From positions 1-42,989 of the forward strand of contig CALFCE010000207.1 in the NCBI GenBank assembly GCA_937951215.1: a DNA stretch of 42,989 bases, read 5' to 3'. This DNA is from an uncultured Granulosicoccaceae bacterium (GTDB lineage: Bacteria > Pseudomonadota > Gammaproteobacteria > Granulosicoccales > Granulosicoccaceae). The first letter of the stretch is position 1. Each line of letters starts with the position of its first letter. Positions 1 to 42,989 of this stretch are shown here, piece after piece. The translations under genes were made by a program, and so were the position numbers. The notes under the pieces were generated by a model that saw nothing but the letters and a program-made list of their open reading frames with translations, did not search any database and was not told the DNA's origin.

Positions 1-12
1 TCGGCTATATCC

Positions 13-50
13 TGAAATCTTTCAAGTTAAATATTTCATGCTTGAAATAT
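13..50. promoter_or_regulatory. Palindromic operator upstream of the monooxygenase gene
   Basis: Positions 31-50 form a perfect palindrome, ATATTTCA (31-38), loop TGCT, TGAAATAT (43-50). Immediately upstream TGAAA (13-17) faces TTTCA (20-24), so four TGAAA half-sites sit within 38 bp. The site lies 50 bp before the ATG at 100. This looks like a dimeric repressor site (MarR- or TetR-like regulators are common for CoA-dependent aromatic degradation), but the regulator is not in the window. The repeat geometry is seen directly; the role is inferred. Confidence 0.5.
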
Positions 51-99
51 CAAGGTAGCTGTGCCACGCTCTGCACATCCCAAACCTGAGGAATCGAGC

Positions 100-2397
100 A
101 TGCGCATCGCCTGTTTGGGCGGAGGGCCGGCAGGTCTGTACTTCGCCATCTCCATGAAATTGCGCAACCCTGCTCACGACATCGTTCTATTCGAGCGTAA
201 CAAACCGGATGACACCTTTGGATGGGGAGTTGTCCTGTCAGATGAAACCCTCGGTAATCTGGCACAGAATGATGAAGTGAGCGCCAAGGCCATTGGCGAC
301 AACTTCGCTTACTGGGATGACATCGCACTTCATTTCAAAGGCGAGCGGCTGGTGTCAAGCGGCCACGGTTTTTGCGGTATTGGCCGTAAAAAGCTGCTGG
401 TGCTGTTGCGAGATCGTGCCTCCCAGCTCGGCGTGGATCTCAGGTTCGAAACCGAAGTTGACAGCGCAGAAAATTACAAACACGAGTTCGACCTGGTGGT
501 TGCCAGTGACGGGCTGAATTCAAAAACACGCTCACTCTACAAAGATTCCTTTAAACCCGAAATTGACCAGCGCTTGTGCCAGTTTGTTTGGCTGGGCACA
601 CACCAGCGTTTTTCAGACGCTTTCACCTTCATCTTTGAAGAAACCGAACACGGCTGGGTCTGGGCTCACGCCTATCAATTTGATGATGACACGGCGACCT
701 TTATCGTGGAGTGTTCACAAGCAACTTATGAGGCTTTTGACTTTGATGCTCTGAGCCAACAGGAAAGTATCAAAGTGTGTGAAGAGATCTTCAAAGATCA
801 TCTCGGCGGACATGCACTGCTGACCAACGCAAACCATATCAGGGGCTCTGCATGGATCCGGTTCCCACGCGTTTTGTGTCAGAAATGGAGCCACGACAAC
901 GTGGTGCTACTCGGTGACGCATCAGCCACCGCACACTTCTCCATCGGCTCCGGTACCAAACTGGCATTCGAATCAGCAATTGCATTAGCTGACTACTTAC
1001 ACACCGAGGCGGATATGCAAGCAGCTTTCGCCAAATACGAGGACGAGCGCCGACTTGAAGTGTTGCGCCTGCAATCAGCAGCCCGCAACTCTCTGGAGTG
1101 GTTTGAACATGTTGAACGCTACTTGCACCTTGATCCAGTGCAACTCAATTACTCGATGCTGACGCGTTCCCAACGTATCAGCCACGAAAATCTGCGACTG
1201 CGAGATCCAAAATGGCTGCAATCTGCAGAGCGCTGGTTTATGGATCAGGCCGGCGTCGCCAGCACAGAACCTGTAAGGGCGCCGATGTTTATGCCATTCA
1301 AGCTGCGTGAGATGACGTTAAAAAACAGAATTGTGGTGTCCCCGATGGCACAATACAAAGCGATTGATGGCACGCCGAACCAATGGCACCTTGTTCACTA
1401 TGGCGAACGCGCAAAAGGTGGGGCCGGCCTCGTCTTTGTGGAGATGACTTGCGTCAGTGCTGAAGGTCGTATCACACCCGGCTGCCCCGGGCTGTATGCA
1501 CCAGAACATGAAGTTGCCTGGCTTGAGTTGACTGACTTTGTTCATCGAGAAACCGATGCCAGAATCTGCTGTCAGATTGGTCACTCCGGGCGCAAAGGCT
1601 CAACGCAACTGGGCTGGGAAGGTATGGATCAGCCACTAGCCAAAGGCAACTGGGAACTCGTCTCCGCATCGGATATCCCTTGGTCAGAGGAGAACACCGT
1701 ACCACGCGAAATTTCCATTGCAGAAATGAACACTGTTTGCGACCAATTTGTAAAAGCCACTCAGATGGCCGACCGCGCAGGCTTCGACATGATCGAGCTG
1801 CATGCTGCACATGGCTACCTGCTGTCGTCGTTTATCTCGCCGGTATCGAACAAACGCGCTGATGACTATGGCGGCAGCCTTGAAAACAGGTTGCGCTGGC
1901 CCGTGCAAGTGTTCAAGGCAATGCGTGACGCCCTGGCTGAAACCAAACCGATGTCGGTACGCATTTCTGCCAATGACTGGGTCGGCCAACAAGGCGTCAC
2001 ACCTGACGAAGCCGTATTGATCGCACGTGCGTTCAAACAGGCCGGAGTTGATCTGATCGACGTCTCAGCTGGCCAGACAACAGTCGAAGCAAACCCCATC
2101 TATGGCCGAATGTTTCAAACGCCGTTTTCCGATCGCATCAGAAACGAAGCCGGAGTCAATACCATGGCTGTCGGTAATATTTTTGAGGCCGATCATGCAA
2201 ATTCTATCTTGATGGCCGGAAGAGCCGACCTGGTTGCCATTGGCCGACCTCATCTTTCCAATCCCTACTGGACATTGCACGAAGCGACTAAAATTGGTGA
2301 TAGAAAAGCCGAGGACTGGCCGCTACCCTACCTTAACGGTCGGGATCAATTGTGGCGGCTTGCCGAACGTGATTCCGAGAATGCAGGCAGAGTGTGA
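100..2397 (+). CDS. Bifunctional anthraniloyl-CoA monooxygenase / salicylyl-CoA 5-hydroxylase (FAD monooxygenase fused to OYE-like reductase)
   Basis: A 765-residue two-domain flavoenzyme. Residues 1 to about 385 are a class A FAD monooxygenase: N-terminal dinucleotide motif GGGPAG (7-12), a DG motif (SDGLNSKTR) and the FAD-ribityl motif [10 protein letters not shown]. Residues from about 391 are an Old Yellow Enzyme-type NADH:flavin oxidoreductase, with SPMAQY, the substrate-binding HAAH pair near 566-569 and the family stretch [10 protein letters not shown]. This fusion is typical of 2-aminobenzoyl-CoA monooxygenase/reductase, which hydroxylates and then reduces the aromatic ring of anthraniloyl-CoA; close relatives act on salicylyl-CoA. 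The ATG at 100 is chosen because GAGGAA (88-93) lies 6 nt upstream; a GTG at 61 is in frame but lacks such a site. The substrate cannot be decided, since no CoA ligase is in the window. A RidA-like gene follows on the same strand. Confidence 0.9.
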
Positions 2398-2401
2398 GTG
2401 T

Positions 2402-2456
2402 CCCAGTGGTATCCCAGTGATATTCCAGTGATATCCCATTGACATTCGAGTGACGC
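2402..2456. repeat. Five tandem 11-bp degenerate repeats
   Basis: Directly after the monooxygenase stop codon are five head-to-tail 11-bp units: cccagtggtat, cccagtgatat, tccagtgatat, cccattgacat and tcgagtgacgc. Divergence increases toward the right end. The array fills most of the 93 bp before the RidA-like gene. Eleven base pairs is about one helical turn, so all units would face the same side of the DNA. The origin is probably replication slippage; any binding role is speculation. Confidence 0.75.
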
Positions 2457-2490
2457 ACTATTTGATTTCTACACAACGCGGGAAGATACG

Positions 2491-2886
2491 GTGACATTAA
2501 AGAACATTCAGCCCGAGGGCTGGGCAGCAGCGCGTGGTTATGCCAATGGCATGTTGACCGCTACCGGCACTTTGCATGTGGGCGGGCAAATCGGCTGGAA
2601 CAAAGACCAGATCTTCGAGCACCACGACTTCGTTGGGCAGATGCGACAAACCCTGCAAAACATTGCTGATATTGTACAAGCGGCCGGTGGCAAGGTAGAA
2701 GATATTGCCCGTCTAACCTGGTTTATCACCGACAAGCAAGCGTATCTGGCAAACCAGAAAGCGGTGGGTGCTGCCTACAGAGAGGTATTTGGAAAACACT
2801 TTCCAGCCATGTCTGTGGTAGTCGTTAAAGAACTGATAGAAGACGACGCGTTGATTGAAATCGAGGCCACTGCCCAGATAGCCTGA
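2491..2886 (+). CDS. RidA/YjgF/UK114 family protein (non-arginine type)
   Basis: 131 residues, the usual length of a single RidA domain. Family features are visible: GTLHVGGQIGW near the N-terminus, the central helix around MRQTLQNIADIVQAAG, and the C-terminal segment FPAMSVVVVKELIEDD followed by IEIEATAQIA. In canonical RidA enamine/imine deaminases an arginine occupies the site where this protein has Met (FPAMS), so classic 2-aminoacrylate deaminase activity is doubtful. A GTG start is used, with GGAAGA (2481-2486) 4 nt upstream. It follows the CoA-dependent monooxygenase on the same strand. I recall RidA-like proteins accompanying 2-aminobenzoyl-CoA degradation clusters, where hydrolysis of an enamine intermediate would make sense; that role is inference. 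Confidence 0.85.
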   Translation: MTLKNIQPEGWAAARGYANGMLTATGTLHVGGQIGWNKDQIFEHHDFVGQMRQTLQNIADIVQAAGGKVEDIARLTWFITDKQAYLANQKAVGAAYREVFGKHFPAMSVVVVKELIEDDALIEIEATAQIA

Positions 2887-2944
2887 GCGTTGTTTATCCA
2901 CATCCGGCTTCAATACTAAAAATAACGCCAGAATTTCACAGGCT

Positions 2945-2964
2945 GTTCTTTCAATTGGAAGAAC
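2945..2964. terminator. Weak hairpin between convergent genes
   Basis: GTTCTT (2945-2950) pairs with AAGAAC (2959-2964), and the loop tcaattgg can pair a little further. It sits in the 104-bp gap where the RidA-like gene and the convergent CDGSH/glutamate synthase gene end. There is no clear T-tract on either side, so terminator function is only plausible by position. Confidence 0.25.
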
Positions 2965-2990
2965 CTCTAACGCAATAACGGGCGCATATC

Positions 2991-4532
2991 CTAGAGCCCT
3001 GAATAAGCGACACCCGACAACGAGGCCATCTCACGATGCCATGTTGCCAGATCTTCCTTGTTAAATTTGGACAGGGAATTGTGTCCACAAGCACGTGCCA
3101 TTACCTGCATCAATTCAACGGAAGCATCAAAGAAACGTTTTAACTGGAGGGATGATTTCTCAACATCCAATCGCTGTCGTAAATCAGCTTTTTGGGTGGC
3201 AATGCCAGCTGGACAGTTATTGGTATTGCACATTCTCGCAGCAACACAGCCGATAGATTGCATAGCGCTGTTTGACAAAGCCACACCATCTGCCCCGAGT
3301 GCCATGGCTTTAACAAAGTCAATTGGCACACGAAGCCCTCCAGTAATAATCAGAGTGACCTTACCGCTTGCACCTTGCTCGTCAAGGTAGCGCCTGGCCC
3401 GCGCCAAGGCCGGGATAGTGGGCACACTGATGTGGTCCCTGAATATTTCCGGAGCTGCGCCAGTACCACCACCACGACCATCCAGAATAATGTAATCTGC
3501 ACTGGCATCCAGAGCGAATTGAATATCTTTCTCGATATGATTTGCACTCAGTTTAAACCCGACCGGGATTCCGCCACTGATCTCACGAACTCTGTCAGCA
3601 AACTGGCGAAAGTCTGCAGGCGTGTGCAAATGGGCGAAGGTAGGAGGAGATATCGCAGCGGTGCCTTCAGGTATGCCACGGACTTGTGAGATCTTGCCTA
3701 TATTTTTTGAACCCGGAAGGTGACCACCGGTACCGGTTTTAGCCCCCTGCCCACCTTTGAAGTGAAAGGCCTGCACCTGTTCGATCAGCTCTTCCCTGTA
3801 CCCAAATTGTGCACTGGCCAGCTCGTAAAAATAGCGCGAATTTGCAGCCTGTTCTTCAGGCAACATTCCGCCTTCCCCTGAACAAATACCGGTACCCGCC
3901 AGCTCCGCTCCTGTAGCCAGAGATAATTTGGCCTCTTCAGACAAGGCACCGAAACTCATATCTGATACGAACAACGGGATTTTAAGACTAAGCGGCTTTT
4001 TGGCCTCTGGCCCAACCACCAGTTCAGTGGCGACCTCTACATCATCCATTAAGGGTTTTGTAGCCATTTGGGCAACCATGACTTGCAAGTCGTCCCAATG
4101 CGGCAGCTGGTGTCGCGGCACACCCATCGAAGTCATCGGGCCGTGATGGCCGACCTTCGACAATCCTTCTCGCGCAAGCTGATGAATATAGGCAACTGTG
4201 GGTTCATCCACAGTGGGTTTTGCTACAGGTGCATCACTGGTTCCAGCGTGGTTGCCAACACTGAGCCCCGGCCCAACCGTGCCTATCTGACTATCTTCAA
4301 ATTGCTTATGGCTACCATCACAGAAAGGCAAATTGCCACTGTGCTTGCACTGGCATAAAAATGCTTCTCCGTCCTCCCCAGCTGTAAACGCTTTGGGGGT
4401 GAATTCAGTGCCGGCATGAGAGCCATCGCAAAAAGGTTGGGTCTTGGATCGACCGCAGGCACAAAAATAGTATTCTTCACCCTTGTTCAAGACAACAGCT
4501 GACGGTTTGTTGTCTGCAATAATTGGTTTCAT
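2991..4532 (-). CDS. CDGSH iron-sulfur domains fused to an FMN-binding glutamate synthase domain
   Basis: 513 residues. Two CDGSH [2Fe-2S] motifs occupy the N-terminus: C24-x-C26...C35-D-G-S-H39 and C60-x-C62...C71-D-G-S-H75, both complete. After a ~50-residue linker comes a glutamate synthase (GltB central/FMN) domain with SDMSFGALS, HFKGGQGAKTGTGGHLPG, LDGRGGGTGAAPE and the 3Fe-4S signature C-x5-C-x4-C (GCVAARMCNTNNCPAG). There is no N-terminal class II glutaminase domain, so it cannot take ammonia from glutamine by itself. Relatives without a glutaminase include subunits of N-methylglutamate synthase-like enzymes. The ATG at 4532 has AGGAA 7 nt upstream; an in-frame TTG at 4538 is less likely. 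Predicted cytoplasmic. Reaction unknown; domain assignment is secure. Confidence 0.9.
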   Translation of the reverse strand: MKPIIADNKPSAVVLNKGEEYYFCACGRSKTQPFCDGSHAGTEFTPKAFTAGEDGEAFLCQCKHSGNLPFCDGSHKQFEDSQIGTVGPGLSVGNHAGTSDAPVAKPTVDEPTVAYIHQLAREGLSKVGHHGPMTSMGVPRHQLPHWDDLQVMVAQMATKPLMDDVEVATELVVGPEAKKPLSLKIPLFVSDMSFGALSEEAKLSLATGAELAGTGICSGEGGMLPEEQAANSRYFYELASAQFGYREELIEQVQAFHFKGGQGAKTGTGGHLPGSKNIGKISQVRGIPEGTAAISPPTFAHLHTPADFRQFADRVREISGGIPVGFKLSANHIEKDIQFALDASADYIILDGRGGGTGAAPEIFRDHISVPTIPALARARRYLDEQGASGKVTLIITGGLRVPIDFVKAMALGADGVALSNSAMQSIGCVAARMCNTNNCPAGIATQKADLRQRLDVEKSSLQLKRFFDASVELMQVMARACGHNSLSKFNKEDLATWHREMASLSGVAYSGL

Positions 4533-4713
4533 AGCCAAATTCCTGACCTGATGGTTCTAATAACTGCTGGCAAATATCTTCCAGTAGCAACGAGGGAGCC
4601 TGAGCCCACCGAATTTAATCAGAAGCTGATTCGCGAGAAGAGGGAACAGAATATTTGAACAAGATCAACAACCAGCTGCAAACGGGTTCTCACGTGATTG
4701 AGTAACCCGACAT

Positions 4714-5601
4714 CTACTTGTACAGATTTTCAACAAACCTGAGTGAACTCTGCCCTTCAAACTTCGGAAATTCAGCCATTAATGCACTAGTGGCTGATTC
4801 CGCATCTTTTTGGTTTCCAAACACGGCTTTCTGAAACTCCAGATAGGCAATTGAATCTGTTATTGCTCCGCTGGTCGCTGGCAGACCATGCCCACACCCC
4901 AGCAATTTCAAGCCTTCAGTTTCCCTGATTTCCCTTAATTTGTTTATCCAATTCGAGTGACTACCGAGAGGAAAAGCATGAGCATTATTGAACATCAAAT
5001 CCTGAACGATCATTAAGCCTATCTCAGGGAGGTGGAAGGTTAATGTATGCTCGGATTCACAATCGTTTATCTGGCTGACCAACACTTGGAAGCCATCCCA
5101 GTCTTGTTCGCCGGTACTTAAGGTTCCCGCAGGCAACACTAGCGGAGAGGTATCTCCAAACTGACTTTTACGCTTTACAAATGTTTCCTTGTACTTGACG
5201 CAATCTGCCCTGACATCAGCGGTGGTGATAAACGGCAGATCGGCAAACTGATAGGCACCAAGCAAATGATCAGGATGCCAGTGGGAAAGGTAGACACCAG
5301 CCACAGGTTTACCAAGAGAATCAATATACGCACGCGCTTCCATTGCCAGCCCCTGTATGAACTGCGTGTCGATGACATGGAGTTGATTTGGCGTTTCAAT
5401 GATCTGAGTGGTTACTACAGCTGAGGCACTCGGTGCCATGTAGCAATGCAAAGTAACCGGGCCTAGTTTGTAGGTAGATATCAAACCACCTTGTGGAGTA
5501 TTTGACGAGTCTGAGGCTGATGCATTTCTGCCTACAGCAAAGTTCGCACCGAATATTCCGGCACTTGCAGCACCTATGATGAGAGAGCGACGGGTTAGCA
5601 T
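4714..5601 (-). CDS. Exported metallo-beta-lactamase-fold hydrolase
   Basis: 295 residues. The N-terminus MLTRRSLIIGAASAG has a twin-arginine pair followed by a hydrophobic Ala/Gly-rich segment, so Tat export to the periplasm is likely. The metal-binding motif H107-W-H109-P-D111-H112 is intact. Later candidate ligands are the His in CESEHTLTF, the Asp in VQDLMFNN and the His in LGCGHGLP, in the expected order for a binuclear-zinc MBL hydrolase. The substrate is unknown; the closest flavour is the SoxH/quinoprotein-associated group of exported MBL proteins. It is transcribed in the same direction as the next upstream gene (5667-6092), 65 bp away, and may share its mRNA. Confidence 0.85.
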   Translation of the reverse strand: MLTRRSLIIGAASAGIFGANFAVGRNASASDSSNTPQGGLISTYKLGPVTLHCYMAPSASAVVTTQIIETPNQLHVIDTQFIQGLAMEARAYIDSLGKPVAGVYLSHWHPDHLLGAYQFADLPFITTADVRADCVKYKETFVKRKSQFGDTSPLVLPAGTLSTGEQDWDGFQVLVSQINDCESEHTLTFHLPEIGLMIVQDLMFNNAHAFPLGSHSNWINKLREIRETEGLKLLGCGHGLPATSGAITDSIAYLEFQKAVFGNQKDAESATSALMAEFPKFEGQSSLRFVENLYK

Positions 5602-5666
5602 TTATTTGTAGTTCCGTTCACAGCCTTGTTGTTTGGCATTGTGATCCTGAATTGACAATCTCTGGG

Positions 5667-6092
5667 TTACTGTCGTTCGACCTTGTTAATGACACCGTCC
5701 AAAAACAGATTTCGTTGCCTGTCTGTTCCATAACCAATGAGTCCCGACGAAAAAGCAGTCTTTTTTCCAAAATCAAAAATCAGTGTTATAAAGTCGGGTT
5801 TTTCCGGCTGCACCCAGTTGATCAAGACCATATCCTCACCGATCTCTCGCGATTGATAAGGTATGTCATTCGCACTACGCCCCTTCCTCGGACCGGATAC
5901 CCATTCATACCGCGCCAACCCATCTTCAAAAACCAATAGCATTCCTGCACCAGAGGTATAGGTCCAGTCAATCGTTGTACCATCCAGCAAGTGAGGATTG
6001 TCAGCATCTTGGGCGTGGGAATAAATTGCGAATACAAGTACCAAAAAGACAACACCGACAGCTCTCTTTACCCATTTTCCCGTCTTTATCAT
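5667..6092 (-). CDS. Small exported protein, probably MoaF-like / calycin-type barrel
   Basis: 141 residues. A basic start (MIKTGKWVKR) and a hydrophobic stretch ending YSHAQ look like a Sec signal peptide cleaved near residue 28. The mature part is rich in beta-strand patterns: DWTYTSGAGMLLVFEDG, then VLINWVQPEKPDFITLIFDF and a C-terminal FLDGVINKV. The W-x2-P...D-x-I/V-T-L layout resembles MoaF/phenolic-acid-decarboxylase-like lipocalin barrels, but no catalytic set can be assigned. The start has GAGGG 8 nt upstream. It lies immediately upstream of the exported MBL hydrolase, which suggests a shared periplasmic role. Confidence 0.65.
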   Translation of the reverse strand: MIKTGKWVKRAVGVVFLVLVFAIYSHAQDADNPHLLDGTTIDWTYTSGAGMLLVFEDGLARYEWVSGPRKGRSANDIPYQSREIGEDMVLINWVQPEKPDFITLIFDFGKKTAFSSGLIGYGTDRQRNLFLDGVINKVERQ

Positions 6093-6293
6093 TAAGTTTC
6101 CCTCTCTTGTTATCGTTATGTAGAAAATAGTTTCCAGGCAACAGATCTGCTGGCTGGTATTTCTCCCCGGTACTTCCTGGCTGACGAGCAGGCAAACCGC
6201 TTTTTAGAAATGTTCCCTGGTGCTGGTTTTGTCCTGCCTACATCCATGACCGGGATTCCGGGGTTTATGAGCGAGGTGATGAGAGTGGCCATG

Positions 6294-6872
6294 CTATTCC
6301 AGATTTATGCTGAACGAGATATTTGGGTTCAGGTCATAACTTTCAGAAATTTCCACTACGACGACAGTATCAGAGTCCACTCTCAAATTTACGGAACCGT
6401 TACTGCTGGTACCAGCTGATATACCGTGTGGCTCAGAGAAGGTGAAATAGTATCTGTCAAACTTGCCTGCCGGGAATACGCCAAAAACACCCGACCAAAA
6501 AGGATCATCGGCTGCGGGTAATGCGTCAAAGGTTATGCTGTCTTCGCTGAAGTCAATATTGTATAGCCCGCTAATATCACCCACCGGTGTGCCAGGTTGA
6601 GCCAACGCAGTTGGAAATTCCGAAGTTGAAAACGAAAGAGTGCCAAATTCGTCAAATGTATCATCGGCCAAACCGAACAAACTTGGAAACGAAGCCTCGG
6701 GACCGCCCTCTTCCAAGGTGTTTCTCAGGGTGATATTCACTCCCTCCACCAGCGGGCCTGACAACGTTGGCTCATTGTTGCCATCGTTATTATCGTTATC
6801 GTCGTTACTGCTGCACGCCGACAGAGCGAGGGAGAAAAACAGAGCCAAGACAGGAGTTTTAACTAATTTCAT
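6294..6872 (-). CDS. Acidic lipoprotein of unknown function
   Basis: 192 residues. The N-terminus MKLVKTPVLALFFSLALSAC is a clear type II signal peptide with lipobox L-S-A-C at 17-20. The mature end begins with a run of Ser/Asp/Asn (SSNDDNDNNDGNNEP) coded by imperfect hexamer-like repeats around 6781-6806, probably a flexible tether. The rest is beta-rich, with no Cys and no motif I recognise (for example FDRYYFTFSEPHGISAG). Predicted to be anchored in the inner or outer membrane facing the periplasm. It is the middle one of a set of small exported proteins on this strand (5667-7358). Confidence 0.7.
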   Translation of the reverse strand: MKLVKTPVLALFFSLALSACSSNDDNDNNDGNNEPTLSGPLVEGVNITLRNTLEEGGPEASFPSLFGLADDTFDEFGTLSFSTSEFPTALAQPGTPVGDISGLYNIDFSEDSITFDALPAADDPFWSGVFGVFPAGKFDRYYFTFSEPHGISAGTSSNGSVNLRVDSDTVVVVEISESYDLNPNISFSINLE

Positions 6873-6954
6873 CTATGGAATCTCACTAAAAAAGGGCTTT
6901 GTGCTGCCCGGCAAAGCGGACAATCCAACTTTGACAGAGTTAACCCGTGGAGTT

Positions 6955-6984
6955 TCGCACGCCCCCATCCTTAAAAACGTGCGA
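6955..6984. terminator. Hairpin downstream of the BON-domain gene
   Basis: TCGCACG (6955-6961) and CGTGCGA (6978-6984) are perfect 7-bp arms around a 16-nt loop, in the gap after the BON-domain gene on the minus strand. No T-tract follows the stem, so a terminator or mRNA-end stabiliser role is only inferred from position. Confidence 0.25.
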
Positions 6985-7064
6985 GTAAACCAATTGGCTA
7001 AGCCTAATTTTCCTGGCTCACGTTTTTGCTTGTGAACCTATCACATCAATTTCGCTTTGTTCTG

Positions 7065-7358
7065 TCAGTCCTTTGTAACCGAACTTCTGACTTCCTTAAC
7101 ATGATCGAATGATTCAAGCTTGGAAATAAGGCCTCGGACAAACGAGTTATCGTCAGTTGAACCAGACAAGGTCACGATCTTGGATTTTTCATCATAATAA
7201 GCCTGTATCCCTGGATGCTGTGCTATCTCAAGTTTGATCGACTCGATGACTTTTCGCAGCTCAACATTAGTGATTGATTCCTGAGCGCTGAGCTGACTTG
7301 AAAAGGCGATGACACAAGATACAGCCATCGCTGCCAGAATTTTACGTATGTTATTCAT
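7065..7358 (-). CDS. Periplasmic BON-domain protein
   Basis: 97 residues. The start MNNIRKILAAMAVSCVIAF with SQLSAQ gives a Sec signal peptide with likely cleavage after about residue 25. The remainder fits one BON (OsmY-type) domain: V-L-R-K-V-I-E-S-I-K-L...Q-A-Y-Y-D-E-K-S, the strand IVTLSGSTDD, and the ending HVKEVRSSVTKD, which has the usual G-x-V...V-x-x-V-x-(S/N) pattern. BON domains associate with phospholipid membranes and protect the envelope under stress. The ATG at 7358 begins the signal peptide; an upstream in-frame extension to 7424 lacks a signal sequence and is rejected. The promoter should be in the gap to its right (7359-7750). Confidence 0.75.
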   Translation of the reverse strand: MNNIRKILAAMAVSCVIAFSSQLSAQESITNVELRKVIESIKLEIAQHPGIQAYYDEKSKIVTLSGSTDDNSFVRGLISKLESFDHVKEVRSSVTKD

Positions 7359-7750
7359 GGAATTAAGTTTCTCCAAAATTTCAAAGTTGATATCAACAAC
7401 GGAGCATGCAGTATATAGTTGCACCCAATAAACGATAAGACACTATTATCTAATCACATTGTTCCGATAAAGTGATTAGTCGCAGAACGAGCCTGAAACG
7501 ATTGCGTTTTTGACCTGGTTAAAAATAATTGCTGGTTCAAATACAAGGCTGTCGTTATTTGCTGAAATAAGAGCAACACTAGTGATGTGTTCACCATTTT
7601 TCCTTGCGGAACTTTCGGTGAGTAGCGATAGGCGTCAGAGCGGGGATTAAAATGCTGTGAGTAAATCAATGAGCAGGTCGATTTACTATCAACTATTTCT
7701 TTGAATATTCTTTTTCAGAAAATGGGAAATCAAAGGTACCTACGTCCCTG
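7359..7750. other. 392-bp gap with an 8-bp inverted repeat
   Basis: No convincing gene. The gap lies upstream of the BON-domain gene and downstream of a LysR gene. It contains CTAATCAC (7450-7457) and GTGATTAG (7472-7479), perfect arms 14 nt apart, about 90 bp before the BON start, plausible as an operator. A 71-codon frame on the minus strand (7454-7669) has no family resemblance and no ribosome site, so it is not called. Confidence 0.5.
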
Positions 7751-8650
7751 CTAGTTCACCGCTAATTGCCTGGATTGATGTTCAGCAAGACAACGAACAA
7801 AGATTTTGGTTAGATTTTCTCGTTGAGAGCGGTCCGGCCAGAGAGCATACAAGTCCATTGGCATAAGCGACCAGTTTGGCAATACCTCGACTACTTCGCC
7901 ACGTCGTATTCCGTTGCGAGCCCAGGTTTCGGGTACTGTTACCAACCCGAGGTTTCTTACTGCCAATTCATACGTAGCGTGAGCAGAATCAGCCTCAATG
8001 TGATAGCTGGTTTGAATTGACACGCTTTCTTCATCTTTGGATTTGAAACTAACTCGTTCCGAGCGAACGGAAAAATGAACCCAATCCCACGTTTCCAGAT
8101 CCTTCGGGTGTGCCGGTGCTGCTCTGGAAGCGACATAATCCGGGCTTGCGATCAACAGGCGGTTGGCAACACCGAGGGTTCGGGACATAAGTTCACTATC
8201 CGATAGCCAGCCAGCGCGTATGGCTACATCGAATCCATCTTTGATTAAATCCTGTTGTTTATCCGAGAAGTTCATTTTCAGAACTATCTTTGGAAACTTC
8301 TGACTGAACGCTGCAAAGCTGTCCATAAGATTGGTTTGGGTTACAAACGCAGGAGCGGTCACCCTGAGGTCTCCGGAAGGCTGTTCTGAATTCAGGTTTA
8401 TAGCATCCAAACCGGATTCAGCTGCCAGCAGCATCTGCTTTACTTTGTTGTACAGAACCTGACCTTCCGAGGTCAGGGACAGACGGCGTGTGGAGCGATA
8501 GAGCAAGGTAACGCCCAGCTTGAGTTCGAGGTCAGAGACGGATTGGCTGACGCGTGAAGGGGCAAGCCCAAGATGCTCGGCTGCCGCTCGAAAACTACCC
8601 TGATCAACCACTGAGGCAAAGATTGCCATGCCTCGAAGCTTATCAATCAT
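7751..8650 (-). CDS. LysR-family transcriptional regulator
   Basis: 299 residues, normal LysR length. The N-terminal winged helix-turn-helix is clear: MIDKLRGMAIFASVVDQGSF, then LGLAPSRVSQSVSDLELKLG and LLYRSTRRLSLTSEG (about 1-65). The C-terminal substrate-binding domain shows DLRVTAPAF, DVAIRAG and RLLIASPDY. This layout is that of the DmlR/AaeR-like group. Its nearest neighbours are the lipoprotein hydrolase and the BON protein, both on the same strand, so no divergent target is obvious. It is clearly paralogous to the LysR proteins at 13302-14198 and 19137-20012. The inducer is unknown. Confidence 0.92.
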   Translation of the reverse strand: MIDKLRGMAIFASVVDQGSFRAAAEHLGLAPSRVSQSVSDLELKLGVTLLYRSTRRLSLTSEGQVLYNKVKQMLLAAESGLDAINLNSEQPSGDLRVTAPAFVTQTNLMDSFAAFSQKFPKIVLKMNFSDKQQDLIKDGFDVAIRAGWLSDSELMSRTLGVANRLLIASPDYVASRAAPAHPKDLETWDWVHFSVRSERVSFKSKDEESVSIQTSYHIEADSAHATYELAVRNLGLVTVPETWARNGIRRGEVVEVLPNWSLMPMDLYALWPDRSQRENLTKIFVRCLAEHQSRQLAVN

Positions 8651-8969
8651 TTTGCATCTGGACGAGGTCGGGCAATTGTCTTTCTCTCTTAAAAAGGTTT
8701 CTACATCATCTGTTTTTAGTGGATCCGGACCAATTCATTAAATTAAACCTGAGCCTCAATCTGCCGGGACTTACACATACTTCTGCTCTGTTTTGCTCAG
8801 ACCACTCGGGAGTTCAATTATCAAGACATTCTTGTTTGGGTATCAAAATACTACATTAAGCATTTTCAAATGATAATAGTGGGATATCGAACTTCACTGT
8901 TCTGTATTAAAGAATAATCCAGCTGATCAAAAAATGACTTGAAGGTTAAACATGACCGCCCAGAGCTTG
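8651..8969. other. 319-bp gap carrying the LysR promoter region
   Basis: No gene is seen. It holds the promoter of the LysR gene that starts at 8650. CAAGA-cat-TCTTG (8822-8834) is a small perfect palindrome within a TCAAGACATTCTTG context and could be an operator half-set. Near the right edge AGAGC and GCTCT (around 8963-8981) can form a short stem at the 3' end of the hydrolase gene. Confidence 0.4.
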
Positions 8970-10223
8970 CTACAGTGCTCTTTCTTGTTGGGCAGCAATT
9001 CTTAAAGCGAACCGGATTATTTCTTCCGCCAAACGCGAAAACGAAGGGTTAAACGTAGAAAAAGCCAATGCTCTGTCGTCGGCTACCGTGGTACTCCACA
9101 CCCCGTACCACACCGCATCTGACTCTTCGCATTGCTTAACCAGTTTCACATCTCGAGGCATGTTGGCCCCACAATTCCGATAGCGACCATTGATACCATA
9201 AAGAGCATTGTTTGGTGACTGGTGAACAGCTAGATGTGTTAGCGCAAGGACTCGGCTTGTTGTGCTACTACCATCCTGCGTCAGAACTTGTTCCTCATCT
9301 GGATAAGCTTGGTCACTGACAAACCGTATCAACCTACTATCAGGATGCACCGCATAGGATTTCCACAGCTCTTCATTTTTCCCGGGCACAACGACAGCAT
9401 CGTCCATACTCTGGGCAATCAGCCAGGGGATTTCTACCTGCCCTGCTTTCTCCAGATTTTTCATCATCTGCTGCATGGCACGCCATGTTTCGGCAACGCC
9501 ACGCATCGGCATCGCTTCATATCGCATGGGATCATCCGTAACGCCACGGTCAACCCATCGAATCACCGGTGCAACAAGGGGTGCCCACCTCGCGATCCTG
9601 GATGATGAGAGATGATAGGCCGGCGATATACCAATAACCCCGTCTATATCATCCGGCCTGCGTAGCGCTGCATCAAGGGTCAAAACACCGCCAAGAGAAA
9701 ATCCCCCGACGATGACATTATTGGATTCCGCTGCAGCCTGCGCCACAACATAGTCGATAGTTTCCTGCCAATCTGACAAGCGGGTCGTTAGTAAATCACC
9801 AGCTCTGGTACCATGACCCGGCAGCAAGATCACCCTGCTTTTGTAACAGGCATCTGCCAGGACCTTGGCAAGATCACGCATGGAATAGGCAGTATCGGAC
9901 AAGCCATGTACCAGAATTGCGATACCATTAACCTTGTCGGAGCACTGACTGCCCAGTGGCAATTCCACTGGTGATGCGTTTTCAATCTCCAGCTCAGCCC
10001 TATCAGGATCAAAAGGGATACGATGGCGACGAACTTCGTCCTTCACAGCACTGGTGTAATCAGCAAAACTCTTATATTGCAGCAACTCATGACTACGCTG
10101 CCAACCGACTGCAGAAAGATAATGAGCAGGGGCTTCTACGTCACGGTTTCCAATACACCCACCCAATATAGAAAACAGCAATGAAAGAGAGAGTGCCCTC
10201 ACCGCTCTGGAGGTACTGGTCAT
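8970..10223 (-). CDS. Lipoprotein alpha/beta hydrolase (lysophospholipase/esterase-like)
   Basis: 417 residues from the ATG at 10223. The N-terminus MTSTSRAVRALSLSLLFSIL ends in the lipobox L-G-G-C (Cys23), so the enzyme is probably membrane anchored. The alpha/beta-hydrolase core shows the oxyanion stretch AILVHGLSDTAYSMRDLA (about 102-119), LLPGHGTRAG, the nucleophile elbow G-G-F-S176-L-G-G, an acidic residue in AQSMDDAVVV and a late His in LTHLAVHQSPNN. Cap and C-terminal regions are longer than in simple monoacylglycerol lipases. A TTG at 10268 is in frame, but the signal peptide fits the ATG. It follows the SnoaL-like gene (10296-10790) on the same strand with a 72-bp gap. The substrate is unknown, probably a carboxylic or lipid ester. 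Confidence 0.85.
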   Translation of the reverse strand: MTSTSRAVRALSLSLLFSILGGCIGNRDVEAPAHYLSAVGWQRSHELLQYKSFADYTSAVKDEVRRHRIPFDPDRAELEIENASPVELPLGSQCSDKVNGIAILVHGLSDTAYSMRDLAKVLADACYKSRVILLPGHGTRAGDLLTTRLSDWQETIDYVVAQAAAESNNVIVGGFSLGGVLTLDAALRRPDDIDGVIGISPAYHLSSSRIARWAPLVAPVIRWVDRGVTDDPMRYEAMPMRGVAETWRAMQQMMKNLEKAGQVEIPWLIAQSMDDAVVVPGKNEELWKSYAVHPDSRLIRFVSDQAYPDEEQVLTQDGSSTTSRVLALTHLAVHQSPNNALYGINGRYRNCGANMPRDVKLVKQCEESDAVWYGVWSTTVADDRALAFSTFNPSFSRLAEEIIRFALRIAAQQERAL

Positions 10224-10295
10224 TTTGTCTAATAAGCTATATGTGGCTTGATGGGTTTGAAAGGTCAAACCCAGCCAGCTACTATCATGTGCGCT

Positions 10296-10790
10296 TTACT
10301 TGGCGTTATAGGCGTTGCTGACAGCAAAGCTGTCCTCAAACCAGTTCCACAGCACGACCTTGCCGTCTTTCACCTTGGCGCGCAATGCAAACGTGAAGTT
10401 TCCAATTTCCTTTCCGGAATGGGTTGTGATTCCGTTCATACTGCCAAAAATAGCAACTGTATCTCCCAATGCAATTGCATCTTCCGTTTCCCAGGCAGTT
10501 GTTTTAAAGTTTTCACCAAAGATACCGAGAAACTTGGTGATTTCATCTTTCCCGTTCCAGGGTCCAATCCAGGGCATGGCCTTATCTCCTTCGTTCTGCC
10601 AGACCATGTCGTCTGCCATTAACGCATTCACTGTGGCCATATCTCCTTTACCCATGGCACCCATAAACGCCATAACGGTGTCGAAGCTGGCCTGGCTCTC
10701 TGCATCCATCTCGGATGCCGTGACTGACATTGTAAGCAAGGTTGCTATAAAAGTACCTGTGATCATGCTTATAAAAAATGAACGTTTCAT
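10296..10790 (-). CDS. Exported SnoaL/NTF2-fold protein (ketosteroid-isomerase-like)
   Basis: 164 residues. MKRSFFISMITGTFIATLLT followed by MSVTASEM is a Sec signal peptide, cleaved after about residue 26. The mature protein is one SnoaL-like NTF2 domain: helix SFDTVMAFMGAMGKGDM, then LMADDMVWQNEGD, a strand with GDTVAIFGSMNG and the C-terminal strand KDGKVVLWNWFEDS. The ATG at 10790 has GGAG about 7 nt upstream. NTF2 domains of this type bind small hydrophobic ligands, and catalytic residues vary, so no reaction is assigned. It is upstream of and codirectional with the lipoprotein hydrolase, perhaps an envelope ester-processing pair. Confidence 0.75.
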   Translation of the reverse strand: MKRSFFISMITGTFIATLLTMSVTASEMDAESQASFDTVMAFMGAMGKGDMATVNALMADDMVWQNEGDKAMPWIGPWNGKDEITKFLGIFGENFKTTAWETEDAIALGDTVAIFGSMNGITTHSGKEIGNFTFALRAKVKDGKVVLWNWFEDSFAVSNAYNAK

Positions 10791-11162
10791 TATTTTCTCC
10801 GGAACAAGGAACTGGGGTTGAACAGATATGCGGTTGAACAGCGAGCATATTTTCGTCAACATTCTCAATGCGGGTCAGCAGTAAGCTCCCGATCGAAGCC
10901 AAGGACTATGAAGCAAATTCTCTTCATTGATAAGTTGGTTTGGGCAGAAAACACTGTTCTGGAAAATCGACTAATCGGCGAGCTTTCCCCTGTTGGCCTT
11001 CACTATCTCGTTTTAACAGCTGAAAAAAGTGAGAACCTTAACTTCAATAAGGAGTTGCACATTGATTTTCAATGATTGATCTACACATTCCAGTCGAACT
11101 AAACTGGATTCCATCAGCCCAGATTCAATCATTGAATCAAAACACTCAATCCCGGGAAAATA
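10791..11162. other. 372-bp divergent promoter region with two related palindromes
   Basis: The region separates the SnoaL-like gene (minus) from the siderophore-interacting protein gene (plus). GATTCAAT-C-ATTGAATC (11122-11138) is a 17-bp palindrome ending 24 bp before the plus-strand start. TCAAT-G-ATTGA (11069-11079) repeats its core 56 bp upstream, centre to centre. A 55-codon frame from an ATG at 10907 is present but resembles nothing and is not called. The repeats are seen; the operator role is inferred. Confidence 0.5.
11069..11138. promoter_or_regulatory. Paired TCAAT-N-ATTGA operator candidates
   Basis: Two copies of the palindromic core TCAATNATTGA at 11069-11079 and 11125-11135; the second is extended to 17 bp (11122-11138). 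They precede the siderophore-interacting protein gene. The sequence does not match the canonical Fur box, so another dimeric regulator is more likely. Confidence 0.45.
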
Positions 11163-11975
11163 ATGGCCGCCAAGCGAACAGCGAAAGAGCTCACAGTTTT
11201 ATCATCAACACATTTAACAAAGAATATGCTCAGACTGACTCTTCACGGAGCAGATTTGGAGAAATTTCCCGATAATGCAGAGGGGGCGTATTTCAAATTC
11301 AATTTCACGAGCGCCGACAGCTCTAAAACACTCAGGCGAACCTATACGATATCCAGATTGCGCCGCGACAAGCATGAAATGGATGTTGACTTTATGCTGC
11401 ATGGAAACACCGCAAGTGATGTTCATGGCATTGCAGTGGATTGGGCAGAGCAAGCCAAGGTTGGGGATGCCATTTCGATTTCCGGACCTGGTCCAGCGAC
11501 CTATATCAACCAGGATGCAGATTGGTTTCTGCTGGTTGGCGATATGACAGCATTGCCAGCACTAACCGCCAATTTGGCACTTTTGCCCGAAAATGCCACA
11601 GGTTATGTCGTTGTGGAAATTCTGTCAGAGGAAGACAAACAGCCGCTTGAAATACCCTCCTCTATGCAATTACGGTGGGTAATCAATCCGCACGCAGGGT
11701 CAGACGACACGCCGTTGGTTGATGCTGTTGAAAAACTGCAATGGCTGGATGGGCAAGCGGCTATCTGGACGGCCTGCGAGTTTAAATCGATAAAAAAGCT
11801 TCGGCAGCACTACCGGCAACTGGAGCAAGTCCAGAGAACCCATCTTTACATCTCGAGCTATTGGAAGAAGGGACTCACATCAGAACAACACAAGGTAGCA
11901 AAGAGACAAGACACATCGCCAACCGATCTACTGAGGCGCCTGGGTAACCGGCTGTTTAACCGCAGGCGTGCTTAA
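11163..11975 (+). CDS. Siderophore-interacting protein (FAD-dependent ferric-siderophore reductase family)
   Basis: 270 residues, typical for the SIP/ViuB family. The FAD-binding barrel carries the family motif RRTYTISRLR, and the middle has SGPGPATYINQDADWFLLVG and GDMTALPALTANL. The C-terminal NAD(P)H-binding part ends in the diagnostic ISSYWKKGLTSEQHK. Members reduce Fe(III)-siderophores in the cytoplasm and so release iron. The RTYTxR motif is the flavin contact in known structures. The gene starts at an ATG just after two palindromic repeats and converges on the luciferase-domain gene with a 33-bp gap. No siderophore transport or synthesis gene is nearby, so its siderophore is likely taken up elsewhere. 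Confidence 0.9.
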   Translation: MAAKRTAKELTVLSSTHLTKNMLRLTLHGADLEKFPDNAEGAYFKFNFTSADSSKTLRRTYTISRLRRDKHEMDVDFMLHGNTASDVHGIAVDWAEQAKVGDAISISGPGPATYINQDADWFLLVGDMTALPALTANLALLPENATGYVVVEILSEEDKQPLEIPSSMQLRWVINPHAGSDDTPLVDAVEKLQWLDGQAAIWTACEFKSIKKLRQHYRQLEQVQRTHLYISSYWKKGLTSEQHKVAKRQDTSPTDLLRRLGNRLFNRRRA

Positions 11976-12008
11976 AAAGCAATTGTGCCGAGATTATCTG
12001 CCAAGTTT

Positions 12009-12542
12009 TCACCCGGTAACATAACGATAGCTTTCCATAATCAACTGATAGACAACCTCCAACTCCTCTTTGGTCGTCGGTGTGTAGATCATCACAAACC
12101 CCTCCCAGCCGGCTCGCTGATCAGCCCAGGGATGATAAACAGCCCAACCGGCATCCACTGCTTGCGCTGCCAATTTTGGCGGAAGTGGCGCATGTAAACT
12201 GCTGTCAGGGTGTAAGTGCGCGAACTCACGTCCACGCACGATCACCTCAGGCCGGACTACCTCTACGTTATCTTTCAGCCAAAATCCGGTCGCACCCGGT
12301 AGAGATACAACAGTCGCGCGAAATTCTATCCCCTCGACCATCGAAATTCGATGGAGTAATTCGGCTTTTATTGCTGGTACCGCCTCCAATCCGATCTGGA
12401 CATGCGGGACACCGTTAGTCGTTTTCGGTATCGGGTTCTCTCGCTTCGGTATGGAAAAATTCTCTGCTGCTTCTCCGCTATTGCCGGCTTGGCAGGTCGC
12501 GAATACAAATAATAAACAGGTGCCAACCAACAGGCTTTTCAT
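12009..12542 (-). CDS. Exported luciferase-domain (DUF5519-type) protein
   Basis: 177 residues. MKSLLVGTCLLFVFATCQAG is a signal peptide; a Cys at 17 is present but the preceding residues (F-A-T) are not a good lipobox, so cleavage after CQA is more likely. The mature region has the family features: IEFRATVVSLPGATGFWLKD, the conserved HLHPDSSLHAPLPP, GWAVYHPWAD and the C-terminal YTPTTKEELEVVYQLI. The domain name comes from a weak link to bacterial luciferases; no light-producing chemistry is implied. The conserved His residues could bind metal or ligand. It lies downstream of the SnoaL gene 12690-13166 on the same strand, separated by a strong inverted repeat. Confidence 0.75.
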   Translation of the reverse strand: MKSLLVGTCLLFVFATCQAGNSGEAAENFSIPKRENPIPKTTNGVPHVQIGLEAVPAIKAELLHRISMVEGIEFRATVVSLPGATGFWLKDNVEVVRPEVIVRGREFAHLHPDSSLHAPLPPKLAAQAVDAGWAVYHPWADQRAGWEGFVMIYTPTTKEELEVVYQLIMESYRYVTG

Positions 12543-12582
12543 GAACTTGTTCCTTTAAGTTTGTGTTATTTTCAGGACAGCT

Positions 12583-12623
12583 ACCAGACATTGGCTACTT
12601 GAGCATATTGACCAATGTCTGGT
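12583..12623. terminator. 12-bp perfect inverted repeat between two exported-protein genes
   Basis: ACCAGACATTGG (12583-12594) and CCAATGTCTGGT (12612-12623) are perfectly complementary with a 17-nt spacer. The repeat lies between the SnoaL gene (ends 12690) and the luciferase-domain gene (starts 12542), both on the minus strand. It could end the first transcript or serve as an operator for the second; there is no T-tract. The structure is certain, the role is not. Confidence 0.5.
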
Positions 12624-12689
12624 GTGACAAACATCATCAACTATTTGAACGCGATGCAAGCACCAGCTGCAACAAACATAAATTGACTA

Positions 12690-13166
12690 CTACTTCGACT
12701 TTAATTGCTGGAGTGCACCAGCCCAATCTTCCACATGATACGAGCTGACAATCTTTCCGTCGACAACCGTGTGAATATCAATGGTTAGGATATCAAAGCT
12801 CTTGCCCATTCCATCAACTCCAAAGAGTGGCCCATTGGGAGTACCGGTTGCCCGACTACGGACAACAACCTTACCACCTTGCTGAATCATCTCTTCCACT
12901 TTCCAATCCAGATCAGGAATCAATTTTGCAAAGAATCCCAATTGCCCGATGAATTGATCAGGGGACTTATTGGCACCTGAGTAGTCACCGATACTTTCCC
13001 ACTCTTCCGCGGTGACAGCCTTGAAGGCGGCGGCATGCTGTTCAGATCCGGGGTTACTGAGAAAATCATAAAACTTCTGGACTATTGCCTGTTCACCCGC
13101 CCATGCATGATTTCCCGCTGAACCCAGCATCACTACAGTGGCTAAAACTACTCTTACTATTTTCAT
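12690..13166 (-). CDS. Exported SnoaL-like ester-cyclase family protein
   Basis: 158 residues. The signal peptide MKIVRVVLATVVMLGSAG continues to NHAWAG with a likely cut after AWA. The NTF2/SnoaL domain has VQKFYDFLSNPGSEQHAAAF, ESIGDYSGANKSPDQF, DLDWKVEEMIQQGGKVVVRS, the typical turn ATGTPNGPLFG and ending HVEDWAGALQQL. This is the polyketide-cyclase-like 'ester cyclase' subgroup, in which DLxWxxEE and V-VxR are common. The ATG at 13166 has GGAG about 8 nt upstream. It is divergently transcribed from the LysR gene at 13302 with 135 bp between, so it is the likely target of that regulator. Confidence 0.8.
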   Translation of the reverse strand: MKIVRVVLATVVMLGSAGNHAWAGEQAIVQKFYDFLSNPGSEQHAAAFKAVTAEEWESIGDYSGANKSPDQFIGQLGFFAKLIPDLDWKVEEMIQQGGKVVVRSRATGTPNGPLFGVDGMGKSFDILTIDIHTVVDGKIVSSYHVEDWAGALQQLKSK

Positions 13167-13263
13167 TGATTGCTCTCCAAATATGTACCAGAACCCAAGC
13201 TGCGACAAACGGATATTTCGCAACAAGAGGACACCTTAATGGCAAGTCTATTAAATGATAAGA

Positions 13264-13275
13264 TGGTTTAAACCA
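13264..13275. promoter_or_regulatory. Perfect 12-bp palindrome TGGTTTAAACCA in a LysR divergent promoter
   Basis: TGGTTTAAACCA is located 26 bp before the LysR ATG and 97 bp before the divergent SnoaL ATG. LysR proteins bind interrupted palindromes in exactly this arrangement and autoregulate. The palindrome is observed, the binding is inferred. Confidence 0.45.
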
Positions 13276-13301
13276 ACTACACTGTTCTGATTATTTAAAT
13301 A

Positions 13302-14198
13302 ATGCTTGATGAATTACGTCAAATCTATATTTTTGCCAAAACCGTAGATCACGGCTCGTTTCGCGGTGCGGCTCAATCGTTGCGCCTGTCGCCCTCAGTG
13401 GTGAGCCACCATGTCGGACAACTCGAAAAACGCCTGGGGGTGGCGCTGCTCTATCGCTCTACCCGCAAACTTTCATTGACCGCAGATGGGGAAAGGCTGT
13501 TAGCGGCTGCTCACACCATGATCGACGCTGTGGAAACCGGGGTCCACGACATTGCCTATCAAACTCAGCAAATCTCCGGAATCCTGCGGCTGACTGTACC
13601 GGCCTTTTTGGGGCAATCAGATTTGACCAATCAATTCGCCAGATTCACGCTGAAAAACCCGAAAGTACAACTCGAAATAGATTATTCAGACGCACGAAGA
13701 GATGTGATAGCAGACGGTTACGACGTAGCGATCAGAGCAGGTGATATGCAAGACAGCTCACTAAAAGCCAGGAAGCTCTTCGAAATGCGTCGATGTCTGG
13801 TCGCAGCCCCTGCCTATCTCAAAACACGACCAAAACCTTCTTTACCAAAAGACCTGACTGATTGGGACTGGCTGGAATTCGGGCCAGTCTGGAATACCAA
13901 ACGCGTTTTTAAAAACAGCGGCAAAACCAGTACCTTGGCAAAACAATCCTTCAGAATCAGCGTCAATGATGCCTATGCGCTATCCCATCTGGCACGTGCA
14001 GGAGCAGGTGTTGCCATCATCCCTGAGTTTATCGCAGCACCGTATGTAAGCACAGGCGAACTGAAGCATCTACTCCAGGATTGGTCTGTCGATTCAATTA
14101 ATGTGTATGCTGTCTGGCCGCAAAATGCCCCCAAAGGTGGGCTGATCAAATTGTTTATCAATTTCCTTTCTGAGGACTCATCACTGGAACATATATAA
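13302..14198 (+). CDS. LysR-family transcriptional regulator, divergent from a SnoaL-like gene
   Basis: 298 residues. HTH region: MLDELRQIYIFAKTVDHGSF, LSPSVVSHHVGQLEKRLG, LLYRSTRKLSLTADGERLL. Effector domain: ILRLTVPAFLGQ, DVAIRAGDM, CLVAAPAYL and GAGVAIIPEF. No ribosome-binding sequence is obvious before the ATG (ttatttaaata precedes it), so translation may be weak or leaderless. It belongs to the same paralogous group as the LysR proteins at 7751-8650 and 19137-20012. Position suggests it controls the exported SnoaL gene 12690-13166 and itself through the 135-bp divergent region. Confidence 0.92.
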   Translation: MLDELRQIYIFAKTVDHGSFRGAAQSLRLSPSVVSHHVGQLEKRLGVALLYRSTRKLSLTADGERLLAAAHTMIDAVETGVHDIAYQTQQISGILRLTVPAFLGQSDLTNQFARFTLKNPKVQLEIDYSDARRDVIADGYDVAIRAGDMQDSSLKARKLFEMRRCLVAAPAYLKTRPKPSLPKDLTDWDWLEFGPVWNTKRVFKNSGKTSTLAKQSFRISVNDAYALSHLARAGAGVAIIPEFIAAPYVSTGELKHLLQDWSVDSINVYAVWPQNAPKGGLIKLFINFLSEDSSLEHI

Positions 14199-14332
14199 GC
14201 GAAGCTACCTATACCCAAGTGCCAGCCTCTAATCCTGCAACAGCGGCAACAGCCGATAATAGGCTTTAACTGATACACAACACCGAAAACCCGACATAAA
14301 TGAGTCAAAGACTTGAAATTTAACCTGAAAAG

Positions 14333-14389
14333 ACTACCTTAACGATAGCGAAGAAAGCTGCAAGGTAGTACCATTGCGCCATTCTTCGC
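14333..14389 (+). promoter_or_regulatory. Interleaved (pseudoknot-type) stems upstream of the DEAD-box helicase gene
   Basis: ACTACCTT (14333-14340) pairs with AAGGTAGT (14362-14369); GCGAAGAA (14348-14355) pairs with TTCTTCGC (14382-14389). Both stems are perfect 8-bp and interleave (a-b-a'-b'), which allows either an H-type pseudoknot or two alternative hairpins. They lie 48 nt before the first possible helicase start. DEAD-box helicase mRNAs of other bacteria are known to be cold- or self-regulated through structured leaders; applying this here is inference, and the transcript start is unknown. Confidence 0.4.
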
Positions 14390-14436
14390 ATCACATCAGA
14401 ACGATTCTTGCATGTTCAACCCATTGACCGGCCTTT

Positions 14437-15924
14437 ATGAGGCAGGCCATCTCATTAGTTTTCAGTTCTAACACGGCTAACAACTACACATTTCCCCATT
14501 GCCGGAGCGCAATTTTTTTGTCGAATAATCAACCTACACCTGCTGGAGAACCAGCCAGCACTGTCAAATTTACAGATCTTGCTTTATGCCCAGCCATTAT
14601 GCGGGCCATCGATGAAGCGGACTACCAAACACCAACCCCCATCCAGGCCCAGGCCATCCCACGCGTTTTGACCGGGGGTGATTTACTGGCAGCTGCCCAA
14701 ACCGGCACCGGTAAAACAGCGGGTTTTACTCTACCCATTCTGGAACTACTGAGTAAAAACGAGGGTAAAAGCAAAATAGGCAAGCCACGCTGCCTGATAC
14801 TGACGCCCACACGAGAGCTGGCCGCACAAATTCATGAATCGGTACAGCTGTATGGCAAGCACCTGCCAATTACCAGCCTGGTGGTTTTTGGCGGCGTCAG
14901 CATTAACCCGCAAATCTCGGCTTTGCGGAAACCGGTGGATATTCTAATAGCCACACCCGGTCGATTGCTGGACCTGTGTGGTCAAGGCAAAATCGATCTT
15001 GCATCCCTTGATATTCTGGTTCTGGATGAAGCCGACCGTATGTTGGACATGGGATTTATCCACGACATCAAACGCATTATCAAACTGCTGCCTGAAAAAA
15101 GGCAAACCCTGCTCTTTTCCGCCACATTCTCTGACGAGATACGAACACTTGCCAGAAAAATGCTGAACAACCCGGATGAGGTATCAGTCGCCAGACGCAA
15201 CACCGCATCCGAACTGGTTGAGCAAACAGCGCTTTATGTTGATAAAAACAATAAGCGTGAACTGCTGTCTTTTATGATCAAAGAACTTGATTGGCATCAG
15301 ACTTTGGTATTTACCCGTACCAAACACGGTGCGGACAAATTGGTGAAAATGCTGGTCAAAGATGGCATCGAGGCATTGGCTATCCACGGCAACAAAAGCC
15401 AGAACGCCCGTACCCGTGCACTAAAAAACTTTAAAGACGGTTCCCTGCAGGTTTTGGTGGCAACCGATATCGCAGCACGAGGCCTTGATATTGATCAACT
15501 GCCCAATGTCGTCAACTACGAGCTCCCCAATGTACCGGAAGATTACGTACACCGCATCGGCCGTACCGGTCGTGCCGGTATGCAGGGGCAAGCGGTCTCG
15601 CTGGTTAACGCAGAAGAGGTCAAACTGTTAAAAGCCATCGAACGCTTGATTAAACGAGAAATTGAAGTCGTCGAAATCGCACCCTACACTGGCCACAACG
15701 AGACAGTCAGGGAAATCGAGCAACGGCGTGCGGAAGCTGAAAGCAAACGCGGCCCAAGAGGCGGACAACGAAACCGCAGTTCTAATCGCTCACGCCAGAG
15801 CCAGAGTGAGCGTCAGGGTGCCGGGAAGCAAAGCTCAAACCCCAATAGCGGCAATAACAGACACAGTCATTCCAGAGGTAATACATCTGGCAACCGGCGC
15901 GCAGCGGGCGGCAGGCATTCCTGA
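14437..15924 (+). CDS. rhlE: RhlE-type DEAD-box ATP-dependent RNA helicase
   Basis: 495 residues. All core motifs are present: Q motif region [15 protein letters not shown], motif [13 protein letters not shown], Ia PTRELAAQ, Ib [35 protein letters not shown] and [12 protein letters not shown]. The C-terminal ~95 residues are a basic, low-complexity Arg/Ser/Asn/Gly tail ([13 protein letters not shown] and similar), usual for RhlE and probably for RNA contact. The enzyme unwinds RNA in ribosome assembly or mRNA turnover. The ATG at 14437 lacks a ribosome site; a TTG at 14518 with GGAG 10 nt upstream would give a start like known RhlE proteins and is a serious alternative. Structured DNA precedes the gene. 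Confidence 0.9.
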
Positions 15925-16013
15925 GCCCGAAAAACTGACAGTATGAAAAACCGGGAATTGTGCGCGACGGATAAGAGCACCGGCGAGCCTTGCAGAGAGT
16001 TTTTAACAGTTTG

Positions 16014-16667
16014 CTAGGCTTTTCGTCCCTCAAGCCCGTCTGCAGCCATACCGCCACCCGGTATTTTCATCTCGAAAACATCGTCGACAACGCAATAGTC
16101 GTAGTAGCCCAGCCGAGCTATCGGCTTGATTTGCGGTATATCAATTTTCCCGCTCTCTGTGATGACTTCATCTTTGACATGAATTCTAACCACCTCTGCA
16201 AACACTACATCCACTCCACCCACCGGGCTGTTGCCAGCAAAGAACTGGCTCGATAGGTATTTGCATTCAAAGTGACAGGGCGATTCGGCGACTCGCCGGC
16301 CGGGTGCATCCACACAACCTGTGGCGGTGATACCTGCCTCGATAAACTCATCGATCTCAGGTTCAAAAGCCTGGGCAGAACGATTGACGGCTTCACGCAA
16401 TTCCCAGGTGGCCATATTCCAGACAAACCAGCCCGTGCTCTCGGCATTGACGACAGTATCTTTTTTACGTCCGTCCGGATAGCGATTAGCTGCAAACATC
16501 ACCATCGGGGGGTCGAATGTCATATTCTGCCATTGACTGTACGGTGCCAGATTGTGGACGCCCTCTGTGGATACTGACGAAAGCCAACCTATGGGTCTGG
16601 GTACAGTACAACTTTTAAACGGATCATAGGGTAGCGGTCGTTCATCGCTACGTGGGTTATAGTTCAT
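16014..16667 (-). CDS. Flavin reductase-like domain protein
   Basis: 217 residues. It begins with the family-type segment KSCTVPRPIGWLSSVSTEGVHNLAPYSQWQNM, shown here in two parts: PRPIGWLSSV (FMN-binding) and NLAPYSQWQNMTFDPP. Later come KDTVVNAESTGWFVWNM and the C-terminal RLGYYDYCVVDDVFEM. The fold is the FMN-binding split barrel of flavin:NAD(P)H reductases (DIM6/NTAB type), often partners of flavin monooxygenases or oxygenases of aromatic compounds. It is cytoplasmic with no signal peptide. The ATG at 16667 follows ggatgggtgaattgaa, an acceptable ribosome site. It is divergent from the EamA transporter gene, with a 7-bp-arm inverted repeat between. Confidence 0.88.
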   Translation of the reverse strand: MNYNPRSDERPLPYDPFKSCTVPRPIGWLSSVSTEGVHNLAPYSQWQNMTFDPPMVMFAANRYPDGRKKDTVVNAESTGWFVWNMATWELREAVNRSAQAFEPEIDEFIEAGITATGCVDAPGRRVAESPCHFECKYLSSQFFAGNSPVGGVDVVFAEVVRIHVKDEVITESGKIDIPQIKPIARLGYYDYCVVDDVFEMKIPGGGMAADGLEGRKA

Positions 16668-16709
16668 TTCAATTCACCCATCCTTTAGATAGATCGTTAT
16701 ATTCTCACT

Positions 16710-16730
16710 AGCTGGCGCCACTTGCCAGCT
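16710..16730. promoter_or_regulatory. Inverted repeat in a divergent promoter
   Basis: AGCTGGC (16710-16716) and GCCAGCT (16724-16730), perfect 7-bp arms with a 7-nt spacer. It lies 43 bp before the flavin reductase start (minus) and 46 bp before the EamA transporter start (plus), a good place for one operator controlling both genes. Confidence 0.4.
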
Positions 16731-16776
16731 TGACGTAGACTTCTCCAGAACTTCTCATCGTCGGCTTAACACTCTA

Positions 16777-17685
16777 ATGTCTCAGGCCAAAGCTCCAACG
16801 ATTGATCTGACTTCAGGCTTGCTGCTATTAGGCCTCGCAACCGTGTGGGGAGGGTCATTCTTTTTTGCAGAAATAGCCCTGACCGAAGTTCCTCCACTGA
16901 CTATCGCACTGCACCGGGTTTTTTGGGCAGTGCCGGTGCTGCTGGTAGTCGTGTTGTTGCGTGGCATCACTATCCCGACATCTGGCAAAGCCTGGGTGTG
17001 CTATCTGGTGATGGGTGCTTTAAACAACGCGATTCCTTTTTCATTGATATTCTGGGGGCAAACCAGTATCGGTAGCGGTCTGGCCTCGATTCTTAATGGT
17101 ACAACGGCTGTGTTTGGGGCGGTTGTCGCGGGACTGCTCCTGGTCGATGAACCGCTAACTACTCGAAAGATCATTGGCGCGCTGTTTGGTCTGTTAGGGG
17201 TAGCGGTGATCATGGGTCTCGATGCTCTGTCGAATTTCAATGTGCAGAATTTGGGGCAACTGGCCATTATGGGAGCTGCCTTGTCGTACGCGTTTGCCGG
17301 TGTCTGGGGTAAAAAATATCTCTCTCAATACCCACCTGTTATGAATGCGCTGGGCATGTTGGCAGGGAGCACTCTGTTGATGATACCAGCAGCTTTTTTT
17401 ATTGAAGGCACGCCGGTATTGGCGTTATCAGCTGGGGTTTGGGCATCACTGCTGGCAGTGGCTATTCTGTCTACTGCTCTGGCTTATCTGCTTTATTTTG
17501 AAATCCTTGTTCGAGCAGGATCAGCAAACCTTATGCTGGTAACGTTGCTGATCCCACCGGTAGCGGTGACGTTAAGCGTGGTCTTTCTTGGCGAAGAGCT
17601 CGGGCTTGAAGCACTACTCGGGTTTATTATTATCGCACTCGGTTTGGCGATCACCGACGGCAGGCTGCTGGATCGGATATTTTAA
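16777..17685 (+). CDS. EamA/DMT-family inner-membrane transporter
   Basis: 302 residues with about ten hydrophobic segments in two repeats of five, the EamA pattern. The first repeat starts LLLLGLATVWGGSFFFAEIAL and contains the typical TIALHRVFWAVPVLL; the second contains LGQLAIMGAALSYAFAGVWGKKY and ends near LEALLGFIIIALGLAI. Family members export or import small metabolites such as amino acids or nucleobases; the substrate is not predictable. No ribosome site is evident before the ATG. It is divergent from the flavin reductase gene and convergent with anmK, with a 26-bp gap. Confidence 0.92.
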   Translation: MSQAKAPTIDLTSGLLLLGLATVWGGSFFFAEIALTEVPPLTIALHRVFWAVPVLLVVVLLRGITIPTSGKAWVCYLVMGALNNAIPFSLIFWGQTSIGSGLASILNGTTAVFGAVVAGLLLVDEPLTTRKIIGALFGLLGVAVIMGLDALSNFNVQNLGQLAIMGAALSYAFAGVWGKKYLSQYPPVMNALGMLAGSTLLMIPAAFFIEGTPVLALSAGVWASLLAVAILSTALAYLLYFEILVRAGSANLMLVTLLIPPVAVTLSVVFLGEELGLEALLGFIIIALGLAITDGRLLDRIF

Positions 17686-17711
17686 AGAACTGCAAGGTAG
17701 GGCAAATGACA

Positions 17712-18842
17712 CTAGCTAACGGCTGGAAAGACACTCTGTCCTCCAGCCATTGGCATTTGTACACCAGTGGTTGTGGGAAAACTGATCGGCAGTCCGCGCA
17801 AAGTTCGGACCGCCAGATAGGCAAAGCACTCTGCTTCAATCATATCGCCACGCAGCCCGATCTCATCGGCCTGCACCACGGTGATACTGGCCCGCTCAGC
17901 AAGTTGACTCATCAGGACAGGGTTGTGTCTGCCACCACCACAGACCAACAACTGACCTGGACGTGTTGGCAGTTTATCCAGCGCCTTATCGACCGCAGCA
18001 GCGGTAAAGGCTGTCAACAGGGCCGCCCCGTTTTCAACGGTACAACCAGCGGCCATTGCGGCCGAAAAATCAAATCTGTCGAGAGATTTTGGATAGGCTT
18101 CATTCAGGTATGGGTGTTGTAACAACTGGAAGAGTTTTTCTTCATCGACTACTCCCCTGGACGCCAGTACACCATCCTTGTCCATATCGCCGAGACCATG
18201 CGAGTTTATAAAATCATTCAGTGGTGCATTCGCGGGGCCGGTGTCAAATGCGACCAGTGAATCGTTGCCATCCCACCAAGTGATGTTGGCCACTCCTCCT
18301 AAATTCAGCACCGCAGTATCAGGCCCCTGCTTTATGCGCCGCAGCAGTGCGGAGTGATAGATTGGAGCTAACGGGGCGCCCTGCCCACCAGCTGCTACAT
18401 CGGCGGATCTGAAGTCGTATGCAACAGGCACCCCCAACAAATCGGCCATCAGCTGGCCATCACCCAACTGGCGAGTCTTGCCTGCCTGCTCTGTACCTGG
18501 CCGACGATGAAGTACTGTCTGCCCGTGAAAACCGACCACTCCAATCTCGTTCATCGACAGTCCGCTTTGTTCAACCAACTCACGAACTGCCAGGCATTGG
18601 GCCTCGGTCAGTGCCCTTTCAGCTTGCAGGAACACGGCCGGCTCCGGCCCCTGGAACTGCCATAGCTGCGCTGCATCGAATGACTCTCGTATTAGCTCAA
18701 TCACCTCCGGTTGATATCTGGCAAGAACCGCCGGACCAAATTCCTGCACCTTTTCCCCATCGGTCTTTAACATTGCTACATCGATGTTTCCATCGAGCAC
18801 AGTGCCAGTCATCAAACCAATAGACCAGATTGAATCGACCAC
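17712..18842 (-). CDS. anmK: Anhydro-N-acetylmuramic acid kinase
   Basis: 376 residues, family length. It converts 1,6-anhydro-MurNAc to MurNAc-6-phosphate during cell-wall recycling. The glycine-rich ATP motif [11 protein letters not shown] is a variant of the usual GLMSGTSLDG, with Thr and Val replacements and an extra Asn before IDVAML. Other family features are intact: [52 protein letters not shown] and [14 protein letters not shown]. The GTG start at 18842 has GGAG 6 nt upstream. No other recycling gene is adjacent. Confident family call; the variant motif is probably a subfamily trait. Confidence 0.92.
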
Positions 18843-18884
18843 TATCTACTCCACTATGTGTTAAGACTACAATAGCATGGGCTG

Positions 18885-18983
18885 TTGTATGTTGATTATC
18901 TGCTACGCTTGCGCCGCGAGTGCAGAGCCTGTGACCGATGTGCGAAAAACATCGTCGATAAACAGGCGGAAGAAGACAACTAG
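18885..18983 (+). CDS. Possible 32-residue Cys-rich peptide ending in the MITE
   Basis: A frame opens after a TAG at 18873-18875 and could start at TTG 18885. It encodes a peptide with L-R-R-E-C-R-A-C-D-R-C-A-K and an acidic end KQAEEDN. Its TAG stop is the outer end of the palindromic element. The C-x2-C-x2-C spacing and charged composition look protein-like, but there is no good ribosome site and no known relative. It may equally be the residual 3' end of something interrupted by the element, or chance. An overlapping 40-codon frame from ATG 18877 is the main competitor. Confidence 0.22.
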   Translation: MYVDYLLRLRRECRACDRCAKNIVDKQAEEDN

Positions 18984-19140
18984 CCCGCTTTATTCATGAA
19001 GGGTTCGCCTCCACAATCAGTCTGCCTATGCAGATTGTCCGATTTGGCGAAGTTCGTAGCCATTTTACGGGTTGAGCCAAATCGGGCAACAGTATGTAAA
19101 CTTCAATATCCCGTTCGCCTTCGTGAATAAAGCGGGCTAG
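18980..19140. mobile_element. MITE-like palindromic element, about 161 bp, no transposase
   Basis: Terminal inverted repeats: CTAGCCCGCTTTATTCATGA (from 18980) matches, as reverse complement, the right end TCGTGAATAAAGCGGGCTAG (to 19140), about 23 bp with one mismatch. A nested pair follows: TTGTCCGATTTGGC (19035-19048) versus GCCAAATCGGGCAA (19076-19089), again with one mismatch. Another short stem is TCTGC-ctat-GCAGA at 19021-19034. The whole can fold into one long hairpin. CTAG at both ends may be target duplication or part of the repeat. It lies between anmK and a LysR gene and supplies the TAG stop of the LysR gene. Confidence 0.72.
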
Positions 19141-20012
19141 GTAAGTAACGCGAGATAATCTATAAAATCGCGTGTCTGCTTTTTTATATCTGCATTTTTG
19201 GCCCACATCGCATAGATATCCAGCTTTTCCCCACTCCATTCCGGTAAAATTTCAAGCAGCCTTTTCGCTTTCAAATCCTCTTTTGCTGTTTCATAAGGCA
19301 ACCCGGCCACCCCAATCCCTGCAACACAGAGTTGATGCATGGTCGATACAGCGTCGGTAGTAGCAGCTACACTCCCCCAGACATTGCAGACTGATCGTCC
19401 TTTTCTAAAAGTGAAGTTATCTGGCACAGAGGAGAAACCAATACAATCCCACGACGCCAGTTCATCCGGGTGTTTGGGTTTTTTATAGCGTTTCATCAAT
19501 GCTGGTGATGCTACGATAACGCGTTTGTCCTGTCCGATTTTGCGTGTTTTCAAATCGGCATCTTTTAATTTACCGACGCGTATTGCGATATCAACATTCT
19601 CTTTAATCAAGTTGAGAGCCACATCGGATGACATCAGATTCAGTCTGATACCCGGGCTGGCTTTTGCAAATTTTACAATGCGGTCAAATAGTGAGTGGCC
19701 CGTAAGCATATTGGGTATCGCAACCCTCAATTCTACCAGCCGATTTTCGGCAGAATCAGCATACAAACCCAGACTGTCGTCAGCTGCAGCTACCATAGTG
19801 GATGCTGATTCAAACAGACGGCTACCTTCATCAGTCAATGTAATTGCGCGGGTGGAACGATAGAAAAGCACCACACCAAGTCGTTTTTCCAACAGATTTA
19901 TATGGTGGCTTACGACTGATGGCGACAGCTTCAAGCGGAATGAAGCTGCTCTGAAAGAGCCCTCTTCAACCACATACACAAAAACTGCCAGAGATTTGAG
20001 CAGATCGATCAT
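19137..20012 (-). CDS. LysR-family regulator whose 3' end runs into the MITE
   Basis: 291 residues from the ATG at 20012 (a TTG at 20021 is in frame). HTH: MIDLLKSLAVFVYVVEEGSF, LSPSVVSHHINLLEKRLG, LFYRSTRAITLTDEGSRLF. Effector domain: ELRVAIPNML, DIAIRVGKL, RVIVASPALMKRY and GIGVAGLPYE. The last codons read DYLALLT and then TAG, which lies in the terminal repeat of the palindromic element (19137-19139). The two paralogues in the window extend several residues further, so the insertion probably trimmed the tail without harming the fold. It is divergent from the double-SnoaL gene with 106 bp between (ATTCGAAT palindrome at 20046-20053), a likely regulator-target pair. Confidence 0.9.
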   Translation of the reverse strand: MIDLLKSLAVFVYVVEEGSFRAASFRLKLSPSVVSHHINLLEKRLGVVLFYRSTRAITLTDEGSRLFESASTMVAAADDSLGLYADSAENRLVELRVAIPNMLTGHSLFDRIVKFAKASPGIRLNLMSSDVALNLIKENVDIAIRVGKLKDADLKTRKIGQDKRVIVASPALMKRYKKPKHPDELASWDCIGFSSVPDNFTFRKGRSVCNVWGSVAATTDAVSTMHQLCVAGIGVAGLPYETAKEDLKAKRLLEILPEWSGEKLDIYAMWAKNADIKKQTRDFIDYLALLT

Positions 20013-20118
20013 CGACTTCAATTACACTAGTTTTTGTAACAGTTTATTCGAATATCTTATCTATTGAAAGTGCTCCAAAATCTTTATATTTGCCGCTCGC
20101 CCCAAACACGGAACAGTA

Positions 20119-20967
20119 ATGTTTAACTCAATGATCGGTAATTGCCTCAAGGCGACCCTTACTGGCATCTCTCTCCTCACCACCATGACGACAAATGCAG
20201 ACATGACGAACACAGAAAAAGCGGCAGCGTTACTTGATAGTTTTAACACCGGCGACCAGAGCGCCATTGCTTACATCAACCCAGACAAGTACATACAGCA
20301 TAATCTGTCAGCAGCGGATGGACTCGCCGGGATGGGAGAAGTATTCGCCAACGCACCACCAGAGGGGTTTAAGGCAAAAGTGCACAGAATATTCGCCGAT
20401 GGAGATTATGTGGTTGCCCATACGGAATACGATTTCTTCGGGCCTAAGGCTGGATTCGATGTATTTCGATTTGAAGAGGGGCTGATAGTAGAGCACTGGG
20501 ATAATCTGACAGAAATCACCCCGCCGAATCCAAGTGGAAGAACCCAGTTTGACGGCGTTACAGAGATAGAAGACAGCGAGAAAACTGGCGACAAAAAGAT
20601 AGCAGAGTCGTTTGTCAACGACATCCTGATCGACGGTAAGTTTGATCTGGTAACCAACTACGTTAACGCTGAAAACTACCTTCAGCACAATAGCGGTGTT
20701 GCAGACGGTTTGGATGGTCTGACTCAGGCGCTGGAATATTTCGCTGCCAACGATATGGTGATGGTTTACGAGAAAGCACACAAAGTACTGGGCAGTGGCA
20801 ACTTTGTATTGACTATGTCTGAGGGCCGCTTCGGTAAGGCACCGGGTAGCCATGTCGCATTTTACGATCTATTTCGGATATCCGATGGACTGATAGTCGA
20901 GCACTGGGATGTTATAGAAGAAATTCCTCCACAGTCTGAGTGGAAAAACCAGAATGGCAAATTCTAG
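20119..20967 (+). CDS. Tandem SnoaL/NTF2-domain protein, probably exported
   Basis: 282 residues made of two copies of a SnoaL-like domain. Copy 1 (about 32-140) has AYINPDKYIQHNLSAADGLAG and FEEGLIVEHWDNLTEI. Copy 2 (about 155-275) has NYVNAENYLQHNSGVADGLDG and ISDGLIVEHWDVIEEI. The N-terminus (FNSMIGNCLKATLTGISLLTTM) resembles a short signal peptide. Such domains are annotated as predicted aldol-condensation or cyclase-like proteins; the Y-(I/L)-Q-H-N and V-E-H-W-D motifs are conserved in both halves, so both pockets may be functional. GGAA lies about 6 nt before the ATG. It is divergent from a LysR gene. Confidence 0.85.
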   Translation: MFNSMIGNCLKATLTGISLLTTMTTNADMTNTEKAAALLDSFNTGDQSAIAYINPDKYIQHNLSAADGLAGMGEVFANAPPEGFKAKVHRIFADGDYVVAHTEYDFFGPKAGFDVFRFEEGLIVEHWDNLTEITPPNPSGRTQFDGVTEIEDSEKTGDKKIAESFVNDILIDGKFDLVTNYVNAENYLQHNSGVADGLDGLTQALEYFAANDMVMVYEKAHKVLGSGNFVLTMSEGRFGKAPGSHVAFYDLFRISDGLIVEHWDVIEEIPPQSEWKNQNGKF

Positions 20968-20987
20968 TTAACCACTCTTTACCCCAG

Positions 20988-21043
20988 CTGCCGGGAGTAG
21001 CTTGAAATGAAATACAGCGCCCCCACTTTCTACCTCCCGGCAG
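20988..21043 (+). terminator. 10-bp perfect hairpin between the double-SnoaL and VOC genes
   Basis: CTGCCGGGAG (20988-20997) pairs with CTCCCGGCAG (21034-21043); TAG/CTA extends the stem after one bulged base. The loop is about 30 nt, longer than usual for an intrinsic terminator, and only TTT follows. It lies 21 bp after the upstream stop codon, so it likely marks the 3' end of that transcript. Confidence 0.45.
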
Positions 21044-21068
21044 TTTCCTGACACGAGGATATCAATTA

Positions 21069-21890
21069 ATGGCTACCAGTGACGCACCTGTTTCAATAGG
21101 CTCCGTGACGTTAATCGTTAACAATCTCGCAAAGGTATCCGGGTTCTATCGTTCAGTCATTGGATTAAACGAAATTTCATCATCCGCCAATGAGTGTTGT
21201 CTGGGAAACGCAAATACACCACTGCTTAATCTCATACAGGACAAGCACGCCCGGCGATACCCGCAAGATGCCGGTCTGTTTCACACCGCCTTTCTGTTAC
21301 CGAATCGTTCTTCTCTGGGGGAGTGGTATCGATTCATCAAGGAGCGCGGTATCCGGCTGGATGGTGCGGCTAATCACGGTGTTAGTGAGGCGCTTTATCT
21401 TTCGGATCCAGAGGGCAATGGTGTTGAAATATACGCTGACACAGATCGCTCTACTTGGAAAATCGGCAACGACGGTAAAATTATAATAAATTCAAAACCC
21501 CTGAAGGACAACAGCTTTCTGGGTTCAGCACGAAAGAACTGGATGGGAGCACCAGAAGGAACAGTCATTGGTCACGTTCATCTGCAAGTCGGGGAACTCC
21601 GCACTGCAGATGACTTTTACGTCAATTCTCTGGGTTTTACCTGTACTTCCAGCATGGAATCAGCAAGCTTTTACGGCAGCGGGGGTTATCACCATCATTT
21701 GGCAGGTAACATTTGGAACAGCCGAGGCGCAGGTCAAAAATCCAGGGATTCGACTGGACTTCTGGAAGTTGAGTTACTGGTTTCAGATCCAGCCTCTAGC
21801 CTTAAAAACTCGGTTGATCCTTGGGGGACGAAATTCCTGATCAATCATGTCAGCTCAAGCAGTACCAGCTCCAACCAGGTAAGCTTGTGA
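21069..21890 (+). CDS. VOC-superfamily protein (CatE-like extradiol dioxygenase/glyoxalase)
   Basis: 273 residues with two vicinal-oxygen-chelate modules. Module 1: IGSVTLIVNNLAKVSGFYRS, the His of GLFHTAFLLPNR and the metal-type acid in DPEGNGVEIYAD. Module 2: GHVHLQVGELRTADDFYVNS and GGYHHHLAGNIW, ending LLEVELLVSDP. This is the layout of CatE/YfiE-type catechol-2,3-dioxygenase-related proteins. Candidate metal ligands (His in module 2 start, His in HHH, Glu in EVELL) are present. The substrate is unknown. GAGG lies about 9 nt before the ATG. The gene is flanked by hairpins on both sides, so it is probably monocistronic. Confidence 0.85.
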   Translation: MATSDAPVSIGSVTLIVNNLAKVSGFYRSVIGLNEISSSANECCLGNANTPLLNLIQDKHARRYPQDAGLFHTAFLLPNRSSLGEWYRFIKERGIRLDGAANHGVSEALYLSDPEGNGVEIYADTDRSTWKIGNDGKIIINSKPLKDNSFLGSARKNWMGAPEGTVIGHVHLQVGELRTADDFYVNSLGFTCTSSMESASFYGSGGYHHHLAGNIWNSRGAGQKSRDSTGLLEVELLVSDPASSLKNSVDPWGTKFLINHVSSSSTSSNQVSL

Positions 21891-21916
21891 ATAGAGTGCC
21901 TATTCCGGGTACCATA

Positions 21917-21942
21917 CAGATCCAGCATCAGAATTGGATCTG
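21917..21942 (+). terminator. Hairpin after the VOC gene
   Basis: CAGATCCA (21917-21924) and TGGATCTG (21935-21942) are perfect 8-bp arms around a 10-nt loop, 27 bp after the VOC stop codon, followed by the T-containing ggttaattgt. Probable factor-independent terminator, though the T-run is weak. Confidence 0.5.
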
Positions 21943-21985
21943 GTTAATTGTAGCTGCGTTAGAATAAGTGTTTGTGAGGGGACAG

Positions 21986-22243
21986 ATGAAGAAAACTGAT
22001 CTGCTGGAAATACCCGGAATCGGAAAAACGTTTGTCCAGGATTTCAGCCGCATCAATGTAAAATCGCTGGATGATTTGCGAGGAAAAGATCCAGAGATTT
22101 TGTACGAGAATCTATGTACTGCCAATAACAAAGAAGATCATAAAACCAGTAAAAACTATTTGTATGTGATCAGAATGGCAGTCTATTACGCCAATGGAGG
22201 GCGCGAAGCTGACCGACTAAAATGGAGCGCATGGAAAGACTAA
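21986..22243 (+). CDS. Cdd1-like helix-hairpin-helix protein ('pathogenicity locus' family)
   Basis: 85 residues. The N-terminal part MKKTDLLEIPGIGKTFVQDF is a helix-hairpin-helix with the L-x-x-I-P-G-I-G hairpin; it continues with INVKSLDDLRGKDPEILYE, and the C-terminal part includes YVIRMAVYYANGGREADRL. Size and pattern match the Cdd1 family, small cytoplasmic proteins of unproven function with a DNA-binding-type HhH. ATG 21986 has GAGGGG just upstream; a GTG at 21968 is less likely. It stands alone, after a hairpin and before a 250-bp gap. Confidence 0.8.
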   Translation: MKKTDLLEIPGIGKTFVQDFSRINVKSLDDLRGKDPEILYENLCTANNKEDHKTSKNYLYVIRMAVYYANGGREADRLKWSAWKD

Positions 22244-22495
22244 TAGAAGCCATCTTAAAATCGGTCCTGAATGCAATCTCTAGGTTGCGGTTCGCCCTGC
22301 CTTGCTCATTTTCTAGCGTGTAAACTCAGCGACCCAGTCGAGCGCGACCCGGCAATACAGTTTAGAAAACCTATATCTGAAAATCGCCCTCCAGAAATCA
22401 ACCTTTTCGCCGATACCTGATATCCAGAAAAACCATTTCTGATTGTGTTGAATTTCAAACTTCTACACTATTTTAAACCGGAAGATGATCGCCAT

Positions 22496-23425
22496 ATGTT
22501 GTCTGAATCGTTAAGCCAGTTTGATCTTTACTGGTCAAATCTACACGCCTTTGTTAAAAGCGCGATGGTGATTGGTTTGATGATCTGCGGATACTTCTTT
22601 CTGCGTCATAGTGTCATTCGACGGATAGAAAAAATCACCAGTAAAACCCGAAATGATCTGGATGATCGGGTTATAGACTTTGCCAAGCAGTTTTTGTGGG
22701 TGGTCATGCTGTTGAGCTGCCTTGTCTGGGTGCTCAGAATAAATAATATCACCGTCGCCCCCGTTCTGGCTGGAGCCGGAATATTTGGTGTTGCTGTCGG
22801 CTTTGCGGCCAAGGAAACCATCGCAGATATCTTGTCAGGCATTTTTCTGATTATTGATAGACCCTTGCGCATTGGCGACAGGATCACTATTGACAAGATC
22901 GGTAAACATTGGGGTTCATGGGGTGATGTTGTTGATATCGGTTTGCGACGAACCATTATTCGTAATACCGACGGTGTGATCGTCAACTATCCCAACTCTT
23001 TGCTATCCAGCGGCATTATCAAAAATTTTTCTATAGATCCCTCTCCCGTTCGCGCCCGTATTCGTTTCCAGGTGGATTATTCAGCCAATCCGGACCAGGT
23101 GCGGGCCATCGTGTTTGATGCCACTGCCAAAGTGCCGGGTATTTTGCACGACCAGACAACAGTCGTCATCAGATCAATGTGGGATGATGACCTTGGTCAT
23201 CAATTATCCGGTGTGTTGTTTGAAGCGCGGTATTTTCTTGAAGACGTGAAACAACGAACAACCATTCGCTCCAAAGTACTGGAGGGCATCATCACGGGCT
23301 TTAACGAGCACAATATACCCATGGCTTCACAACCCATGAGCGTGGTCAACAGATCCACCGACAGGAATAGTAGTGCATCAGAAGACGACCTCACAACACC
23401 CTTCAAACGTGCAGCCAACCAGTAG
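22496..23425 (+). CDS. MscS-family mechanosensitive channel
   Basis: About 309 residues from ATG 22496 (GTG 22445 is the alternative; the ATG has GGAAG about 11 nt upstream). Three membrane segments are visible: FVKSAMVIGLMICGYFFL, QFLWVVMLLSCLVWVL and the pore helix APVLAGAGIFGVAVGFAAKE. The MscS beta domain follows with SGIFLIIDRPLRIGDRITI, GDVVDIGLRRTIIRNTDGV and VNYPNSLLSSGIIKNFS. It is a small conductance type that releases solutes on hypo-osmotic shock. It has a hydrophilic Ser/Asn/Asp-rich C-terminus. Neighbours give no further hint. Confidence 0.9.
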   Translation: MLSESLSQFDLYWSNLHAFVKSAMVIGLMICGYFFLRHSVIRRIEKITSKTRNDLDDRVIDFAKQFLWVVMLLSCLVWVLRINNITVAPVLAGAGIFGVAVGFAAKETIADILSGIFLIIDRPLRIGDRITIDKIGKHWGSWGDVVDIGLRRTIIRNTDGVIVNYPNSLLSSGIIKNFSIDPSPVRARIRFQVDYSANPDQVRAIVFDATAKVPGILHDQTTVVIRSMWDDDLGHQLSGVLFEARYFLEDVKQRTTIRSKVLEGIITGFNEHNIPMASQPMSVVNRSTDRNSSASEDDLTTPFKRAANQ

Positions 23426-23647
23426 CCGCTTGTCCCCGACCTTTCCAGTATCATTCAGTACTGACCTCTCAGAGACAAAATACAGAATGGCCAGGCATTC
23501 CGCGGAGAGAAGATTGTGCTCTGGGCATGTGGAAACAATGTAGCACCAAGGTTCCAAGTGAGTTTCTGGCCATGCTTTACTTGCAAACAATGGAGGAAGA
23601 GGTTAAATCTATAAGTATCTTTGTTAAATACCCCGCAATTTTCCACC

Positions 23648-24103
23648 ATGCAAATACGCACAGCCCTGGCCGAAGACTACGAACAAATGTTGGGCTTGCT
23701 CCAGCAGCTGAATCCGGCAGATCCAGCTCCCACAGATGCGGTATATCGCGCCTTTGAGGAAATCCTTGGTTCTGAATCACTGCTACTCTTTGTCGCAGAG
23801 AGCGACGGAAAATTATTGGGTTCGTGCTACTTGAATCTCATTCCGAATATGTCGAGAGGTGGAAGGCCCTATGCAGTTATCGAGAATGTGATAACCGATT
23901 CCGCCCACCGTCAGCAGGGAATCGGACAAACTCTGTTGTCACACACCTTGAATGCGGCGTGGGAAGCCGGTTGCTACAAAGCGATGCTGATGTCTGGCCG
24001 CAAAGACCCTGGAGTGCACACTTTTTACAGAAGTTGCGGTTTCAATGCAGATGAAAAACAAGCTTATATACACCGTGCCCCAGCAGGTACCGACGGTAGC
24101 TAA
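23648..24103 (+). CDS. GNAT-family N-acetyltransferase
   Basis: 151 residues. Start MQIRTALAEDYEQMLGLLQQ is typical of GNAT domains. Motif A reads AVIENVITDSAHRQQGIGQT, where Q-Q-G-I-G binds the acetyl-CoA pyrophosphate. The C-terminal motif B stretch has GCYKAMLMSGRKDPGVHTFY and the characteristic YRSCGF. The acceptor substrate is unknown. The ATG at 23648 begins the domain directly; upstream in-frame codons to 23621 add nothing conserved. It converges on the glutamine amidotransferase gene with a 96-bp gap. Confidence 0.9.
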   Translation: MQIRTALAEDYEQMLGLLQQLNPADPAPTDAVYRAFEEILGSESLLLFVAESDGKLLGSCYLNLIPNMSRGGRPYAVIENVITDSAHRQQGIGQTLLSHTLNAAWEAGCYKAMLMSGRKDPGVHTFYRSCGFNADEKQAYIHRAPAGTDGS

Positions 24104-24199
24104 TGAACACAATACGGGCAAGACAGTCCAGTTCAGATTTCCACACAAAACCTGGAACGCAGCGTTAAGTCCCATGCAAAGATCTGTGTGCAGTTGAAT

Positions 24200-24970
24200 C
24201 TACTGCAAAACACAATCACGCTCGAAAGCACTGGCAGTGATAGAACAGAACGAGTTCTCTGGCACCCGATCCCAATTGTTCCTGTTCTTGTCCAAGGGCT
24301 CAGATGCCAATGCCTGGCCACCATTATCCAGCTTTTGAGAATGGAATAGCGAAGGACTGCGATAATCAGATGATTGACGGCATGCATAAACAATATTGCC
24401 ATCGGTCAGGATGCAAGTCAGGCGGATTGGTTCTTCGTCTGCTCGATGTGACTTCGAAATAAAATCATAAGATTTCTTCCATGCCAGTCTGGGATTTTCG
24501 CGGAACCCCTTTGCCAGCAACAGCAAAAAGAACAGCTCGGAGTCGGTTGTTCCTTGCCTGGCATGGTACAGGGAATCCGGTAATTCTGATTCTAAATCAC
24601 GCCGTATACGCGTAATGTGAGGAATCTGTCCATTATGCATAAATGACCAACGTTCGAATACAAAAGGATGGCAGTTGCTGCGGGAAGTTTCACCCTCGGT
24701 AGACGCCCTGACATGAGCCATGAACAAACTGGATTTAACGACACGACAGACGTTCGAAAAATTGCTGTCTGACCACGCGGGCATAACATCCTTGTAAAGC
24801 GCTGGTCGTTCAACTTCGTCAGCGTACCAGCAAATTCCAAAGCCATCTCCATTCACAGACACCAACGATTTCTCAGCAGCAACGCTCTGCTTTTGCAGTG
24901 AGTGTACCGGCACGGTCACGATATTCTGCAACGGAATGGAAGGGCCTGAATACGCAGCCAGACGACACAT
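24200..24970 (-). CDS. Class II glutamine amidotransferase (YafJ/EgtC-like)
   Basis: 256 residues. The mature protein would start with Cys2 (M-C-R-L-A-A-Y-S-G), the N-terminal nucleophile of class II amidotransferases. Further features: NGDGFGICWY, FMAHVRASTEGETSRSNCHP, FMHNGQIPH and GTTDSELFF. It hydrolyses gamma-glutamyl amides, or a C-N bond as in EgtC of ergothioneine synthesis, but no other egt gene is seen here, so the substrate is open. The ATG begins 6 nt after the stop of the DUF6356 gene, so the two are cotranscribed and face the Lrp-like regulator. Confidence 0.9.
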   Translation of the reverse strand: MCRLAAYSGPSIPLQNIVTVPVHSLQKQSVAAEKSLVSVNGDGFGICWYADEVERPALYKDVMPAWSDSNFSNVCRVVKSSLFMAHVRASTEGETSRSNCHPFVFERWSFMHNGQIPHITRIRRDLESELPDSLYHARQGTTDSELFFLLLLAKGFRENPRLAWKKSYDFISKSHRADEEPIRLTCILTDGNIVYACRQSSDYRSPSLFHSQKLDNGGQALASEPLDKNRNNWDRVPENSFCSITASAFERDCVLQ

Positions 24971-24976
24971 GAAAAA

Positions 24977-25213
24977 TTACTCCTCGTTCTGACGACCAGT
25001 CTGCCGGTGCATTCGCGTGTGCAATTCATCAATGGCGCGGCTGGTGTTCGTCTGGAAAACGCCCGGAATGAAGGCATGAACCATGGCTGTGACCGCCGCC
25101 TGCAGGAGCTTGATTGACATACAGGCAGAGAATTTAAAATGCTGTAAGTAGGTTTGCCCTATGCTGAGTGGATGTTCACGGCTTGCCCTTACAACATTGA
25201 TCAATGCATTCAT
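24977..25213 (-). CDS. DUF6356-family small protein
   Basis: 78 residues. The pattern EHPLSIGQTYLQHFKFSA, then AAVTAMVHAFIPGVFQTNTS and ELHTRMHRQ matches the DUF6356 family: a short P-x-S-V/I-G-x-(T/S)-Y-x-x-H box followed by one hydrophobic, possibly membrane-inserted helix with HAF(I/L)P. No enzyme function is known. GAGG 7 nt before the ATG. It is first in a two-gene unit with the class II amidotransferase, 109 bp from the divergent Lrp-like gene. Confidence 0.75.
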   Translation of the reverse strand: MNALINVVRASREHPLSIGQTYLQHFKFSACMSIKLLQAAVTAMVHAFIPGVFQTNTSRAIDELHTRMHRQTGRQNEE

Positions 25214-25322
25214 ATTTTTGCCTCTTATAAGGTATTGAGTTAACTAACAATATCCTTAACAAGGCCAGATTACTTCCCAAATACATCTAATATTTACAGA
25301 ATTATTGGGATATTATCCACTA

Positions 25323-25787
25323 ATGGACACAAATATTGATGAAAAAAACCTGTTGATACTGAATATGCTGCAATCGGATGCATCGATAAGTATTGAGGAA
25401 CTGGCAGAAAAGGTTAACTTGTCGAGGAACGCGTGTTGGCGACGGGTAAAAACGCTCGAAGAATCCGGCATTATCCAGCGCAAGGTTGCCATCCTTGACC
25501 CTGATAAATTAGGGCTTGGGCTGATGGTTTATGCACTGATAAGAAACAGTGAACATGATCTGCAGTGGGTGGAACAATTAAGATTGGTAGTCGACGAAAC
25601 ACCCGAGATCGTCAGTGCACATCGTATGAGTGGTGATCTGGATTACATACTCAGAATACGTGTCAAAAGCGTGCAGGACTACGATCGCCTCTATCAGCAG
25701 TTGATTCAACAAATCAGCCTGTCAGATATATCTGCAAGTTTCGTGATGGAAGACATCAAGGATACGACAGCGTTACCTCTTCTGTGA
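25323..25787 (+). CDS. Lrp/AsnC-family transcriptional regulator
   Basis: 154 residues. The N-terminal HTH has LLILNMLQSDASISIEELAE and VNLSRNACWRRVKTLEESGI; the C-terminal RAM (amino-acid binding) domain has IVSAHRMSGDLDYILRIRVK and IQQISLSDISASFVMEDIK. The ATG at 25323 fits the normal family start (TNIDEKN); a TTG 18 nt upstream is rejected. Lrp-type regulators sense amino acids. It probably controls the divergent DUF6356-amidotransferase unit and itself. A downstream NTF2-like gene begins 53 bp after its stop. Confidence 0.92.
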   Translation: MDTNIDEKNLLILNMLQSDASISIEELAEKVNLSRNACWRRVKTLEESGIIQRKVAILDPDKLGLGLMVYALIRNSEHDLQWVEQLRLVVDETPEIVSAHRMSGDLDYILRIRVKSVQDYDRLYQQLIQQISLSDISASFVMEDIKDTTALPLL

Positions 25788-25840
25788 AGGATGTATAATA
25801 TCTGCACCGGACCACAACGGCACAACATTGGGAACAAGCT

Positions 25841-26206
25841 ATGTCAGACCCCGTAGCCACTTTTTTCGACGCATGGCAACTCGAGTCGAGCGATGCAAGG
25901 CTGGAGAAAATTACCAGTGCTGTCACTGAAACTATTCAGTACGATGATCCACGTACACCGGAAACCGTCAATGGCATCAACGCATTGAATACCTATGTCG
26001 GTATGTTTAGCGCCAATGCGCCCGGTTGGTCAGCCAAAGTCGTGGGTAGTGACACTACGGCCGGTATGATTCGAGCGACAGTTGAGTTCGGCGGCATGGG
26101 GCCCGATGGTAAAGAGATGGTGCAGCTTGGGCAATACTATGTAGAGATGGAAGGTGATCTTATTAATCGCATGGTGGGCTTTGTTGGGACTGGAGCTCGG
26201 GACTAG
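25841..26206 (+). CDS. SnoaL/NTF2-like protein
   Basis: 121 residues, cytoplasmic (no signal peptide). The pattern is VATFFDAWQLESSDARLEKI, then ETIQYDDPRTPETVNGINAL, MFSANAPGWSAKVVGSD, a strand IRATVEFGGMGPDGKEMVQL and the final GQYYVEMEGDLINRMVGF. This is a single NTF2/SnoaL domain; unlike three others in the window it is not exported. GGGAAC lies about 5 nt before the ATG. It follows the Lrp-like regulator on the same strand and may be coregulated. Function unknown. Confidence 0.75.
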   Translation: MSDPVATFFDAWQLESSDARLEKITSAVTETIQYDDPRTPETVNGINALNTYVGMFSANAPGWSAKVVGSDTTAGMIRATVEFGGMGPDGKEMVQLGQYYVEMEGDLINRMVGFVGTGARD

Positions 26207-26443
26207 CCAACTGCCCGTGACGAATGCTTTAGACGATGGCTTTAATTGTGTCGACAGCCTTAATATTAAACCTCGTGAAAAGTTCGCATTCCGTTTGTAC
26301 ACTCTGTTCTGGATGGGCCAAGCTGTTGTCTGCGACACTGGCGGATTCAACACCGAGGTAAATCCAATAGAAATACCTTACAAACCCCGAGGAAACCTCA
26401 CTATCAGAATTTTCAAGCCTTCATAGGTGCGGTTCGATCCAGA

Positions 26444-26914
26444 CTAAACCTTCAATCGCTGATTTTTCAATTGCTTTTTTCTTCTCAGACGTTGCAGGTT
26501 TTCGTCAGCGGAATCACCGGGCAATGCGATAGATCCCGTTTTCACCGCGCGATCCTTGCCGGGGTGACTGGATTGTGGCTTGGCTGGTACTGGCGACTTC
26601 GGCTTCAGAGCTTGTGGCTTTCGGAATTTCAGCTTACCGAGTATTGATCTATCAGTTTTCTTTGTACCCGGTTTCCCGTTTTCGGGTTTCTTTGTTTCGG
26701 GTTTCTTGTTTTCAGGCTTGAGCTTACTCAGTTTCAGTTTGCCCGGCATTGTCAGAAAAGACTTCGACGTATCACGTTCACGCTCTTTCCTGTATGAACG
26801 CTGATCAACGGTTAATTGATAAAGGTACAAATGCCAGCACACATAGACAATAAAAAACAATCCGACGAGCATCGCGGAATATACTAGAAAATCGATCCAC
26901 TCAGTTGACAGCAT
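26444..26914 (-). CDS. Single-pass membrane protein with Lys/Pro-rich repeat tail
   Basis: 156 residues, not recognised. Residues 8-33 (DFLVYSAMLVGLFFIVYVCW and following) form one membrane helix, and a short N-terminus precedes it. The long basic tail contains imperfect repeats (KPENKKPETKKPENGKPGTK) and further KP pairs (LKPKSPVPAKPQ), plus an RRKKQLKNQR end. The positive-inside rule puts the tail in the cytoplasm, where it might bind RNA, DNA or acidic lipids. The repetitive codons suggest slippage-driven length variation. Isolated between convergent and intergenic DNA. Confidence 0.6.
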   Translation of the reverse strand: MLSTEWIDFLVYSAMLVGLFFIVYVCWHLYLYQLTVDQRSYRKERERDTSKSFLTMPGKLKLSKLKPENKKPETKKPENGKPGTKKTDRSILGKLKFRKPQALKPKSPVPAKPQSSHPGKDRAVKTGSIALPGDSADENLQRLRRKKQLKNQRLKV

Positions 26915-27229
26915 GGTAGTTCACCGCTCCCTGAATCTTGCCTATCAGAACCTCAAGTCTACGCCAACTATTGATTCGGTTCTGTCTACCCTTTCAAGTC
27001 ATTGTTATATCTAATTTTTCTGGAATTTTCAATGATAGACGGCTGCCAGATAGCTCCTCTGCGAGAGACCCTGTTGCAGCGTAATACCCACAGCTTCAGA
27101 ACGCCAGAAAGCCACTATTACTACCCAATGCGCCGATACCCGATAGGGGACCAAACATCACGAACGTTGTAAACATCAGGGACATAGCAAATATCAGGAA
27201 CATAGACTGTTACCGATCAAGTAACGACA
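26915..27229. other. 315-bp gap with three 18-bp tandem repeats
   Basis: No gene is seen. At its right end lie three degenerate 18-bp tandem units (see the repeat entry). The rest should contain the promoter of the Lys/Pro-rich membrane protein. Confidence 0.5.
27153..27206. repeat. Three tandem 18-bp degenerate repeats
   Basis: Units at 27153-27170 (aaacatcacgaacgttgt), 27171-27188 (aaacatcagggacatagc) and 27189-27206 (aaatatcaggaacataga). The last two differ at 4 positions; the first is more diverged. The array is noncoding and lies 24 bp after the 3' end of the small hypothetical gene. Confidence 0.7.
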
Positions 27230-27532
27230 CTATTCGCTAACTGGATAAATCAGATCATACACATAGGATTTGTCATTTTTCAGACTCACCCAGATGCCCT
27301 CAGGCGGGAATTCTGATTGTTCTTCTGGCATTGAGTACCAGGACCTCCCGGCGACAGTCTCCGACTCTCCGTCCCATGCGACCCAACCATATTTCTCATG
27401 CCAGTTGATCCATAACTCCTGATCGCGGCGTTTATAGCCGATAGTTCCATCAGGTTTTTCAACCCGATCAAATTGATAGATCAGGTCGTCGATTCTTCTT
27501 CTTAGTTCAAAATACTGGCAACAAATGCACAT
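27230..27532 (-). CDS. Small hypothetical protein downstream of the Nudix gene
   Basis: 100 residues, not recognised. The sequence is aromatic-rich (ELWINWHEKYGWVAWDGESE, GIWVSLKNDKSYVYDLIYPV) and begins MCICCQYFELRRRIDD, with three Cys in the first five residues that could bind metal. The start lies 8 nt after the Nudix stop codon with AGG directly before it, so translation is probably coupled to that gene. Real coding is supported by this spacing and by protein-like composition. Function unknown. Confidence 0.6.
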   Translation of the reverse strand: MCICCQYFELRRRIDDLIYQFDRVEKPDGTIGYKRRDQELWINWHEKYGWVAWDGESETVAGRSWYSMPEEQSEFPPEGIWVSLKNDKSYVYDLIYPVSE

Positions 27533-27540
27533 CCTGTTGA

Positions 27541-28113
27541 CTACAGCGCGCAGCCCGTTGTATGAAGATTGTTGCTTTCAATCTGTTTTATGTATTTGGT
27601 CAGGAAGTAGTGCCCTGCCAACCCCCACGCATCTCCCATATCCCCACTATCAACCAGCAGGGCAATACCGGAGATTTCAACTTTCTTGCAAATCAGCCCA
27701 AACTCCGATTTCTCAAGTTGCTGTTCGCCAGATTCGACTATATCGTTGGTGGCACAAACATGTATCTTTTGATTGGTAAAACCGGGATCGGCAAAAAAGG
27801 AACCAAGATAGTCCATGCCCTGCGCAATTACACCTGTTTCTTCACGCAGTTCTTTTTTAGCGGACTCAACCGGATCTTCTGTATCACTATCAAACCCGCC
27901 AATCGGAAACTGCCAGATAGACTGTTGTATTGGATGGCGATGTTGATTGACGATATAGGTATAACCCGTTGAATCGGTGCCATCGATGGCAATTACCATG
28001 ACAGCATCTGATTTTTGCGTATGGTAATAGGTGCAGTCCGACCCATTTGGCAGCTGATACTTGTCTTCAAGTACCGTTAGCCATTGATTATCCACCAAAA
28101 CACGTCGTTGCAT
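27541..28113 (-). CDS. Nudix hydrolase (ADP-ribose pyrophosphatase-like)
   Basis: 190 residues. The Nudix box reads GGFDSDTEDPVESAKKELRE followed by ETGV, which keeps G-x5-E-x7-x-E-x-x-E-E-x-G but has Lys where the first Arg of R-E is normal. The surroundings (YIVNQHRHPIQQSIWQFPIG and YLGSFFADPGFTNQKIHVC) are typical of nucleoside-diphosphate-sugar (ADPR-type) Nudix enzymes, which cleave X-ppp or NDP-sugars in the cytoplasm. It starts a two-gene unit with the 100-residue hypothetical protein and is separated from hflC by short tandem repeats. Confidence 0.88.
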   Translation of the reverse strand: MQRRVLVDNQWLTVLEDKYQLPNGSDCTYYHTQKSDAVMVIAIDGTDSTGYTYIVNQHRHPIQQSIWQFPIGGFDSDTEDPVESAKKELREETGVIAQGMDYLGSFFADPGFTNQKIHVCATNDIVESGEQQLEKSEFGLICKKVEISGIALLVDSGDMGDAWGLAGHYFLTKYIKQIESNNLHTTGCAL

Positions 28114-28163
28114 CGGCGATCTCCGTCTTCGCTCAATCCTTTATCATCAGATAATCTTTTTTA

Positions 28164-28202
28164 GGCCATCTTTCAGACCATCTTTTCAGGGCATCTCTTT
28201 CA
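28164..28202. repeat. Three tandem 12-14 bp repeats before the Nudix gene
   Basis: Units ggccatctttca (28164-28175), gaccatcttttca (28176-28188) and gggcatctctttca (28189-28202). They end at the hflC stop codon region (28208) and start about 50 bp before the Nudix gene start on the minus strand. Slippage is the simple origin. Confidence 0.65.
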
Positions 28203-28207
28203 TACAA

Positions 28208-29155
28208 TCAGGGATTCATACCTTTTAGAAACTGAAAGGCCTCGCTTTCAGTGGATAGGATCAAGGTAGTATTATCCTTGATCACAGACTTATACATTTC
28301 CATGGTTTTCTGAAATTCAAAAAAGTCGACAGAGTCAGCGTTTTTGTTATAGGCGTTCGCATATATCTCTGTTGCTTTTGCGTCAGCTTCACCGCGAATT
28401 TCCTCTACTTCACGATAGGCCTCAGACTGTATCTTGTTTAATTCGCGCTCCCTGAAACCGTTTATGCGCGCAGCTTCGCCGTTACCTTCGGAGCGGAATC
28501 GCTCGGCGATTTGCCGACGTTCGCTGATCATACGATCATATATTTTAGGCCTTACACTTTCGTTGTAGTTGATTCGTTTAAAACGAATATCCAGCAACTC
28601 AATACCAAACACTTGTACCTTGCCTGCCGCGGCTGCGTAAATTTCTTCTTCAACCAGCTTTCGCCCCTTTGAGATTGGAACCAGAGTACCCAGCGTCGCT
28701 TGATCTTCTTCCGTTAATGATGCATCGAACAATGGCTTGCGGTCTTTGGTCGTTCTGATGATTTCAATCAGTTCGTGCTTTGCCACCGCGTTACGGGTTT
28801 CACTACCGAGGATATCGTCGAGGCGTGACTGGGCGCTGCGTTCATCGCGTAAACGCAGCAGATATTGCAGCGGGTCAACTATTTGCCAGCGAGCGAACAA
28901 ATCAACTGCTATGTAGAGTTTGTCCTTGGTCGGCATATTACTGGGATTACCGTCCCACTCGAGAATACGCTTCTCAATCGGGTTTACCTTTTGAATAAAG
29001 GGTATTTTAAATTTCAGGCCCGCGGTAGTAACCGCATCTCCCACCGGTTTCCCAAATTGGGTAACAATAACCTGCTTGGTTTCGTCTACTTTATAAACAG
29101 AGTTGGAAATCAGCAAAAAGATTCCAGCAAGAACGATCAGTGCCAATACTTTCAT
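28208..29155 (-). CDS. hflC: FtsH protease modulator HflC
   Basis: 315 residues. One N-terminal membrane helix (VLALIVLAGIFLLISNSVYK), then an SPFH/band-7 domain: QVIVTQFGKPVGD, FKIPFIQKVNPIEKRILEWD, PTKDKLYIAVDLFARWQI and RLDDILGSETRNAVAKHEL. The coiled-coil end has RIEGFRERELNKIQ-like heptads (actual GFRERELNKIQSEAYREVEE). It forms the large periplasmic HflKC cage around FtsH in the inner membrane. Its ATG overlaps the hflK stop codon by 4 nt (ATGA), so translation is coupled. Confidence 0.95.
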   Translation of the reverse strand: MKVLALIVLAGIFLLISNSVYKVDETKQVIVTQFGKPVGDAVTTAGLKFKIPFIQKVNPIEKRILEWDGNPSNMPTKDKLYIAVDLFARWQIVDPLQYLLRLRDERSAQSRLDDILGSETRNAVAKHELIEIIRTTKDRKPLFDASLTEEDQATLGTLVPISKGRKLVEEEIYAAAAGKVQVFGIELLDIRFKRINYNESVRPKIYDRMISERRQIAERFRSEGNGEAARINGFRERELNKIQSEAYREVEEIRGEADAKATEIYANAYNKNADSVDFFEFQKTMEMYKSVIKDNTTLILSTESEAFQFLKGMNP

Positions 29156-30321
29156 TGAAGAATCCCTTTGCCACCCAGTGGCAGTAACGGTAGTACTTGT
29201 TGAGATTGTTCATCCATAATGATCTTGGACTCCAACCCTGGTAAAACTTCCTGCAGTGTTTCTATATAGATACGGCGTCTTGTCACTTCAGGGGCTTTCA
29301 GGTATTCCGTCAAAACTGCATTAAATCTTGCAGCATCACCTTCTGCCTCATTTATTCTTTTCAGACGGTAGCCATCGGCTGCTCGAATCCGTTGGTCTTT
29401 TTCCCCTTCTGCCAGAGGCACCACTTTGTTGTATTCACGTCGTGCCGCATTGATCAGGCTCTCTTTCTCTTGTTGCGCCTGATTAACCTCGTTAAAGGAT
29501 TCCTGAACCGGTCGCGGCGGGTTGATATTCTTCAATTGCACCTGATCGATACTGACTCCGATACCATACTTGACGGTAAGCTCCTGCATTTTTACCAGCG
29601 CCTCGTCTTCAATTTCCTGTCGACCAATCGTTATGACCTCGTCAACGGTTCGATCTCCAACCACTTCTCGCATGACCGACTCGGACAAATCGCGCAGGGT
29701 CTCACCCGGGTTACGCACTTCAAACATGTATTTTTTGGGGTCTTCAATACGGTACTGAACGACCCATTCCACCAATGCCGCGTTCAAGTCGCCCGTTACC
29801 ATCTGGCTTTGCGCTTGAGGATTCGCTTGTGCCTGCCTTCTGTCGGCGTTACCGCTGCTAAATCCAAACTCTTGTTTCAATTGCCGTTTTACCGGCACAA
29901 TCGTCACTTCATCCGCCCCCCAAGGCACCTTGAAGTGCAATCCGGCTGGCTCCTCCTTCAGGTATTTTCCAAAGCGCGTAACAAGCCCGACTGAATCACT
30001 GGGCACAGTGTAATAGGCGGTATAGATAAACAACGCTATGGCGATTAGCGCGGCCAGGCCAAGAATCGGGATCAACCCTCCCAGTTTACCTTGAGCAGGC
30101 CCGCCAGGCGTTCCACCCGGGCCTCCGCCCGCTCCTCCCCCTGAGCCCCCACCTTTGCCCTTTTTTCTACCCCCAAAGAGGTTGTCGAACTTCTCTTTCT
30201 GCTGGCGAAAAATTTCGTCGAGATCAGGTGGGCCGCCGTTGGGATTGGAGGAGCCATTAGGATTCCACCCGTTGTTTCCCTGCGCACCGTTCTTGTTATT
30301 TTTTATATCAATGACAGCCAT
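29152..30321 (-). CDS. hflK: FtsH protease modulator HflK
   Basis: 389 residues. The N-terminus is Gly/Asn-rich (GAQGNNGWNPNGSSNPNGGP), then DLDEIFRQQKEKFDNLFGG and a Gly/Pro stretch, typical of HflK. A membrane helix follows (LIPILGLAALIAIALFIYTA, about 83-104) and then the SPFH domain with VTRFGKYLKEEPAGLHFKVP, RNPGETLRDLSESVMREVVG and the coiled-coil NPPRPVQESFNEVNQAQQEK. The C-terminus ends near LPLLPLGGKG. It partners with HflC to control FtsH. Unlike E. coli, hfq and hflX are not adjacent. GAGAG lies upstream of the ATG. Confidence 0.95.
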   Translation of the reverse strand: MAVIDIKNNKNGAQGNNGWNPNGSSNPNGGPPDLDEIFRQQKEKFDNLFGGRKKGKGGGSGGGAGGGPGGTPGGPAQGKLGGLIPILGLAALIAIALFIYTAYYTVPSDSVGLVTRFGKYLKEEPAGLHFKVPWGADEVTIVPVKRQLKQEFGFSSGNADRRQAQANPQAQSQMVTGDLNAALVEWVVQYRIEDPKKYMFEVRNPGETLRDLSESVMREVVGDRTVDEVITIGRQEIEDEALVKMQELTVKYGIGVSIDQVQLKNINPPRPVQESFNEVNQAQQEKESLINAARREYNKVVPLAEGEKDQRIRAADGYRLKRINEAEGDAARFNAVLTEYLKAPEVTRRRIYIETLQEVLPGLESKIIMDEQSQQVLPLLPLGGKGILQ

Positions 30322-30682
30322 TACGTCGCTCTCGGTTTATGCATGGTTACCACAACGACGGTAAACCACCTGCAGGGCTCATGCGGGCCCCACGGACGGC
30401 ATCGCGTGATCAAATACAGTCGGAAATGAGTTCGTGATTGGTGACCCCGGTTTCCGTCACTACCGACTGTAGCTCAGTTTCGTTTGAGCGCAATCAATAA
30501 CGGTTCCAAATAAAAAGAAACTGGCAACACTGACCACCACCATACAGAGACTCGGAGGGGAGCGGTGAAAAATAGACTTCAGTGCTAGTCTAAAAACCTC
30601 GAAAATACAAAGAAAATGGCAATCTGACACTCTGATTTTGTTATATTTTGAACTTTAACCTGCATTTACCTACTGAAGCCCG
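30322..30682. other. 361-bp divergent region with a nested inverted repeat
   Basis: Between hflK (minus) and the flavin monooxygenase (plus); no gene is seen. TACAGTCGG (30415-30423) and CCGACTGTA (30463-30471) are perfect 9-bp arms. Inside them GTGAC (30441-30445) and GTCAC (30456-30460) pair as a second stem. On the minus strand the structure sits roughly 95-150 nt before the hflK start. Confidence 0.45.
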
Positions 30683-32329
30683 ATGAATACACAAACCCCG
30701 ACACATGAAATTCTGGACGCCTTGATCATCGGCGCCGGGTTTTCCGGGCTGTATCAACTTTACCGATTAAGGGAAAAACTCGGTTTGTCGGTGAAGGTGA
30801 TGGAAGCGGGTGACGGCGTTGGTGGCACCTGGTACTGGAATCGATATCCTGGCGCACGTTGCGATTCTGAAAGTCATGTTTACTGCTACACGTTTTCGAA
30901 GGAGTTAACCGAAGATTGGAACTGGTCCGAACGTTATCCCGGCCCCGGTGAGATCGTCGCCTATCTAAATCATGTCACCGATCGCTTTGACCTGCGCCGC
31001 AGTATCGAGTTTGGTGCACGGGTTGCCGGGGCCCGGTTTGATGAAGAGAACAACTGCTGGGATGTGGAACTGGCTTCCGGAAAACACTATCGAGCTCGAT
31101 TTTTAATTACAGCGGTTGGCTGTATTTCCAGCGCCAATATCCCTGATATAGAGGGGCTGGACAGCTTTGCAGGTGAGTGGTTTCACACCGGGCAGTGGCC
31201 ACATGATGGTGTCAGCTTTGATGGCAAACGCGTCGGCCAGATCGGTACAGGTTCCACCGGTATACAGGCCGCTCCAGTCATCGCTGAAACAGCGAGCCAC
31301 CTGACAGTTTTTCAGCGCACAGCCAATTACAGTGTTCCTGCCCGCAACCGTGCATTGACAGATGAGGATCGGATGACTCACAAGCGTGATGCTTCGATAA
31401 TACGAGAACTGACACGGGGTAATACCAACGGTCACGGCTGGCGCATCAGCGAGCAAAACGCACTGGAGACATCGCCTGAGGATCGAAAACTCATCTATGA
31501 AAAAGCATGGGAAACCGGAGGGCTGAAATTCCGTTCGTCTTTTGCTGACCTGCTGGCCAGTAAACAGGCAAATGAAACAGCTGCAAGTTTTATAAAAGAA
31601 AAAATCCGGCAGATTGTGAAAAACCCGGAAACCGCTGCTTCACTAGCTGATATAGATCATCCCTATGCGGCAAAAAGACCACCCATCGACACGCACTATT
31701 TCGAAACATTTAACAAAGACAACGTCACCCTGGTCGATCTTGCAAAGACGCCAATCTCGAAAATCAACCGGGATGGACTGGTTTGCCAAGATATCGGCGC
31801 TAATGGCAGTTTTCTGGAAATTCTCCATCAGCTGGACACAATAGTATTTGCAACCGGCTATGACGCTATCACCGGCACTCTGCTGCGGATGGATATTCGG
31901 GGACGTGATGAGTTGACGCTCCGGGAAGCCTGGTCCAGCGGCCCCCGCAATCATCTCGGCCTGCAGGTTGACGGGTTTCCCAACCTGTTTATGGTAACCG
32001 GCCCGGGCAGCCCCTCAGTGCTAACCAATATGCCTGCAGCAATCGAACAACACGTTGAATGGATCAGTGAGTGTATTGCTTATATGCTCGAGCATGAGCA
32101 CACCACAATCGAAAGCCCGGGTGCTTCAGCCGAGTGGTGGGTTAAAGAAGTCAATGACGCTGCCAACGCGACCTTGCTGCCGAAAGTGAAGCATTCCTGG
32201 TATCTCGGGGCCAATGTTCCCGGTAAACCACGTGTTTTTATGCCTTATGCTGGCGGGCTGGACAGGTACCGGGATATCTGCCAGCAAGTTGCCAATGACA
32301 GCTACAGGGGGTTTGTGTTCGATAGATGA
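30683..32329 (+). CDS. Flavin-containing Baeyer-Villiger type monooxygenase
   Basis: 548 residues. Two Rossmann motifs are present: GAGFSG (17-22) for FAD and GTGSTGIQA for NADPH. Between them lies the Baeyer-Villiger fingerprint F-x-G-x3-H-x3-W-P (FAGEWFHTGQWPHDG, about 160-175). Further family traits are GGTWYWNRYPGARCDSES, ATGYDAITG and TGPGSPSVLTNMP. It resembles cyclohexanone/cyclopentadecanone monooxygenases, which use NADPH and O2 to turn ketones into esters or lactones. Substrate unknown. Its 3' end overlaps the AraC regulator gene by 28 bp, tail to tail. Confidence 0.92.
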   Translation: MNTQTPTHEILDALIIGAGFSGLYQLYRLREKLGLSVKVMEAGDGVGGTWYWNRYPGARCDSESHVYCYTFSKELTEDWNWSERYPGPGEIVAYLNHVTDRFDLRRSIEFGARVAGARFDEENNCWDVELASGKHYRARFLITAVGCISSANIPDIEGLDSFAGEWFHTGQWPHDGVSFDGKRVGQIGTGSTGIQAAPVIAETASHLTVFQRTANYSVPARNRALTDEDRMTHKRDASIIRELTRGNTNGHGWRISEQNALETSPEDRKLIYEKAWETGGLKFRSSFADLLASKQANETAASFIKEKIRQIVKNPETAASLADIDHPYAAKRPPIDTHYFETFNKDNVTLVDLAKTPISKINRDGLVCQDIGANGSFLEILHQLDTIVFATGYDAITGTLLRMDIRGRDELTLREAWSSGPRNHLGLQVDGFPNLFMVTGPGSPSVLTNMPAAIEQHVEWISECIAYMLEHEHTTIESPGASAEWWVKEVNDAANATLLPKVKHSWYLGANVPGKPRVFMPYAGGLDRYRDICQQVANDSYRGFVFDR

Positions 32330-33192
32330 GCTTTGCGATACGCCGTTGGCGTCAACCCCAGGCGTTTCTTGAAAGTTCGAGTAAAAGCAAGATCTGATTC
32401 ATATCCGACCCGATTGGCAACTTGATATAGGCTTAATTCAGTATCGATCAGCAATTCACAGGCGAGTTGCAGTCGCACTTTTGTCAGATAATCAAACATT
32501 GAGTACTCCACCAGGCTTTTAAACCGCTTGGCAAATCCTGCTCTTGACAGACCAACTTCAGCTGCGAGTGAATCAAGCGACCAGGGTTTCTCCGGGTATT
32601 TGTGCAAGAGCTGCAGCGATTTGGCAATGTGAGAGTCAGCCAACGCTCTCAACAGGGGCGTGTCCTGCCCGCTTCCAAAATTGATTCGAATCAATTCAAC
32701 CAGCAACACTTCTGTCAACTTGGCAACCACCAACTGCGTACCCGGACGACTGGATAAATACTCTGCACTCAAAGTATCAAGCAGCGTGCGCAACCATCCA
32801 TGCGATTGCATTTGCTCGTCATGAATAACACTGACGACGGGGAACAGCGAAGCCAGCGGCAAAGCCAGCCTGTCGTCAAACTGGCAATACCCACATAACA
32901 ACAGGGTGTCGGGATTTTCGGCACTGACGTCAATACCCTGCGGTCTGTCAGTGAGAACATGTGGTCGTCCCGGTTCTATAAAGACCAGATCGCCCGGCCC
33001 CAGGTACTGTTTGATCCCGTCAGACACCAACCAGCATCCACCGCGCCTCACCTGGTGAAAGCTGGCCACATCGTCCCCTGGATACTCTTTTACCCACGGT
33101 GCTTTGAGCTGATCACAAAAATAAACGGTACCGGTAGCGCGCAGCGATCGCAGCACATCACTCAGGATGTCTGATTCTTCAAAATCTTCCAT
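32302..33192 (-). CDS. AraC-family regulator with cupin_6 sensor domain (RclR-like)
   Basis: 296 residues. The N-terminal cupin domain (about 5-190) starts DILSDVLRSLRATGTVYF with Cys26, has FHQVRRGGCWLV (Cys53), LGPGDLVFIEPGRPHVLTD and a C-x2-C pair at 100-103 (LLLCGYCQF). The C-terminal double HTH has SLDSLAAEVGLSRAGFAKRF and LYQVANRVGYESDLAFTRTF with the closing GLTPTAYRK. RclR of E. coli, the HOCl-responsive activator, uses Cys21 and Cys89 in the same cupin_6 domain; Cys26 and Cys100 here align in order and spacing by eye. It is divergent from the glutaredoxin-DUF417 pair, as expected for their activator. Confidence 0.88.
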   Translation of the reverse strand: MEDFEESDILSDVLRSLRATGTVYFCDQLKAPWVKEYPGDDVASFHQVRRGGCWLVSDGIKQYLGPGDLVFIEPGRPHVLTDRPQGIDVSAENPDTLLLCGYCQFDDRLALPLASLFPVVSVIHDEQMQSHGWLRTLLDTLSAEYLSSRPGTQLVVAKLTEVLLVELIRINFGSGQDTPLLRALADSHIAKSLQLLHKYPEKPWSLDSLAAEVGLSRAGFAKRFKSLVEYSMFDYLTKVRLQLACELLIDTELSLYQVANRVGYESDLAFTRTFKKRLGLTPTAYRKAHLSNTNPL

Positions 33193-33220
33193 TGAAACAG
33201 TATTTTAGACTTTCAGTATA

Positions 33221-33233
33221 TGTATTTTATACA
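33221..33233. promoter_or_regulatory. Palindrome in the AraC/glutaredoxin divergent promoter
   Basis: TGTAT-TTT-ATACA is a perfect 13-bp palindrome, located 28 bp before the AraC start and 70 bp before the glutaredoxin start. It may be a binding site for the AraC regulator or simply part of an AT-rich promoter. Confidence 0.3.
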
Positions 33234-33303
33234 AATAGTCACTGAACGTATAGAACAATCACCCGTCATACAGTTACCCAAACAACATCAACGAGGTTTA
33301 ACC

Positions 33304-33576
33304 ATGAGCAAAGTAGAAATTTACACGACACCCCTGTGCCCGTATTGCAAACGCGCCAAGGCACTGCTGGATACCAAAAGCATCCGCTATGTGGAGTACG
33401 ACGTTTCAAAAGATTCGAGACGATTCTCGGAAATGCAGAACCGTAGCCAGCGTCGATCTGTGCCACAAATATTTATCGACAATCATCATGTAGGTGGTAG
33501 TGACGAACTGGTCGCAGCAGAGCACAGCGGGCAGCTTGATGAATTACTTCAGCTTGAAAAGCTGCAAGTCCGATAA
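33304..33576 (+). CDS. grxC: Glutaredoxin (GrxC type)
   Basis: 90 residues. MSKVEIYTTPLCPYCKRAKA carries the dithiol active site C-P-Y-C (13-16 region), and the later RRSVPQIFIDNHHVGGSDEL contains the cis-proline (S-V-P) and the GG-x-D glutathione-binding motif. It reduces disulfides and mixed glutathione disulfides in the cytoplasm. The ATG at 33304 begins the domain; upstream in-frame codons to 33220 have no conserved content. First gene after the RclR-like regulator and 37 bp before the DUF417 gene, so probably one transcript. Confidence 0.92.
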   Translation: MSKVEIYTTPLCPYCKRAKALLDTKSIRYVEYDVSKDSRRFSEMQNRSQRRSVPQIFIDNHHVGGSDELVAAEHSGQLDELLQLEKLQVR

Positions 33577-33613
33577 GTCAACTTCAAGACAACTAATTTC
33601 AGGAGTATTTATT

Positions 33614-34114
33614 ATGAGCACAACAGCACAACACATTCACAGCAACCTGATCACACAAGAGTCAGACTCAGCGTGGGAACAATCCATAAGCGCAATCGGT
33701 GATAAAGCTTTGGTCTTTTCCACCGCATTGGTCCTGGCGTGGATTGGCGCAATGAAATTTACCGCTTATGAAGCAGGAGCAATCGAAGGGCTTATCGCGT
33801 CCAGCCCATTGGTATCCTGGTTATACAATGTGTTTAGTCTGCAGGCAGCATCAAATCTGATTGGCACGATCGAAATCGCCACCGCCATCACCCTGCTATT
33901 GGGCATGCGTTTCAAAACCGCAGCTATCCTTGGCGCACTGGCAGCAATGGCCACGTTTGCAATTACCCTCAGCTTCCTGTTTACAGCTCCAGGCTGGGAA
34001 GCCAGCCTTGGCGGTTTTCCAGCTCTGTCAGTGGTACCGGGGCAGTTTCTGTTAAAGGATGTGGTGTTGCTTGCAGTGGCAATAAGCCTGCTGGGCAAGG
34101 CTTTAAATCGCTAG
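33614..34114 (+). CDS. DUF417 (YkgB/RclC-like) inner-membrane protein
   Basis: 166 residues. After a short hydrophilic N-terminus come four hydrophobic segments. Family hallmarks are WIGAMKFTAYEAGAIEGLIA followed by SSPLVSWLYNVFS, GTIEIATAITLLLGM and the late PGQFLLKDVVLLAVAISLLG. In E. coli the DUF417 protein RclC belongs to the RclR regulon and helps survive reactive chlorine. AGGAG at 33601-33605 lies 8 nt before the ATG. Probably cotranscribed with grxC and activated by the divergent AraC regulator. Confidence 0.9.
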   Translation: MSTTAQHIHSNLITQESDSAWEQSISAIGDKALVFSTALVLAWIGAMKFTAYEAGAIEGLIASSPLVSWLYNVFSLQAASNLIGTIEIATAITLLLGMRFKTAAILGALAAMATFAITLSFLFTAPGWEASLGGFPALSVVPGQFLLKDVVLLAVAISLLGKALNR

Positions 34115-34146
34115 CGATCAGCAGAAGCAACAACGTTCAGAAGCGG

Positions 34147-34187
34147 GCAACAGATGTGGGGTTTAGATTCTGCCCCACATCTGTTGC
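34147..34187. terminator. 15-bp perfect hairpin between convergent genes
   Basis: GCAACAGATGTGGGG (34147-34161) and CCCCACATCTGTTGC (34173-34187) pair without mismatch around an 11-nt loop. The gap separates the ends of the DUF417 gene (plus) and the enoyl-CoA hydratase gene (minus). The symmetry suits bidirectional termination or 3'-end protection, although no T-tract flanks it. Confidence 0.6.
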
Positions 34188-34203
34188 ATCACCATCGCTG
34201 ATT

Positions 34204-35058
34204 CTAATCCCGCTTGACGACAGGCTTATTCAACGTCCAGTCAAATAAACCATTGTCACGCTCACGAGCAGCCTGCTGCCATCCCACCTGCTCGGCCCTC
34301 GCCTTAAAATTCAAACCTTCAGGGGAATGCCGCGACATGCCATCAAACACGGTGGCCAGGCGCTGAGTTTGATTGATCTTCTCTTCCACCGCGGCGTTGA
34401 TAACCATCTTTTGCATGGCCAGCTGGTTAACAGGAACCGTTGCCATACGCGAGGCCAGCGCTTCTACTTCTTCATCCAGCTTTTCATCCGCGACCGACTT
34501 CATGACCAGCCCCATTGCGGCAGCTTCGACGCCCGTGATCTTGTCACCGGTAAACATCATGCGTTTTGCCTGCTCGGGCCCGAGCCGATGTACCCACATG
34601 GCAGTCGTTGGACAACCCCAGATCCGGCTTGGCATGTATCCAATTTGTGCAGTATCGGCCATGATGGTGAGGTCGGCGCACAAAGCTATATCAGAACCCC
34701 CTGCCACCGCAAAGCCATGGACCTTGCAAATAACAGGTTTCATTGCGCGGAACAGCGACATAAATGCCTGCGTATTGGCCCACATAAACTGGTAATCCTG
34801 CATCGGATCCCAAGGCATTTCCTGCACCACCGGATTGGCACCACTGCCTGCAGCATAATGCGAAAGATCATAACCAGCGCAAAAAGCCCTGCCGGAACCT
34901 GCCAAAACCATCACATGGATTGATTTATCTGAGTCTGCCTGAGCTACCGCATCCGCAAGCTCCCTTGGCAGATCATCGTCAATCGCGTTTAAAACCTCAG
35001 GCCGGTTTAGTGTGATGCGGGCAATTCGGCCATCTTTTTCCAACAGTACTTTGGGCAT
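34204..35058 (-). CDS. Enoyl-CoA hydratase/isomerase (crotonase family)
   Basis: 284 residues. Crotonase motifs: ITLNRPEVLNAIDDDLPREL, the first oxyanion segment SGRAFCAGYDLSHY, the second KVHGFAVAGGSDIALCADLT, and PSRIWGCPTTAMWVHRLGP. Of the two usual catalytic acids, the position after the second oxyanion loop region here holds IWG..., so the reaction (hydration, isomerisation or another crotonase step) cannot be fixed. The C-terminal helical region is longer than in FadB-type single domains. Probably acts on a carboxylic acyl-CoA in the cytoplasm. Convergent with DUF417 and divergent from the barrel lipoprotein. Confidence 0.88.
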   Translation of the reverse strand: MPKVLLEKDGRIARITLNRPEVLNAIDDDLPRELADAVAQADSDKSIHVMVLAGSGRAFCAGYDLSHYAAGSGANPVVQEMPWDPMQDYQFMWANTQAFMSLFRAMKPVICKVHGFAVAGGSDIALCADLTIMADTAQIGYMPSRIWGCPTTAMWVHRLGPEQAKRMMFTGDKITGVEAAAMGLVMKSVADEKLDEEVEALASRMATVPVNQLAMQKMVINAAVEEKINQTQRLATVFDGMSRHSPEGLNFKARAEQVGWQQAARERDNGLFDWTLNKPVVKRD

Positions 35059-35259
35059 TGTTATTCCGGTTTACACACAAGGAGCTACCTCAACTTACGG
35101 TCATTGTTCGTAAAAGCGATAATATTATATGATTACTCAAATACTTGTAGCGACAGACAGTATGGCCACAGCGTCTTTAAGATGACGCCCCTTATTGTGC
35201 CGTGTATACCCCAGGCCCTCGCAAGTCCTTCCATTTTTTCCCGACACCTATTTTCCCGG

Positions 35260-36450
35260 ATGAACAAACTCACTACGAACAGCAGCTTTTGCTCAATATC
35301 GCTTGCTTTGCATAGCAAGCGACTGCAATGGTTGCTCGCCGCCGTCATCTGCAGCCTGCTTGCAACGGGTTGTGGAACCCCATCTGGTGGTGGAGGCCAA
35401 ACTGTTGGCAGCGATCCCTCAATTGATCCCGGCGTCGAGCCTAATACCCCGGCACAGGGCGGTGGCGATCAAGCTGTTACCGTAGTACAAACCGTTGATC
35501 AGGATCTGGACAAGGCGGTAGACAAGATAAAAGACAGGGATACCAACCTGCCACAGAGAGGCGTGTTCTTCTCTGTCGGAATACGCAACCTTGAACGAGT
35601 TGGACGTGAGGAAGAAGGTATTGCCGGGAATGACAGTGATATCACCAATCTCTCGTTCGGCTATGATCAAATCATAGGTGAATCATGGATACTGGGCGCT
35701 TTGGTTGATCTGTCGAAGCGCGAACAATCCAGCAATGCCGAATCTGAAAGCCTCTCTGGCGGATCAGTTTCAAGCGACACGGGTACTCTGTTTCTGTTCG
35801 CCAGTGCAGACTTGAATTCATCGTATAGCTTGACCGGCTATGTCGGCCTGGGCAAGACAGACTCATCCACCTCACGCACCGTAAGTGATGGTGTATTTAA
35901 CCCCGGAGTAGTGACTGTTGATCCGTTAGTCACAGTCGCGGGTGAGGTTTCCGGCAATAGTGAAAATAATATTGTACTGGCTGGTATCTCTATCCAGCGC
36001 CAGTTCTTCGCAGGCACCGGAAACCGGTTTTTCCTGCGTGCAGATGCAGACTTCTCCAGCATCGATACAGATGCCTTCACTGAAACAGGTTCAACAAATA
36101 CAGAAATTGCATTCGACAAACACACGCAGGAAAAAAGACTGTTCACGCTCGGCGCAGGTTACAGCCGCACGTTCAGCAGCTCGGTTGGTGTTGTTGTACC
36201 CACCTTTACTGTCTCCTTTCTTCGCGACGATCCTGACGACGAAGCTATCACGGCCACAGTTGTTGCAAGACCGGATATCACCGATGACATTGAGCTTCCA
36301 CCCACAGATGAAAGCTATGGCAAGTTTGATTTTGATATCGTCCTGGTCAGACCGAGAGGATTTCAATATTTCGCCAATGCATTTTCGTACTTTGCTAACG
36401 ACTTTGAGGAGTCAGCAGGCCTCAGCTTGGGTGCACGGCTGGAATTTTAA
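35260..36450 (+). CDS. Lipoprotein with an autotransporter-like outer-membrane beta-barrel
   Basis: 396 residues from ATG 35260. A basic start and a hydrophobic stretch (LQWLLAAVICSLLATGC) end in a lipobox-like A-T-G-C. A Gly/Pro/Gln linker and a short helical segment (TVDQDLDKAVDKIKDRD) come next. From about residue 105 there are alternating amphipathic strands with SVGIRNLERV, LSFGYDQIIGESWILGALV, YSLTGYVGLGKTD and FTLGAGYSRTFSSSVGVVVP. The protein ends SLGARLEF, a typical barrel terminus with final Phe. There is no large passenger. It resembles an autotransporter-domain protein but with a lipid-type signal, which is unusual. The triple-RidA gene starts 6 nt downstream. Confidence 0.72.
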   Translation: MNKLTTNSSFCSISLALHSKRLQWLLAAVICSLLATGCGTPSGGGGQTVGSDPSIDPGVEPNTPAQGGGDQAVTVVQTVDQDLDKAVDKIKDRDTNLPQRGVFFSVGIRNLERVGREEEGIAGNDSDITNLSFGYDQIIGESWILGALVDLSKREQSSNAESESLSGGSVSSDTGTLFLFASADLNSSYSLTGYVGLGKTDSSTSRTVSDGVFNPGVVTVDPLVTVAGEVSGNSENNIVLAGISIQRQFFAGTGNRFFLRADADFSSIDTDAFTETGSTNTEIAFDKHTQEKRLFTLGAGYSRTFSSSVGVVVPTFTVSFLRDDPDDEAITATVVARPDITDDIELPPTDESYGKFDFDIVLVRPRGFQYFANAFSYFANDFEESAGLSLGARLEF

Positions 36451-36456
36451 GCTGCC

Positions 36457-37716
36457 ATGAATCCAAAAACCCATAGCTGGCCGGAGGGTCACTGGAGCTG
36501 GCCCGTCGATCTTTCGCACTATCATGGTGTAAAACGAGGTGGCCTTATATTCACGGGTGGTCAAGCTGACCTTGATCACCAAGGTAGTGTGATCAACCCG
36601 GGTGACCTTGTAACGCAAACCCGCAATGTCCTGCATCATGTACAGAGCATCCTGATGGATCTGGACGCCACTCTCGATGATCTGGTGAAACTGGTGATCT
36701 ATTTTACCGGTGACGCATCGGATGAATTACAAATACTGGAGCTGATTGCCAACCAACTTGCCAGTGAGACAAAGCCCGCCGTTTCCACGATTTGTCTTCC
36801 AGAGCTTTGCTATCCGGGGATGCGAATCGAGCTGGAAGGAGTTGCTATCGATCCCACTCATCGTACATCCGACAACCCGGTTTACAAACGGGGTATGGAC
36901 CTCCCCGCACTTCAAAACCAGTACTCTCATGCGGTGCGTTGCAATGATTTGATCTTCACCAGCGATGTTTCGTCCATCGACTGTGACGGCAAACTACAGT
37001 CGCCTGGAGATCTCACTGTTCAAACCACGATTATGATGGAACAGCTGAACAGAACGCTGGCCTTGTTTGATGCGGACGTTGGCGATGTATTGAAACTGAA
37101 TGTTTTTTATCTGGGTGATGGTACTGCCGAGAATTGGGAAAAACCTGCGGCAATACGTGCAGGTTTTTTCGAAAAGCCCGGCCCTGCCGCAACCGGTATG
37201 ACTGTCGGGCAATTTGCCACTCCGGGTTTGATGACCAAGATTGCAGTCACCGCAGCACTACCCTCGGCGGAATCAAAAACGCAACAACCCCCAATCCGCT
37301 ATTCATGGCCCGACGGACACTGGAACTGGCCCCATCCCCTACCTTACCAACACGGTAATCGCCACGGACAGGTTATTCACTTGGGTGGGCAGGTTGCGCT
37401 AGACAGTCAGGCTAATGTTTTGCACCCGGATAATATCGTTGAACAGACCAGAATTGCCTTATCCAACATACAGACTTTGTTGGTCGATCTTGGCGCTACC
37501 ATGGATGATGTGGTGAAGGTCACCACGTTCTATCAAGGTAACGCCTCGGCGGATGGATTACACAAGAACTTGCTGATTCGTTCAGAAGCCTTTACCAAGC
37601 CGGGACCGGCGACATCCGGCATTCCGGTACCGTATTTGGTGTACGAGTCAATGGTGATTGAAATCGAAGTTATCGCTATTGTCGATGAACTACCGCTAGA
37701 AAGCGTTAATCAATAA
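36457..37716 (+). CDS. Triple-domain RidA/YjgF-family protein
   Basis: 419 residues, about three times the normal RidA length. Domain 1 (1-133) and domain 3 (about 280-413) both open with SWP(E/D)GHW(S/N)WP and share the blocks GGQ(A/V)xLD, QTR, DLxAT and DD(L/V)VK, so one is a duplicate of the other. Domain 2 (about 137-272) is more diverged. Where canonical RidA has the catalytic Arg, the three domains have V (PAVST), A (PAATG) and T (PATSG). All three thus belong to non-arginine types. RidA is normally a homotrimer, so this chain may fold as a one-chain trimer. The ATG follows the barrel lipoprotein stop by 6 nt. Confidence 0.88.
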   Translation: MNPKTHSWPEGHWSWPVDLSHYHGVKRGGLIFTGGQADLDHQGSVINPGDLVTQTRNVLHHVQSILMDLDATLDDLVKLVIYFTGDASDELQILELIANQLASETKPAVSTICLPELCYPGMRIELEGVAIDPTHRTSDNPVYKRGMDLPALQNQYSHAVRCNDLIFTSDVSSIDCDGKLQSPGDLTVQTTIMMEQLNRTLALFDADVGDVLKLNVFYLGDGTAENWEKPAAIRAGFFEKPGPAATGMTVGQFATPGLMTKIAVTAALPSAESKTQQPPIRYSWPDGHWNWPHPLPYQHGNRHGQVIHLGGQVALDSQANVLHPDNIVEQTRIALSNIQTLLVDLGATMDDVVKVTTFYQGNASADGLHKNLLIRSEAFTKPGPATSGIPVPYLVYESMVIEIEVIAIVDELPLESVNQ

Positions 37717-37894
37717 GTTTTCCATCCGCATCAAAAAACGGATGCGGCCCGTCAAAACTTCCGATAAAGCTCAGATGACTGACCAGATCGTTGCCATCGC
37801 ACCACTGATGTAACTGAACGCAGGGTGGCCAATTCGATGAGCCCAAGATAATACGATGGGCGATACTATGCAGATTTATCCATATAGGCAGCAC
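37706..37894 (-). CDS. Possible small ORF overlapping the 3' end of the kinase gene
   Basis: Up to 62 codons from GTG 37894, in a different frame from the kinase, continuing 160 bp past its stop. The sequence RIILGSSNWPPCVQLHQWCD and HPFFDADGKLID looks protein-like and codon use is ordinary, but no family is recognised and no independent ribosome site is evident. It spans most of the gap to the triple-RidA gene and crosses the hairpin CCGCATC (37726-37732)/GATGCGG (37741-37747). Alternatives are a decayed gene or chance. Confidence 0.28.
   Translation of the reverse strand: MLPIWINLHSIAHRIILGSSNWPPCVQLHQWCDGNDLVSHLSFIGSFDGPHPFFDADGKLID
37726..37747. terminator. Hairpin after the triple-RidA gene
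   Basis: CCGCATC (37726-37732) and GATGCGG (37741-37747), a 7-bp GC-rich stem with loop aaaaaacg, 9 bp after the triple-RidA stop codon. On the minus strand the stem would end transcription coming from the kinase. No T-tract follows on the plus strand. Confidence 0.4.
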
Positions 37895-38891
37895 AATAGT
37901 TTTCTGCTCTATCGATCATCACCGGGGTCAGCTCAACGGCCGATTCGGTTTGGCTGCGCGTGTGAACCCAGCCGAGATAGGTCAGGCTACGTGCAGCCAT
38001 AAATAGATCAAACGTATCCAAATCTCGCTGTTGTAATGTGCGAACACTACGGTACCCCTCGAACAGGGCATGTTTAAGTGTCTCGAACAATGGCTCTTCA
38101 TCCAGCCAGTAAATCGCAGTGACCAACTCAAACATATGCCAACCAAAACCGGCATCATCAAAATCAATCAACTGTACGCTGCCATCACTTAGCATGACAT
38201 TTTCCGGCACCATGTCTGCGTGAATCAGACCAAAGTTATCGGGAGTCATGCCATATTCCTTCAAGTCGTTAGCAATGGCTGATTTTGCTTCAAGAAAAAG
38301 TTCTTTCTGACGGGCTGACAGATCCTTCAATTGCCAGAACTGCCCCCATAAGGGCTCATCGCCTACCAGGCCGTCAGTATCCCAGGCATGGCGCTTCATG
38401 GAATTTTGCAGCAGCCAGGCTGTTGTCAGCTTATGCAGTAGCCCGGCGGTTGATCCGATATTGAAAAACAGGTGAGCCGGATCGCGATCGTTAAATTCCA
38501 GTGGTTCGCCTACCGCCCCAAGCTCCTGCCCATCGAGCCAACTCAAAACATCGACCTGCCAGATACCGGGTACTCCATCAGCTTCGGCACCCACCAGCTT
38601 CATATCCCGGCTTGTCAGGACAGGTTCGGGTACTACCAGACCATTTGTTGCCAGCATCGCCATCCATTGCAATTCAGATTGCAGACTGTCATCGGAATGA
38701 TAACCTTGTCGATGTACGCGTAATGCGGCTTTAACATCTCCCGGAAGACGTACCTCAAACACTGCGTTTTCCCGATATTTAATCAGCCGAATAATTTTCG
38801 CATCTTGTCCCCAGTGAGCCAGGGCATTTTGCGCCAACACTTGTAAACGCGCTGATTGCTGATCTGCGGGCAAGGCAAAAAATTCGGTCAT
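37866..38891 (-). CDS. APH-fold small-molecule kinase (hydroxylysine/homoserine-kinase-like)
   Basis: 341 residues. The aminoglycoside-phosphotransferase fold is shown by the catalytic loop GLIHADMVPENVM (H224-x-D226...N231) and the metal-binding IDFDDAGFG (D243). The N-lobe has ENAVFEVRLPGDVKAALRVH with a candidate ATP-binding Arg in place of Lys. Such kinases phosphorylate hydroxyls of small amines, including choline, homoserine and 5-hydroxylysine. GAGG lies upstream of the ATG. It follows the class III PLP enzyme in the same unit with 44 nt between. In animals, hydroxylysine kinase works with an AGXT2L-type phospho-lyase, and the same pairing is suggested here. Confidence 0.88.
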   Translation of the reverse strand: MTEFFALPADQQSARLQVLAQNALAHWGQDAKIIRLIKYRENAVFEVRLPGDVKAALRVHRQGYHSDDSLQSELQWMAMLATNGLVVPEPVLTSRDMKLVGAEADGVPGIWQVDVLSWLDGQELGAVGEPLEFNDRDPAHLFFNIGSTAGLLHKLTTAWLLQNSMKRHAWDTDGLVGDEPLWGQFWQLKDLSARQKELFLEAKSAIANDLKEYGMTPDNFGLIHADMVPENVMLSDGSVQLIDFDDAGFGWHMFELVTAIYWLDEEPLFETLKHALFEGYRSVRTLQQRDLDTFDLFMAARSLTYLGWVHTRSQTESAVELTPVMIDRAENYCAAYMDKSA

Positions 38892-38935
38892 ATCTCTGCA
38901 TCCTCTATCACGTATTCAACCGGAACGTCCGGTAG

Positions 38936-40252
38936 TCAGATACCATCCAAAACATATTGCAGCTTGTCAAACAACAAATCGGCATTCGACTTTGAGAACG
39001 GCATCGGCGGGCGGATTTTCAACAGATTGTCTCTGCTACCGATGACCCCCATAATCACCCCTTCCTCCCGCATTCGGTTCATGACCTTTCTCGCTGTTAC
39101 AGAATCTGCAAGCTTGGTCTCACGGTCAGAAACGAATTCACCACCGAAGAACAGCCCTGATCCACGAATGTTTCCCAACGCAGCAAAACGTTCCTGTAGT
39201 TTCACAAGCCTGTTTCTGGAATACTCGCCAACCGTGGCTGCGTTGTTGATCAAGTCTTCATCGGAAATGACTGCAAGAGTTGCAAGCGCGGCAGCACAGG
39301 CGACAGGGTTCGCAGCAAATGTGTTGAAGTACATGCTGTTTTGGCGAAAGGTACTCATAATGTCCGCGCGAGTAACCACACCTGCTATCGGGTAACCATT
39401 CCCCATCGGTTTTCCCAATGTGACCAGATCAGGTAAAAAGCCGGTTGCTTGATGGCCCCACATCGCGGCGCCACAGCGACCGAACCCACTCTGAACTTCA
39501 TCCGCTATGATCATACCTCCGGCTGCATGCACGGCCTCTGTCAAACGTGAATTGAGATCAGCCGGTAGATCAGGAAAGCCCTCATTGGCAAATATCGGAC
39601 AAATTAAAAGTGCAGCCAAGCCATGACCCGCTTTCTGCAAAGCGGCAATAGATTCTTGCAGGTGATCGATAATTTGATCCCCCATCTGTTCAAGATCCGC
39701 GGCATCGGCCGGTAAGTGATAACTATCGGGTGCAGGGATGGTCTTGACATAAGAAGGTAAAGATTCGGCGTCAGAGAAGATCGTGCCCAACTCCATCACC
39801 AATTCAGTGTTCCCATGATAAGCATGATCGGTCACGATAATGCCCTGATTACCCGTTACCTGACGAGCCATACGAAGCGCCACATCGTTAGCCTCGGAAC
39901 CTGTGCAGGTATACAAGAGTGTATTGAGCGAGGGATCAAAAGTTGCTGTCAATCGCTCAGCGTAATCCAGCATATTGTCATGCAGATATCTGGAGTGCGT
40001 ATTCAACGTGGAAGTCTGCCGGCACACGGCCTCGACTACCTTTGGATGGCAGTGCCCAACATGAGCCACGTTGTTGTAGCAATCAAGATAACGCTGTCCA
40101 GCATGATCGTACAACCAGACCCCTTCCCCACGCACAAAGTTAACCGGCTCATCGTAGAAGGTGGGATTATTCGGGCCCAGCAGACGCTCCCGCCTGTCCA
40201 TCATGGCACGGGCGTGAGAGGACATTGGCTGCGATAAATCGGGGTTACTCAT
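38936..40252 (-). CDS. Class III PLP enzyme of the AGXT2L (amino-phosphate phospho-lyase/aminotransferase) type
   Basis: 438 residues. The segment RYLDCYNNVAHVGHCHPKVV and LNTHSRYLHDNMLDYAERLT closely resembles the ethanolamine-phosphate and phosphohydroxylysine phospho-lyases. PLP features: SEAND (phosphate), DHAYHGN, ADEVQSGFGR (Asp-Glu for the pyridine N) and the Schiff-base Lys in LGKPMGNGYP near residue 280. It may eliminate phosphate and ammonia from a phosphorylated hydroxy-amine, or act as a plain omega-aminotransferase. ATG 40252 is preferred; ATG 40267 is in frame. It is upstream of the kinase and divergent from the ABC importer. Confidence 0.88.
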   Translation of the reverse strand: MSNPDLSQPMSSHARAMMDRRERLLGPNNPTFYDEPVNFVRGEGVWLYDHAGQRYLDCYNNVAHVGHCHPKVVEAVCRQTSTLNTHSRYLHDNMLDYAERLTATFDPSLNTLLYTCTGSEANDVALRMARQVTGNQGIIVTDHAYHGNTELVMELGTIFSDAESLPSYVKTIPAPDSYHLPADAADLEQMGDQIIDHLQESIAALQKAGHGLAALLICPIFANEGFPDLPADLNSRLTEAVHAAGGMIIADEVQSGFGRCGAAMWGHQATGFLPDLVTLGKPMGNGYPIAGVVTRADIMSTFRQNSMYFNTFAANPVACAAALATLAVISDEDLINNAATVGEYSRNRLVKLQERFAALGNIRGSGLFFGGEFVSDRETKLADSVTARKVMNRMREEGVIMGVIGSRDNLLKIRPPMPFSKSNADLLFDKLQYVLDGI

Positions 40253-40476
40253 GCTTCTCACTACCATGCTTCAACCGGGATCTCGCTAAACTACATTAAA
40301 AAAGGCTTGGATGGTAATGCAGAGCCAATAGATATCAGCTTGTTTGCAGATTCAGTAGGTTGCACACAGTTCATCAGAACCGGGCCAGGAAATTTGCTCG
40401 ACAGCCCGAAAGCTAATAGTATCGAAGGGAGATAAACAACGACTGGCGGAACCTCGCCCGACTGGAGAAACCAACC

Positions 40477-41331
40477 ATGAAATTCCCTTCCATTGGCCTT
40501 ACCACCAGACGCTCCGGCTTTATCAGTGCCATACTCGCAGGCGTTGTGTTTGCCGCAAACACAAACCTCTATGCTGCCGATTGTGCTGCTGGCAAAACCC
40601 TGAAAGACGGTGTGCTGACTATTGCGACCGGCAACCCAGCCTATTACCCCTGGGTGATGGACAATGACCCTGCCTCCGGCAAAGGTTTTGAGGCAGCAGT
40701 GGCCTATGCAGTGGCCGAGCGAATGGGGTTTTCCAATGATAAAGTGGAATGGACATCAGCCTCATTTGATCAAGCCATTCAGCCCGGCACCAAGGATTTT
40801 GATATCAATTTGCAACAATTCTCCATCACCGAAGAGCGCGACAAGGTGGTCGATTTTTCCGCTCCCTATTATCTTGCCCCGATGGCCGTGCTGGTGCGAA
40901 AAGCGTCTGTCGACAATGGAGCCACTGCAACCATCGATTCTTTGAAAACCCTCAAATGGGGCGTTGATGCGAACACTACTGCATTGAAAATGCTTCAAGA
41001 GACCATCAAACCTGACAGCGACCCACTTCTTTATGATGACAACGTTAACGTAACCGAAGCGATGAAAGCCAACCAGATTGACGCGGCGATGTTTGATCTG
41101 CCTACTGCGTTATATCTGAGTGCCGTCGTACTCGAAGATGGTGCAGTGCTGGGGCAGTTCCCAGCCGATCGCACTGAAACCCCGGACCGGTTCGGCATGC
41201 TGATGGAAGAAGGCAGCGAGTTAAAAGCTTGTGTGGATGAAGCAGTCATCGGACTGACAGAGGACGGAACACTGGCAAATATCGAAGCTGAGTGGTTACA
41301 GGAAACAACCGGGGTTCCGTTAATCAAATAG
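40477..41331 (+). CDS. Periplasmic amino-acid-binding protein of an ABC importer
   Basis: 284 residues. The signal region runs to about residue 31 (SGFISAILAGVVFAANTNLYA, then ADCAAGK); an RR pair sits just before it but does not fit a Tat motif. The mature protein is a family-3 (polar amino acid) solute-binding protein: VLTIATGNPAYYPWVMDND, GKGFEAAVAYAVAERMG and QFSITEERDKVVDFSAPYY. GGAG lies 9 nt before the ATG. It feeds the permease and ATPase that follow. Ligand not predictable; context suggests a substrate of the neighbouring kinase/PLP pair. Confidence 0.92.
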   Translation: MKFPSIGLTTRRSGFISAILAGVVFAANTNLYAADCAAGKTLKDGVLTIATGNPAYYPWVMDNDPASGKGFEAAVAYAVAERMGFSNDKVEWTSASFDQAIQPGTKDFDINLQQFSITEERDKVVDFSAPYYLAPMAVLVRKASVDNGATATIDSLKTLKWGVDANTTALKMLQETIKPDSDPLLYDDNVNVTEAMKANQIDAAMFDLPTALYLSAVVLEDGAVLGQFPADRTETPDRFGMLMEEGSELKACVDEAVIGLTEDGTLANIEAEWLQETTGVPLIK

Positions 41332-41391
41332 CAATAATTCACCAGTACGACAAGTCACTTTTCTCTATGGATCACTAACACTCGCGCAACC

Positions 41392-42213
41392 ATGATAAAT
41401 CGCAGCGCAGAACGGGTTGCCTTTGACGAAAAGCAAAAAAGCAAGGGCGTGGCAGTTGCTGCGCTTAGTACCCTTGTTGTTCTGGCGGCACTGATAGTAC
41501 TGGTGCCGCTGGCACCGGGCTGGGACAAGGTTCAGAACAGTTTTTTCAATGGCGACATTCTGGTCTCGACCTTCCCGTCACTACTGAAGGCTTTTACGCT
41601 TGATATAGCGATCTTCCTCTGGTCTTTACCGGCTATTGCCATTCTGGGTTTGTTGCTTGCTCTGGCACGCGATCAAAAGTCGCCCGCGATGTTTCCGCTA
41701 CGCGCGGTGAGTATTCTATTTACCGATGTTTTTCGCGGTGTTCCTGTAATCCTGACAATCTTTCTGATTGGCTTTGGTATTCCGGGCCTGGGTTTACCAC
41801 GCCCATGGAACAGCCCTTATATCTGGGGCTCACTGGCACTGATACTGACCTACTCGGCCTATGTTGCCGAGATCATCCGAAGCGGCATAGAGTCTGTTCA
41901 CGCAAGTCAAAGAGCTGCTGGTCAATCTCTGGGCTTAAGCGATCGGGATACCATGCGCTACGTGGTATTGCCTCAGGCCTTGCGTCGTGTGGTACCCGCC
42001 AATATGAATATGCTGGTAGCCTTGCAAAAGGATGTCGCCTTGTTGTCCTTTATCGGCCCTGTCGAAATTCTGCGCCAGGCCGGTGTGCATAAATCGCTAC
42101 TGGCCAATTTCACGCCCTATGTCGGGGCAGCCATCATTTTCCTTTGCGTGACTGTGCCGGCAACCCGCTATGCGGACTACCTGCTAGCCAAACAACACCG
42201 GGAGCGTTCCTGA
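41392..42213 (+). CDS. Amino-acid ABC transporter permease (HisM/GlnP type)
   Basis: 273 residues, about five membrane segments after a cytoplasmic N-terminus: VAVAALSTLVVLAALIVLVP, FLWSLPAIAILGLLLALARD, FRGVPVILTIFLIGFGIPGL and further ones. The conserved cytoplasmic EAA-type loop (IESVHASQRAAGQSLGLSDR, then VVLPQALRRVVP) contacts the ATPase. A single permease suggests a homodimeric channel. Stop overlaps the ATPase start by 1 nt (TGATG), confirming an operon. Confidence 0.93.
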   Translation: MINRSAERVAFDEKQKSKGVAVAALSTLVVLAALIVLVPLAPGWDKVQNSFFNGDILVSTFPSLLKAFTLDIAIFLWSLPAIAILGLLLALARDQKSPAMFPLRAVSILFTDVFRGVPVILTIFLIGFGIPGLGLPRPWNSPYIWGSLALILTYSAYVAEIIRSGIESVHASQRAAGQSLGLSDRDTMRYVVLPQALRRVVPANMNMLVALQKDVALLSFIGPVEILRQAGVHKSLLANFTPYVGAAIIFLCVTVPATRYADYLLAKQHRERS

Positions 42214-42953
42214 TGGCGCTCGAGAAACTGCGCCTGGTTGATGTACACAAGGGCTTTGGTGATATCCCGGTTTTAAACGGGATTGATCTGTCCGTCTCCG
42301 AAGGAGAGATGGTTTGCCTGATTGGTTCTTCAGGCTCGGGTAAATCTACCTTGCTCAGATGTATCAATCTACTGGAACCTATCGATAACGGACAGATTCT
42401 GTTTAACAACATTGATATCTCCGAACCGGGCTTCAACCCGCAACCGGTCAGACAAAAAATTGGGCTGGTATTCCAGAGTTTTAACCTGTTCCCGCATATG
42501 ACCGCACTGCAAAACGTGATGCTCGCACCGCGTCGCGTGCACCGCCATCCAGCCCAACAAATCAAACAGTCAGCACAGGAATTATTCGAAAAATTCGGTC
42601 TGGAAGATCGTATGGAGCACTATCCTGATCAGCTCTCTGGTGGACAACAACAGCGTGTTGCTATTGTCAGGGCACTGGCGATGAACCCGCAGATCATGTT
42701 GTTTGATGAGGTCACCTCGGCACTGGACCCGGAATTGATCGAAGAGGTGCTGGATGTGTTGCGTCAGCTTCGCATGCAAGGTATGACCATGATTTTAGCC
42801 ACCCATGAAATCGGCTTTGCACGCGAGGCCGCAGATTCCGTGTGTATGCTTGATGATGGCAGGATTATCGAGACAGGTTCACCGGATAAAATATTCAGCG
42901 ATCCCACCGAGCCCAGAACGAGGCAGTTTTTATCTTCGGTGCTTAAACAATAG
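42213..42953 (+). CDS. Amino-acid ABC transporter ATP-binding protein (GlnQ type)
   Basis: 246 residues. Walker A GSSGSGKST, the Q-loop in GLVFQSFNLFPHMTALQNVM, signature LSGGQQQR, Walker B IMLFDEVTSALDPE and the switch His in ILATHEIGFAREAADSVC. It powers polar amino-acid uptake with the preceding permease and binding protein. GGGAG ends about 10 nt before the ATG. The window ends 36 bp later, so further operon genes cannot be excluded. Confidence 0.95.
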   Translation: MALEKLRLVDVHKGFGDIPVLNGIDLSVSEGEMVCLIGSSGSGKSTLLRCINLLEPIDNGQILFNNIDISEPGFNPQPVRQKIGLVFQSFNLFPHMTALQNVMLAPRRVHRHPAQQIKQSAQELFEKFGLEDRMEHYPDQLSGGQQQRVAIVRALAMNPQIMLFDEVTSALDPELIEEVLDVLRQLRMQGMTMILATHEIGFAREAADSVCMLDDGRIIETGSPDKIFSDPTEPRTRQFLSSVLKQ

Positions 42954-42989
42954 ACATAGCAGCAGTAGACATCACAGAGTAGGCATAGC

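Follow-up and report, generated by a model that had tools for sequence, protein, structure and literature searches.

A predicted single-chain Rid pseudo-trimer without the catalytic arginine in an uncultured Granulosicoccaceae bacterium

Introduction

In this study, a stretch of 42,989 nucleotides from an uncultured Granulosicoccaceae bacterium (contig CALFCE010000207.1; hereafter the window) was analysed, with emphasis on a gene in which three Rid domains are fused. We consider it reasonably probable (about 0.6) that the product is a single-chain Rid pseudo-trimer with diverged clefts, namely, a putative enzyme without the catalytic arginine that stands alone genetically and has a beta-barrel gene as an accidental neighbour. 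Fusion into one chain frees each site of a symmetric trimeric enzyme to evolve on its own. In the triple-Rid family, one cleft has apparently been retained and another lost, which would make it a convenient system for studying how homotrimers turn into asymmetric enzymes. The family also bears on the role of Rid proteins that lack the arginine. The domain-specific residue pattern across 32 homologues is the new element of this analysis, and no description of an Arg-less, Trp-rich triple-Rid family was found in the open-licence literature searched.

Domain organisation of the triple-Rid protein

The two open reading frames on which the original prediction was built are real, lie 6 nt apart and are both encoded on the + strand. 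The features are as follows:

35260..36450, + strand: autotransporter-type beta-barrel with a lipobox-like signal peptide, starting at an in-frame ATG inside the mechanical open reading frame 35104-36450 (Pfam)
36457..37716, + strand: triple-Rid protein of 419 aa with PF01042 three times (open reading frame; Pfam 9.3e-47; AlphaFold pLDDT 90.9, pTM 0.91)
36457..36849, + strand: domain 1 (aa 1-131), with N-terminal SWPEGHWSWP; E125 is the Glu120 equivalent, and Val occupies the Arg105 position
36904..37257, + strand: domain 2 (about aa 150-267); Asp170, Lys261 and Ala245 are the equivalents of Gly31, Glu120 and Arg105, respectively
37300..37680, + strand: domain 3 (about aa 282-408), with SWPDGHWNWP; Tyr297, Gly310 and Glu402 are invariant, and Thr occupies the Arg105 position

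PF01042 was matched in three stretches of the protein (158.4 bits against a cut-off of 27.3), thereby placing it in the Rid (YjgF/YER057c/UK114) superfamily and bearing out the reading of three Rid domains in one chain. The NCBIfam model TIGR00004 scored 112 bits on the whole protein against a cut-off of 106, a sum of three weak domains of 34-47 bits each. No signal peptide was seen by eye. The Trp-rich motif is found ahead of domains 1 and 3 and has no copy in domain 2; the form SWPxGHWxWP, put forward as common to domains 1 and 3, holds for this protein but not for most homologues, in which the domain-3 copy ends in ...DWT rather than ...WP.

Other genes were also recorded. The window contains a single-domain Rid gene (2524-2877, + strand) with Met at the Arg105 position. 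Contig C172 of the same genome (L006, L061) carries a 498-aa frame in which an aldo/keto reductase (PF00248, 5e-54) is fused with a Rid domain at the C-terminus, and this fusion shares the contig with a single-domain Rid gene. At positions 37866-40267 (- strand) and 40477-42953 (+ strand) of the window, the gene of an APH-family kinase adjoins that of a class-III PLP enzyme, and the SBP, permease and ATPase genes of an amino-acid-type ABC transporter come next. The PLP enzyme is nearest to the solved phospho-lyases 5g4i and 6tor, and the cluster looks like a system that takes up an amino alcohol and degrades it by way of the kinase and the phospho-lyase.

Distribution and residue conservation

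The triple Rid was present in 14 of the 48 genomes of the window's own family (Granulosicoccaceae), and a GTDB scan yielded 30 loci in Granulosicoccaceae, Ruegeria, Roseovarius, Hyphomicrobiales and other Proteobacteria. It was rare beyond, with 2/369 genomes in a class sample and 1/399 in a phylum sample (the window's own genome counted). Relatives were also detected on five rhizobial plasmid records, four at 27-29% identity and one at 39%; on two of these plasmids (L068, L070), aminotransferase, ABC transporter and alpha-hydroxy acid oxidase genes were seen near the triple Rid. Proteins with the complete three-domain layout thus occur in both Gammaproteobacteria and Alphaproteobacteria. Because the full-length homologues share the whole 419-aa architecture at 37-71% identity, the architecture, the motifs and the loss of the arginine are judged not to be due to chance.

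The homologue tree comprised three groups, that is, a main group of Granulosicoccaceae and Roseobacter-group sequences, a second group (about 40% identity) and a distant group from rhizobial plasmids; the nearest neighbour of the window's protein was a sequence from the same genus (L042). In the domain tree, all triple-Rid domains clustered to the exclusion of the eight single Rid domains taken from the same genome (support 0.88), with domain 1 as a single group (0.98), domain 2 as a single group (0.75) and domain 3 not resolved as one group.

Residues were counted in 32 triple-Rid homologues (96 domains), with positions matched to RidA by motif and by hand. The catalytic Arg105 was found in 0/96 domains, so the protein lacks the arginine of the RidA subfamily, and the claim that no domain carries it (V109, A245 and T386 in the window) extends to every domain of the 32 homologues. 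The position is occupied by Val or Ile in domain 1, by Ala, Pro or Ser in domain 2 and mostly by Thr in domain 3. Fully invariant columns numbered 7 in domain 1, 6 in domain 2 and 16 in domain 3. The Tyr17 equivalent is invariant solely in domain 3 (Tyr297, 32/32), and the Glu120 equivalent is Glu402 in all 32 sequences in domain 3, E125 in 28/32 in domain 1, and in domain 2 its place is taken by Lys or Arg in 31 of the 32 sequences (K261). As judged from these alignments, domain 3 is the only domain in which both equivalents are invariant. Gly310 of domain 3 is likewise found in 32/32, as is each of W284, P285, W289 and W291, which make the Trp-rich motif ahead of domain 3 invariant. The Gly31 equivalent of domain 2 is Asp or Glu in the main group, R375 of domain 3 is present in 29/32, and R234 of domain 2 is also a conserved Arg.

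Predicted fold and interdomain clefts

The AlphaFold model, based on a 28-row alignment, had a mean pLDDT of 90.9 and a pTM of 0.91 over the whole chain, and the three domains are therefore predicted as one rigid body. The top Foldseek matches over the full length were the chorismatases 5a3k and 4bps (E about 1e-11, 374-377 aligned columns), and Rid monomers, which ranked below them, matched single domains only (target-normalised TM about 0.8-0.9). The Rid fold has single-chain relatives in the chorismatases. With the rigid-body model backed by a match of the whole length to such a natural one-chain fold, the pseudo-trimer has good support as a structural prediction. The three fused domains would then form the barrel for which normal Rid proteins need three separate subunits. 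The proposed covalent pseudo-trimer with unlike pockets is strengthened by the model, the fold match and the domain-specific conservation, but its novelty is lost, since the covalent-trimer idea is not new and was already attached to '3x-RidA', named in 2015 (PMC4433059).

In TdcF and AtRidA, one subunit supplies the Arg105 of a cleft and another its Glu120, and the interface between them is crossed by a Lys-Glu salt bridge (PMC1884159; PMC4960622). If the domains are arranged like the subunits of solved Rid trimers, every domain would turn its Arg-side to the Glu-side of the next in the order 2 to 3, 3 to 1 and 1 to 2. Under this order, the conserved K213 and K354 lie opposite E404 and E127, respectively, and Lys354 of domain 3 and Glu127 of domain 1 are lost jointly in the rhizobial clade. 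The order appears to fit better than the alternative one because the pairs K213/E404 and K354/E127 are kept and K354 and E127 disappear together; one of the three expected salt-bridge pairs, K/R78-A263, is mismatched in the main clade.

The interdomain clefts of the triple Rid would have diverged from one another. The domain 2/3 cleft is probably the main functional site, because both of its proposed walls are invariant, with Lys213, Gly242, Pro243 and Thr246 on one side and Tyr297, Gly310 and Glu402 on the other; the loop carrying Trp284, Trp289 and Trp291 may form its lid. The domain 1/2 cleft would be degenerate in the window's clade, where Gly31 is changed to Asp and Glu120 to Lys. Any side chain at the Gly31 position of TdcF would clash with Glu120 (PMC1884159). 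The pattern as a whole suggests that one cleft, between domains 2 and 3, is dominant and that another has degenerated.

Possible function

A change of the arginine in RidA nearly abolishes imine hydrolysis, and the Arg-less Rid7 is inactive in the same assay (PMC4433059). Because the catalytic Arg is absent everywhere, the triple Rid is probably not a canonical imine deaminase, and it is favoured as a soluble small-molecule enzyme, both the catalytic role and the location being putative. A more specific form of this reading, in which the family would be a fused, specialised Rid trimer of marine and soil Proteobacteria with one active cleft and a Trp cage for a nitrogen-containing or quaternary-ammonium metabolite, is tentative and, taken whole, rather unlikely.

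It is unlikely that the protein acts as a broad-range imine/enamine deaminase in which R375 and R234 replace Arg105, perhaps in nitrogen catabolism with the next-door kinase and phospho-lyase. Such an activity would agree with the retention of both the Tyr17 and the Glu120 equivalent in domain 3, the frequent R375, the neighbouring APH-family kinase and phospho-lyase-like class-III PLP enzyme, and the aminotransferases and amino-acid transporters near the rhizobial relatives, taken as bare occurrences. However, Arg105 is missing in all domains, as in the inactive Rid7 (PMC4433059); relatives of the phospho-lyase near the triple Rid were distant class-III enzymes (26-27%) at 2/35 loci, and kinase relatives were found at 0/35.

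A non-catalytic ligand-binding or regulatory protein, to which the loss of Arg in all domains and the degenerate domain 1/2 cleft would point, is distinctly unlikely, given that the polar Tyr297 and Glu402 are invariant in very divergent homologues, a pattern that fits catalysis or very specific binding.

Gene neighbourhood

The upstream open reading frame contains an autotransporter beta-domain (PF03797, 1.9e-17). Its signal peptide closes with LLATGC, which resembles a lipobox weakly, and its last residue is Phe. A barrel homologue near the triple Rid was found by tblastn at 0 of the 35 homologous loci, both same-genus relatives included, in flanks of up to 6 kb (9 kb for plasmids, shorter at contig ends). 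The barrel gene was present in 3 of the 48 family genomes, and the other two (G004, G042) have the triple Rid on a different contig. Neighbour-gene clustering of the triple-Rid loci yielded no conserved partner of any kind, and recurrent neighbours were seen solely among close relatives, namely, an OYE-type gene (L022, L024) and histidine-biosynthesis genes in Ruegeria. At the same-genus loci, an arginase-family gene lies upstream and MTTB downstream of the triple Rid in L042, and an RCC1-repeat gene lies upstream in L028. Nitrogen-metabolism genes near triple-Rid loci included glutamine synthetase, arginase, MTTB, AsnC and SBP_bac_3, recorded as bare occurrences and given no weight here.

The more surprising half of the original prediction was the link to the barrel, and this half fails. 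A barrel lipoprotein serving as the operon partner of the triple Rid, for example in the uptake and breakdown of a surface-acquired compound, is very unlikely. The 6-nt gap on one strand and the triple Rid carried by both other family genomes with the barrel argue for it, as does, weakly, the lack of a sigma-70-like site in the region; no such site was found anywhere in 34900-38000, upstream of the barrel included, and the scan is thus uninformative. Similarly tight gaps to unrelated upstream genes occur elsewhere (DUF2207, 2 nt; P450, overlap; OYE-type oxidoreductase, 23-24 nt), and co-occurrence in three genomes is too small to be read as a link. Because no barrel is found at the 35 loci and G004 and G042 have the two genes on separate contigs, the best reading of the adjacency, from synteny, is a chance arrangement peculiar to one genome, and the barrel was rejected as an operon or functional partner on the same grounds. 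The original prediction had named a gene pair conserved nowhere as evidence against itself, and no conservation of the Rid/barrel pair was found as far as the genome collections reach. Co-transcription of the two genes in this genome is possible from the 6-nt gap.

Of the two barrel homologues in the family, the one at L052 keeps a lipobox-like site. The homologue at L053:881-2278 has an apparently ordinary signal peptide and no lipobox, and for this reason the lipid anchor may not be general in the barrel family.

Comparison with known Rid systems

Chorismatase is listed among the Rid-family activities (PMC4433059). A chorismatase-like activity towards chorismate or a different aromatic precursor, although suggested by the top full-length structural matches, is highly improbable for the triple Rid, since the identity is 12-14%, a profile search gave E values of 0.72-2.1, and the same match would be expected from any one-chain Rid trimer. 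Membership of the FkbO/Hyg5-type chorismatases was rejected on sequence grounds, the profile match being insignificant and covering one 35-residue stretch, and similarity of fold only is left. Like the triple Rid, the chorismatases are single chains (about 335 aa), and the model agrees with their fold from end to end, but they differ in the low identity, in the lack of a significant profile match and in their known substrate, chorismate.

Single-domain Rid proteins (RidA/TdcF/AmnE, PF01042, TIGR00004) share the fold of each domain and the Gly31, Tyr17 and Glu120 equivalents of domain 3, whereas they are homotrimers of identical subunits, and RidA and Rid1-3 have Arg105. Rid4-Rid7 also lack Arg105 and keep Glu120; they are separate from 3x-RidA (Niehaus et al. 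2015, PMC4433059), and their Arg position is Trp or variable, in contrast to Val/Ile, Ala/Pro and Thr here.

The closest precedent is '3x-RidA', a term for three tandem fused Rid domains described as 'presumably covalently linked trimer units' (Niehaus et al. 2015, PMC4433059) and not met elsewhere in the open-licence literature searched. The protein of the window shares with 3x-RidA (e.g. EF_0115 of Enterococcus faecalis; PMC4433059) the three fused Rid domains and the proposed covalent trimer. As compared by description, 3x-RidA was placed in the mostly Arg-bearing RidA subfamily (PMC4433059), whereas no domain has the Arg here, and the Trp-rich motif before domains 1 and 3 sets the present triple Rid apart from 3x-RidA and EF_0115 by description only.
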